NCBI GenBank assembly: GCA_029204225.1
Contig: CM055100.1
Span: forward strand, 32,389,645-32,453,644
Direction: 5' to 3'
Source: Diphasiastrum complanatum
Lineage: Eukaryota > Streptophyta > Lycopodiopsida > Lycopodiales > Lycopodiaceae
DNA length: 64,000 nt
Shown: positions 1 through 64,000 of the stretch, piece by piece
Layout: each line of letters opens with the position of its first letter
How positions within the stretch are numbered: the first letter of the stretch is position 1
The notes under the pieces: generated by a model
Databases searched by the model: none
What the model saw: the letters and a program-made list of their open reading frames with translations, nothing else
What the model was told of the DNA's origin: nothing
Position numbers and translations under genes: made by a program

Positions 1-90
1 TCTACTCATGGCAGCTACTCTTGCTCCCACTTATGGACAGTTGGCAGTTTGTAGTTTACAGCTATATTACTCATTTTTCTTTTATGCATA

Positions 91-1640
91 GTTTTTTCTT
101 GAAGACGTTTATATACGCTCCCATGGTTTTCACATACTTGACATGTACTCCTTTTGGTCTTATATGCCTTTTGGCATGGAAAAGACATTAATAAAGCTTT
201 CTTTCTTTCTTTCTTTCTTCTCTGCTAACAGATACCCAATCGGATATGGAGACGAATATTCTAGTTGATGATAGGCATAGGGACAGATGGCAGTGTATCA
301 GGCAGAAGAAGAGGTAGACCACCTTGGACAACAAATACGCGTGAATCAATCATGAACAACTTATGAAGGAAGAAGAATTGAAAAGAGCAGATTATTAAAG
401 TATGCTAAAGATTCAAAATGCCCTCTATTCACTCAAAGAAGTTTGTAGAAGAGAAATATACAAAAGCCAACAGCCAAGAGCCATGTGTTACATAGGAGTT
501 ACAAAAGCAAATGAAAAGCCTTGGCATTGGACAGCCAAGTGCTAATTGGAGAAGAAGGTCACTTGCCCCATGGACCCCCATTATGACTTGGGCCCCTCCA
601 AACTTGAGTACGTGGACCAAAAGTTAAAAAAATGCTCCTTGGGTCCTGAAAACCATATACATTGCCCCAACTTCATTAAATATGGCATTAACCCCATGAA
701 GTCACGCAATCCAAGCTTGGAGAAAGCTCTGTGCTCACCATACATCTCTGGAGAAGATTCCACCCAGGGAGAGAATAAACTCTGATGACCCCTGACAGCC
801 GTCCAGGGTGTACCTTCTGGTACCTCGACTTCGCAGTCAGAGCATCAACAGAGGAATCTCCATTAAAGGACAAATAGGACAAATAGTGACTTCTAACACA
901 GGTCACTTCAGACTCTGATCACTATGAGGATCCTCGTTGTGTAGCATTGATGATACGAGAGATGATGATTTTGAGATGGGACTTATCCAAAGACCAGATC
1001 AGTATGGATGCCCAGACTACTATCACAGATTTCTTTTCCAAACACCGACAGAGACTTACAAATGATACATATGCAAGATCGGAGGATGAGACAGATATAC
1101 CAGTTAGAGACTGACATCATGCTTATACGTCAGTGCATCAAATTGAGTCATATTTCCAGTAGATCGAGACATAGTGCCCACAAACCAAGACATAGTGCGA
1201 GACATAGTGCCCATAGGTCCTAGTAACAACCGCATCACTCAACACGCTCAGAGGAGTCAGAGCATTTCACAAACTTGATTACATCCTAATTTATAGCAGT
1301 GGTCGAGTCCTAAGGCTTGACTTTGTTTCATAATATTTGAGCTCCTTTTCTAATTTTTAATGCAGCGACATGTATCAAATTTATTTTTGTTGATCTAGTT
1401 TTATTTAGTATGTTTGCTTTTACAGAAACGTTTCTTTATACGCTCCTACTTATCACACACTCTTGAGATGTACAGAATTTGTCTTTTGTATCCTCCGGTA
1501 CCTACAAGTATGTTATTCTATGAAGACATCGTTTTATACGCTCCCAGTGTATCACACACACTTGAGATGTACTTATTTGGTCTTTTGTACCTTCGGGTTC
1601 CTATAAGACATCAATAAAGTTTTCTTTCTTTCTTTCTCAC
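91..1640. repeat. Direct repeats (91-219 and 1519-1640) bracketing an unclassified element
   Basis: Two related blocks of about 115 bp lie in direct orientation about 1.4 kb apart. Each runs from a tacgctccc-type motif through a tttggtctt motif to an AATAAAG signal followed by a (CTTT)n tract (near 203-219 and 1622-1637). The right side carries an extra partial copy at 1436-1512. The interior (220-1430) has only short ORFs with no recognisable protein, plus short acatagtgc repeats at 1167-1215. A polyadenylation signal followed by a microsatellite tail suggests the 3' ends of non-LTR elements, but a terminal-repeat element is also possible. Class unresolved. Confidence 0.5.
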
Positions 1641-1803
1641 CATGGCCCCTAAAAACAGGGAAGGGGAGGATTAGCCACCTCTCATAGATGCTTCATGTCA
1701 TATTCATGACTGAGTGTAGCAGTAGATTGATGAACAGTATGCTCTACTTTGTGCAACCTTTCAAATCAAAATTTTACATTATTTTGCTTAATGTGCTACT
1801 AAC

Positions 1804-2052
1804 CTTCCGATCAGCCCTTGCATATCCAAAGTACGGAATAACAGCAGTGATATTCTTTGCTGAAGCTCGTCGGCATGCATCAACCATGATAAGCAGCTCC
1901 ATCAAGTTCTCATTAGCAGGTGGGCATGTGGGCTGCACTAGAAACACATCACATCCCCTAACACTCTCTTGCAACTGCACATAAATCTCACCATCTGCGA
2001 ACCTTTTTATTTTGATCTTGCCAAGCTCCAACCCCATGCAACATGCAATTTC
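1804..2052 (-). CDS. PRS: Ribose-phosphate pyrophosphokinase (PRPP synthetase), exon 3
   Basis: Encodes 83 residues of PRPP synthetase, which transfers pyrophosphate from ATP to ribose-5-phosphate to make PRPP for nucleotide, histidine and tryptophan synthesis. The conserved blocks [37 protein letters not shown] and [13 protein letters not shown] are all present and read cleanly, very close to plant PRS1/PRS2 as I know them. On the minus strand the exon begins after a ttttgcAG acceptor (2054-2053) and ends at a GTTAGT donor (1803-1798). Both borders are phase 0, matching the exon at 7172-7351. The catalytic flexible loop and the PRPP-binding DDIIDTAGT motif would lie in following exons. I find none in 1-1803, so the gene continues left of the window. 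Confidence 0.93.
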
Positions 2053-2690
2053 CTGCAAAAGGATTGAAAAAAATAAGCTTACAATGTTTAAAACTTTTGT
2101 TAAGTTAAACAAGGACGTGAGCATCCAATACAAACAGCTGAATGCTGAAGCAGCTTCCAAAAAGACCAATGCATATCCTTTGCAACATTTCACAACAACT
2201 TATATAAAAATTTTGATAGCACGAATATATCACAAACTTCTACCATTGTTCAGGTCAATGCTGGAGTTTGGATTCCTGGCACCTGCAAATAATAATACAG
2301 TCATCAGACTGTACTTGAGCAGACAAGCCTTGTGATCAAATTTCTGATCCTACCTGAAATGTAATGATTTGCTGTGCAGGCTCAGCACTTGTCTTATTTT
2401 TCCAGAACTTGCTGGAGGGAAAAATCAGGTCTAGTTGTGGAACTCAAAATTCCAGGAAATAATTATCTAAAAGATTTTATGTTAGCAGATGAAAATTCTA
2501 ACTTCACTCAACAAGAACATAACTTAAGAGAAAGCTTGTGGTTTTTCTGAGCAAACTTTCAGGGGCTACCACAACAGGAGATTATGGCTTGAGAAAATGC
2601 AGATGCCAGGTGGCGTTGCATAAAAATATTCGAAAACCATCTCACTGGCACTTTTGAAGATAAATGCTAGGACTGTTGGGATTGTGTCTG

Positions 2691-3280
2691 AGTTGCAGCA
2701 GATCGCGATCCGCTGCAAAAACGAACCGGATCGTGCAATCCAAAACGTCATCGATCCGTGACCCGGATCGCAGTTTTTTTTTTTTTTGTGGAAAAAGGAG
2801 TAATGGCCAATTTTTTTTTTGAATGGTGGCCATGCTTTTTCAATAGATATCAGAAATCAGTTTTGAAATGGTGTTCTGATGCCCATGGTTTGCAGATCTA
2901 CTGATTCCATTTTCTGTTAGAAAACGATAGAAAGAGTTAGAAGGAGCCTTCCTTAGACGGGAATTGTACACTTCTTGTGGAATAGCTGAAATCTAAAACC
3001 ATCTACTGATATCCAAATTTCTGAAACCCTATGAAAATGCAGCCAGTTTGTTTATGAAAATCTACTGATGTCCAGATATTTTATGAATGTAGCCTGCAGC
3101 CATCTGAAACCAAGCAATAGATTTGCATAACAATTGCTTTTTTGATATCCTTTCACATGATACCCATATTGGCAACTATTCACAAAAAAAAAAATTGCGT
3201 TCCGGGAAACCCTAATGGGAAATCCCGGATCACATTCCTGAACGCGTTCCGGATCGCGTTCCGGAACGCAGACTGCAACT
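2691..3280. mobile_element. 590-bp MITE-like insertion with 12-bp target duplication
   Basis: The 12-mer ggattgtgtctg occurs at 2679-2690 and 3283-3294. Directly inside are short terminal inverted repeats, agttgcag at 2691-2698 and ctgcaact at 3273-3280. Both termini carry GC-rich gatccg/cggatcgcg motifs in inverted orientation, unlike the AT-rich middle. There is no coding capacity. It lies in PRS intron 2. The duplication is longer than that of common plant MITEs, so superfamily is uncertain. Confidence 0.5.
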
Positions 3281-3539
3281 TTGGATTGTGTCTGTGGGAA
3301 TGACAGAATCCTCGGTGCATGAATCTACGTCTATCGGATTCAAGACAACCTCAATTGCTTGGAGATCACTCTACTTAATCACATTTTTGAAATCACTGGA
3401 TCGAAAGAGTCGATTCCATAGACACGCACAATGTGGGTTGATTTATATAGTTGCAAAAGCGTAGTCAGAGCGGAACTTAGAGCTTATGATAGACAAACAT
3501 TAATAGTAATAAAAATATCTTGATCTAGGAATAACTTTA

Positions 3540-4293
3540 TCTGCATAGCATGAATCGATTAGAATACAATACGGCAGGACTTAGATGACTGGAACATAAA
3601 TTATATAGTCGCAGAGAGTGCGCTCTGATGACTTGATCAATCGAATCAATTGATTGTTGTGTATGTATCTCTATGTTTGATTTGAAGTCTATATACAATT
3701 TACATTGACACACGAAAGCGGTGTCTGACATAGATCATGGCAAGAGGATCGTGAAGCGGTGGAGCGTGAAGTCCGGCGCCGCTCCGCTAATGATCGCAAG
3801 TGATGTCTTTGCGGTTCCTTTGCGGTCCATCTCCTTTGTGTATCATAACCGCTAGTGACCGCAAGGAGTCCTTTTACGGTGTATTTACAATCCCCCCCAT
3901 TTGTGGTGCCTTGAAACTAGTCTCCACCACTGACCACAAGTGGGGCTCTTTGTGGTGCATTTGCGGTCACCCTTCTTTCGGGGCCTTAGCATTCACTTTC
4001 GTAATTGACCGCACGTAAGGCACTTGCGATTGCTTGCGATACTTAGTGAGCTTCTTTGCAAGACCTTTGCGGTCTCCCTCTTGCGAAGCCTGTTACCGCA
4101 AGTGACCATTTGTGGGGCCTTGCAATACATGACAAAGACCGAGGTAGACCATAAGAAGGGGTTTTGCGGTGTCTTGCAATGACTTCAAAAACTTGTTTTC
4201 AGACAGAGTATTTCTGCAAATTGTACGTCTGTACAAATATTTACACACAGAATGGATGGATCTAGATTAGCGATTTAGAGAGGATAGAAATCC
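3540..4293 (-). repeat. 3' LTR of copia-A with internal GACCGCAAGT-type subrepeats
   Basis: The LTR starts with TGTTGGATTTC at 4293, directly after a polypurine tract (minus attaaggggggg, near 4300). Parts of it recur to the right: 4083-4143 and 3965-3984 match 6598-6690, and 3617-3674 matches 6068-6120. Between 3770 and 4150 it carries at least seven degenerate copies of a gaccgcaagt / cttgcggt motif in both orientations. The lower boundary is approximate. Confidence 0.65.
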
Positions 4294-4299
4294 AACACC

Positions 4300-5985
4300 C
4301 CCCCTTAATCTAGATCCATAAATGCCTTGATCTCCAGACATAGAATAGCACAAAATTTCTTGTGTGCTTCTTGACTTAACGTATCATCTACATAAAGAGT
4401 GATGATGAAAAAGGACTGGTTGACAGCTTTGAAAAAAAATTTACAGTTTGCAGAGCTTGGTTGAAATCCATGATCAATCAAGAACGTGTTGATTCGAGGG
4501 AACCATGCTCTGGATGATTGCTTCAGACCGTAAAAAGCTTTATGGAGTTTACATACTTGGTCTCCATGACCATTACGAACATAGCCTTCTTGCTGAATCA
4601 TATAAATGTCCTCTTCGATGACTCCATTCAGGAATGTTGTTTGTACATCCATCTGGTGTACCTCAAGATCGGCTGTAGCAGCATATGACAGTAGCAATCG
4701 GATAGAAGTGTGCTTGACCACTGGGCTGAAGGTTTCGAACTAGTCGATATTGGGAATTTGTGAAAATCCCCTTGCCACGAGTCGAGCTTTTGATGCTACC
4801 ATCTACTTTGTATTTGATCTTGACGATCCATTTGCAGTCAATTATCTTTCTATCTGCTGGCAGCTTGGTGACAGTCCAGTTGGCTCCTAGATAGAGTAGT
4901 GAGCAAACTCATCAGTATAGCGGACAAGTTGAACTCTGATTCTTGTAGATCCTCTGGGTTCGGCTTCTGGTTGTGAAGTTCGATTTTGTGTTGGTTGCGT
5001 ATGTTGCTCCTAAGTTGCAGCTTCAATGTCGTCCTCTGAATCTGAGTGTACGGGCTGACTGCTTGAAGAAATATTATCAGTTGTCAGGGCAGGCATCTGG
5101 TCCTTGCCCTTCAAGTCAATAAACTATTCTTCAAGAAAAGCTACATCCCTATTAGTGAACACCTTACAGGTCTGAATATTGTATTGTCTGTACATTCCAT
5201 TAGAAGAACGGTAGCCAACAAAAATCGTCTTGAATGAATGCTCATCAAGTTTCTTTCTTTTGTCCTTTGGGACATGAGAATAGGTAGTGCATCCGAATAC
5301 TCTCAAATACTTCAATGAAGGCTTGGAGCCTGTCCAAACTTCATGAGGGGTTTGCTGTCAGGTAGTCCTTTAGTTGTACATCGATTCTGTACGTAGGCTG
5401 ATGTTGATACAGCATGTTGCCAGAATGATTTGGGCAACAAAGCATGTGAGATCATGCATTTGGCAGATTCGACTAAGGGTCATGTTCTTCCTTTCAGCCA
5501 GTCCATTCGACTGTGCAGAATAGGAAGCAACAAACTGTTGTTCGATGCCTGTGGCGGAAGAGTAGTCCTTGAATTCGTTTGAGATGTATTCACTGCCATT
5601 TTCACTCTTAAGGATTTTGATCCTTTTGTCTGTCTACAACTCTGCATTCTCTTTATATTCTTTGAAGAATCTAAAAGCTTCATATTTGTGCTTCATGAAA
5701 TATACAAATCGTCGTCTTCGACGTTTCGCTTCGTGTTGGCTTCTTCTTGTTAAACTTCAAGATTCGACAGTCCTGAATTTCATGGTTCGTTCGTTTGCAG
5801 TACTTGCAGAACAACTTCTTCTTGCTCTAAGCAGGTTGCAGACCCCGGATTCTGGTTCGAACTTTTCTTCAGCGACTGTTTTTGGTTGCCATCGCATTGC
5901 TTGGCAACTTTCTTCTTCGGATTCTTCTTCGGATTCTTGTTTGAAAACAGGGCTTGTGACTGGGCTTGTCTCATATGGCCAATCG
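4300..5985 (-). pseudogene. Copia-A: degraded Ty1/copia gag-pol
   Basis: Minus-strand order is gag zinc knuckle near 5830-5755 (CKYCKRTNHEIQDC, out of frame with its flanks), integrase core near 5690-5480 in broken frames, integrase C-terminal region at 5315-5124 (LRVFGCTTYSHVPKDKRKKLD), then reverse transcriptase at 4721-4305 with QMDVQTTFLNG, KLHKAFYGLKQ and the catalytic LYVDD box. Most of gag and the protease are missing, and RNase H is deleted so that RT runs almost directly into the polypurine tract. Zinc-knuckle spelling places it in the same family as copia-C/D. It sits in PRS intron 2, in the gene's own orientation. Confidence 0.85.
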
Positions 5986-6139
5986 CCGCAGAGAGTACAA
6001 GTCTGAATGCACAGAGTTGCATTCTTCCTAAAACAATACTCTGATGTAACAGAGAAAAAGAACAAGCGCTCTGATGTTCTGATCAATCGAATCAATTGAT
6101 TGTTGTGTATGTATCTCTATTACAAATAATAAATGATAA

Positions 6140-6553
6140 TGTTAGTTTCCCATAAGTTACTTTGACCCAAAAGGTCGAGACTTGTGTAACCATGGGTTAG
6201 GTTTATTATTTAGACCATGTTAAGCCAGTTTTAGTTAAGTTGGACTCGATTTTGGTCTAGTAGTAACTCGTGGGTCCAAGTAAAGTCTAATTATGTTAAG
6301 GGACCCTATCTTGACTTTTGGGGGTGCCCTATAATTAGTAGTGGGTTTGGAAGGTTCTAGAACTTAGGGTTTGGAAGAGTCTAGTCCCTTGGAAGGCCTA
6401 TTTATATGTACTCATTGCTCATTTGTAATTCATTCCCTTTCAAGCATTGATACTACTTTCTCTCTCCTTGAGGGCGCCTAACCCTCTCCCTCTTCTTCTT
6501 CTTCTATATGGAGATTGAATGTTAGAAGGATCTTGGCACTTTGATTTCCTACA
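6140..6553 (+). repeat. Nested plus-strand copia LTR
   Basis: A 414-bp segment begins TGTTAGTTTCCC and ends CTACA immediately before a perfect TGGTATCAGAGCC primer-binding site (6554-6566), complementary to the initiator-Met tRNA 3' end. It has a ttatttatatg TATA-like element near 6409. No internal coding region follows: the sequence returns to copia-A LTR sequence by about 6598. Confidence 0.7.
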
Positions 6554-6566
6554 TGGTATCAGAGCC
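6554..6566 (+). other. tRNA-iMet primer-binding site
   Basis: TGGTATCAGAGCC abuts the CA end of the LTR at 6140-6553. This is the standard plant copia minus-strand primer site. Confidence 0.8.
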
Positions 6567-7171
6567 ATGGATCTCCTATGCTTGATTTAGGGTTGGAGTC
6601 ACCCTTCTTTCGGGGCGCGGAGCCTGTTACCGCGAGTGATCATTTGCGGGGCCTTACGATACATTACAAAGACCGAGTTGGAATAAAATATATCACACTT
6701 TTTCTTGGAAAGGGCCAAAACCATATGGTCTGAATGTCAGTTAATAACAAAAAACAACAAGGGTCCCAGATACTGACACAAAGGCCCAAATACAAATAGC
6801 TGCTATCAAATATTAACATGGGGACCTGAGATGCGACAATGACCTTTGAAATGCCTTAAACTTCTTTATGTGACTATTGTCATTATGATGTTCAAATGAA
6901 ATGTAACATGCAAATGGACTACGGCTTGTTGGAAATAGAGAAAGAAACAGACGCTCTCTTCCACTTGTAACTTGCTTTCTCAACTGTCAAATGTAATGTC
7001 ATTCTTCGAATGAACTCATGGAGAAACATTGTAGACTTTCTGATTGTGTGACATGCATTATTCACCTATTTAATTCACACTTTCTAGAATGGTGAGGCTA
7101 AATCCAGAGAGACAAGATTGTGCAATGTCAAAATCACTAAAATTAACACAAGTGTACCAATCAGCCAGTAC

Positions 7172-7351
7172 CTGTGACAGTTGTAGATTGGCTGTTCCTG
7201 AAAATATCTTCAGTCGTGTATCAGGCTTTGACTCCTGAAGAAAGATATCTTGCATTGGTCTAGAGCCAACAACTCCACTCCAATTATGAGTTGGTATGAT
7301 GGGCAAAACAGGCCTTCCATTCCACGCCAATGAATCCGCGCCTTGACATCT
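7172..7351 (-). CDS. PRS: Ribose-phosphate pyrophosphokinase, exon 2
   Basis: This 60-codon exon contains the start of the mature enzyme: KPDTRLKIFSGTANLQLSQ near its end corresponds to the family's RLxIFSGTANPxLAQ block. The reading frame opens after a tttggtacAG acceptor (7353-7352) and closes at CAG followed by GTACTG (7171-7166), phase 0 on both sides. Splicing to 2052 gives [14 protein letters not shown], as expected for plant plastid PRS proteins. The first ~40 residues are poorly conserved linker/transit sequence. The intron downstream (7171-2053) is 5.1 kb and contains copia-A and other insertions. Confidence 0.88.
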
Positions 7352-10007
7352 CTGTACCAAAAAAAGACAATCTCAACACTGATCAGAATTGCAACAGATT
7401 CAAGTAAACTTTAAGAAACTACTAAATTTTTTTTGTTCAAGAGAAAGAGCTTAATCTTAGCGATTTTAGACAGCTAAGAAACAGAGATAGTTAACACGAA
7501 CTAAGTAAAAACTATGATGCCAACTAGATTGAGAAATAATGACTTGCAGAAAGAAATATTTTTTTCAACAGATGGGAGTCCTTGTTGCCCTGCCTACTTT
7601 TTGAGCACCACAGGAAACTTGATTGAGAAAAGGTCCGGTCCTAATTTCACAAATACAATGTAAAAGAGGGTCAACAAACAATCTTACTGTATCAGTATTG
7701 TGTGATCCCAGTTTCACTCCATCCATACCAAACCATACTAAAAATAATGGACATATAGTGATTGCAGCAATTGATTTGCTAGTTTACAAGTTAATGGCCA
7801 TGAAGTGAACCATATATTGCAACAGCACTAGTCAATTTTAAACTTTTGGGTCAATTATTTGCTTTTATACAACAGAAACCAAAATAGAAAGATCATTTTA
7901 AAATTTTAGTGTCTATAAATAAGCAACAAAATACAGTAGACATTATGTCATGACTTTGTCACAGATATGTGGCATTTTTAAAGGCTTGCCTACTGGGTTG
8001 GTTATACACTGATAAATTAACTGAAAGAAACAAACCATAGCTGGAAACATCCATTGAAAAGGTTCCACACCTAAATATATACTATTTATAATTTCTGGAT
8101 GCCTGAGACTATGTTGTGTTGCGTGCATTGTAATTTGTGCATGTGTCATGACTCATGAGTCAACTTTGAAGCATTCAAGTATGTACTAACTACTATCATC
8201 TATGGACTATCTTTTAAGTACTATAGCTTGTAAGTTACGATGAATCATGATTCATTAAATTGTAAATTGTAAATTGTAAATTGTAATCTGTATTTCAAGT
8301 TTCTGGTCACTGGTAAGTCGGAATTGGTCACGACTCACTACATGTGAACTTTAAAGCACTTGCCACTCAGCGTTGTGAACTAAGAACTTTCAATTCAGTC
8401 TTGTAATATGTATGAAGTATGGCAGAGTATCTAGTTTCTACAAGTGTATATAGTATGATCACCTATTTATGGGGTCCCATAGATGATAGGACCCAAATTA
8501 GGGCTAGGGTTTATAATATAGGGCTAGGCAATGGGCATTGGGCATCGACGTGTGATTGTTGACACGTTATCGAGCATGCAAACCCTCATGCGCTAAACTT
8601 CTTGCTCTCTTACAAGACTCTAAAGACGCTAATGGTCGTGTCTTTGCATAATTCCTCAATGCACCTGAGCATGATTTCTCAAGGGCCATAAGCTTTGTGC
8701 TGGCATGCACAGATTCTCACAACCTATCCATGACAATATCAATAATTGACTAAGGAAAGCGACCATACACAGTTTCTCCTCTTGAAATTGCATGCTTTAG
8801 TTCATTCTCATGAAATTGGATGTATCTACTTGGTACTAGTGTTTCTATCATGTCTAAACCCCCCAAAACCCATAGAAACACATTTTCAAAACAAAAAAAC
8901 CCTAAAAAAATTTCTTGTTTCGAACCTGAACCTCCCGTTTCAAACACGTTTTGAAATGACGTACGAAATGGACCCATGAAACATTGATTTGGAAGGCTTC
9001 TATGTTTGAGCAACCTATCTTTGAATCTATGTTTTCCCTCTTCTAGGTAAAGAAGGATTCGGAGCTTTTCCATCCCTCTTTGACGTCCCATGTGCCATAT
9101 CACTCATCGTATTGATGTACAGAGGTAGTTACTTTCATTGTAATGTTATTGCATCGTTTCCATTTTGATGTATCATATATGGCAATGCAATGTTACTTTA
9201 ACTTTTTTTGCTTTCTTCAACATAAAATGTGGTATCTATTAGCCACTTCTAATTGGGGTTTTCCTGCTTAAGATTGGCTTAACTTGTGAGGTTTGGCACA
9301 TGATATTTTGTGTTGTCAGAGCATTAGGTCCATGAATCATTGTGTTCAACATGAATCTCCTCAGGTTTCAAAAGATTATAGAAACTTTTTGCTAATTTCC
9401 TTGATTTTCAAGTTTTTGGACCATTTTTTTTCCACTTTTTGAGCATCATAATGAGATGTCATAATCAAATTTAATTTCCCATGGTGTAGGCCTTATCTCT
9501 AGCTTTGATTTGAATCAGTTTAGTTGAATTTCCACAAAAGGTACTTAAATACGTGCACGACTTTTTTTCCATTGCAATACTTGTAGAAAATCAACATTAA
9601 CAATGATGTATTTATTCATTCAATAGCATAACTAAATAAGCACTCATCACTAATAGAGAAAAACTTGTCACTCTATAGCAGAATGATTGTAGTTACAAGA
9701 AGCTGACAAATGTGAGGGAAAACTCTCTCCTATGTACAAAGCAGTCAGTGCCTCTCCACTTTCTAGAAATGAGTAGCTTGGGGACACTAGGCAGCAGTCA
9801 CAGAATACAAAAGGCCATGCATCAAGAGTCACTAGCACCGGAAAAAATCATTGGCCAATCACTCAATACTGAAGCTGTTAGAATTTGTCATGCAAATTCT
9901 AGATGGAGTTACTAGTCCTACTAGCACTCACGTAAACCAAGCATAGAGATTAAAGAGAAATCAGATTATAGAAGAATTGAGCAAAGCTCTAACACACTGG
10001 AATAATG
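7352..10007 (-). other. PRS intron 1, left part: no gene recognised
   Basis: This stretch is intronic sequence between the exon at 7172-7351 and the PLE region. It contains only short ORFs without recognisable motifs. It includes a 7-bp tandem repeat at 8257-8284, and near 9884-9907 a hairpin-forming agaatttg-tcatg-caaattct preceded by TGTTAG, which could be a degraded LTR end. Confidence 0.5.
8257..8284. repeat. (AAATTGT)4 tandem repeat
   Basis: Four consecutive perfect copies of a 7-bp unit lie inside PRS intron 1. Confidence 0.85.
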
Positions 10008-10063
10008 TATCTATTTGTGAAATTAGAATATATCCAATTTCACAAATTTATATAGAGAAGTCA
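10008..10063 (-). repeat. 56-bp hairpin/TATA repeat, left copy
   Basis: Identical over 56 bp to 17021-17076. It contains an 11-bp perfect inverted repeat (tttgtgaaatt ... aatttcacaaa) with an 11-nt loop and, on the minus strand, a CTCTATATAAA TATA box. The likeliest source is the core promoter region of a copia LTR. Confidence 0.6.
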
Positions 10064-10450
10064 GTGATGTCATAAGGTAAACCTTAGAAACAATATATGA
10101 GCAACTCAAATAGTCAAAGGAACTAAGTCAAAACAACAATAAAAATTCAATAAACAAAAAATCTTAGCCAAATAGCATTGCTTATGTCTCATCAGTACCC
10201 AAGCATAAGTTGCTAACTGGGTTTCGAAAGAATCCGGATTCTCTTGGGTAGACCCAGTGTTGACTAAGAAGCAAAAGACAATCAGTAAGAAGAAAGAAAA
10301 AATAATTATTATTTAAATAAAATGAGATTCAAAAATAGAATTTATAAATTAAATCTAGTTAAAAATAAAATAAAATAAAAACATAAAATGAAAACAAATA
10401 AGAACAAGGGTCATAATGTGTATACGAGTTACTAAAACAAAGACAAAATA

Positions 10451-11688
10451 CTAGAAACAAAGCGGGCTCCTTAGCTCCCCACTTTTCTGGATTCTATGAT
10501 TAATCATCTTAAACATACCATAAGCTGAAACACCAAAGATAAAACCAAAAGAGTCTAAAACAGTTCGAACTTTTCTCATGATTTTCTTAAACGAGTAACC
10601 CTTATGGAGTAACAAAATGATTAGATTGCTTGACTGGTCTACAAAAGCATCTCTACTAGTACAAAGACGAGAGAACTTGTATAATTGAGAAGTGATCACT
10701 CCATATTTAACAGAATCTGAAATATTTGTCAAGTTACTATATTTTGCCTGCAACCTTTTATCAAAAATATCAACCAATAAACCGGACCTACCCTGGCTTA
10801 TAGAAAGGTCTAAAAAATTGCACTTATCATCACTAGTTGTACGATTAAGTTTACATGCGTCTTTAGGATAGATTCCTCCACCAAAAACGCTAGGGTCTTT
10901 ATATACAAAACTACCAAAATTAGGAAGATCACGAACAAATGAGTCATCAATATATCTTCTAACATGAGTTGATTTATGCAATAAGATGGGACAAGTACCA
11001 CAAGAAACTAATCTTTGCACAAATTCAAATTCATAAGAGAAAAGATAAAAGTTAGCTAGATGAGCAGCACAATTAGTACCCCTGGGAATACCTATCGTTT
11101 GTTGAAAAAGCGAATCACCTAGAGAAATATGCAAGTTATCCAAGAGAAAGTGCAGCCAAGAACAAACATCTTCAGCATCAACTATTTTAGTAAATCTTTT
11201 CTTCTTTGAATCGACATCTTGATTTTTGTTCTTAAGCCAACAAAACTCAAAATGCTCTTTTCAACTTTTAAAGCTTTGCATCGAGTGTCCTTTAGTTTAT
11301 TGCTAAAAACATCTCGAATTAGCTTGTTAACACGAAACTTCAAATCTTCCAAATTGATTTTAGTGTTAAGTGTTGTGAAGTCATAGGTTTGAAGAAGCAT
11401 ACGTTGGGTCTTTCCTTCTAAAGTACGAGAGGAGTTGAAAAACTTTATTACTTCTATAATACCTACAGAATCGTTTAAAATCCAACTACAACTAACAGGA
11501 ACATCTGCATCCTTAAGTAAGTTTATCCAAAGTTCATTAATAGAAGGAAGCAACGCTTTGAAGCAACTACTTAGCCACTTAGAAAGGTCAGTCAACGTAG
11601 TTTTATAGGCTGCTGCAATAAACCTAGGCCTCTTAGGAACTTTATGAAATTCCATGCAGCACAAAGAAAAGGAAGATTTGGGTAACAA
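10451..11688 (-). pseudogene. PLE reverse transcriptase
   Basis: Motifs in order: VPKRPRFIAAAYKTTLTDL (fingers), WILND, motif A YDFTTLNTKI, motif B IGIPRGTNCAAHLANFYL with the following SYE, motif C RRYIDDSF (near 10955-10932) and NFLDLSISQGRSGLLVDIFDKR. The three catalytic aspartates (one in A, two in C) are all retained. Two frames are needed (11688-11182 and 11143-10451), with the break near 11180-11215. GIPxGTN plus YIDD with a telomerase-like fingers region distinguishes it from copia, gypsy and LINE reverse transcriptases. The product would copy the element's RNA at the nicked target. Confidence 0.88.
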
Positions 11689-11944
11689 TTAAAGTTCTAA
11701 GAATGACAAAAATCTTGATGATATTTTATTACACTCACAGTTGAAAGAGAACAAGCGTTATATGTTCCTACTGGAGAATGGACTTCATCAATAACGATTC
11801 CAAATAGAATTTCTTGCAAACAAATACAAAATTGTTTGAGCATTTATCCACATACAAAATGACAAAACGTCTATGAAACTTACGAAGAAGAACTTCCTCC
11901 TCATTAGAAAATGAAGTATCAATAGGACTCTTTCAAAAACAATG

Positions 11945-12931
11945 AGGGAAGGATTGATGTATCTACAGTAACAATATGACCTAAAGAAGGATCACAAAAC
12001 TTCAAAATAAAAAGAGTCACCACAAGAACAAGGGCTATTAAGGATAGACAACTTTTTCTTTTCTGAAACATTCCGACCAATATCAGCATAATTAAAGGCT
12101 TTTTGTCCTATAGTTTTAACATATTTCCAAGCAACCACAAGATGATTCCAAATTTTCTTCACACAAGGAGGAAGTGCATTCATAACTTCAGGCTTTCTAA
12201 GAATAGAGCTCAAACTAATTTTGTCAAGATCAGGTGAAGTAAAAATTGTGATGAGTAGATCTTTACTAGAGGTAAAACATTTAGTCTTAACATTAGCTAT
12301 GGATTTTATAAAGCGACTTAAAAGAGTTTTAAGCTGATAAAAATGAGAATGTGAAATACCTAGATCTTGACAAGACATATTATCTAAAGTATAGAGCAAC
12401 CGAAACAGGTTGAAACAGGTTCTTAGGATTGTATCTATTAAACATATCGAGGGATAACTTGCCCAAAGACATAACACGATCCAAATAAAATAACCTCCTT
12501 ACGTAAGCTCTATAAGCAAACGTTCTAGAGACAACATTATTACTAGGGGGCAAAAAGTTAGAAGTATTAAAAGTAGCACGAGGAGAAGGGAGGGGATGAG
12601 AAGGTGTGATCACAGCTTGCGGAATGTAGCAATCTGGAGGAGGGGATAGATGTTCTGGTATAGGCTTCCAAACTTTCAGACCATTGCGAACATAAGGTGT
12701 TATGTTTTTAGGTTTAGAGTGGGTTCTCCACAACATGGAAGTCTTTTTGGCAAAGTTTCTACTCTTTCGTAACTTGGACTTACCCTCAAGATTATAACCT
12801 CTAGGAAAAAAGGACTGAAGAGTTCTCATCCAAAAAAGTTCACGAAGCCATGCTACCTTGAAAAACTCTTTTATTAGAAAAATTTCCAGCAATGTGCTCA
12901 ATGGGAAAGACCCGAAAAGACTCAAAACCAC
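11945..12931 (-). pseudogene. PLE linker with CxC motif
   Basis: A region rich in basic residues and Ser/Pro (RRLFYLDRV, KKIWNHLVVAWKYVK) links endonuclease to RT and ends with SPCSCGDS near 12030-12015. A stop follows, but in the next frame FCDPSLGHIVTVDTSIL continues (about 12000-11950). The frame changes at a 10-bp tandem duplication, gaaacaggtt x2 at 12402-12421; the upstream and downstream frames agree if one copy is discounted. A short CxC linker is the hallmark of N-terminal-endonuclease PLEs. Its function is unknown; a zinc-binding or nucleic-acid contact is only a guess. Confidence 0.75.
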
Positions 12932-13471
12932 ATTTGGCTATAGCAGTATACAAAGGTTTTAATTCTTCTTTAGGAAACTTAGAGCTATGTACTCTTCTAG
13001 CTTCTCGAACATGTTCTTGAAAACGTACAAAAGCAGACCGAAAAGTTTGGCCAACATATACCATACTACTACTTCGTATGTTATAAATGACATAGATTAC
13101 TTGGGTGGTATGGATTGGGCTAAGAGGCCTAGAGGAATGCACATGTTTTTCTCTAAGACGTCTAAGGCGATTCAAAATTCTAATATGGTTATTCGTATAA
13201 TGAGTACTAACAAGCAAAGACTTAAAAACATACCATTTAATAGGAACTTCTCCAAAATTATGAAGTTTATTCAAATTACATCTAGACAAAAAGTTAAACC
13301 TTTCTCTATGATTTGTACCATTTCTACTAGCAAAACAAAGAGGTAAAGGGATGGAAGAGCAAACCTCCGAAGTGTCGAAAGTAGAAAAGCCAAAGATTAT
13401 ATTTTGAGTAGTCAGGCAATTGTTTAAGACCGGGCGCTCTTGAAGGCTATTGGTCCGAGGTCAAAATTAGT
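12790..13471 (-). pseudogene. PLE GIY-YIG endonuclease domain
   Basis: The GIY-like strand VIYVIYN (about 13101-13080) is followed 8 residues later by MVYVGQT (about 13064-13044), then FVRFQEHVREARR carrying the helix Arg, LYTAIAKCGFESF, and the IEH acidic position. The domain ends with RELFWMRTLQSFFPRGYNLEG, which lies in the overlapping frame of 12931-12380, so a frameshift falls near 12850-12880. This nuclease nicks target DNA to prime reverse transcription. No cysteine lies in the 40-odd residues before the GIY strand, so I do not see the CCHH zinc motif of most PLE endonucleases; Chlamys elements also lack it. Confidence 0.82.
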
Positions 13472-14060
13472 GTTGACCACACCCCTCGTTTGTTTAACAG
13501 GGCTGCTGTAAAGCGGTGAGGTACCTAAATAGGTCCGCTTGTTACACTCAAAAGATCACTGACAATAGCATGCAATCAAGTGCCCGCGACTTCTTGAAGT
13601 AGCACTACTTGACTCCCTCTCACACCGAAAGTCTTTCACGAAACTAATCGAACCAAGAAAAACTTGACTACAATTATACATGAAGGAATTTTTATTAATT
13701 ACTAAAGGAGAGAAGAAAATTGAAAGTTGAAAAGAAAGGAAGTAGAGAATCAATTAACCTAAAGTAAAAACAATTTTATAAATTAGACTTTAAATATAAA
13801 AAGTGGAGACTTAGAAGAAAACCAAGAAAAAGATGAAGGAACAACACAACTTCTTGAAGGTCATAAATCACAAACTCAAACAAACTTCAATCACTTTTTA
13901 AAATTAGAGCTAGGAAGAGGAAAGGAGAATATCTAAGAAAGCCAGAAGCAAGTGATTAACCTTAATAAGTAATACCCAAAAAAACAAAAAAAAAAGCCAT
14001 AAAATTATTATGAAACAACAAAAACCTTACCAACATGACATCGAGTAAGAGAAGTTACTT
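13472..14060 (-). other. PRS intron 1 between PLE and copia-B: nothing recognised
   Basis: AT-rich sequence with one short, unrecognised minus ORF (13753-13556). It may include the PLE 5' UTR. A 15-mer acactggaataatgt at 14082-14096 also occurs at 9994-10008. Confidence 0.4.
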
Positions 14061-14393
14061 TGATTAGTAAAATTTGAAGTTACACTGGAATAATGTTGTG
14101 GTGGGGCGCCAGCCTACACATATAGTTTCTCTAATCTATGTGAAAACCTAAAAGCCTAAAGCAAATACCAAAAGAGCAAAAGCTAATTGCTAAAATTACT
14201 ACCTATATTGGGTAAAGACTCAAGGTGAATTTCTAAGTACTAAAATGGATCCTAATCTAATATTAGTGCGCCCACCTACATGCATAAGCAATAAAAAAAC
14301 GAAGTTACTATATATAGTAATGGCCCCTATAATAGCACGCAGGCATGGCCAAAACTATCATTAAGGGGTATCAAATAAACATAATTCCTAACA
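14060..14393 (-). repeat. 3' LTR start of copia-B
   Basis: On the minus strand a polypurine tract (attaaggggag) ends at 14394 and is followed by TGTTAGGAATTATG at 14393-14380, a typical copia LTR start. A TATATATAG element lies near 14310. The lower boundary is unresolved because no complete second LTR is visible on the right side. Confidence 0.6.
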
Positions 14394-14394
14394 C

Positions 14395-16600
14395 TCCCCT
14401 TAATGTTTATTTTGTTACCTATTACTCCTAGAAGTTCTCTGAACTTCTGAAATTTTTCTTTGCCAAGTCCTTTGGTAAAGATATCTGCAACTTGCTCTTC
14501 CTTAGGACAATAGATAAGCTCCACTTCACCACTTTGAATCTTCTCCCGATTAAAGTGTTGTTATACTTCAATGTGCTTTGTCCTGCTGTGAAAAATTGGA
14601 TTTTTCGTCTTTGCTTTAGTAAGCTTACATCCAATATCATATGGTGTAGAAATAGGTTTGCACTCTGACATATTGCCTCTAAAAATCCATTCAGGAATGC
14701 ACTCTTCACATCCATTTGTTGAATATTCCATCCAAACTGAGTTGCCAATGATAAAACTGTCCTCTTCAATTGGTGCAAAAGTTTCTTCATAGTCAATCCC
14801 ATCCTATTGAGCATAACCTTTTGCCACCCATCTTGCCTTATGTTTATCTATAGAACCATCTGATTTGTACTTAGTTCTATAGACCCACTTGCATCCAATG
14901 GCCTTTTTACCTATAGGTAATCGAACAAGTCTCCAAGTCTTGTTCTTCATGATTGAGTCGTACTCCTAATCCATAGCTTTCCTCCAAATATCCTCTTTTT
15001 CAGCCTCTCTGAAAGTAGATGGATCCTTGGTTTCCAATATTGTGGCCATATATGCAAAAGGTACATCCCCATCTTCATGAAGATCTTTATGTCGAACCTC
15101 CAGTCGATCTTGATCTTCATGATGATCCTCTTGTTGATCTTGATCTTCATGTTGCTTTTCAAGTCTAGCTGATCTCCTAGTCCCATGTGTACTGGACTCT
15201 CCCTGTTTCAAAAAATAGATCCATGTCTTCCTAGAATAGTCATCCACAAACACCATGAAGTAACTTGCTCCCCCATAAGATTGAGTCCTCATAGGACCAC
15301 ACAAATTTGTATGAACAAGTTCTAGAACATTTGTCACCCTGAATGTACTAGGCGAAAAAAATTTCATATGATGCTTGCCTAAGACACAGCCTTCACAAAC
15401 CTTGTGATCAAAAACAACTTGAGGTAAACCTGTAACCATGTTGTATTTCCTCAAGACTTGTAGACTTTTGTAATTCAGATGTCCAAACCTCTCGTGCCAT
15501 AACTTACTCAATGATCCAATATCTGCAACGCTTGCATGATGATCCACCACCTGAGGTACAACCGCCCTGCAAGTATGCCCTCAGCTACTACTTCATTATC
15601 TTTCTTCTTGATGAGACATTGCTCTTCATCAAATTGCACCACCATGTGTTGCTTTGCAATAGCTGATACTGAGAATGAGTTTTTCTTGATTCCTAGTACA
15701 TAAAGCACATCCTTTATGTCTCCAATCTTTCTTGAAGGTAGTTGAACCTATACTTTTCCAACTTCTTTTATATTATATGTGTAGTTATCTCCCAACTTCA
15801 CATTTGACCCATCATCTAATTTTTGAAAATTAGATAGCCACTCTCGTCTAGGTGTCATATGCTTCAAAGCTCTTGAATCAATAAACCAATAGTCTTCTTC
15901 CTTTGAGAAGCCACCACCAGAAGATGTCGATGCCGTAAACAACTCAATAGTCTTTAAGATCCAAAGCACTCAATTTTGCATTAGATGCTTCTTCTTCTTC
16001 AACAAAATTCCCATCCTGCTTTTTCTTGAACTTGTTGTGCCAGCACTCCTTTGCATAATGTCCTGATTTTCTGAAAATAAAGCAATTCCCTTTTCGAACC
16101 ACTTTCTTTCCATCTTCTGATCGATTCGATTGATCTATCTAGCTGCTTCTTCTTCTTCTTCTTCCCTTTGCCACCCTTCTTAAAACTTTGTTGTTGCTTC
16201 TTTGCCAGGAATGCCTATTCCTTGAAATCATCCCTATTGACAATATTTTGTCGTCAACAAGATCCGTGACCGATTCACCGTCTCATACAAGTTCTTCAAA
16301 ATATCCCAAGCCTCCTAGGGTCTAGCAACATCTCTTATATGAGGTATGATCATATCTCTAACTGACAAGTTGATGATATGATGAGCTTTTCTTCTACGGC
16401 TCTGATACTCTCGCAACTCCTTGTCAGTATTAGGAGGTACATCGACAACTGTGACGATCTCCCAATATTCTCGATCCTGGAGAATATTTTGCATCTTGAA
16501 CTTCCATATATTGTAGTTCGTCTCATCTAGCTTGCTAGACTCTGGCAACACAGCATCGTTCAATCCTGCCATTATTCTGATTCGTAACAATTCTTAGCAA
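14395..16600 (-). pseudogene. Copia-B: internally deleted Ty1/copia gag-pol
   Basis: Minus-strand order: gag N terminus (16590-16315; NYNIWKFKMQNIL), a zinc-knuckle trace near 16110-16030, protease (15969-15748) in which the active-site DSG reads IDSRALKHMT, integrase (15708-14966) with CEGCVLGKHH, VHTNLCGPM and VDDYSRKTWIYFLK, a fragment of RT (14814-14665, QMDVKSAFLNGFLEA), and the RNase H tail EEQVADIFTKGLGKEKF (near 14500). The integrase core is cut after YFLK and fused to its C-terminal region. The middle of RT with the YVDD box is missing. Gly-to-Arg in the protease site and these deletions show it is inactive. Confidence 0.87.
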
Positions 16601-18292
16601 CCTAATTTTATAGCCTGATTTTTCAACAATCAGTATCTTGTCAAACTCAATCAAGATTTCCAATCAGTAGCCAAAAACCTTGCAAAGTTCTGAGATAGGG
16701 ACGAAATGCCCTTAATAGAACATAAATGCAACATGCCACTGCCAACCCTGATATTTCTTGTACCACTCTTGGATGAAGGTCAATTCTGCGCACTCCCTCT
16801 TGAAAAGACATCCATGCATAAAACCAAAGAGTATCTAACAATAAGAAATAAAAGATAACTTGTCCCAAATAGCAAGAAAGCCTCCATTTTGCATCTTCCA
16901 AGGACTAGCTAGGAAATTGGATTTAATGTGCTTCATCCACAATTGGTTCTAATAAAAAGATTCACGTTTCACACTAAACCAATAGATGATCCATGCAACA
17001 AAAAAATGACGAAATACTTATATCTATTTGTGAAATTAGAATATATCCAATTTCACAAATTTATATAGAGAAGTCAATAAAATAGGGTTTGGAAAGCCAT
17101 AAAGAGAATGACGTCACACCCAGTCTCTCATGCTAGCGTACCAAATATATTGAATGAATGGTTGTAAAGGCAACAAGAAAATTTTTAAAACACACCCTCT
17201 TGAAAAAGCCATTCAGCACAGATTGCCAAAATGAATTCTAAGCCCTAATTTTTCACCTACAGAAGGAAATAAGCCCTAAACAAGATTCACCTACTTACTG
17301 TAAATAGGGAGTGCATTGTCCTCTTAAAACTAACCATTGCTTGCTTCAGTTTATTTGCTTACAGATACAGCTATAGGTTAACAGTTATAAGAATTTACAA
17401 GCTGCAGTTTGGAATGTCTTTGCAATCAAGAGTTCGATCATTTTCATGTAGCAGATAACTAGCCTCTTGTGGTCAACATGAATAAATTGCAATTAGAACA
17501 GCTAAGGACAACAGCTCTTTTCGAATCTAAGCTGACTTAGCTTCATGATCTGCAAAGTGCTATAGTCTGATAGAAGCTAACAAATATAGATAAGATAAAG
17601 TTCAGCGAACAGTAACTAGTCTCACGCGACGGCACAATGTTCGGATAAATATGGTTTTCGAGTGATTTCATCTCTCACCATTCACCGCATCAAAGCATGA
17701 CTGTCAAGCAGGCCTACAGCAGACAGGACCAGCAAACAAACTTCTTGCACAATTGCACCGTGTAGTTGTATAACCAGTACATACGCACTTGCTAGAAACG
17801 TCTGATAAATCTTAAGTGCTGATATACATTGTGGCTGCCAGCTTAAAACTTTGAGTCATAATGTTTCATCGGATCCCCTTCATTTCGTTCAGCAAACAAA
17901 TCACGAAGTACTGATGCCGATGGTGACCCCAACTGCGCCAGCCTTATCTTCTTGTAGTCATATATTTTCTCACCGCCCTTACTTTTTTCTAGTTGTAATA
18001 ATTTCATTCACAAAATGTTTTCCTTGTGAACAACTATCGATCCCGTGGTATTATAATCGACAAGTGTTTTGAAATTGTGTAAGACGAGACTTCTAGACTT
18101 AATGGATGTTATATGTTGCGTTGTGAATCAAGTTTTTTGAGCAAGCAGAAAATACACTCTCCAGAACATGATCTGAACCAAGATATCATTGACACTTAGT
18201 CAAACTAAATCCAACACTGAAAAGTGCCATATTAAGATCTAGCAAGTATTTTTTCAAACAGAGCCAAATAATAGAAGCGGAAGCGAACTCAC
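16601..18292 (-). other. PRS intron 1, right part
   Basis: Contains the leader/5' LTR remnant of copia-B (up to about 17080) and then unremarkable intronic sequence up to the exon 1 donor at 18292. No further coding or RNA gene is recognisable. Confidence 0.5.
17021..17076 (-). repeat. 56-bp hairpin/TATA repeat, right copy
   Basis: Identical to 10008-10063. On the minus strand the TATA box lies about 480 bp upstream of the copia-B gag start (16590), a plausible place for that element's 5' LTR promoter. The sequence on either side does not align with the left copy. Confidence 0.55.
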
Positions 18293-18457
18293 CAGTTGCA
18301 AAGAAGATGAGCCCCGCAAGGGAGGCACCAAAGCAAGACGCGCTAGACGCCGCGACGCATCGCCTAGAAATGACGACGAAGGGAAACAAGGATAGTGCAA
18401 AATGCAGTGTTGGCGCTTCAAGGCGGACCCGCAACCGAGAGCCGCCTTCGCCATCAT
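18293..18457 (-). CDS. PRS: PRPP synthetase exon 1 (probable plastid transit peptide)
   Basis: A minus-strand ORF starts at ATGATGGCGAAG (18457) and encodes 55 residues rich in Ala, Ser, Arg and Leu with almost no acidic residues, the composition of a chloroplast transit peptide. It ends at CTG followed by a strong GTGAGT donor (18292-18287), phase 0, so it joins in frame to the phase-0 exon at 7351. A GA-rich leader and a TATA box lie immediately upstream. The assignment rests on phase, order, strand, promoter context and transit-like composition, not on sequence conservation. The resulting intron 1 is 10.9 kb. An alternative is that this is the first exon of another gene. Confidence 0.7.
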
Positions 18458-18584
18458 TCACTCCTCCCTCCTCCGCTTCTTCCTTCTCTTCTATTCTCTT
18501 CTCTCTACTTCTCTCTCTTCCCTTTTTCTTCTTCTTCCTCTTTCTCCTACGTGCTTTGTTTTGCTCTTCTTCTTCTCCCCTCAT

Positions 18585-18640
18585 TCCTTCCTTCCTTCCT
18601 CTCTCTCTCTCTCTCTTAAGCTATACTTTTATATCCTCTA
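18585..18640 (-). promoter_or_regulatory. Core promoter and GA-rich leader of the PRS gene
   Basis: On the minus strand a TATAAAAG box occupies 18633-18626, followed by an uninterrupted (GA)n/GGAA tract from about 18616 that continues as purine-rich 5' UTR to the ATG at 18457. A start site near 18600 would fit the usual 25-35 bp spacing. Plant GA-rich leaders of this type are common in housekeeping genes. The start site itself is inferred. Confidence 0.6.
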
Positions 18641-19140
18641 TGGACTAGGTATTGGTGATGCGGAGCTGGGCTACCGGATGTAGCACTCCGAGCCGCTGGA
18701 GCGGCGAGGGTGGCTACAGCAATAGCCCACCGTCGGATCACCAATACCAGACATAGCAGTTGTGATCCAACGGTGCAGATTAATTGCGTTTTTAAATCTC
18801 TGCTACGACTCAGAATGTGGCTCTTCATATCTAACCGGATGATGCCATGTGTCCGATATGACTCCTCACAACTGCTATGAATTATCAGGTACTCTTTTTT
18901 TTTTTGTAATATCAACCCATGATCACCTGCAATAAAATTTGGGTGGCGAGCCCAACTGAGGACGATACACCCTCTTTTACAGTGTCTTTCCATGTCACCC
19001 ATTCACCTCGGAAGTGTGTTATGGTAAACAAGTCAACCATTTCCTCCGGCTAATTTATGGTTTTCTTGTAGACATTCAACCGAGCAACGACCTGTACTTT
19101 AGAAAGAGATCATTTTCCACGGGTGAACGAGCCACATGGA
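18641..19140. other. Upstream region of PRS
   Basis: 5'-flanking sequence with a GC-rich ccgctggagcgg near-palindrome around 18695 and a T10 run near 18895. The ORF on the minus strand here has no recognisable motif and is not called. Confidence 0.4.
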
Positions 19141-19420
19141 AAGGGCCCTTAGAAGGATGCCAGCCATTCCCTCTTCTAATTGTCTTCTAATAGAGACCTA
19201 GATGTAGTTATGACACCTAGCCCTTAGAAGGAAGACGGCCATTCCCTCTTGTAATAAAGACCTTGGCATGTAGTTATGGCGCCCAGCTTTGAGTGGCAAC
19301 AACCATGTAATACAAAACTTGGCAAGTATTATGGGACCTGACTTTGAGTGGCGATAGTCATGTAATACAATGGTACGAGACTCGGCACTGAGTGACAATT
19401 GGTAGTCACTCACAAACATT
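19140..19420. repeat. Degenerate ~60-bp tandem repeat
   Basis: About four diverged units share an agaagg..ggccattccctctt / gtagttatg(a/g)c(a/g)cc / tttgagtggc(a/g)a / catgtaatacaa pattern. Spacing is about 58-64 bp. No coding function is apparent. Confidence 0.6.
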
Positions 19421-21032
19421 GAGGATCATATTACATGAGGGTTGGCCCAACCAATGGTTGTGACTGCATGTAATTGGCTTTAATTGAAAATTTTAACTTA
19501 CACCAACCTCGAGAAAAAAAAACCGTATCATACATCATCCTTAAGAGGAAGCTTGAAATGTGTTTTGGTTGTAATCACCAAAAGAGGAGCTTAAAAAATA
19601 AGCTAAGCTTTGACATGAAATGTCAATTGAAATGAGCATGAAATCAAGATAATGATGACCTTGAAAAATCTATCACTAAAAAGGGGTCATAATTTAGCTA
19701 AGGCTAATGGCATAAGGGATAAAGTTCATGGGTTGGGCACTAGGGCTCCAACTCAAAGGTGGAAGCCTTGGCATGGGCCTTAAAAGGCCATAATGCCCCA
19801 ACTCAAGTGCTTTGCCCAAATAAATCAAACAAATGTCATTTTTCTTACCTTTTTTTTTAACTACTTGGCAATTACAAGTCGTAATGCCTTGCTTTGGCCA
19901 ACTTCAAAACACACACAATGCCATGGAGACTTGTATGCAAGACAAAAGAATGCAATGTGTTTATCTATGGGAGAATGGTCTTTGTAGTGACTCAATGGTC
20001 AAGGTCATATGAGAAGTTACATCAAGCCCATTAGAGTCAATGCGAAAAATCACATGAGCCACCAATGAAGGTCTAAAGGAAAATTTTACTTGCTCTTACC
20101 CAACATGATCATAAGATGTGTTGTAGAAAAATAGGCATCATTCTCTACAATAAATTGATTAGCCAAATCAGTAACAAAAATGTTAGCAATAAAAAATCTT
20201 TATGGACATCTACATTTTTTATTTTGAGCTTTTATGGGGTATCAAGACAGGTAAATTTTATGGAGAGTACTTTTCACCATGGAATGGGATTTTCATCTTA
20301 GTTCAAAATATTGAAGAGATTACTTTGCTAAGGCTTTGGCTAAGATCTTAGTACATATTTTTATGAGATTTGAATGGTTCACTTTAACATTCGTGAAATA
20401 AGTATAGTGCTTATAAAATCATAACTTTGGTTGAGGGATGCATGTTTTTAAGCACATGCTTGAGTCAGAAACTTGTGATTGTAGGCAATGATCATTCTAA
20501 TACTAGCAAAGGTGTTTCAAAACTTGTGGCAAGCCTATTAGGGCAAGATGTGACATTGTTAGCCCTTATGTTAGCCCACGGTCCTACAAAGTTTAATAAT
20601 TTATTGTGGCATGTGTTTTGTAAGCCCACAAGTAAATTATATTGGTAGAGCAAATATAGGCTTAGGAAAACCTCATATTTAGACCTTTTAATATTGAAGT
20701 TTAAATATTACAAACAACCATCTGTAATAGTTCAACTTAGAAAGTCTAAGTTTAAGATTTAAATTCTAAGTTCATTGTAAGCTAAGCTAAGTGTACTTCA
20801 TTTGATTAGAGAAGGCAATTTACAAGTTAGTTAGCCATAAGCTTAAGATTTGTCCCATAAGCACATTGGAACATAGGCCGACCACTCTTGGCATATATAG
20901 GAGTGGAGGTGGGCCTTCCATAACACATGTACAAGCTTATGCTATAATAGACCACTCTTTGTGCTATCTTTTGTTTCCATTGGTAAAATGAATTCCTTGT
21001 GGTAGGTGCTCGAGTTAATCTATGTTAATCTA
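19421..21032. other. Intergenic: no gene seen
   Basis: AT-rich sequence with only short ORFs and no LTR ends, primer sites or protein motifs that I can recognise. Confidence 0.5.
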
Positions 21033-21100
21033 CATCGAAGTGCCCGACACATTGAAGTTCCCAACACATCGAAGTACCCGACACATCGAAGTGCCCGACT
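21033..21100. repeat. 17-bp minisatellite, four units
   Basis: Four consecutive copies of catcgaagtgcccgaca occupy 21033-21049, 21050-21066, 21067-21083 and 21084-21100, with 1-3 substitutions. The array lies upstream of the copia-C LTR. Confidence 0.9.
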
Positions 21101-21137
21101 TATCGACTTTCTCATTAAGAGAAAAATCGATCCATGA

Positions 21138-21689
21138 ACTGTCAGACAACTTCAAGTACATCGCTGACAGTCCACCTATCTTATACATATATTTGTAGTT
21201 AGAAAAGACGGCCATCTAATGCATAACGACTACAGTAAATTAAGTAGTTAGATTTTATGCTCCCAATGCATTGAGCACTAACATGCAATCATCAATATAT
21301 AGCATCATCACTCTTTTCAAATTGGTCAGGCTATATTCTAGTTAAGTAGCTAAGTTGCAAAATAATCTGAAAGCAGTTCAACGATTATTAGTTGAAGCAA
21401 TTTTTGCGCCAACAGTTATGCGCTGCTTCAAGCTCTTGTACTCATCTTCTATCAATGAGAGTGCAAGCTTTCGTCCACACTACTGCTTCGTTCTATTGCA
21501 CATAGCTACGATTATTCCTCTTAATCCTCTTTGCTGGTAACTACTGCACTTTTGATCCACGCACCATCCGTCGTTCTACTTCCGCTGCTATACTATCATT
21601 ATTGATCTAGTATCAAAGTTTTGTTTCGATCGCTCCTCTACTAATCTAATATCAGTCACTCATCTCTGACAACCTCGCAAATTTTGACA
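21138..21689 (+). repeat. 5' LTR of copia-C
   Basis: The 3' end is fixed by CA at 21688-21689 directly before the TGGTATCAGAGC primer site. A caatatatagc TATA-like box lies near 21293. The start (a TGTCAG near 21138 is one candidate) is not established. Confidence 0.5.
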
Positions 21690-21701
21690 TGGTATCAGAG
21701 C
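21690..21701 (+). other. tRNA-iMet primer-binding site of copia-C
   Basis: Perfect TGGTATCAGAGC immediately after the LTR end. Confidence 0.85.
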
Positions 21702-21837
21702 AGGTGGTTCAGTAATCTGCATTTCTATTGCAAATTATTAGTCTTGTTTCTACCAAGACATCATCTCCGCAAGTGTGTAGCCAGCAGTATTTTGATATCA
21801 TTGTTTCTACCAATGACCTCACTCCCTACACCAGAAT

Positions 21838-22199
21838 GGATCCATCTTCTAGTTCATCTCTGATTGACAAACTTCAAGATGAAAGTAGTTCTAATTGCCA
21901 AAGAGATGTGGGACATCGTTGATGGCACTGAGGTCAAACAAGAGGTTGATGCAGCTAGCATCACCAAATGGAGACAGAGAGATGGCAAGGCATTTGCCTT
22001 GATCACTCTCAATGTCAAAGACTCTCAAGTCAATCACATTCGTGTTGCTCAGACCGCTAAGGATGCATGGGACATTCTAACAACTCTCTACGACATCAGA
22101 GATGTCACTTCCAAACTCCACTTGAGGAACAAATTCTTCACTCTCATAATGTCTGATGTAGATAGTGTTTTGAGTCATCTCAACCGGCTCAATCATTGA
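21838..22199 (+). pseudogene. Copia-C gag fragment
   Basis: The frame opens at ATGGATCCATC and shifts near 21864-21890 into a gag segment with VLIAKEMWDIVDGTEV, DGKAFALITLNVKDSQ and LYDIRDVTSKLHLRNKF. It resembles the copia-D gag residue for residue in these blocks. It stops at about 22199 and no pol follows, because copia-D's LTR region begins. Confidence 0.8.
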
Positions 22200-22209
22200 A
22201 GATTCTGAT

Positions 22210-23304
22210 GTAGTAATGACTATTGGATTATTATCCTTCCTATTAATCGACTAATCGATTTTTAATCTTCATTCAACTTTTATCCAGACCTGCAAATTTC
22301 TTCGTGTTTTTACACAGTCTATATGACTACTCAGAAATGGCTTACAGTGTTAGCATTTTCTCTCTCTTCGACTTTTTTGTAGAATGTCAGATGCCTTAAA
22401 TATGAAGGAAATTACTTTAGCGAAGACTTTCACGTTTTTCGCATGTTTTGTCTGTCAGGAATTGCGAGTAAAAATGTAGTGTTGCATTTTTCGCATTTTT
22501 CTCTGATGACAGTTACGTTCATTTCTACAGAGTTACAGTTCACGTTCAAATCTGTAGGCAGATTGTTTACGATCAAAAGCCACCGATTTGCATTAATCCA
22601 TCAGCGAGTAATTTCTGAGAAGTCCTAACTGGATTGATGCTAGCAGACTCTAGCCAATTGGCAGCCGCATTTGACAACCTAATTGTTTAGTAAAAATAGT
22701 TGTCCATATTTCTACATTATCAATCAATCAATGTGTGATTTATCATAACACTCAGATCAAGTATTGAATAGTTAGCACTCTCTCAAGCCTGCGAGCTTGA
22801 ACACTCTTGAGCATTCTAGCTCAGTTCTTTAGAGTTGATTAGAGATTGCTATTGCACTTACTGCTTATCAATAGTTGGGTTTAATTCAGACTTTTATTTT
22901 AGTCGCTTAGAGTATTTTAGGCTTCGATCCGCAAACTTGTTGTACGCATTTACATCTATTTTGCTTTCATACTGAATCAATACTATCTTCTTATTGCATT
23001 CAGCTTCGTCTCAGAATGTATGCGTTTATGTAATTCTTCTCGACAGATTATTTGTCTGATAATTCAATGCTTTAAATGTTTGGCTACGTAATCATTGTAG
23101 TACTAATGATTTCAAAGTTAGTTATTATAAGATCAAACGTGATTTTTATCACTATTGTTTTGTTCAAAATTGATAGGCGTAGTCATGCATGAAGAAAGAG
23201 GAAGATAGTTTATTTCGCTACGCACGATAAGTTTTCTTTCTTCTCGTTCAAATGACTTTTATTAGATTCTTTTAGACCTATCTTTTGCACATCTCTTTCC
23301 AATA
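22210..23304 (+). repeat. LTR/leader region of copia-D
   Basis: Non-coding AT-rich sequence that ends directly before a TGGTATCAGAGC primer site. The LTR therefore ends at 23304 (CAATA instead of CA). Its start cannot be set without a second copy. Confidence 0.5.
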
Positions 23305-23316
23305 TGGTATCAGAGC
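23305..23316 (+). other. tRNA-iMet primer-binding site of copia-D
   Basis: Perfect TGGTATCAGAGC, 176 bp upstream of the copia-D gag start codon. Confidence 0.85.
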
Positions 23317-23492
23317 GTTGATTCTTCTTCAAGGCCTAATACTATATTAGATCCTAAGCTCTTATACTTGATATCTTTTGTGATATCAAATTATTTTTCA
23401 GTTTGAATCAATTTGTTTCGATATCAAAGAATTGATTTTCAATTGTAGCGCAGCCTGGTATCTCTCTTAACGTTGTCAGACTAAAATTTCAG

Positions 23493-26290
23493 ATGGATTC
23501 TCAAAGCGATCTTATCGCAAACAAGCTGAATGGATCCAATTATCATTTATGAAAATTTAAGATGACGACCTTGCTAATCGCCAACGCGTTGTGGGATGTT
23601 GTTACAAGTATTGAAGTGAAACCTGAAGACGACACAGACGACTCAAAATGAAAATCGAAGGATGGTAAAGCTTTTGCGCTTATTATCCTCGATATATCAG
23701 ATACTCAGATTGGCTACGTAGTTGAAGCCAGAACTTCAAAAGAAGTTCGGGACATCCTGAGCTCACTCTATGATATGAGAGACGTAACTACTAAGCTACA
23801 TCTTCGAAGGAAATCTTCAAACTCAAGATGTCGAATAATGGTTCTCTTCATAATCATATTAACCAATTTAAGAATCTCTTGTAATAGATGGCCGTTGTCG
23901 GAATAGTCATAGACGATCAAGACACAATTATGACATTGCTTTCAAGTTTGCCCTCTACATATGAGAACTGGGTGATAATCATCACGACACACTCAGATTT
24001 AACTCTTACCACAGTTATCACTATGTTGCTGCAAGAAGATAATCGAAGAAGTCAAGACACTTCATCTACCTCTTCGTCTCATGCTCTATATGTCAACAAG
24101 GGCTTGAAATGACAAAAGCAGAAAGGCTCCAAGCAGTCTGCATCGAATTAGAAACAGACTCAAGGTCAAGAACAATCATTGGTCGAAGAAGAAGATGTTT
24201 TGTATGTTTGCAAGCGCAATAATCATGAGATTCAGGATTGCCGAATTCTCAAAGTGAAGAATGTAGCCAAGCAACCTGATCAACAAGCAAATACAGTTAC
24301 AGCATCTCCTAAAGTCAACATGGACGAAGACAATTTAATGCTCAAAGACAAATACGAGAATTCGAATGATTCGTGGTTTCTAGATTCTGGGGCTACTCAA
24401 CATATGACCAATCATGGTGAGATTTTTCATTCCTATATGCCTTACAGCACAAAGAAGTATGTTCATCTTCGTGATGATAGCACTCACACTATCGAAGGTG
24501 AAGGTATTGTAGGATTAAGATTCCAGCATGATCAATTCAAACTATTGTCAAAAGTCTTGTATATTTCTAAACTATCAACAAATCTGTTATCAGTAAGTAG
24601 AATTATAAATTTAGGTCATAAGGTGGAGTTTGAGTCTGATCAATGCAGAATTATCTATAAGAGTAATAAGATCCTTACACTCGGCAAGAGGCATGAATAC
24701 TTATATAGATTGGCCCATTGTTATTTTGATTCTAGTCAAGCCGTGAAAACCTCATCGCTTAAGACACTTGAATTATGCATATGTTTTGAACATGTCCAGA
24801 CAATCCTAGGACTTGATCTCGACTATCCTTCTAGTAAAGTCGATCTACCTATCTGTCATAGCTGCATCCTTGGAAAGCAGACTAGGATTCCTTTTAGATC
24901 TAGTCATAGGCATGCAGCAAAAGGTCTGTTAGATGTTATTCATACAAATATATGTGGACCTATGCAAACTCATTTATCAAAGTATTTCATTACCTTTATT
25001 GACGAATTCTCCAGAAGAACAGCTATTTATTTCATTAAACAAAAATCAGAAGCTTTCATCAAGTTCATACAATTCAAAGAGAATGCAGAAAATCAAACTT
25101 GCAAACGAATCAAAGCATTGAGGTCAACGGGGGAGAATACATCTCCACCGAGTTCAAGGAGTATTGCCTTAACAACGACATTGAACAACAATACATTATC
25201 TCGTATTCGCAAAAGTTAAATGTTCTTGTTGAGAAAAAGAACAGAACCTTAGTCGAATCGGCAAAGTGCATGTTATCACATGCGACACTTTCGAAGTCCT
25301 TATGGGCTGAAGCTGTTTCAACAACAACCTATATTTAGAACAGATGTCCTACTAAAGGTCTCTCAGACAAAACACCATTCGAAGTTTGGACAGGTACCAA
25401 ACCTTCTTTATCGAACTTATAAGTTTTTGGATGTACTGCTTATGCGTAGATTCCTCATAATCTCAGGAAGAAGCTCGACTTCCAGAGTATCAAATGTATT
25501 TTCATCAGCTACACTACTTCATATCAAGTCTTCAAGTTGTTCAATCCCATCTAGTCAAAGATATTCAGAGTAAATACAATCATGTGTGTAAACTCCATAA
25601 GGCACTTTATGACTTGAAGCAATATGCTCGAGCATGGTTTCAAAGGACCAATACTTTTCTTATTGATCACGGCTACACACCAAGCTCTTCATATTCGAAT
25701 GTTTACTTCAAGACAGTGCAACAGTCTTCTATCGTTATCAATCTATACGTGGACGACACATTGCTCTTCGGCAACAGTATCGATCTGATAAAAGAAGGCA
25801 AGACAATACTATCTTTTGAATTCGACATGATTGATCTAGGCAAAGCTCATTTCTGCCTTGGTATTCAAATCCATAGAGACAGAAATCGAAAGTTGATCTA
25901 CATTACTTAGTAGAGGTACATCTACAATATGTTAGTCAGATATAATTTGGTTAATTGCAAGCCAGCTCTCTCATCAATGGAACCAGATCTCAAACTGTCA
26001 AAGGACTAGTGTCCTCGAACAATCGAAGATAATGAGCAGATGCGTGAATATCCTTATCATTCTATAATAGGATCTCTTATGTACGCAATGATCTGTACTA
26101 GGCCAGACATAGCTTTTGCAGTCGGCTCCCTAACTCAATTTATGACTAACCCTGGTATGACACATTGGAAAGCTCTTATCAGAGTCATGAGATGTCTTTG
26201 AGCTACTATGGACTTTGGCATTTGTTATGGAGAGTCGACAACGACAAACTCAATTTACTCATTGGTTTTACAGATGCAAATTGGGCAGGA
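23493..26290 (+). pseudogene. Copia-D: degraded Ty1/copia gag-pol
   Basis: Gag starts at ATGGATTCTCAAAGC and is interrupted by stops that replace Trp (NYHL-stop-KFKM) and a frameshift; its C terminus is at 23888-24112. The 24179-25219 frame holds a zinc knuckle (CKRNNHEIQDC), protease (FLDSGATQHMT) and integrase (CHSCILGKQ, IHTNICGPM, FIDEFSRRTAIYF). Integrase continues in other frames (25099-25338; then FEVWTGTKPSL and FGCTAYA up to about 25550). RT restarts abruptly at VCKLHKALYDLKQ (25580), so its first half is deleted, and then has LYVDDTLLFG and LGIQIHRD. RNase H follows (GSLMYAMICTRPDIAF, FTDANWAGY) until the sequence is cut at about 26290 by copia-E. Confidence 0.87.
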
Positions 26291-26879
26291 TATGTAAATC
26301 TACTTCTCGTTGTTGCTCTTCCTGCATCAAGATTCTTGTGAGCTCGTCAAAGGTTGGCAATCTTTCTCTTGATGCTATTCCACTCACAAACATCTGATAG
26401 GATTTTGCAATGTCACACAATGCATTGTGCACCAACTCCACATCACGTATGCGCTCACCAATAGAATGCAGTTCATCCCTCATTGTCTTGATTCTGGTCA
26501 TGTACGTCTGAATGTGCTCTCCTTGTTCCATTCAGACACTATTTAGATTTGACTTCAGAAACATGATTCTTGACGAATTTGACATCTCGAACTGCTCCTT
26601 TAGCACATCCCATGCATGTATGGGTGTAACAACATCACAAATGTGGGTAATGATGTGATCCTTCACTGACAAGTTAATGAAGGTCAAAGTTTTTCTCATC
26701 TTTTTGTCGAACACTTTGATATCCGCTTCATTTGGCGGCATTCTCTCATCACCTATGACAACTTCCCACATGTCTTTCTCCATCAGTATGCTTTTCATTT
26801 TGAATTTCCACACTGCATAGTTGGAAATTCCGTCCAATTTGCTACTTTCACTCAAAATGGACTCTCCCATGTTTGCCAT
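26268..26879 (-). pseudogene. Copia-E gag (minus strand)
   Basis: Two ORFs in tandem (26879-26532 and 26531-26268) form one gag polyprotein: MANMGESILSESSKLDG, NYAVWKFKMKSIL, INLSVKDHIITHI, AWDVLKEQFE, then GEHIQTYMTRIKTMRDEL and FDELTRILMQEEQQR. They are separated by a single in-frame stop near 26532. This is the UBN2-type copia gag. The element ends head-to-head against copia-D RNase H; no pol is present. Confidence 0.82.
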
Positions 26880-28190
26880 CGCAGAACTGCTTGAAACTTA
26901 TGTCGTAGGCTAAAAGCAGTATGTCGAGGCCAACTGTGATGTCAGAAGCTAAAAATAATGACCTGCACTTTTTTCCATACCAGGCCACTCGCCGCTTTTC
27001 CACCAATTTGAAAGCCAAATCGGCGTCGCCTTCCGAAATGCACTCAGTCGTCAACTCCCAACTTCATGCCCAGTGGAATGGTGAAATCACTTTTGGCGCA
27101 CTCCGAACACTTTCTCCGCTGCAATCAATCTATTTTGCTATACCGTACTTGCAGGTACAGTCCGGGTGCCCTTCGTTTGGAGGTTATAGCCTTTCGTTTG
27201 GGTCAAAACGGACAAAGGACCCAAAAATAGGGATTATCTTTGTTTTTTAGCTGTTTCTTCACCTTGAAGAAACTTCACTCTTCACTTGTGAAGGGACCCA
27301 ACTCCAATTTCAATATGAATTTTTTTGTGAAGTTGAAGGCCAAAATGCACTTCACTTCTTCAGGGCCCTCTTCAACAACCCTTCAGACTCCATCCAATGG
27401 TCAATTTTGATCCCACTGTGGATATCCCTCCTGGGTAGTACGATCTGAACCGTCGACCTTGTAAATTCTATATCCAACAATTTTGAGCACTTCTATGCAC
27501 TAATGGAGACACTTGCAAGCGCTGTTCACTTCAAAACACTATAGTTCTACCTTGGTTCCATGCGCGAACATACCCGCGACCTCCCTGTCTACGGCCGTGC
27601 CTCCCCAAGCTACCTGTTGCTTGATCAAACTCGCCTTCGGATCAATTTGAACACAATCTGAGGCCTGGAGCAGGGTCACCCTACTGATATCAAATCTGTA
27701 GAGTGTTCAGTCATGAAATTCCGTGGAGAAACGATGATTTTAGCTCAACTCAACAAAGTGGCTTTTTTCACCTTTTAACACAAATCTGCTAGGTTAACTG
27801 TCCGTAAACAAATCTCTGACATAAACCTCAGAATCTCTCCATGGCTGGATGACAATATAATTAGCTTTCTTCTTGTCCTTACGGCATCCGAAACGGTGCA
27901 CAAACAGCAAAGAAATCACCAGTTATGTCTAAAAAACCGTTACCCCAAACCCGATTTCAATTTTCAACTGGCTTCAAAATTGTCAAATTTTCACCAAGTT
28001 TTACCCTGTCTGCTGCTATGCATAGGCTACTAATCCCTCTGCTAAGCTTGGAAAGCCTCTATAAACTATAAACCATGCACCAGTGCTTCTCGTTCCATCT
28101 TCAATCCGTCGTAAACCCCGAACTCTCAGAAGACAGTTCTCCCGAAGCTCTCTTCAACGACGATGTTGTTTTGTGTAGACTCCCTGTACG
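26880..28190 (-). other. Long leader of copia-E
   Basis: 1.3 kb separates the primer site from gag, much longer than in the neighbouring copia elements. No coding content recognised. Confidence 0.5.
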
Positions 28191-28202
28191 GCTCTGATAC
28201 GA
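28191..28202 (-). other. Primer-binding site of copia-E (one mismatch)
   Basis: The minus strand reads TCGTATCAGAGC, one base from the standard TGGTATCAGAGC. The LTR lies at higher coordinates (28203 to about 28457). Confidence 0.65.
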
Positions 28203-28457
28203 GCTTAGAATTTGATTTGCACAGGAACACAGATCATGCTACATAGTAACACAGACATAAAAACACTCTCCACAACACGCTCACATAGCAACTGTATTTC
28301 TCAAAATTAAATTACACTGTACATATAGTTGTTCACTCAGGCAACCCATGCATGACCCAGGTTGTCGTTGACGGGACGTGTGTCCCGTCGACTTGCCTCG
28401 TGGTGAGGCCAATTGATCCTTATCAACTGATAGGACCCACAGTACAGTAGCACAGTG
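28203..28457 (-). repeat. 5' LTR remnant of copia-E
   Basis: Sequence bounded by the copia-E primer site and the start of the copia-F LTR. No second copy is available to confirm its limits, so it is probably truncated. Confidence 0.4.
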
Positions 28458-29197
<740 letters not shown>

Positions 29198-29209
29198 TGG
29201 TATCAGAGC
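29198..29209 (+). other. tRNA-iMet primer-binding site of copia-F
   Basis: Perfect TGGTATCAGAGC immediately after the LTR. Confidence 0.88.
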
Positions 29210-29781
29210 TTGTGTTGCAGGTTATGAAAGGATAAACCACATCTATCAAGGATTTGGAGGAATTTCTATCTCTAGAGCATGCTATAATGGTTTCCACTCA
29301 AAATCAAGTATTTTGCATATGTAGAAATGAACTTTTGTAGGTCAAAACTCAATTTAGTTCTATGAGCTTGAAGAATTTTGATTTCACAAGTGTCTGATGT
29401 TTGATGCATTAGGAAATCTTCAATTGAGGCTACAAGATTCTATATCAAGTTTTAGGCAATTGCATGTAGAATTTGAAATATTCAAAATTTTGTGATTTTG
29501 TCAAAACCTAATTTTGATTGGATCTCAAATTTTTGAGGTTGCCGAACTTCAATATAGTTTGTTTCAATATTAGAGAGTGGCAATATTCATTTAATTGTGG
29601 TAGATCATTGGTTGATCAAGATTTCTACATTCTATGTGTTGATTTGCTGGATATAAGTGCAAGAAGAGAATCGAGAGGTTTCATATCTTTGTGATTTCTT
29701 TTTGGAAACATTTCTTGTCTTTCAAAAGAGTGCTTTGTGCATTGGAACAGATTTGAAAGAGAAAGATCAGGTCATTGCAGC

Positions 29782-31270
29782 ATGGCTACATCAAGTGGAT
29801 TCATGTTGGAAAGCAATGATAGGCTTACCTCAAGCAACTACTCTACATGGAAGGTGTGGAATCACTTCTTGAAATGCACGACTTGATGGATATCATTTTA
29901 GGGTTGAAGGAGAGACCCTTGGTTCACCAAGATCAAGTGAGGTATGACAAGAGAGCTAAGAAAGCTTTACATATGATCAAGATGAATATTATTAATGAAC
30001 TACTCAAGGAGATTGGTAAGTTCAATTCATCTCGAGAGGCTTGGGAAGCTTTGAAGAAGCTTTATGAATCCAAGTCTACATCTAGAGTGTTGAATCTAAG
30101 AAGAAAAATCTTTCAAAGCATACAAAATAAAGAAGAGAGTCCTAATACTTCTTTTTTAAGAATGAAGACTTTAAGTGACGAGTTAGATTGCATTGATGAG
30201 AGCATTAAGGAAGGAGAGCTTGTTCAAGCTATTCTTTATGGTTTGTTGGATGCTCATGCTAACATTGTACAAAGTCTTACTATTCAAAAAAACCTTGCCA
30301 AGTCCAGTGGATCTTCAAGAGATCTTCATCAATGAGGAATATAGACTTCAAGCAAGAGGTGGATCTACATCGACATCTCAAAATGGTGAAGAGACTATGT
30401 TCATCAAGGTCAAAAGCAAGGACAAGTGGTCTAAGGGACAAGATCATGGTGAGTCTTCTTCTTTTGGTAAGAAGAAAGATAGGTCTAAATTGAAGTGCTT
30501 CTATTGTGGCATCAAGGGGCATTTTGCAAGTGATTGCTACAAGAATAAGAGAGATCAAGGAGACAATCAAGGTAATCTAACTCTTGATGAGGATGGTGTT
30601 GATGTTCAAAAAACAAATCTATTGTTGGAGATATTGGTCCATGGTGGATTGATAGTGGAGCAAGCTCACACATGACTTTTCACAAGGAGTATTTCACTTC
30701 TTTTTTGGCATATAGAGATGACGATAGGGTGATCTACATGGCCAATGATGATGAGTGTGCAATCATAGGGATTGGCACAATTCCTATTTATCTCTAATAG
30801 GAATGTTCATTTGAAAGACGTTTTGTTCATTCCATCTATTACTAACAACCTAGTTAGCGTGAGTCAATTGCTAAGCAAAGGTCTTAAAGTGGAGTTTGAA
30901 TGTCTTGATTTCAAAAGGTAAAAGACAAGGAAAGTTATTCAAACTAGATGCTTGTGTTATTACTAACCAAGTTGGATGATTGGTAAGTGAGCAAATACCT
31001 TTTAAAGAGGTTTGGCATTTCTCACATATTTTGATAGATCTTTTTGTGTAGATGATGCTATGCAAGTAGATGGATGTCTCATGGTTTTCCAAAAACTAAT
31101 GGATCAAAAGAGGTATTAGTCAATGGCTTTGATGGTCAAGTGAAAGATCAAGAGGTTGATCTCAAAGGGCTTCAACAACACGAAAGAAGAGATGGCAATT
31201 TGGAGCTAGTCAAGAGCATAAAAGGAGAGTCAATTGTCAAAGATGTTATGGATCTATTTTTGCAGCCTCA
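29782..31270 (+). pseudogene. Copia-F gag and protease
   Basis: Gag begins ATGGCTACATCAAGTGG (TSSNYSTWK) and shifts frame near 29850 to 29847-30335 (KMNIINELLKEIG, AWEALKKLYESKSTSRV, FLRMKTLSDELD), then again near 30295 to a zinc knuckle CFYCGIKGHFASDC at about 30498-30540. The protease region follows with WWIDSGASSHMTFHKEYF (near 30645) and VSVSQLLSKGLKVEFE. Reading frames decay after about 30960, and no integrase or RT is recognisable before copia-G interrupts the element. Confidence 0.8.
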
Positions 31271-31387
31271 GAAATCCTAAAGCACGAAATGAAGCGACAT
31301 GACACGAAGGAAAACAATTTGTGCTGCCACCTGGCAGCTCAACGAGCGTGGTGTATTAAACTCCAAGCTTAGTTGAAACAATTAGCC

Positions 31388-31898
31388 ATAATAGAGAATA
31401 ACTAACTAGTTGATTAACGTTTACTTGTCTTGTAATTCTTTGTTTAGTTGTCTTGTAAACTCCACACACTGGAGCTACATACACAATTTTAGATCAACAC
31501 GAATGAATGTAGAAAAAGAGCAGAATAGAATCAGCAAGAGAGACAAAAATAACTGTGCATGAAAGTCTGCCAACAAGCAGAACACAACAATTGAGTTGAG
31601 TGTCAATCTGCCAATGAGTGAGACATTGATCATCTCGCTCCAAACTCAAAAAATGATAATGCATTTGCTCTCTTCACCATCTCCTTGTTTTTCGTTGTCT
31701 TGATTGCTAGAATAATTTATGTTTTGTGATCTGTCGTCGCGTGCCTAGGATCTTGAAAGCTTTCGCAAAAGAAAAATAAGCAAACTCAAAAAGAATCTAT
31801 TCGCGAGAACAATCTGTTCATGAAAACAAGCAATTCGTGATAGATTCGCGAAAGGAATCAATTTGCAAAAATGATCAGTTTGCAAAAGATTCACAACA
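31388..31898 (+). repeat. 5' LTR of copia-G
   Basis: Aligns along its length with 34971-35465 (shared taactaactagtt, ttacttgtcttgt, cctaggat.ttgaaagctt blocks). It ends TCACAACA before the primer site. The start is set approximately from the partner LTR. Confidence 0.8.
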
Positions 31899-31910
31899 CG
31901 GTATCAGAGC
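31899..31910 (+). other. Primer-binding site of copia-G
   Basis: CGGTATCAGAGC, one mismatch from the initiator-Met tRNA complement, directly after the LTR. Confidence 0.75.
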
Positions 31911-31964
31911 ATCTTGAGGGTATCACTAATGATATCTAAACAGTGATTTTCTAGGCAACATAAT

Positions 31965-34900
31965 ATGGCTACAACGATCCAGACAAGAATAGCAATCAGT
32001 CTTGATGACAAAAACTACAGAGTGTGGAAATTCAGAATCAAAACACTTCTGAAGGGTGAAGGCATCTGGTTGGTGACTAAACTCATAGAGGTGCAGCCTC
32101 CAGAGGGATACCCGAGGAGAGTTGAGTGGATTAGAAATGATGAGCATGCAATGGTGATCATCGTTTCATCCATTAATGAAGAACTACTCATATAAATAAA
32201 AGACTGCAAAAGTAGCCATGCAGCATGGGAAAGACTAAATTAGAAGTACGAAGTGAGGACTACCGCTTCAGTGATGCATCTTCACAATCAGCTGCAATTT
32301 ATATGATGGGATGACAACCAATTAGATCAGCATGTTGAGAAGAACTTCGCTCAACTCGTTGCATCAGGTCATGAACACCAGGTCCCAGCACCACAACAGC
32401 TGATGTACTTCATGAAATCTCTACCTGCGTCCTATCAGCCGTTGAGAATGCTCATACTGAGTCTACAAGATATGACATTCGACAAAGCAATCAGTCTTGT
32501 CGCTGATGAGAGACTGATGAGGGACGAAGGAGAAGAAAGCAGTGATCAGGAGAAGGCTCTCTTCACGAAAGGAAAGAAGAAGAAGAAGAACAAGCCTAGA
32601 TTCGACAAGAGAAAGTCTTCGAGCACAGGCAATGACAATTAACAATCTTCTTTCTGTGATCACTGTCACAAACTAGGACACACAACAATAAGTACTGGTT
32701 CAATCCAGCAATATCTTGCATGCACTGCAAGAAGAAGGGGCATTCTACATATGATTGCATATTCAACCCAAAAAAGAAAAACAAAGCTGACAAAGCAAAT
32801 GTTGCAGAGTCATCCAAGGATGCAGATAAAGGTGATGAAGCTTTCACGATACTAGATGAAGCTTCAACAAGCTACATTGAACAAGACTACGATGTAGTCA
32901 TTGATTCAGGAGCAACATCACACATCACCTGCAACAAAAGAATCTTGATCGACTTCAAAGAACTTGAATACAACAGAGCAATAATTCTAGGTGATGAGAG
33001 TCGACATGATGTCAAAGGCATCATGACTCTACAACTGCGAACACTGTCAAGTCAAGTAGAGCTGTCAGGAGCACTCTACGTACCTTCACTAAGAAAAGAC
33101 CTACTATCAGTCTCCAAGATGATAGATCTTGGAATTTGAGTTCTGTTCAATGACAATACATGCCGAACGATCGAGAAAACAACAAACAAATTGCTAGTAG
33201 TTGGATACAAAGAAGGAAATCTCTACCAAGCCAAGATAATCAGCAATTATGATAGCATATTAAATGCATCAAAAAAAATGAAGATCAGCTTTGGCACAAA
33301 AGAATGTATCATCTAAATATGAGGAGCCTATATGACATGTGCAAGAAAGACATAGTCACAGGTCTGAAGATATCCACATCCGATATTGAGTTCTACGAAG
33401 TCTGCCAAACAAGCAAACAACATCGAAATCCATTCACATATGAGGGAAGAAGAGCCAAAGAAGTTTTTGAGCTTGTCCACTCATATGTCCGTGGATCGAT
33501 GAAAGTGGATTCACTCTTAGGATCGAGGTATTTCCTAACATTCATTGATGATTACAACCGAATGACAACAATCTACTACCTAAAGAAAAGTTCTGAAGTG
33601 TTTGAATCCTTCAAGAAGTTCGTGGCAACTGTAGAGAGACACACCTCAAAGAAGATTTAGATCATCAGATCTGATAATGGAGGTGAGTACAAGAGCACAT
33701 AATTTTCTGAATTCTGCCAGGAATAGGGGATAGAGCATCAATTTACTCCTGCGTACACCCCCGAATTTAATGGTGTCGCAGAAAAGAGAAACATGACACT
33801 AGTTGAAGGAGCCAGATGCATGATGGCACAGGCTCAATTGCCAAGTCAATTCTGAACTGAGGCAATAGGTACGGAGTCGATTATTTCGACACATATTCGC
33901 CAATGGTAAAGATGACAAACATTCAACTGCTCCTTGCATGTGCTACACAACATAATCTGGAAATCCACCAGATTGATGTAAAGATAGTCTTTCTCCATGA
34001 AGATCTAGAGGAAGAAATCTCCATGATGCAACTTGAGGATTTGAAGACCCTGACAATCTACAATATGTCTGGCGGTTGTAGAGATGCATTTATGGTCTGA
34101 AGCAAACATCACGAGCTTCGTACAAGAAGCTCGACAATCTTCTGAAGTCTCTAGACTTCAATCCTACACAACCAGACTGTAATGTCTTTATAAAAAGAGT
34201 AGGAAGAGATTTTGTGATTTTGACTATTTTCATAGATAATTCTCTTATGATAGGAAACTCCTTGATGCTAATCAAGAACACAAAGAGTCAGATTTTTGAA
34301 ATATGAAATCACATATATGGGAGAAGCAACAAAACACCTTGGGTTGGAGATCATAAGAGATCGAATAAAAGGAGAAATGCATCTGAGTCAGTTAGAGTAC
34401 GCCAGAAAAGTGCTGAAGCAGTATTGAATGACGGACTGCAAAGAAAAAATCACACCAATGATTGTTGGAGCTAAATTGATGAAGCAAGATTGTCCAAAAA
34501 CAGAGGAAGAAAAACATAAGATGGAAGATATACCCTACCAAAATCTGATCGGTAGTCTGATGTACCTTACAATTTGTACCAGACCCAATTTGGCTTTCTA
34601 TGTCTATGCTTTAAGCCAATTCTCTTCCAATCATGGCATGGCACATTGGCAGATGGCAAAACAAATTCTACAATATCTGAAGGGTACCCAAAATATGGGA
34701 TTCACCTACAAAGAAAACAACGAAGGAAAAGGATTCAAGCTGCACCACTATAGTGATGCAAGCTGGACGAGCTGCAAAGATGATAACAAGTCCGTGATAG
34801 GAGGATGTACAATAGCATGTGGAACAGCAATCAACTGGATATATAAAAAGCAAACCTTGGTGGCTCAATTCTCATGCGAAGCTGAATATGTCGCAGCTTC

Positions 34901-34970
34901 AAAGGTGGCAAACGAGGTAGTTTGATTGTAGATGATGTTGGAGGCAATTGGCATACCACAAGGAAAACCA
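31965..34970 (+). pseudogene. Copia-G: degraded Ty1/copia gag-pol
   Basis: Gag (31965-32642: DDKNYRVWKFRIKTLL, MYFMKSLPASYQPLRML, lysine-rich tail), then two zinc knuckles, CDHCHKLGH near 32660 (frameshifted) and CMHCKKKGHSTYDC near 32717. Protease (IDSGATSHIT) and its C-terminal region at 32720-33139. Integrase at 33304-33840 (VHSYVRGSM, FIDDYNRMTTIYYLKK, RSDNGGEY, NGVAEKRNMTLVEGAR), crossed by stops. Part of RT from about 33870 (MVKMTNIQLLLACATQ, IHQIDVK), with the YVDD box changed to FIDN. RNase H at 34428-34925 (IGSLMYLTICTRPN, YSDASWTSCKDD, SCEAEYVAAS). Integrase C terminus to RT start is deleted. Confidence 0.87.
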
Positions 34971-35465
34971 TGACAAAGAATAACTAACTAGTTAATTAAA
35001 GTTTACTTGTCTTGTGATAATCTGTTTAGTTGTCTTGTGAACTCCAGAGATATATACACGATTTTGGATCAACACGATTGAGTGTAGAAGAAGAGCAGAA
35101 TAGAATCAGAAAGAGAGACGAAAATAGTTGTGCATGAAAGTCTGTGAACAAGCAGAATTGAGTTGAGTGTTAATCCGACAACGAGCGAGATATTGATCAT
35201 CTCACTCCAAACTCAAAAACTGATAATGCATGTGATCTCTTCACCATCTCCTTGTTTTTCGTTGTCTTGATTGCTAGAATAATTTATGTTTTGTGATATG
35301 TCATCGCATGCCTAGGATATTGAAAGCTTCCGCAAAAGAAAAATAAGCGAAATCGAAAAGAATCTGTTCGTGAGAACAATCTGTTCATGAAAACAACCAA
35401 TTCGCGACAGATTGGTGAAAGAAATCAGTTCACGAAAATGATCAGTTTTCAAAAAATTTGCGACA
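34971..35465 (+). repeat. 3' LTR of copia-G
   Basis: Starts TGACAAAGAATAAC just after the RNase H region and ends TTGCGACA. It is the partner of 31388-31898; several short indels and many substitutions separate them, so the insertion is not recent. Confidence 0.8.
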
Positions 35466-35999
35466 AGTTTGGTAGTCCACATTGATAGTAGGGTTTTTGA
35501 TATGGAGGGAAACCAAGATCTTAATGAGACATGGATCTGCTATATATAGTTGTACACACATGGGAAGAGAAGCATTTGTCTCTCTCTCATCTCATTTCAT
35601 GCTTATACCCAAAGGGGTTGGCCTAGTTGGTTAGCTTGGCCTAGTTTCTTTGGTCAAAAGTTCGAGCCTCCCTTGGAAGCCAAGAAGTATTTCATGCTTA
35701 TACATGAGTTCTCTTTGGTTCATCTATCCATTGGTGCACTTGGTGATATCTTGCAATATTGTGTGTAGAATGCTCATATTGTGCTATATTCGGATCCACA
35801 CATGTGAAGTACAATAGCTTACTATTTTTGTATGGAAAGCAACTTTATTTTGTCATATTTTTTATGTTTGATCAATATCTTGATGAGTTTGCATCTCTTT
35901 CATTAAGTGGATGTTGATTTTCTATTTTGCAAATGGTGTAGATTCTGTTGTCCTTCTCAACCAAAGACCAAGAGGATCTTAATGATTCATATTTCTTCA
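35466..35999 (+). repeat. 3' LTR of copia-F, 5'-truncated
   Basis: Matches 28612-29197 of the 5' LTR, including the TATA region, the cacacatgggaagagaag block and the end aatgattcatatttcttca. The U3 start is missing where copia-G abuts. It carries an 80-bp SINE-like insertion. Order and strand fit a copia-F element split by copia-G. Confidence 0.75.
35609..35688 (+). mobile_element. 80-bp tRNA-like SINE insertion
   Basis: Flanked by a perfect 15-bp duplication atttcatgcttatac (35594-35608 and 35689-35703); the paralogous LTR has one copy of this site at 28880-28894 (last base differs), so it is the empty site. Inside are a Pol III A box, tggcctagttgg (35619-35630), and a B box, gttcgagcc (35660-35668), 29 bp apart. 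This is a tRNA-related head without a clear non-tRNA tail. It could be a short SINE or a tRNA retropseudogene. Confidence 0.8.
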
Positions 36000-36490
36000 T
36001 AGTCAGTACTCTGGGTTTGTCCGCATATATGTGGGCATGCTGATATACCGTAAGAACGCTGGCTTATTTTTCAAGAACATGGCCAATCTCCAAGATGGTT
36101 GAGGCTCGAGTGTTGAGCTTTTGCACGGTGTGTGCGGCACCACATTCTTCTTCTTTAGGATACTTGACCTTAAAGGCATTGGACTCCAACATGTCCTGGA
36201 AGCAGACAAAAGAGGATACTTCGATGATACACTCTATCCATTCCATACAGATTGGGTGCCAACAAGCAATATGGTGCTTCATCAACCTCTTCTTAGACCA
36301 TCATTTTTCCTTTATGGGAACAAGGAATGCAGTCTGAAACTAACAAAATGGATTCAATTTGATAGCTTTGGATTTGTAATGAGGCAATAAATTTTTTGGA
36401 CAACACATTCTTAATCATGACTAATTAACCAAGGCGATCGAGATGGTAAAAAAAGCATCTTCATTTTTTAGGACAAAAATGTTTAGGTAG
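36000..36490 (+). other. Unassigned sequence with an 89-codon ORF
   Basis: Two overlapping plus ORFs (36095-36337, 36121-36390) show no motif I recognise. The segment precedes a polypurine tract and LTR start, so it is probably the degraded 3' internal part of an LTR element. Confidence 0.35.
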
Positions 36491-36496
36491 GGGGAG

Positions 36497-37025
36497 TGTC
36501 ATGTATGTTAGTACATCCATGCTTATACATGCAAGATAATATCCAATGTAAGCTTTGTAGGTCCAAAAGGAGCTATTAGCCTTAAGAACAAGATGGTTCC
36601 CTCTTTGGGCCCTCCAAAGTAATTAATAAAAATAATAGGCCAATAAGGGCCCAATGTAGCCTAAATAGTACTTAACATAGGCTAACTATCCCTCAAGATA
36701 GTTAAGTTTAGTTAAGTGAGAGCATTGTCTATACCTAGGCAAGAGACATCAATTTGTGAATCTTTTTGGCTCATTTGCAAGTGAGAGCTTCTAGCTTTCT
36801 TGTGAATGTGAGCCATAGGGATCTCCATTGCTAGGTCTCATGTGCCCTATCCACATGAATCAATGCTCATGTTCATAGCTTGTACTATTCTTTCCATCAC
36901 TAATGTAATTATATGGTGATCTCCATGTTTCTAGCTTTCTATGGACATGCTATCTTAATTGTCTTGTTATCTTCTTGCTTCCAGCTTTACTATCATTGTT
37001 ATTTCTATTAGTTTTGGATTTGGCA
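36497..37025 (+). repeat. Copia-type LTR (3' LTR or solo)
   Basis: Begins TGTCATGTATGTTAG directly after a polypurine tract (aggtaggggga, 36485-36495) and ends TTTGGCA, 529 bp in all. Its right flank is copia-I integrase. No partner LTR was found in the window. Confidence 0.6.
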
Positions 37026-37029
37026 TATG

Positions 37030-38205
37030 ACAATCTGATTTTCAGCAGATGCCTTTAACTGTTTGAAGAACTTGAATGCTTCGGATTTGTTCTTAAAAAA
37101 AATAGGTGATAGTCCTCCGAGAGAAATCATCAATTAAAGTTAGAAAATAAACAGCTCCCCTTGTTGAAACAATCTGCATCGGGCCACAAATATCATCATG
37201 TACAAGATCAAGCAAACCTTTGGAAGTATGAACTGAATAAGAGATGAGTTGATAATACAGCGTTTACAAGGAGAATTCGGTTTGCTAACATAAGGAAGAT
37301 CTTGCACTAGATTCTGAGTAGACATTTGTTGAATACTATTGAAATTTAGATGGCCTAATCTAAAATGCCAAAGGATATCAATCGATTCAGAAGTAGATGT
37401 ATGAAGAGCTTGGCTATTTGTCGAATAGCAGTGACTAAGCTTGTAAAGATAGCCACATCGTCTATTGAAAGCTAAAACTTTTCTAGACTTGTCGAGTATG
37501 GTGTAGCCCTTTGTATCGCTCACCCGACCAAAAAAAGTGATTATGCTTATTGAAACCAGATTTTTGGTGAGGTTAGGAATGTGGAGAACATTGGACAAAA
37601 ATTACATCACCTTTTTGGAATTTGACTTTGACTGTTCCTTCACCTCCAATAGTATGTGATGAGTTGTCTCTAAGTTGTACAACTCTTGAGTGGGTGAATG
37701 ACTTGTAGTCTTGGAACCAGTCTTGATGGTGAGTCATGTGTTGAGTTGCTCTTGATTCAAGTACCAAGAGTTAATATCATGCTACTCTCCAATGTTGGTC
37801 ATGAAGGCTGCTTCATCTTCCTCTTGTTTCTGAATTGAGTGACTCGTTGTAGCGGCATTGACTTGTTGTTGGAACTACTTCTTCTTCTCGTTGTTGTATT
37901 TCAAAGTTCGGCAGTCCTCCTGGATGAGATGGCCAGTCCTCTTACAATATTTGCATAATAGCTTCTGCATTGGTTCAAATGATGAATATCCTGAGGTTGA
38001 TGGTGTATTTGATACAGGCCTTTGCATGTTGCTCCTCTTGTCAGTGTAGTCTGGCTTTGTAGATACCTTGGATCTAAACTTTTGATTTTCCTTTGTGTCT
38101 AGGGCCTAAGGATCAGATTATGAGTCGGAGAAGGAAGCATTATTCTTATCTCCTCTTGCAGTAGCATCGAGATGACTCTTGATAGAGTGAGATGATGTTG
38201 GGTTG
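37030..38205 (-). pseudogene. Copia-I: gag end to integrase (minus strand)
   Basis: Minus-strand order: gag tail (HHLTLSRVISMLLQEE near 38200-38150), zinc knuckle CKYCKRTGHLIQEDC (about 37955-37910), protease (37767-37573; LESRATQHMTHHQDWF, where the family has LDSGATQHMT), then 37598-37140 with NVLHIPNLTKNLVSIS, RLGHLNFNSIQQM and CKRCIINSS, and integrase core IDDFSRRTITYFFKNKSEAF (37120-37060). It is cut at about 37030 by the LTR at 36497-37025 and joined head-to-head to copia-J at 38205. The protease active site has lost both Asp and Gly. Confidence 0.85.
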
Positions 38206-40830
38206 ACATGACAAGTAACAAGAATTGGTTCAGTAGCTTGAAAGTGTTGGATAATGGAACGTCCGTTTCACAAGAAAATGATGAGGTGTGCAAGATCAAG
38301 GGGATAGGCACTGTTTCAATCCAACTACCTGATGGCAAAAGTAGGATGATCAGGGAGGTACTTTACGTACCACTTTCTGTTGGAGTCATTACTGATCAAA
38401 AGTTTAAAGTAGAATTTGCCTATGATCGTTAATTTGTGAAGGATGTGAACCAAAAGTTCATAGTTATTGTGGATGGAGTAGGGGAGCCCAATACAAAATT
38501 GTACATGTTGAAAGCTACAATCAAGGGGCAACATGGACTTGTATCGTCCATTCCATCGCAAACTGACTTGTGGCAGAAGAGGCTTGGTCACTTGAACTTG
38601 GGAAGCCTCAGTTTGATGAGAAAATTGGAGATGGTCACCTACCATTGAAGACCACTTAAAATCGATGTGCGAATCATGTGTATATGGGAAGCAGCATCGA
38701 GAGAAGTCCAATAAAGGTGGTGTTGCAAGAGCAAAGAACATTTTGGATTTACTCCACATAGATTTATGAGGGCCTATGAGGACCATGTCCTTAGGTAAAG
38801 CCTTCTATTTCATGACCTTTATTGATGATATGTCACGTAAGACGTGGTTCTACTTCTTGAAGAATAGATCAGATGCATTTGACAACTTCAAGAGCTTCAA
38901 AGCATTGGTTGAAAATTAGATAGGTAGGAAGATCAAAGTTCTAAGATCAGATAGTGGAGGTGAGTACAAGTCTAATGACTTCAATGACCTTTGTGATCAA
39001 TGTGGGATTAAAAGACAATTTACTCAAGCTCATACTCCTACTCTCAATGGTGTATCTGAGCGCAAAAATCATACGATTGTGGAAAGTGCCAGATCTATGC
39101 TAGCTGAGATGAAACTACCGAAAGATTTTTGGTCAAAAGCATGCAGTGCGACAGTCTATCTTCAAAATAGAAGTCCTACCATTGCCATACCAAAGATAAC
39201 ACCTGAGGAAGCATTCACGAAGAAGAAGCCAAAGGTGAACCACTTGCGAATCTTTGGATGCAAGGCCTTTGTACACGTTCCTAAGGAAGAGAGACGTGAA
39301 CTTGATGTAAAAGCTATCAAGTGTATATTCCTAGGATATGATGATCGTGTGAAGGGCTATAGATGTTTTGATCCAGTGGAAAACGAATCCATGTAAGCTG
39401 TGATGTTATCTTTGATGAATCCAAGATGTATGAAGACGAGGATGCTGAGAAGATAGATACATCCAGTGGGAAAGATGGTATAGTGAGGATACCACCTGAT
39501 GATGATCCATTCATTGACCTTCCAAGTGATGAAAAAGAGGATACATCTCAAGATACTACTACTCAACCTCGGTTGGAGAGGTAGGGACAAACCTTCTGGT
39601 GCAAGAAGGATTGAAATTGCAGGTGACAAACGCAAGGAGAAGGATGTACTGCGGGATACATTTTCACCAGGAAGCCGATCACCTGACATGAAGCTCCCTA
39701 AGTGGTTTGAGAGATTGTTGGAGAGCCGCAACATGGATGACTTTCCAGGATCATCTAGCCAGGGAGAGCTACGAAGATCAACAAGAGAGAAGACACAACC
39801 TGAAAGGTATGAAGAAAATTGTGCTCTCTTATCTAACATTATTCAAAGCAAAGAACCTTCAACTTATGGTGAAACGAAGGATGATGACATTTGGGTCAAG
39901 GCCATGGGAGAGAAGATGGAGTCAATTGCTAAGCATAGTACATGGGACTTAGGGACTTAGTAGAACCACCAGTTGGCAGAAAACCCATTGGTTGCAAATG
40001 GGTATACAAGACTAAGTACCATGCAGATGGAAGTATAGCAAAGCACAAGGCAAGATTGGTGATCAAAGTGTATGCACAAAGTAAAGGCATTGACTTTGAG
40101 GAGACCTTTACGCCAGTATATAAGTGGAATACTCTACGTCTACTTGTTGCTTTAGCTTCACATTTTGGTTGGCCTTTGCATCAGATGGATGTGAAATGCA
40201 GCTTGAAGAAAGCGCTTTATGGTCTTAAACAGGCATCATGTGCGTGGTATAGCAAGACTGATGCCTACTTTCATTCTAAGGGGATGGTGAGAATACATTC
40301 TGATCCAAATCTATATGTCTTATGCTTTGATGGTATGGTTGCTTTGATTGCTCTTTATGTTGATGACTTGATTATTACGGGAAATAATCAAGAGATGATA
40401 GATATGATCAAGAAAGATCTCATGGAACAATTCGAGATGACAGATCTCAGCCTGATGCATTATTGCCTTGGAGTAGAGGTGTGGCAAAAAGGACACGAAG
40501 TGGGTTTAACACAAGTGAAGTATGTCAAAGAGTTGCTGCACAGGTTTAGGTTGCAGGATTGCAAACCAGTGAATACTCCTATTGAACTAGGTAAAAAGCT
40601 TTCTAAGCTTGATGAGTCACAGTCATTTGATGCTACGTTGTATAGGCAGTTGGTAGGGAGCTTGATTTACCTTACCATGACTAGACCAGATATATGCTAC
40701 GTGTTGGCATTGTAAGTCAGTTTATGACAGCACTTACAGAAATGCAATGGAAGACAGCTAAATGCATTTTGCGTTATGTGAAAGGCATTTCAGATTATGG
40801 CTTGATTTACAGGACCCAAAATACTATTGG
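38206..40830 (+). pseudogene. Copia-J: protease end to RNase H
   Basis: Starts inside the protease domain at HMTSNKNWFSSLK (38205). The pre-integrase block LWQKRLGHLNLGSLSLMRK (38573) and integrase follow with many stops; the 39079-39396 frame encodes SARSMLAEMKLPKDFWSKA and LRIFGCKAFVHVPKEERRELD. A linker at 39410-39960 leads to RT at 39942-40715 (PIGCKWVYKTKYHADGS, LHQMDVK, KKALYGLKQASCAWY, ALYVDDLIITG, LGVEVWQK, VGSLIYLTMTRPDI). RT lacks the AFLNG-to-VYRL segment: LHQMDVK joins directly to CSLKKALYGLKQ. RNase H is lost after RYVKGISDYGLIY, at about 40830. Confidence 0.88.
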
Positions 40831-41196
40831 CTAATATGTACACTAATCCTATTCATTCATCTTGGACCCAACTTGATCCAAAGGTCTCAAAAAAGTACAT
40901 TGGATTTCACATGATTCATGTGAGTCTCCATTTGGACCCAACTCTAAAATAATAGACTTCTAAGTTTCAAATGACTTTGGGCCTCAAGTTTTATTTTAAT
41001 TACAAAGGGGCCCAAGTCTATTATTCTATTTACAACTCAACTTGCGTGCTCATTGGGCCATGGGCTTATACGCGCAGGATGCCATGCCCTCGCAACACAT
41101 TTTATTGGCCGATATTATTTATTTACAATATGTTAGAAATACCCCCAACAAGACCCACGGCCTGAAGTAGTGTTAGTCCCTCCGCACTCTGCCGGT
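40831..41196. other. Unassigned sequence between copia-J and the inverted ORF3 fragment
   Basis: Contains ggcccaag and ttggaccca repeats and a short ORF at 40971-41165 with no recognisable motif. Confidence 0.4.
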
Positions 41197-41648
41197 TTAG
41201 TATAAAGACTTCTTGGCCCGCCTCTGGTGGATCAGGTAGCCAGTGACATCTTCTATGAAATTGATTCTATCCAGCTTCTTCAAGTCCTTAGGCGTGTGAA
41301 GGGACTTGTGGACTCCTGTTAGCCAATTTTGGTCGACCCACGATTGGAATCTGCATGTCCAGGGGTCGCCAAGGAATGCGGCTCGGTAGTAGACTCGAGC
41401 GACTGGAAGCTGATCTTCCACTTTCTCGAAGGCTAACGCTTTATTTGGATCAAAGAATATGGGTGGGGGGGGGGTGGGAGAAAATTGTCCCACTTTGTTT
41501 CGATTCCCAATAGATGCTCTAGGTCCCGGGGGTAAGTGGCTGTCGCGCGAACTGTTGGGTCAGGATAGTTGAGATATTTATTAGAGAATTGGGTGAGAGC
41601 CCTTTGGGTGACTACATCCGGGAGTGCACTATATGGAGTCTTGTTCAA
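41197..41648 (-). pseudogene. Second copy of the gypsy accessory ORF3 C terminus
   Basis: Two minus frames (41648-41433, then 41493-41197) join across a G-rich homopolymer near 41461-41476. They align with the end of ORF3 at 55930-56376: RALTQFSNKYLNYPDPTV with RALQAYQREYVHSPDPTV, KWDNFLP with KWDDCLS, FDPNKAL with FDPNKPM, and VEDQLPVARVYYRAAF with IKDQLPIARLYFRVAM. The similarity continues to the tail FIEDVTGYLIHQRRAKKS. This is a fragment of a related Ty3/gypsy element, inverted relative to the one at 47.9-56.9 kb. Function unknown. Confidence 0.75.
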
Positions 41649-42142
41649 CTACAAGACTAAGGTTGTGTACCTTAGTGTTCTTGAAGGTTATTGCTTTGCA
41701 TGTACCAAGCCTATGGATCATGGTTGGATGCTTATCCACCAAGGAAGGCTACATAGCCTTTACACTCTCTATCTCGAAGGTGTTTGAGCATGGAGATGTT
41801 ATTGTTTTTCATAAAGATCTTGTTTCAATCTTGGAAGGGGCCAAGAGCACAATGTCTCTAATTGCATCAAAAGTTCATTCTATGGAGAAAAGCCAACTTA
41901 TGATGGGGTCGAGATTTGAGGCGGAGTATCCTCAACATGCATATCCAAGAAGATCTTCATTGTACAAGGCCGAGTCCTTGTGGTTCTTATTTCATGGAAA
42001 AGAAAGGATATTTGAAGGTGGTATTGTCAACTCGAGGGTGAAGGCCTATCCTAAGATCTTAAAGGCCAAAAGAACTGATTGGCTTATAATTCACATGAAG
42101 CTAGTCTCGAATCAACTTAATGAAAATCAACTAAGATTTTAA
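41624..42142 (+). CDS. Unrecognised 172-codon ORF
   Basis: A fairly long plus ORF in sequence abutting the inverted ORF3 fragment. Its first part overlaps another open frame (41569-41787: LSVLEGYCFACTKPMDHGW) that also looks protein-like, so the coding frame probably shifts near 41780. The second part (VFEHGDVIVFHKDLVSILEG, FLFHGKERIFEGGIV) has normal amino-acid composition, but I recognise no family. It may be another TE-borne reading frame or a gene fragment. Confidence 0.3.
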   Translation: MHYMESCSTTRLRLCTLVFLKVIALHVPSLWIMVGCLSTKEGYIAFTLSISKVFEHGDVIVFHKDLVSILEGAKSTMSLIASKVHSMEKSQLMMGSRFEAEYPQHAYPRRSSLYKAESLWFLFHGKERIFEGGIVNSRVKAYPKILKAKRTDWLIIHMKLVSNQLNENQLRF

Positions 42143-42217
42143 ATCAAAGCTCAAAAAACATTACATCACATAGATTCATTCACACAATAACGGAAGCACT
42201 GAGGGGTCAAGATGGAA

Positions 42218-42232
42218 CCCCCCCCCCCCCCC
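42218..42232. repeat. Poly-C run
   Basis: A run of about 15 C, in an otherwise AT-rich region. Confidence 0.85.
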
Positions 42233-42474
42233 ACTTCCCGAAGGATTCTTTTTTTATCATTATGCAAATCCAATTGGCCAATGCCAATTACATATACAAT
42301 GGATTCCAATAGGGTCTCAGATGTAGGACATCAACTTAACATAGTTCTAGTTCATATTCAATGATCTTAATTCCATATCTAGCTTAACAAAAGCATAGAA
42401 ATCTCTTCATCGGTCTCAATCTTTCCGACATGCAATCATGTTGGATCTTAGATTCTTATCATGCAATTCAAATG

Positions 42475-42850
42475 GATCTTAGATTCTTGACATGCAATCA
42501 TAAGGGTTCATAGATTCTTGACATGCAACAGTCATGAAGTGACATGCATGGTCATTTGGCAATGCATGGTGTGACATGCAAGCTTCAAATCTGACATGCA
42601 AGCTCTAAATCTGACATGCAAGCTCTAGATCTGACATGCATAGACAATAGATCACTGATGCTATGACATGCAAGCTTCAAATCTGACATGCAACTTCTAA
42701 ATCTGACATGCATGGACAATAGGCCACTGATGGCATGACATGCAAGCTCTAGATCTGACATGCATAAAAAGTAGGCCACTGATGGCATGACATGCAAGCT
42801 CTAAATCTGACATGCATAGACAATAGGCCACTGATAGCCCGACATGCCAA
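42475..42850. repeat. GACATGCA-based satellite with higher-order structure
   Basis: About fifteen copies of gacatgca spaced mostly 17-22 bp apart (gacatgcaagctctaaatct type) are organised in larger units of about 60-80 bp that end in a caataggccactgatggcat segment. At least three to four large units are visible. The ORF across it is a by-product of the repeat. Confidence 0.88.
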
Positions 42851-43460
42851 AGTACTGATCAGCCATTCTTACACAGTTTCAAGAGCATACCATGGTTTTG
42901 AGAGAAGGTGAAAGCGAGAGAGGGAGAGAGAGAGTGTGTGTATGTTTGTGTGTGATGTGAAAGAGAGAGAGAAATCCGAGGGTTTGAGCTCCAAAAATCA
43001 TGCAGTCACAAAATAACATAGTGTCCTTGAGGTAATGCCTCAATCCTCTTCTCCAAAGGACCTGTACACAACAAACAACAAAATGGTAGAGTTTGGATGC
43101 AACATTCTTCAATCCCTCTTGGTAGTGGGGCGCATTTCCACTTATATAGAGAGTGGAGAGTCCTTCCAAAGTGAGTGAGGTGTCAAGTTCAAGTGCATGA
43201 GGTGTGAGGAAGACTCCAATTGGACTTAGGGTGAAGTGGAGTGCATGGATGAGGTGTATTAGTTGGAGAGGGTGAATGGGTGATATGTATTAGCTTGGGA
43301 GAGTTATTTTGGTGATTTGGCATATGAAGTGAGAATGTAGGAGGGCGTCCCATTCTAGGTGTCAAATTGCCTAAAATGCATGAGGAAAAGTAGGTGGGAG
43401 CTAGGTGGTACAAGGTTCAAACTTGAATTTTAATTACATATAATTTTACATGGTTACAAC
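42851..43460 (-). promoter_or_regulatory. Probable LTR or promoter fragment with TATA box
   Basis: The minus strand has CTCTATATAAG near 43152-43142, followed by GC-containing leader and a (GA)n/(GT)n tract at 42905-42975. No matching second LTR or coding region is visible, so this may be an isolated LTR. Confidence 0.4.
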
Positions 43461-43546
43461 TTGGAAATTCACCCAAGTGCAATCTTTCTAAGGAAGAGCC
43501 AAGGTTTATGTCCATCTTGTTTTTGCATAATGTCCATCAATTCCTA

Positions 43547-43628
43547 GGCACTTATTTTCTAGAGGTTGCCCATCCTCAATCATGTTCATTGGCACTTATT
43601 TTCTAGAGGTTGCCCATCCTCAATCATG
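43547..43628. repeat. 44-bp tandem duplication
   Basis: The unit ggcacttattttctagaggt..., 44 bp long, is repeated perfectly at 43547-43590 and 43591-43628 (second copy partial). Confidence 0.95.
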
Positions 43629-43676
43629 GTGGAAAAAGTCACTAGGGTGATCAAACCCTAGGCCTTGTCCAGTTCT

Positions 43677-43773
43677 TTATAGACTCCATTAAGCCTTCAT
43701 TATAGACTTAGTAATAAGCCTTCTTTATAGACTCTACTGAGCCTTCTTTATAGACTTTATCAAAAAGCCTTCT
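43677..43773. repeat. ~24-bp tandem repeat, four units
   Basis: Units start at about 43677, 43700, 43725 and 43748 with the pattern ttatagact...aagccttct. Confidence 0.88.
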
Positions 43774-43799
43774 TAATACTGTCTTTAAGCTTAGAGAGC

Positions 43800-46700
43800 T
43801 TCTTGTTTCAATTCTTGTTCTTCTAGCACTTTCTCGAGTACCTGCACATACCCTCAAAGACAAATCAGTCCTTAAGCCCAAAGGGCTTCTTATTCTTGTT
43901 CAGATTCTTTAGGTACATTCGTGTGTACATGCACATCGCTTCAAAGAAAGATCAATGTTCATAATACCATAAAACATGGTTCATAAAAAATTCTTAGTTC
44001 TACAGGTGTCAATGCATGTTACTCAATTCATTAAAGTAATCAAATTCATACAATATCCTAACAGAATATTGATCAATAATTCTAAATCATCAAGAATTCA
44101 TTCATCTTAATAAACTTGTCTGTCTCCTAAGATAACTGGAGATCCAATTAGATGAATAACTGTACTCAAGCATCTATAGACCATAAATTGTAGTAGAATA
44201 ACATCCACTAGATAATTTCAATTCTCCACAAATAGAATACTTATCTTGTGAGAATATCTTTGGATTTATAGGTCCTTAAATAGAACTCTAGAGTAGAAAG
44301 ATTCAAAAACACTAATTCGAATTCTTTCTCAAATAATAGATCAAGAATTAACCATCACACTTAAGAATCATTACCATTCCTTATAATCCTCTGACAATAA
44401 TTAAATATCTATTTATGATTCGTCAACCATAAATATCTAGATTCATATGATTCGTCAATCATAATTTCTTGAAATCCAAATCATACTTAATCATTTACAA
44501 GATACTGGAGTATATGTCTAAGATAACTCTAGAAAAGTAAAAATCATTCCAAAATCTTTCCCAACAGGAAAATACTGGATTATAGAAATACTCTCAAATC
44601 AATATTCTTTAACTGAAATGTAGGATATTCAAGTTCTATAAACCACTGGTAATTAAAGACAGAAAGCATACCAAATGACAATCATCTTCAACTACAAAAC
44701 TTTAGATTACAATCCATAATCACATCTAGATATCCAAAGTCCCGCTGAATATCAATTCAGTTGTTATTCTTGGATTCATTATGATTCGTTATCCACTTGA
44801 GCTCTATGGGATACAATCACTAATAAGTTGAGTCTATTCCTTATCTAAGGAATACTCTATCCCAAGAATACTGTATGTCCAATTCACATAATTTTAACTG
44901 ATAAACCCAAAATGATTCACTAATCATGCGTCTTACAAGCAATATAATCAAAACCATCAGTTTTCGGTAAATCCACATCACACTGATCGTTTTACCAATT
45001 AACTTCACTCTTGAGTAATCAACTACTCAAGTTAATGGCCAATGATTCAAAAATCTCAAATGTCTAGGTGAAGAATTCAATTATATCAGTATAACACCAC
45101 ATTTTGATCCTTATCCAAATCATTTATAAATTAAATCCATAAATCTTCTATACAAAGATTTGTTAACTCTGCAAGTATCTGTCAAAACAATACTTGATCA
45201 TATGTTTATGTTCACCGACTAGGTTAAGTGCACCAAATAACCTTAGTAACTAGAATTACACAGTAGATTCATACAAGACTATCATGCACATATGAGAATA
45301 ATCTCACTATGACCCAGTACATAAACAAATTTTTATCTGACAGATTCCTGCATAACCCACATATGTTACTCACATATCTCACTGAGATCTTGTAACTCAG
45401 CTACAAAATATTTTCTATTTCTCCTGAGTAAATAACATATCCGAAAAATCTCTGAGATGAATAAAATTCACTCTCGGCAGTTTTCCAATCCCACTTACTT
45501 CTAATTACATAATTTCTTCCACCGATTAACCCCTCTCTGATCCTAGTACTTAAACTAAGATTAGGTTGATCCAATATAGAACTCTCAGACTTAAATTCTG
45601 ATCAAACCTACTTATATTCCAATAAAAAATGGAATTAGTAACATTTGATCTTTTACTGTACTACTTATAGATAATGATTCAAATTCCAAACCTGTTCCAG
45701 TTCCAAATTGTCCAAACATCATATTCGAAAAGTTTCAATTAGGCACCTTACTCTGAATCTATCCGAAATTTCTTTCAAATCCAATCTCATTTCTATACCC
45801 TAGTTGGTTCTCTTCCGAAAACTATGCCACCAACAGATTCTCAAATAGAATTTTATCCCACCACTTCACCTCTCCTTTTAAAAAAATAATAAATGTTCAT
45901 AAAAGTTAACTAGAAAGATGATATATGAAAATATCTAAATCCTAGAAAAGTCAGTAATAAGTGCTTCCACTAAAGGATTCACCCTATTACACATAGGACT
46001 TCTCCTTCAAATATTTTTACTTTGAGTGATAGAAACTACCATTCCATCAAAATCCATTTATGCAACAGAGATATTCCATGGGAAAGAATCATATAAGAAA
46101 TAAAAGATTAATTAAGAAAGCGAGAAATAGATTTGAGGGCCTCTATTCTGTAAATAATGAGATACCACATTGGGATATAGATTAAACCTCAAAATTTTTC
46201 AAAATAATCCACATTTGATCGAATGGTTATTTTTCTTTCCCATATCGCGACTAGGTACTAAACACACCATTGATCATCACATCTTTACAATCTTAGAATT
46301 TCCTTTCCAAAATTATTGATGTCCCATACCGTCAACTTTTCCTTCCAAAAAATCCTTAACTGTCAATCCTTTTTATTTGGATAACTGGCATGCCTATCAG
46401 ATGGATACTCAAAATCCACATCTCATCATGTGCTTAGACAGAAGAATTAACATGGTTCACTATTACACTCTGAACCTTTCTGGTTATTGACAAGCTTCGA
46501 AACCTTGCATCAAGTCTAGAGACAAGCTTCTGTCAACTAACAGATTCAATGTAATCCACGTATCAGATTCCACTTCTAACCCTCACAGTTGACATCCAAA
46601 ACTACAAATAACTCAATGGTTACAAAGATATCAGTTATGAATTCAACTGAATGAATTTTAACCAGGAAATTAATAATTGGTATTACGAATATTGAGATTA

Positions 46701-47930
46701 CCAAAATCCTGATTGCGAAATACATTTCTCGATCACACTTACTACCTCAGATGTCCACTCTTCTTCCCTCCTTAGAATTCTCAGTTCACTAAAAATCTTT
46801 TTCAGCTAAGGTACCAAGAAGACGTAATGACATTAGTAAATGTTTAAAAACTAATTATTGTAGGAAAAAGTCTAAAACAATTTCATTTCTATCCTATACC
46901 TGGGCTAAATATAATTCACCATAGGATTTTACTGGAAATGAAATCAGTTATGTAATTCCTATTAATACAAATTTCCAATAAAGTTGGACTGTTTTTTCTT
47001 TTTATTGACTGGTTTGGCATTACTCCATTAATATTGACAAAACATATCCAAACGTAGAATATGAAATTACATGAATGGAAATTCCACCAATAGGATTTCA
47101 GTAATTCTTGAACCGTATCCTGTCAAATTTATTGATTAGATAAAGAATACTATTACCACTCATCCAATCTAGTTATTTCATATTGTTTGACGATTTTAAT
47201 TCAAATTTAATGAGTATCTTGCACAAACGTTCACTTGACTGATTTCTATCGATCAAGATCGATTAGAAAACTATCAGACAAGTAACTGAATTTAAATTTT
47301 AATCAATTTGAAATTCAATAAAAAGAATTTTTTTTTTTCAAATTTTCACTTTCAATCCGGGAGTTTCCAACTCCAAAGTTAAAAAATGACAGCACAATAA
47401 AAACCGTTGGCAATTCATTGCGGTTCCTTCTGTCAATTTTAACTTATCTATCACCAAAAAATAATTTAGACTTAGTGAATACACTGTGATCAATTCTGAT
47501 TGATAAACTCAGTTTAATCAATTCACTAATCTAAACTAATTCCATAGATAACGAAAAAATGACCAAAATTTTGATTTTTTTTGAAAAACTTAATTTTTTT
47601 TTTACGTAATTCAAATTTTTTGACAAAAGTACTGTTAGTGTAAAAGGCAATCGAAAATCGAAAAAATCAAAAACACTATTTGATTCCTAATGTTACTAAC
47701 CCAATGTGAAACTGGCATGCAAAGCACACTACATCAGTCACAAATGTCATTACGGAATTTTTTACGTAAATTTCAGTTTTACGGGATTTGTCAGCCATTA
47801 ACACTGATTTGTGACCCAACTGTTAGAGCACATGCGTATGACCACTCAAATCGATTGTAAATCCCTCATGCATGTCAAAATCACTCTGAGAATCAACATG
47901 TAACTAATCCATGCAAACACAGTACTACAA
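43800..47930. other. ORF-free, G-poor region
   Basis: More than 4 kb without a convincing ORF on either strand. The plus strand is strongly depleted of G: in two sampled 60-bp lines (45001 and 46561) I count 6 and 5 G against 13 and 17 C. There are recurrent gattcgtcaatcat / gattcactaatcat-like words but no clean tandem period. It may be the interior of a large non-coding LTR derivative. It ends where the gypsy 5' LTR begins. Confidence 0.5.
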
Positions 47931-48616
47931 TGTTGGAGCGTTTGCGGATCCCAAGGCAACCCTAACCCTAGTTAATAAGTGAGAGAGATTTGGCACCCTG
48001 CGTGTGTAAGTCCTACCCAATGATCACATAGTTATTTGATTGATTGTTAAAAGTTAATAAAAGGACTTTAGACCTTTTTGCGGGACTTTTAATGTCGCAG
48101 GGCCTAAATGTCAAGTTAGTGAATAAAGTTGGGTTTCTCTCCAATTTTGATGGTTCCCACACTTTTTAAAATTTGAATAAAAAGAGAGGCAAGACTGGAC
48201 CAATAGGATTCAGAGGCCAGGGTCCTCCTCTCTACTATAAAAAGGGACCAACTCGAGTTGCTCCTGATGTTCATTTTCTCATTTCAATAAAAACAGATTG
48301 GTTCTCTTTAGAAATGGATTGATGAATGTCCTTGCTCTTCCTCTCTTTTCCTCCATTTCTCATGTTTTCTTTGTATTTGCTAATTGTTGGGTTTGATCAT
48401 TATTGGGATTGCTATTTCTTATGCTTTTGTGAGAGAGAAAATGAGAGAGAGAAGAGTAAGTTTCTATCATTGTTGTGGATTTAGTGTGAGATCCTCCATT
48501 CATGTTGAAATCTGAACTATGGGAACGAACCTACGCGGGACAACTAACTCCGTCTCTTTGATGCTAGATTGACTAGATCTTGGATTCAGGTTCGGCAAGG
48601 AAAGAAACCCACTACA
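47931..48616 (+). repeat. 5' LTR of the Ty3/gypsy element
   Basis: Starts TGTTGGAGCGTTTGCGG and ends ACTACA, four bases before the primer site; 686 bp. TATA box ctataaaaa at 48235-48243, with a caataaaa signal near 48285. By eye it differs from the 3' LTR (56427-56916) at roughly 20 of 490 positions, about 4%. Confidence 0.9.
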
Positions 48617-48620
48617 ATTT

Positions 48621-48638
48621 TGGCGCCGTTGCCGGGGA
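48621..48638 (+). other. tRNA-Asp primer-binding site
   Basis: TGGCGCCGTTGCCGGGGA is complementary to the 3' end of plant tRNA-Asp, the primer characteristic of Athila and related Tat-branch Ty3/gypsy elements. Confidence 0.88.
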
Positions 48639-48639
48639 G

Positions 48640-49794
48640 CTACGCCAATTTTTCAGTTTTCAGCATGTTTGGTTGATGGTTAGCTTGTATTAGGCATCTT
48701 GTCGTGGCACGAATAGTGCTAAATTTGCATTTTAGGGTTAGTTTGGGATTGATTTTGCTAGATTTGAGTGGATTTGCTTGTTTGAAATCTAATCTGATTA
48801 TTAAACAGGGAAAGCTATTCATATCACCAATTTTAAGATCCATTTGGATCTGAGATATCAGAGAAAATAACAAAAATCGGTCAAATCTGTCAAATTTGGT
48901 CAAAAAGAGACAAAAAAACATCATCAAAGCTTAGAACTTTTTACCCTCTTTCTAAGAAACCTTTGCCGAGCTGCAGACACCTTCGGTTTTGTTTACAGAA
49001 CCTTCAGTTTGAAGGATGAAGATTAATTCCCAGCAGATTTCAGAAACATCAGAAAAACCACCAAAAAAATACCAAAAATTATCAAAACCCTAAAAAATAC
49101 AGACAAAGAACCTTCGCCCGATTCACTGTGCTTAGATGTGATTCAGATCTATTTGTTGCCAGGTCGACGAAGAATAATACCAAAAATAGAAAGGTTTTCA
49201 GAGGATCAGTTGTCATATTGTCATATTTTAGCCAAAAAAGTCATTTTTTTGTAAAATTACCAGTATTACTCTTGATCCTTCGCCAGAACCTTCGCCAAGT
49301 TTTCAAAATATTCTATCTATAGTAAACTACTATCTCTGAGTTCGACAAAGATTCTTCTTGATCAGATCACAAAAAAACTTGATTTTTGCCCTTGCCAGAT
49401 TATAAAAACTGTATTTGCTTGTGTTAGAAACTTTTGTCTGGTTGTCCATAGTTTTATCTGTGTCAGATCATCCATCTGAGAAGTCGGAGAAGGTTATTTC
49501 CCAAGAAATTGTCAGAAAAATGTTTAGAGGATTTTTTATCCCAAAATAGCACTGTTGAACCTTTGTCGAGACAACCTTCGCCTAGAGAACCTTCGCCAGT
49601 CCTATTTTTTGTTTCTGATTTTTCAGATCAAGTCTCTGTAAAAATTTGGATCAAATCTGATGTATTCTGAATTGGACTCTGAGAGATTTATCATTTTTGA
49701 GAAGTATCGATTGATCGAATTTTGGGTAGTTTTTCATCATATAGAATCAGATTCTTAAAAAGTGGAATTATCGATTTGATCTAAATTTGTAAAG
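48640..49794 (+). other. Gypsy leader with recurrent CCTTCGCCGAG-type motif
   Basis: About 1.15 kb between primer site and gag, without a credible ORF. It carries repeated (g)aaccttcgccgag-like words at 48958, 48997, 49108, 49274, 49285, 49557, 49572 and 49585. The same motif recurs between integrase and ORF3. Confidence 0.6.
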
Positions 49795-50890
49795 ATGGCT
49801 GCCCCTGGAGCTGCTCCTGGAGGTGTTCCACAGGAGGTCAATCCAATTATTGTTAGAAGAGCACCCCGATTGGATCTACCCAAATATAATGGATTAACAG
49901 ATCCAGTTAGATTTCTTCAGATCTATGCTGAATCATGTGAGGTCTATGGTGAGATTTATCCTCAAGATAAACTTAAGCTGTTTCCTATGGCCTTAACAGA
50001 TGCAACACAAGATTGGTACCATAACCAAGATGAAACTGAATGTACATATTAGGAGGTTGTTAAATGAGCCCTTATCACACGATTCAAACCGCGGAAGTTT
50101 ATGGAAGACCCTTTCTCACTTTTAAGTAAAATTAAATTGGGAAAGCGGGAAATGGTTTGAGATTACATCGAAAGGGTGAAACGTCTTAGATCTGAATGTG
50201 AGCCTGAGCTGATTAATGAAAATACCATGATTATGTGGTTTTTGTCAAGTCTACCTAAACGGATCAGACGTGAGCTGAAACGCCATAACGAGTATGCACT
50301 TTTTCAAAATGCGATGGACGATGCAATTCGGAAGGAGGATGAAGATTCAGATGATGAGTCGAATGTCAGTATGTTGCCTTATACAGTAGGGCAAACTACT
50401 ACGACATCCACCACTATTGCATCAACGAATGCCAATGCTACTGCAGAAATGATGCTCAATGAGTTCGAGAAACTTGGGAAGACCCAGCAGAAACAGATGG
50501 AAAAGTTGCAGTTGCAATTTGATGAGAAGATCAAAGCATTGGAAAATTTCCACGGAGAAGCGAACAAGGAACCTGAGAAGTTTGCAAAGACTTTTCCTAC
50601 CAGGGAAAATGTTTGGTGTTCTATTTGTATAGGAAATCACATAGTGAACGAGTGTCCTCAGTTGAAAAAACGAATGGAAAATCAGTGTTTGTCGTCTGTG
50701 TAATTCACCTGACCATGAGACTGTCTTTTGCAACTTCAACCCTCGGATAATTCAGCAACGATATGCCCAGATGGGATATCGAGTTCCACAATATGGAGGC
50801 AATCTAGCAGCAAGACTGCAACAATCTACTCTTGGATACCCGGAATGTCTAGCCTTGCCTGCCCCACCAAAACACTCCGCTCTTCCTGCC
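49795..50890 (+). pseudogene. Gypsy gag polyprotein
   Basis: Starts ATGGCTGCCCCTGGAGC. Capsid-like retrotransposon gag region (LDLPKYNGLTDPVRFLQIY, FPMALTDATQDWY, ERVKRLRSECE, FLSSLPKRIRREL), an acidic linker, a coiled stretch (50455-50560) and a zinc knuckle CSICIGNHIVNEC near 50620. A second knuckle, CRLCNSPDHETVFC, follows in another frame near 50690. In-frame stops at about 50050, 50065 and 50158 fall where Trp or Arg codons are expected (TGG or CGA changed to TAG/TGA), consistent with C-to-T/G-to-A decay. Gag runs to about 50890, where the sequence jumps to RNase H. Confidence 0.85.
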
Positions 50891-50899
50891 AATTTCTCC

Positions 50900-52618
50900 A
50901 GATTGGACATTAGAGTTTCATGTTCATACGAATGCCTCAAAATACGCCATTGGATCAGTTTTGACGCAACCAGGTGACTATAAGAAGCATTATCCTATAC
51001 GATTTGCAAGCAGACAGCTTATAGATCCAGAGAAGAATTATTCAACAACAGAACGTGAAGCGCTAGCCATGATTTTTTCTGTTCGGAAATTTCGTCACTA
51101 CTTCATGGAAACGCATTTTGTATTTTATACGGATCATCAACCGTTACTTTACTTGGTAAATAAGACGTGTAATACTAGACGTATTGCAAGATGGTTATTA
51201 TTATTGACTGAATTTGACTTTCGAATTGTGGTCAGAAAGCGGAAGCAACATTATCTAGCCGATCACGTTTCATGAATTGAATTTGCACCATTTAATACTG
51301 AAGTGAATGATGAACTGCCAGATGCTGCGTTGTTCTATGTTGAAGCAGTACCTGAGTGGGCGACAGATATTGTTGAGTACTTGATGCTAGGACAACCGAA
51401 TGACTCTTTGACAAAAGTACAGAAAAGACAGTTGATTCATAGGGCTCAACCTTATCAATTAATTGCAGGACAATTGTATCGTCGTGGATCAGATAATATT
51501 TTATGAAGATGTGTTTTACCGCATGAAGTATTAGATTTAATCATGTTTTCACATGATGGCATGGGTGGAGGACATTTCTCTACAGATATTACTGTTCGCA
51601 AACTTTTGCAATCTGGTTGTTGGTGGCCTACGCTTCATAAGGACATAGAAAATTTTATTCAGATATGTGATGTCTGCCAGAGAGCACGACGGCCTACTCA
51701 ACAGAATTATGAATCCTTACATCCGGTTTTATCGCAAGCATCGTTTGAAGAATGGGGACTAGATTATGTTGGTCGTATTCATCCCGCTGCACAAGGATCT
51801 CAGGCCCGATACATTATCGTCGCAACTGATTATATGACCAAGTGGGTTGAAGCCAAAGCTGTCAAAGTGGCTAATGCAAAATCTACGGCCAAGTATCTAT
51901 ATGAAAACATTATAATCAGATTTGGATGTCCGATCGAAATTGTCAGTGATCGGGGTACACACTTTGTTAATCAAACAATAAAATGTTTACCGGAAGATTT
52001 TTTTTTGTTATACACAAATTTAGTACTCCCTATTATCCTAGAGGGAATGGCCAAGTTGAATCTTCCAATAAGATTCTCTACACCATTATGACAAAGACAG
52101 CTGAAGCGAGTCGGTCTGATTGGGAACATAAACTGTATGCAGCATTATGGGCATTCAAAACCGCTTACAAAAATAGTATAAATCAAACACCTTTTCAACT
52201 GGTTTATGGTCAAGATGCTGTTATGCCAATTGAATTTTTAATCCCATCTTTACGCATAGCAGCAACGGAACGATTGAATGCTGATCAGTCTTTACAGCTT
52301 CGTCATGAAGCGTTGCACAAATTATGTGAAATCCGATTGATGGCAGTTCATGCCTTAGTAGTAGAGAAAGCCCACCGCAAGACATGGCATGATCGTCGAT
52401 TGCACAAGAAAGATCTGGAAGCAGAAGATCTTGCAGTAATGTACAAAACCAAGCTGATCAAGAGTAAGTTGAAGTTTACTGGTGAAGGCCCGTATAAAGT
52501 AAAAGAAATCCTGAACTATGGTGCAGTAATTCTTGAGCACTTGGATGGAAAACAGTTTGATACTCCGGTAAATGGCAGTCGATTACGCAAGTTTTGGCAG
52601 CCTGCTCCGCCAGTTTAG
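50900..52618 (+). pseudogene. Gypsy RNase H and integrase (protease and RT deleted)
   Basis: RNase H starts at FHVHTNASKYAIGSVLTQ (about 50918) and contains PIRFASRQLIDPEKNYSTTE, REALAMIFSVRKFRHY and TDHQPLLYL. Integrase follows: the zinc-binding region (WWPTLHKDIENFIQICDVCQ, about 51620-51680), the core (LDYVGRIHP, TDYMTKWVEAKAV, VSDRGTHFVN) and, after a frameshift in a T9 run (51998-52006), YYPRGNGQVESSNKIL, AFKTAYKNSINQTPFQLVYG and a C-terminal region ending PVNGSRLRKFWQPAPPV. Protease and nearly all of RT are absent between about 50890 and 50918. Stops at 51273 and 51504 are of TGA type. Confidence 0.9.
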
Positions 52619-53460
52619 CAAGCCTGATCTCAATAAATTTTTTCATTTTATTTGTTTTCAATTTTGTGTTTTCAGTAATTAATTTGTTGACTTTTTTTTT
52701 GGAAAAAGACAGCTAAAAAAAAAAAAAGAGAAAAAAGAAAACAATAAGGGAAAGACTGATGAGCAAAAGTCAGGAAGGCATCAGCATAAGAAAAAGGAAG
52801 CAGAGTATTTTTAGGGAAAATGCCTTAGAATACCACTGTTTTGGGCAGATTTGGCCAATACAGTATTAGAAACCTTCGCTGAGCTCTCAAACTGTACATC
52901 CACCTTTGATTTATCTAAATTGAGGTGGGCGAAGGTTTCTGACAAAAGAAAATTCAATTTTTGAGTCAGGCGAATGTTCAGTGATATGCCATTTTGAGAA
53001 CCTTTGCCGAGCATCATAACCTCATTATGAACCTTCGTCGACCTGTTAGATGATCTTAAAATGTCCAAATTAGGTTGTCCATAGGTTCAGATTGTGAAAA
53101 AATGCATTTATGACAGTACATGGGCGGAGGACCCTCTTGGATGAAGGTTCATCCTTTGTCAGCCCTAGAAAACGTTCGCATAAAAGGTTCAGATCCCTAG
53201 AAACCTTCGCCGAGATTTTTATAGCCTTTTTTTACAGTACTGTACATGCCTACAAATTTTTGTTCAGAACTGATCAGCCCAACCACTATTCATTGTAATG
53301 GACCCACCAAATTCACCTATAAGTTGGCTGAATTTGATTCATTCCTCACTTGTGCTAGCGAAGCTCTTGCGAATTTTTCTTGCGACCAAAGCCTTCCAAA
53401 TTTCATGCATTGCCTTCTGATACACTTTCATGCGTTTATAATTCCTTTCTGATCATCATG
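52619..53460 (+). promoter_or_regulatory. Spacer between pol and ORF3, with a possible internal promoter
   Basis: Non-coding; repeats the aaccttcgccgag motif at 52870, 52998, 53029 and 53201 and in inverted form near 52927. A cacctataag..ggctgaatttga..tcatt segment at 53313-53343 aligns with 57710-57748, where the TATA box is better preserved (ctatataagggctgaattcga). The similarity extends about 90 bp. It suggests, but does not prove, a separate promoter for ORF3. Confidence 0.45.
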
Positions 53461-54740
53461 TCTTCTACCGATACTTCCCAGTCTCCGCTCTATACTATCC
53501 CATCGTGATGTCCCATCTGCAACGAACATCATGATTCTTCCTAGCACAAGCATGGTCACGCAGTGGATGACCCTTGTGGAGCCTCTACTTAATGCAATGG
53601 GTATTCATGAGAGAGCCTTTTTGGGACGCATCAATATGGATTTCATCACTCTTGCCTTCAGTACGTGGAAAGAAGAGAAATCCCTTCCAAGGAGCCACAC
53701 ACAAGGTGCGCGTCACTGAGGCCGCACTTGCAGCTATAGGAATCTCATCCGGTACACAAGCCTAACCCAATCACAAGCACGCCAAACATGCCATCAAGCC
53801 ATACATTGACCTCACCAACGATCTGCACTGGACTAATGATGGCTACCTTCTGGAGGCCATCAGTGAGCCTTCCATCCACGTCGTTGCCCAGTTGTTGAGT
53901 CATTTCCTGATGGTTGGCAACCTCAGGAAAGACCGCATCACATTTCAAATCCTTCACAGGATAGTGGAGTCCCACACAAAGTTGGCCAAAGCCCCTCTTG
54001 AACCATATAACTGGTTCAAGACTATTTCCAGTGAGCTCAAGCAAGCTATTAAGCCCAATACAAAGCAGCAGTTTGCCGTTGGCTCTCTATTGTCCCTCTT
54101 AGACGCTTCTCACTTAGAAAACAGAATCGATGGCTTCCACCTGGATTATGTGCTTTCGGTTTACAAAGAAGCACCGGCCTCGTCATCTCATCAGGCCTCA
54201 AGTTCTCATAGTCATTGTCGTCCACACAACGAGATCGTAATTCTTGACTCGCCTTCCGCGTCACGACGTCGCACTAGGCATACCTCGTTAGCAACGCTTC
54301 CACCCCCTGCTGCTGTTCGCACTGAACTTCCCATTCCCCTCGCCTCCGATGCTTCCCTCACCTCTTTTCCTTACAAGGACAGTCTGTGACAATTGGGCCT
54401 ACCATTCCCATCACAGCTTCCCAGGCCGCCTCACCCTTGCACACTGAAGCAACCTCACCCAACACACAGTTCTTCATGGATATGTTCGATGATTTCGACC
54501 CCCTTGGGGCCACCAAAATCTTTGAAATGCCCCAGAGCCCAGCGCCCTTTGAACCCCAATCCCCTAGACAAGGATTCGGCATATCCATGAATCTACTGTT
54601 GGTGTCGAAGATGCCAGTCAGCAACCACCCACACAGGGTAGCCCAACCACACTTCGGGTCGACACAACTGTAAAGTCACCAAAGCAGTTCGATGCCACCG
54701 TGCATGAAGGGTTTGAAGAAAAGGATATTTTTTAAGAAGA
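53461..54740 (+). pseudogene. Gypsy accessory ORF3, N-terminal half (frameshifted)
   Basis: Several overlapping frames form one protein: LVEPLLNAMGIHERAFLGRI (53531 frame), THKVRVTEAALAAIGISSG (53574 frame), YIDLTNDLHWTNDGYLLEAI (before 53892), HFLMVGNLRKDRITFQILHR and EPYNWFKTISSELKQAI (53892-54389), then a Ser/Pro-rich region (54386-54673). The start codon is probably ATGTCTTCTACC at 53459. I recognise no enzyme motif or transmembrane segment. The position downstream of integrase is where Athila elements carry an env-like ORF. A relation to plant transposon-associated domains such as PF20167 or PF04195 is possible but untested. Confidence 0.6.
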
Positions 54741-54747
54741 AAAGACC

Positions 54748-56376
54748 TTGGCACCTATTCCACGCCTACCAAGGACAATACCATCAAGGTCTCCTGCTGC
54801 TGCCACCTCCACGACCGTCGATTCTGGTGATGCTCTCGGGTTAGTTTCAAGCCTTGGGCAAGTGATCCAGTCTATGTTGGATAAGAAGAAGGAAATGGAA
54901 CAGAGGATCTCTAATCTAGGATCCGAAGACACTCTGATCTTCCAGAAAATTCTCTAGCTGGATCGAGAGGTAAAGATAGCCAAGCAACATGAAGAAAAGG
55001 CTGAAAGCGAAAACACATTGGCCCAGCTACAAGCTGATTGCTTGGAAACCTACATCAGCTCCTTGCAAAACGCCCTGACAACCACACAAGATCAGGTAGA
55101 TAAGGCAGTGCAAGAGGCCAAGCAACAGGTGCAGCTGCTGAAGGGGCAATTACAGATGGCCGAACAAGATCGCACACGGCTTCAAAGTGAATTGGATGCG
55201 ACCACCCTTGAGCATGATGGCTATATGCAAACACAAATACCCGATCATCCGGTCACACCGACGGAGATTGCATATTTATTCAAGAAAGTGGAAACATACA
55301 AAGTGGCCCTTCAGGGATTCCAAGGCCGCTTTGATAGGTTCAAAGGAGCAGCTTCAACCGAGTTGGCAAAGGCAAAAGAGACCATCAACGCCTATGAAAA
55401 GGCTGCCGTTCAAGTGTTGGAAGCCGGACCACAAATCCCCGTCCCGGTCATGCCGCAATTCTCCCCTTCGCGCCAAGAAGCTGTACAAATGGATACAAGG
55501 GTTGATTCGAGCATGGACCAAAGGGGAGCTCCAGATCTAGCAGATCAACCGCCAACCATACCGGCAGTACAAGCGGGTCCATCCTCATCAAGGACAAGCC
55601 ATTTATTCAGAAGGCCCATCAACGTCGAGGACCAGATCCAGACCTTCTTAAAGCAGCATCCACATGAGTCCTCGCATGGTGGATGGGTTCTCAAATTTAA
55701 GGCCTCCGAGATCGAGGCCGACAAAGAATTGGACAAAATACCTGCACTGGGAGAGCAGCTGGCATGGAGAATCACGATTTTTGAGAAAACTCTGAAATCA
55801 ATTAGGAGTTACGTCGTCAGCCCTCGCCAGTTGCGGGTAGATCCTTATTACGTGCCAATGCCGCGAAGACAAAAATGGAAAGATTTGGGATTTGCTATGG
55901 ATAAAATCACCATCCATATGCCCAATTGGCCAATCATCCATCAGCCTTACAGTTGGAACATTTCAGTGGACTTCCACCGGGCCTTACAAGCATATCAGAG
56001 AGAGTATGTCCACTCTCCGGATCCAACGGTGTGACAATCGACAATGTTTGCAAAAGATCTAACTCTGTTGGCATCAGTGGCAACCAAATGGGACGATTGT
56101 CTTTCTACCCTAGCATTCGATCCAAATAAGCCAATGGCCTCATAGCAAATCAAAGATCAGCTGCCGATTGCTCGACTATATTTCCGTGTGGCTATGATGA
56201 GAGGCTCTTGGGAATCCCTCTTCACCTCATGGACAACTTCCAAGTGGATTGCCGGAGCCCACCGTTGTTTCCTGCCACATAATTTGGATTTCAATACTGC
56301 ACGCCTTGACTTTATGGAGAAGGTGCAGTATCATTTAATTAAGATTCGGCGCAAAGCCAATAAAAGTCCCCAATAA
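54748..56376 (+). pseudogene. Gypsy accessory ORF3, C-terminal half with coiled coil
   Basis: 543 codons in a single frame, interrupted only by three stops: TAG at 54955, TGA at 56032 and TAG near 56140. The first is at a likely CAG and the second at a likely CGA (Arg in the 41.2-kb copy). Residues after 54960 form a long heptad-rich coiled coil (LQADCLETYISSLQNALTTT, VQLLKGQLQMAEQDRTRLQS). A Pro-rich linker follows, then a conserved globular region: VEDQIQTFLKQHPHE, GWVLKFKASEIEADKELDKI, PNWPIIHQPYSWNISVDFHR, DQLPIARLYFRVAM, KVQYHLIKIRRKA. No catalytic motif recognised. A structural or nucleic-acid-associated role is a guess. Confidence 0.65.
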
Positions 56377-56411
56377 CTGCATATTGCAGGTGTCGTGGGA
56401 CCGCCACCAGT

Positions 56412-56426
56412 TTTGGTGGGGGATAC
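56412..56426 (+). other. Polypurine tract of the gypsy element
   Basis: tttggtgggggatac lies directly before the 3' LTR and would prime plus-strand synthesis. Confidence 0.75.
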
Positions 56427-56916
56427 TGTTGGAGGGTTTGCGGATCCCAAGACAACCCTAACCCTAGTTAATAAGTGAGAGGGATTTGGCACCCTACATG
56501 TGTAAGTCCAACCCAATGATCACATAGCTATTTGATTGATTAGTTAAAAGTTAATAAAAGGACTTTAGGCATTTTTGCGGGACTTTTAATGTCGCAGGGC
56601 CTAAATGTCAAGTTAGTGAATAAAGTTGGGTTTCCCTCCAATTTGGATGGTTCCCACACTTTTTTAAATTTGAATAAAAAGAGAGGCAAGACAGGACCAA
56701 TAGGATTTAGAGGCCAAGGTCCTCCTCTCTACTATAAAAAGGGACCAACTCGAGTTGCTCCTGATGTTCATTTTTTCATTTCAATAAAAGCAGATTGGTT
56801 CTCTTTAGAAATGGATTGATGAATGTGCTTGCTCTTCCTCTCTTTTCCTCCATTTCTCATGTTTCCTTTGTATTTGCTAATTGTTGGGTTTGATCATTAT
56901 TGGGATTGCTATTTCT
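56427..56916 (+). repeat. 3' LTR of the gypsy element, truncated
   Basis: Matches 47931-48418 from TGTTGGAGGG to gctatttct, then similarity stops where minus-strand copia sequence begins. The last ~200 bp of the LTR are missing, so the target duplication cannot be checked. Confidence 0.9.
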
Positions 56917-57430
56917 ATCCCCCTCGGAAGAGAATTCCCATGGATCCAATCCAAAATTTCCCATGGATCCAATCCAAAGGTAGCCTTTCTCCATGTTCTC
57001 CAATCTTTGTAAGCCTTGCTCTGATACCACTATAAGAGAAGTTCCATATGATCCTGCTTACAAGACAATACACAACGGAAAACACACTATGGAGCAACCA
57101 CCCAACCAAGTAGAAGCAACCAATCAACTCTAGAAGCTTCACCCCCAAGCCAAGGAATAAGAAGCATGAATGTAAAGTGAAACCTTGGCAATGAATCAAT
57201 GATCACAATGAGGAGTAGGGCAACTTTGGCCTCAATATATAGAGCCAAAAACATCCTAGGCACATAGCCATGCATAGCCCTAAGTTCCCTATACATATAT
57301 TCATCTAGAATAGAGTATATGCATTGACCACCTATTCATAGAATTGCTATTGATAAGTTTAGACATGCATACACTGTCTCATACCTTGTCTAATCTCCAT
57401 TTAGTGTGTTATGGGCCTCACAAGAATATT
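56917..57430 (-). repeat. Minus-strand copia LTR and leader fragment
   Basis: The minus strand has TGGTATCAGAGC at 57029-57018, preceded by the LTR (57030 upward) with a CTATATATTG TATA-like box near 57242. Downstream of the primer site is a 23-bp tandem duplication (cccatggatccaatcc at 56938 and 56961). No gag follows. The LTR's outer end is not resolved. Confidence 0.6.
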
Positions 57431-57815
57431 AGTTACTTTCGGGTCACATCCAGTATGACGTGGCATAAGTAACAGCTTGATTTACTGGAGTACCGTCGTG
57501 TATCCAAGACTAGGAGTATACTGAATCCTATTTACTGGTCATGGACATAACACAGACTCTCTGAACCCTCGTAGAACCTTCGCAAGGCAATAAAATCACC
57601 TTTTGAACTCTCGCAGACTGCTCTGAGGTCTTAGAATATTGTGAAGAAGGTCCCTGCCAAAATTTGGGTGGAACTGAGCAAGAGAAAGTGGATTTCACCT
57701 AATACGCACTCTAATTTCCGCTATATAAGGGCTGAATTCGAGTCATTTGTTGCCTTTCCTAGCAAAGCTCTGTTCAATTTTTGACCGAATTTTCCAAGTT
57801 CTCCGAATGCGATTG
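57431..57815 (+). other. Fragment of a second gypsy pol-ORF3 spacer with TATA box
   Basis: gaaccttcgcaagg and gaactctcgcagac words (57565-57615) and the ctatataagggctgaattcga block (57720-57742) match the spacer at 52860-53420 of the full-length gypsy element. No ORF3 follows; copia-H sequence begins near 57815. Confidence 0.5.
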
Positions 57816-58335
57816 TCGCGACATGCAGAGCTACAAGGAGCGCTCTATGTACCTACGTTGAGAAAAGCTCTACTTTCTGTGTCGAGGATAGTGGATCTTG
57901 GAATACGAGTTCTATTCGATGGGAATGCATGCCGAATGATAGATCGAATAAGCTGTTGACTGTCAGATCAATACAATGTAATCTATATCAAGCAAAAATC
58001 ATTAGCAGCTACGATAGCATACTAAATGCATCCGAAAGTGAGAACCATCTCTAGCATAGACGTATGTTTCATCACACCTGCATATACACACAATACAATG
58101 GCGTAGCAGAAAGACGAAACATGACGCTTGTGGAAGGAGCAAAGTGCATGATGGCTCAAGCACAATTGCCAAGTTAGTTTTGGGATGAAGCAATTGCAGT
58201 TGCAGTTCATCTATCGAATCAATCAATAACAACAACCCTGGAAAATAAGACGTCATGCGAAATGTGGACAGGTGAAAATCCCGATCTATCGTATGTACGA
58301 GTGTTTGGATGTGCAACATACATGCACGTATTGTG
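57816..58335 (+). pseudogene. Copia-H protease-integrase fragment
   Basis: GALYVPTLRKALLSVSRI and VDLGIRVLF (57833-57920) are nearly the same as the copia-G protease end (GALYVPSLRKDLLSVSKM). Integrase pieces follow in broken frames: YNGVAERRNMTLVEGAKCMM (near 58095), then FGCATYMH near 58310. The intervening integrase core is deleted. It is cut at 58335 by a copia-F-type LTR fragment. Confidence 0.75.
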
Positions 58336-58585
58336 AGAAATTTCAACTAGTTTTGCTATTTTGGTCATACTTGTATATTTGGCAATTGAGGCCAATTTTT
58401 GTATTAGACTTAGAGTTTGACTTTTCAAAGTTATATTAGTCTAAAAGCATTTGAATAAACACTTTTGAAAAGTGTGGCAAACTATAGAACACGAGTTTTG
58501 GAGAGATTAAATTTGAGGAGTAGAGACATTGAATCTAGTCACAAAAATAGTAAGGTTTTCATTATGGAGAAAAACCAAAGTTTAT
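58336..58585 (+). repeat. Copia-F-family LTR fragment
   Basis: Aligns with 28458-28690 (shared ctattttggtcata.ttgt, caattgaggccaatttt, agagacattgaatctagt blocks). Only the U3 portion is present. Confidence 0.8.
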
Positions 58586-58600
58586 CTAGTTATAGTTGAT

Positions 58601-58720
58601 GTAATGAGCATCCGACTACTCCTCGCCTATGCTACAAAATACGATCTAGAGATACATCAGATTGATGTCAAAACAATCTTCCTCCACGGAGAATGTGTAG
58701 CATTGAAGATGTTCTACCTA
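58601..58720 (+). pseudogene. Copia RT fragment
   Basis: MSIRLLLAYATKYDLEIHQ and IDVKTIFLHGE are the start of a copia RT (compare copia-G NIQLLLACATQ, IHQIDVK). Probably the continuation of copia-H beyond the LTR fragment. Confidence 0.75.
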
Positions 58721-58910
58721 TGGAGTAGCTCTACTAGTCCTAGTTTCTAGATGCATATTACTTTTTTTTTTCTAGACATAGACATTGAATTGAGGTGCAG
58801 ATCGGCTCAGACGATGATGTAGATATTCCACACAAATATCGAGACTAGAGACAATGTCAATGGACCTTGAGACTTTTTGCACCACAGGCTAGCCATCAAT
58901 GTAGATCTAG

Positions 58911-58913
58911 TCA

Positions 58914-58954
<41 letters not shown>

Positions 58955-58984
58955 AACTCATCATGGACAACCATATGAAATGGC

Positions 58985-59031
<47 letters not shown>

Positions 59032-59068
59032 AACTCATCATGGACAACCATATGAAATGGCAACACCT
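58911..59068. repeat. Duplicated (AC)n microsatellite block
   Basis: Two AC tracts (58915-58953 and 58986-59029) are each followed by the same 36-bp segment (actcaactcatcatgg...gaaatggcaaca). The whole block of about 75 bp is duplicated in tandem. Confidence 0.95.
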
Positions 59069-59299
59069 TCCATTTCATCTAATTTTCAACCATCACTCTA
59101 GACTTATAGGGATCATAGATAATCATCACCATCATTATAATTACTACTTATTGACATGTTTGACGCAACAGCTGGTGAATATGATGATGAAGGTTGTGAT
59201 GTACAAGCCAATGAATCAAACAAAAATGATTTTGGATATGTGGAACTTAGTGATTGTGAGTCCGAAACAACTTGAAGGGTCTTCTCTTTAAGCGTGGCA

Positions 59300-59740
59300 A
59301 AGTGTTTTTTTTTTTTCACTTGCAGAATATAGGCTGTCATGCAAAAGCAAAATAGAAAAACTTGTTTGTGGACAATATTTTGCTACAAGCTTTTGGATGA
59401 TATAACTATGGGCTTTTTTGTACTTGAATGATGCTAAGAAATGTGTATGTTCAAAATGCTCTTCTTTTGCTCAGATTATGTGAGATGTTGTTAGATTATG
59501 TTTTTAATAGCTGATTTCTAAAATGCTATTACATAATGGGAAGGTAATAAATGTTGTTTAATATGCATTGTGCTATTTTATGAAGTGATCATGAAACACT
59601 TACAATTATAGTTATATACTTACATAGTTGTAGGTCGGAACATTACATAGTTATAAATGTGTTCTAGCGGTTAGGAAGTTACTCATAAATAAATGCTTTT
59701 ACATAGTTAGAGCTGAAAGGAAGTTATTCATAGATGTGTG
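59300..59740. other. Intergenic: no gene seen
   Basis: AT-rich sequence with no recognisable coding or RNA feature, upstream of the 105-bp array. Confidence 0.5.
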
Positions 59741-59745
59741 TGTTG

Positions 59746-60290
59746 ATTTACTTATAGTTGATTTATTACAATTAGGGTTAGGATTTGAATTTTAGGGTCA
59801 TGGTCTAAAATATAGGCTTGGGGATCATAAAATAGCCATGTAGTGAGCTAATTCACTTATAGTTGATTTGCTATAGTAAGGGTTAGGATTTGAATCTTAG
59901 GGTTATGGTATGAATTTTAGGGTTTGGGGATCATAAGATAGCCTATATTGAGCTGATTTACTTATAGCTAATTTGTTACAATTAGGGTTAGGGTTTAAAC
60001 TATAGGGTGAAGGACTAAATTTTAGGGTTCGGGGATCATAAAATAGCCATGTAATGAGTTTATTTAGTTATAGTCGATTTGTTAAAGTTAGGATTAAGAC
60101 AACATGTGTTTGGACATGTTGATGTGGCACGACACATGTCGTGCACATATTCATCGGTGGTATGTATACCATCTCCGTGTTAAGCGCGTATTGGTCGACT
60201 AAACTTTTTCCAAAATAGTGAGAACATATCATATTAGGTGAGAGTTATAGGGTTAAGGCCTAAATTTTAGGGTTTGGGGAGCCATATAGT
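59746..60290. repeat. 105-bp tandem array with a palindrome-bearing interruption
   Basis: Units begin with cttatag(t)tgattt at 59751, 59856, 59961 and 60066, exactly 105 bp apart, and contain attagggttagg and ttagggtt.ggggatcataa.atagcc. The fourth unit is interrupted from about 60104 to 60235 by unrelated sequence with two palindromes (gcacgacacatgtcgtgc at 60127-60144; tggtatgtatacca at 60158-60171). It resumes at about 60240. The array ends at the HARBI1-like gene's 5' side. Confidence 0.88.
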
Positions 60291-60363
60291 GAGGTGTTGG
60301 GGTTGGAGAGGGAGAGAGATGTGGTTGTTTTTTATTTTCTCTGATTTTGGAGATCGAAGGCAG

Positions 60364-61641
60364 ATGGATCCCGCTCTGGTGCTCATGCTCTCGAGCTTGC
60401 TGCAGCTACAACAATCCCTCGACGCTCCCCTTCTCGCAACGTCCACCACGAGCGCTCCCCTGCTCTTCTTCACACTCATGGCCGTGCTCGCACATGCAGT
60501 GGCCATCTTTTCCCAGGAAGAGGAGGATGAGGAGGAGGCCCATTCCCCCTCTGTTCTGCCGGCTGACAACCCTTTCCGCAGCCTCATCAACGAGCAAATG
60601 TGGTGTCTGGATCCAAGCATTCGTGACAGCCAGTGGCGCCGTGCCTACGGGATCTCATATCCCCTGTTTATTACTCTCGTTGAGGAATTGAAACCCTATA
60701 TCAATGGCAAGACTTGCAATATGCTCCCTGATACTGCTGTTGCCATGGTTCTTTACAGGCTTGCTCATGGACACAGCGTCAGAAGGCTGGCTGCAGAGTA
60801 TGGTACACGACCACGGCTGATCACAAGAATCGCAAATTTAGTCACCAAAGCTCTGGCAACAAAGCTTTACCCTAAGTACGTAACTATACCATGTGGTCAG
60901 GGGCTTTTGAAGACCATCGAGGGTTTCAAAGAGCTCACAGGTCTTCCTAACATGTGTGGTGCTATTGATGGCAGCCACATTAAGATCCATAAGCGGCCCG
61001 AAAAGGAGTATAATCCAGCGCATTATCGATGCCGGCATCACTTTTTTGCAGTTCTTCTTCAGGCTGTTTGCGATCATAGGAAGGTTTTCTGGGATGTGTG
61101 TGTCAAGGCTCCGGGGGCAACGGAAGATGCAACTCACCTGAGAGAGAGTTCACTCTTTAAGAAATTGATTGGTGGTGAGATCCTCCGTGATTCGGTTGTC
61201 AGCATCAGAGGGAACCACATCAGGCCTTATATTGTGGGGGACTGGAGCTACCCCATCTTGTCATTTTTACTTACTCCTTTCACTGCCAGAGGAACCGGAA
61301 CATTAGGGCAAAATCAGTTTGATGCATGTCTGATGAAGGGGAGGACAGTTATTGAGGAAGCTTTGGGAATGCTTAAAGGCAGGTGGCAAATTTTGCAAAA
61401 TCTCAATGTGAGCCTGAATCATGCCCCTCAGACGATTGTTGCCTGCTGTGTTTTACACAACATGTGTATTCTCACAGGGGAGCCTGAATTAGCAATCTTT
61501 CCTGAACCTTGTGAGAATGGGCCGGTCGCAAAACCCCTGGATGGTGAAAAGTCCTTCAATTACTTTGGGGAAAGCACCAGACAAGTCTTGCTTGAGGAGT
61601 TGCAGGAGAAACAGCAACAGCAGCACTTCTTATTTCAATAA
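60364..61641 (+). CDS. HARBI1/ALP1-like nuclease (PIF/Harbinger-derived)
   Basis: An uninterrupted 425-codon, single-exon ORF with higher GC than its surroundings. After a hydrophobic Leu-rich N terminus (residues 1-50) and an acidic stretch (51-60) comes a helical region (HSVRRLAAEYGTRPRLITRI, 137-156) and the DDE_Tnp_4 domain: CGAIDGSHIKIHK with Asp202, APGATEDATHL with Asp255, VGDWSYPILSFLLTPF (291-306), and VIEEALGMLKGRW with the Glu at 331/332, then VACCVLHNMCIL. All catalytic positions seem filled. Plant members are mostly domesticated and some (ALP1) act with Polycomb complexes. I chose ATG at 60364 (MDPALVLMLSSLLQL), which fits relatives; an in-frame ATG at 60274 would add 30 residues. 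No TIRs or MYB-like partner seen. Confidence 0.88.
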   Translation: MDPALVLMLSSLLQLQQSLDAPLLATSTTSAPLLFFTLMAVLAHAVAIFSQEEEDEEEAHSPSVLPADNPFRSLINEQMWCLDPSIRDSQWRRAYGISYPLFITLVEELKPYINGKTCNMLPDTAVAMVLYRLAHGHSVRRLAAEYGTRPRLITRIANLVTKALATKLYPKYVTIPCGQGLLKTIEGFKELTGLPNMCGAIDGSHIKIHKRPEKEYNPAHYRCRHHFFAVLLQAVCDHRKVFWDVCVKAPGATEDATHLRESSLFKKLIGGEILRDSVVSIRGNHIRPYIVGDWSYPILSFLLTPFTARGTGTLGQNQFDACLMKGRTVIEEALGMLKGRWQILQNLNVSLNHAPQTIVACCVLHNMCILTGEPELAIFPEPCENGPVAKPLDGEKSFNYFGESTRQVLLEELQEKQQQQHFLFQ

Positions 61642-62459
61642 TTGGACATTATTGATCAAGTCGAATCCATGGAGGTTCACCAGTAGTGTTCCTTATGCTC
61701 CTTTGGCAGACTGGAATCATTTATGAACCAGTGTTCTCTGTTCTGACTTTTGGACACTCGGAACCATTCTGGAATTAGAAAAAATTACTTTCTTGCTGGA
61801 ACGATGGTCAAGAAAGTATCGGCCAAGATCTTAAGGTGAGACCTAATCTGGTACTTGAACATTCGAAGGTAGTTAAGAGACTTTTTTTTTTTCACAAAGA
61901 ATAAAGTGGCCTTGCTTATCTTATCATTATGTCCTCTAGTAAGATGTCCATATTGCATTCATGCCATTAGCAGAAAGATCAGTTAAGCAGATGCACCGTA
62001 TGGCTTCCAAGATGAATTCGAAGAAGTCAAGGGCTGGTTACAACTACCTTGTAAGTCAAGGGCTGGTTACAACTTTGTTTCCTTTCCATGAGGTTTAGGG
62101 TCCATGACACAAATGGGGATATACAAGAAGAAAAACAAATTCTATAAGTTATGGTTTTGCTGCATACTCGTTTATTAGTTTGTAAAGTGTTTGCAGTTTT
62201 CATGTTGAGATTGGTGAGCTCTTGATTTCAGTATAACACCCGAGTTTGGCAATACATCTTGCATGTTGGTAATGATTAAGATGAAGTTAGTCACAAAACA
62301 GAAGGACTAGAATAGAATGTTATAGTTCCAAGTTGGTTTAGGCAGTAACACCATGTTCTTGACTAAGGATGGCTTTCAGACCAGCAAATATAACATCAAT
62401 TTCAAAAATTGCATCAAAACCTGAGAGACACAAGATAGGAGCTATAGTCTCTTCAACTT
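61642..62459 (+). other. 3' flank of the HARBI1-like gene
   Basis: An AATAAA signal at 61901 could end the transcript. A 22-bp segment (aagtcaagggctggttacaa...) is duplicated at 62024-62045 and 62053-62074. Nothing else recognised. Confidence 0.45.
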
Positions 62460-62680
62460 GTCAAAGGTTGATTGGCATTCAAGGTTTCGAATGCTTTCTA
62501 TCCTCTTTTGATGTAGTCTTTTAACTCTTGGCTCTAATTGGGAAGCAACATTTTTGCAATTACAATGTTCCAACATTCTTTATCCATGAGAATGTTTAAC
62601 ATCTTGAACTTCCAAAGCCTGTAGTTTGTACTATCAATATTACTCAATTCACGCAAGAGACTTCCAATTAGACTAGCCAT
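62460..62680 (-). pseudogene. Copia-K gag N-terminal fragment
   Basis: Minus strand from ATG at 62680: MASLIGSLLRELSNIDSTNY, RLWKFKMLNILMDKECWNIV, then stops. This is the copia gag start, close in pattern to copia-B and copia-E. No LTR or pol is adjacent. Confidence 0.75.
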
Positions 62681-62939
62681 GCTGGAATGCCAAAACAAAG
62701 AAAGGTAAACTTTGAAAATACTCAGGAACTAAGTTGCTATAATAGATTAGGATTTTGAACCCAGCTAGGGTATCATGTCACTTGATGAATACCCAATTGC
62801 TTAATGTTTTTGATCTTGCCACATTGTGTGGCATTGCTCGTGGTTAGGCCCCAATCGTGGCCCTAATGTACCCTAGAAGGACCAATGGCCAGGGTTAGAT
62901 GACCGTTAGTGGCGAGGCACAGGCCACGACAGGTGAGTA

Positions 62940-63110
62940 GGCGACCGCTAGCAACGTGCACAACTCATGTTGCATGATATGTAGATTTGTTGTTTATGGA
63001 CAAAATGAACTTGTAGAGTTCAGCGGGCAATGACTAGGGTTAGCCGATAAGCGACTGGGGTGGGCCACTTGGCCACCCAGACATGACAGAGTATGTGGGT
63101 TACGACTATT
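62940..63110. repeat. Dispersed direct repeat, left copy
   Basis: Shares gtgactaggg/atgactagggttagc..ataagcgactggggtgggcc and acttggccaccca with 63770-63990. The copies are about 850 bp apart. Element type unknown. Confidence 0.7.
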
Positions 63111-63769
63111 TGTGAGTTAGCGTAAGTTAAGACCAGCCTTTGACGTTTGATCACCCTTGCATGGAGGCCAAGTGGCAAATACCCTAGGACCTGAATACTA
63201 GGTAAGAGACATGAAGGTTTACCTGATTCATAGCGCACTTGACAACCCACCAAGATTTCCAGCCCTTGTAAAAGTTTGGTCACATATATTGCATAACATC
63301 TTGTTAACCCTTCATACCTCAATATTTAACCAGCAAATTCCATTTTTTGAAACTTTCCAACCATAAATTAATTAGTTTTTTTGTACAAATGTGAAATTTG
63401 CCTACTACTACCAGTGATTTGAGGTAGTCGAAAGAGAGATATGCTTTTGAAAATTTATGATCATCATAGTTTCAAGGAAGTACCACAATTTGTTTGATCT
63501 TGTTGTACTTTACATTTTCTCTTTCGTTGATCCTTATCACTTTCTTGTTCGTATTTATTTAGACAAAAAAAGATACTGAAAATCAACGTACTAGAGAGAA
63601 AAGAGTGGTAGTGGTGAGAGGAAATGAGAGGCCTATATTCAAAAAGTTAATGATTTTGTAAATTTTGTTGAATTTTCTTTATCCTTTGTTTGTTTTCAAT
63701 CGTTTTGGTTGATTTCTTTTTTTTTGTTACTGAGCGCCAGTAGCAAGCACAACTCACAAGTCACAGCTA
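63111..63769. other. Intergenic: no gene recognised
   Basis: Contains a 100-codon minus ORF (63322-63020, partly in the repeat) without known motifs and otherwise AT-rich sequence. Confidence 0.4.
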
Positions 63770-63990
63770 GTCTAGGCACTTGACGATATCACAGGTCCTT
63801 GGGTGCATCACTGTAGGTGACTCGGCACGCTACTAGTTGTTCTACAAGGCATGTAGATCTGTGGTGTCGGGATCAAGTTAACTTGCAGAGGTTAGTGGTT
63901 AGTGACTAGGGTTAGCTTGTAATAAGCGATCGAGGTGGGCCACTTGGCCACCCAAGGACGACAAAGCATGAGGGTGGTGATCACTAAGTC
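63770..63990. repeat. Dispersed direct repeat, right copy
   Basis: Counterpart of 62940-63110, including gtgactagggttagc and gaggtgggccacttggccaccc. It runs to near the window end and may continue beyond. Confidence 0.7.
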
Positions 63991-64000
63991 ATTACTATTT

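Follow-up and report, generated by a model that had tools for sequence, protein, structure and literature searches.

The insertion in the window and its coding pieces

The DNA analysed here, referred to as the window, is a stretch of 64,000 nt from Diphasiastrum complanatum, and all the coordinates given are positions within it. On its minus strand lies an insertion of a Penelope-like element (PLE), hereafter the window copy, the features of which are collected in Table 1 together with those of the surrounding DNA. The coding part of this copy consists of five overlapping open pieces, and frameshifts break up the succession of a GIY-YIG endonuclease (EN), a CxC motif and a reverse transcriptase (RT). 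This order was already proposed in the initial annotation, and the same order was obtained when the motifs were recomputed across the five frames. The EN and CxC motifs are located where they had been placed, whereas motif A of the RT is found slightly upstream of the 11.3 kb reported for it; likewise, the span from 10451 to 13471 that had been assigned to the element corresponds to its coding part, but the whole insertion is larger. The glutamate of the EN is likely the one present in the RELFW motif, and its asparagine the one in GYNLEG.

Table 1. Features of the PLE insertion and of the neighbouring DNA in the window
Feature	Positions	Strand	Details
Whole PLE insertion	10009-14081	-	Ends common to other copies and exact flanking duplication; base 10008 ambiguous with the duplication
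Target-site duplication at element 5' end	14082-14096		Exact 15-mer ACATTATTCCAGTGT
Target-site duplication at element 3' end	9994-10008		Exact 15-mer ACATTATTCCAGTGT
Loss of about 316 nt	13646-13647	-	Comparison of copies; L039 and five further copies retain the segment
EN first half, open piece	12843-13460	-	VIYVIYN 13100-13080, YVGQT 13058-13044; GIY motif without a preceding ATG
EN end and part of linker, open piece	12383-12937	-	RELFW 12844-12830, GYNLEG 12799-12782; homologous L039 frame
Linker open piece with CxC	11995-12498	-	CSC from 12030
Loss of about 200 nt relative to the other copies examined	11921-11924	-	4-nt overlap at the junction
RT motif 1/2 and motif A, open piece	11185-11688	-	RFIAAA 11625-11608; DFTTLNT 11382-11362
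RT motifs B and C and C-terminal part, open piece	10454-11260	-	GTNCA 11080-11066; YIDD 10954-10943
3' UTR	10009-10453	-	Same stretch is the upstream pseudo-LTR in tandem copies elsewhere
3'-terminal palindrome	10008-10052	-	Arms 10008-10027 and 10033-10052; fold z = -3.06
Copia LTR, 5' part	14082-14393	-	Joining of the flanks
Copia LTR, 3' part	9876-9993	-	Joining of the flanks
Decayed Copia coding sequence	14431-15580	-	Pieces of gag_pre-integrs, rve and RVT_2
Presumed RPPK exon, 3' of the insertion with respect to the gene	7172-7345	-	By eye and translation
Open piece with the next presumed RPPK exon	1777-2199	-	Pribosyltran_N, E = 1.4e-40

An uninterrupted copy joins the endonuclease and the reverse transcriptase

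A search of the D. complanatum genome (1.745 Gb, 5176 contigs) with the RT piece revealed, at L039:1588-4800 on the minus strand, a single open frame of 1071 codons with no stop. In this frame the GIY-YIG motif occupies residues 115–130 and is followed by E201, N217, a CSC at residues 468–470, and the RT motifs A, B and C at residues 751, 853 and 896, respectively. The claim that the EN is part of the same element was thus settled by the less decayed copy that was sought genome-wide, given that one frame holds GIY-YIG, CxC and RT. The alternative would be two unrelated neighbours, i.e., a remnant of a GIY-YIG homing endonuclease next to a PLE that lacks an endonuclease, or next to some other element with an RT. 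The broken frames of the window copy and the fact that the profiles matched by the EN are those of homing endonucleases would fit this alternative; nevertheless, the uninterrupted frame of L039 already refutes it, and its probability is negligible. It is also contradicted by the presence of both EN and RT between a single pair of target-site duplications, and by the distribution of the matches in the genome, since a comparison of the 30 best EN rows with 65 RT rows gave, for 15 of the former, an RT row 1.0–2.7 kb downstream on the same strand (no such partner was among these 65 for the remaining 15). The motif order is therefore above chance, because it is fused in the L039 frame and recurs in other copies of what we regard as one element.

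Altogether, at least 160 match rows were obtained with the RT piece (143 of 3536 candidates scored) and at least 159 with the EN piece (150 of 564 candidates scored); some of these rows are duplicated and others come from haplotig contigs or split copies, and the counts set a minimum for the number of places. The copies of the family are dispersed over the D. complanatum genome. Among them, E201 and N217 are each kept in 25 of 26 copies, the two cysteines of CxC in 30 and 34 of 35, the aspartate of motif A in all 29, and the aspartates of YIDD in 32 and 28 of 33, a retention that does not amount to independent conservation, because the copies are closely related. Residue 200 is a histidine in L039 versus an arginine in 18 of 26 copies; for this reason the L039 frame is described here as open, and it need not be functional. 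Divergence from this frame ranged from 1.9 to 9.4% over 58 loci (59 rows including L011, the locus of L039 itself, several of them being haplotigs or the same insertion), with no excess at third positions. The absence of codon-position bias points to decay once the copies had inserted, and cannot serve to demonstrate that the frame was selected. As judged from the sequences of its copies, the history of the family is one of bursts followed by neutral decay. In neither L039 nor the window copy is the GIY motif preceded by an ATG in frame; the earliest methionine of the frame is residue 126 in L039, inside the EN core, and residue 133 of the corresponding piece in the window copy.

Ends of the insertion, target-site duplications and lost segments

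A comparison of 62 loci placed the ends of the family at positions equivalent to about 14075 and 10008 of the window. Target-site duplications were detected in three of the four insertions tested, with lengths of 15 bp in the window copy, 12 bp in L098, where the whole tandem is flanked, and 10 bp in L100, where the duplication was recognized by eye; no clear duplication was seen in L099. As compared with the tandem copies described below, the window copy is truncated at its 5' end, and does not have the 120-nt leader. The larger of its two internal losses corresponds to a segment that was considered as a spliced intron, a possibility that was rejected given that its borders are not GT-AG. A fragment of the window copy, identical over 211 residues (100%), is present on contig C3587, which is probably a haplotig. 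Apart from the insertion itself, a lone piece of 56 nt on the minus strand at 17021-17076 is identical to the 3' terminus of the element (10063-10008), with no duplication seen around it.

Partial tandems and the 3' untranslated region

In 9 of the 30 EN loci, the 3' UTR of the element also precedes its 5' end in the same orientation, forming a partial tandem or pseudo-LTR, an arrangement that has been described for PLEs (PMC8969392, PMC3846280, PMC11167929). The upstream pieces start at positions equivalent to 10288, 10306, 10388, 10430, 10455, 10458, 10461, 10462 and 11080 of the window. Four of these nine starts (L043, L045/L100, L047 and L055) fall within 8 nt, from 10455 to 10462, at the stop of the ORF; this clustering suggests that transcripts, or the copying process, tend to end there. 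In seven of the nine tandems the 3' end is directly followed by the 120-nt leader and then by the 5' UTR. The two members of the pseudo-LTR pair differ by 2.9% in L100 (13 mismatches in 452), by 11 mismatches and 16 gap positions in 425 in L098, and by 70 mismatches in 1107 columns in L099.

Given that partial tandems do occur in the D. complanatum PLE, the order of the domains could be conceived as an artefact of a canonical PLE with a C-terminal EN (of the Dryad or Penelope type), in which a tandem array cut in the middle of a unit would leave the EN of one unit before the RT of the next. Several observations make this highly improbable: EN, linker, RT and stop codon share one frame, and in both L039 and the window copy the stop comes after the RT and is directly followed by the 3' UTR with its terminal palindrome; the junctions of the tandems connect the 3' UTR with the leader and the 5' UTR, and not the RT with the EN; and the EN does not have the two cysteines of the canonical CCHH motif. 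An RT followed in frame by an EN was not present in any of the loci read. An element with its EN at the N-terminus is thus the reading that we follow below.

The region of the 3'-terminal palindrome is the least diverged 50-nt bin of the last 900 nt of the element (1.6%), a value obtained with aligned ends only, which favours low figures. No hammerhead ribozyme was detected with Rfam between 9800 and 14500 of the window at E values up to 5, nor in 11 loci at E values up to 0.5. Hammerhead-like strings (GTC, GAAAC and CTGATGAG, with pairing arms) were noticed by eye in the 3' UTR at about 10262-10175 of the minus strand; this candidate was rejected, since its parts are in the wrong order, the region adopts a plain multi-hairpin fold (z = -1.56), and Rfam reported none. 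Folding of the conserved stretch that precedes the ORF (13440-13650) gave no support for a structured start element (z = -0.54).

The surroundings of the insertion

The flanks of the window copy join into an LTR of 430 bp (14393-14082 plus 9993-9876) that begins with TGTTAG and ends with CTAACA; this interrupted LTR follows a polypurine tract and coding sequence of a Copia element. In addition, the left flank recurs with 76% identity beside the L043 copy of the element. A matching 5' LTR of the Copia element was not found within the window. Since the flanks are a Copia LTR, the PLE sits in a transposon, and the earlier view that it lies in unique gene sequence has to be abandoned. The placement in a plant intron fares better: pieces of a ribose-phosphate pyrophosphokinase (RPPK) gene occur on the same strand, and the Copia element probably lies in an intron of this gene, so that the intron is retained as probable, but the sequence immediately around the PLE is that of Copia and is not unique. 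The first exon of RPPK may be near 18.3 kb, as guessed by eye. That the element is not in rDNA was borne out by a scan of 40 loci, for most of which the sequence extended no further than about 1.5 kb from the match, given that no rRNA match was detected near the PLE copies.

Other mobile sequences were observed in the window. A second piece of Copia RT (RVT_2, E = 3.2e-35) is located at 4308-4739 on the minus strand, in the presumed introns of RPPK, and an open frame of 456 residues at 60271-61638 on the plus strand matches DDE_Tnp_4 and Plant_tran, as a PIF/Harbinger-like transposase.

Searches with profiles and structural models

The GIY-YIG profile of Pfam matched the EN piece of the window with E = 0.0028 (18.3 bits) and the EN of L039 alone with E = 3.4e-4 (21.3 bits), both under the cut-off of 22.6; no family was matched when the whole L039 frame of 1071 residues was scanned with Pfam. 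A PHROG profile of homing endonucleases spans both halves of the L039 EN (E = 1.4e-5), and the NCBIfam profile of a group I intron endonuclease matched the EN piece of the window with E = 0.0018, far below its cut-off. Residues 100–240 of the L039 frame contain one cysteine (Cys 170), and the EN core of the window copy likewise contains one, residue 177 of its piece; therefore, the EN has no CCHH motif.

For the RT part, no match was obtained in Pfam, NCBIfam or PDB. RT models of PADLOC matched near motif B with E values from 0.0009 to 0.04, and unrelated PADLOC models did equally well on the same proteins (SIR2, E = 0.0009; methyltransferase, E = 0.011). When the RT profile was compared with eight RVT_1 loci from the D. 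complanatum genome, the probability score was 0.2, no better than that of the reversed and shuffled controls. Since profile support for the RT is weak, the RT call rests on its motifs, their spacing, and the likeness to PLE motifs; approximately 76 residues separate the stretch of motif 1/2 from motif A. AlphaFold models of two pieces of the window, made with no alignment, were poor (mean pLDDT of 34.5 and 39.6).

Relatives of the L039 protein were searched for in viral and prokaryotic contigs, and none was found. The motif-B pattern occurred in 3 and 23 stretches, none of them with a tblastn match to the L039 frame better than E = 0.32. Plasmids scanned with the PLE protein gave no match, and the phages scanned gave one weak match to the EN (E = 0.008).

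Relationship with known Penelope-like elements

The EN of canonical PLEs includes a CCHH motif, two residues of which are cysteines. Besides the position of their EN, PLEs with an N-terminal EN are characterized by an insertion in the fingers domain of the RT and by a bias for microsatellite targets. Within this group, Chlamys elements reportedly have an N-terminal EN without CCHH, a CxC motif, a C-terminal RT, pseudo-LTRs and no canonical hammerhead, and are said to be present in green algae, spike mosses and slime molds; those of spike mosses, not all Chlamys, are said to target rDNA. Naiad elements reportedly show the permuted order with CxC as well, keep CCHH in the EN, and reside in invertebrate hosts.

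The D. complanatum PLE shows several features of N-terminal-EN PLEs, namely a GIY-YIG domain before the RT in one ORF, a CxC in the linker between them, pseudo-LTR tandems and no canonical hammerhead; all of these, as well as an EN without CCHH, it shares with Chlamys, from which it differs in that the spike-moss elements reportedly target rDNA, whereas none of the 40 loci scanned here shows rDNA. The resemblance to Naiad lies in the permuted architecture with CxC; in contrast, CCHH and invertebrate hosts are reported for Naiad, and the EN core of the D. complanatum PLE has one cysteine. Chlamys is preferred over Naiad because of the EN without CCHH and the reported host range. The window copy is very probably a dead autonomous retrotransposon, namely a PLE with an N-terminal endonuclease, most likely of the Chlamys type, and the D. 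complanatum PLE looks like a new family member of the permuted group already described. It is unlikely that it represents a separate, unnamed lineage of N-terminal-EN PLEs that is neither Chlamys nor Naiad: its dispersed targets outside rDNA, unlike those reported for spike-moss Chlamys, would agree with such a lineage, but the missing CCHH and the lycophyte host are what is expected of Chlamys, and nothing positive sets the D. complanatum PLE apart. The same doubt applies to a third, clubmoss lineage of permuted PLEs that would be dispersed and not bound to rDNA, with transcripts from the ORF stop of the upstream unit and a protein begun without AUG.

Taken as a Chlamys-type PLE, the element can be compared with others in the literature. 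Chlamys PLEs have also been described in Ectocarpus, a brown alga (PMC12477816). With Dryad, Penelope and Poseidon the D. complanatum PLE has in common the presence of GIY-YIG and RT in one ORF, the pseudo-LTR tandems, the AT-rich targets and the target-site duplications, which in Penelope/Poseidon-type elements measure 8–10 bp according to PMC3846280; in those elements, however, the EN is C-terminal to the RT, whereas here the RT ends the frame. The Poseidon element PAc also differs in having a hammerhead ribozyme (PMC11167929), and none was found in the D. complanatum PLE. The available part of a review on land plants (PMC9033089) names Dryad, the PLEs of conifers, and the EN-minus PLEs of Selaginella and conifers only. 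The latter are similar to the D. complanatum PLE as PLEs present in a lycophyte, but they have no endonuclease and are tied to telomeres (PMC12477314), whereas the element described here has an EN and occupies dispersed sites. No published N-terminal-EN PLE from a clubmoss was found in the part of the literature covered, and no priority is claimed; the name "Chlamys" in PMC10294476 refers to a genus of scallops.

A possible mode of insertion

Copies of the element are often truncated at the 5' end, and complete insertions are partial tandems with their own 3' UTR upstream. A sequence of events can be proposed by analogy with a Poseidon element tested in vitro (PMC11167929). The upstream pseudo-LTR of a tandem would supply the promoter for RNA synthesis, and the RNA would be bound by the protein of the element; the GIY-YIG domain would then make staggered cuts or nicks in AT-rich DNA, and the RT would use the RNA as a template, starting at the cut end. 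Where copying stops early, 5' truncation may result, and where it continues across the border between the units of a tandem transcript, a partial tandem may be generated. The window copy would have been inserted in this manner inside the Copia LTR, and would have lost at least two segments afterwards.

Significance

Elements of the permuted kind are relevant to the question of how reverse transcriptases resembling telomerase came to be joined to GIY-YIG nucleases; the picture of what PLEs are is left unchanged by the D. complanatum family. With its many copies, long open frame, tandems and target-site duplications, this plant family would widen the reported range of these elements in land plants beyond spike mosses. 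Such PLEs can also settle in dispersed sites, in this case a transposon that probably lies inside a gene.
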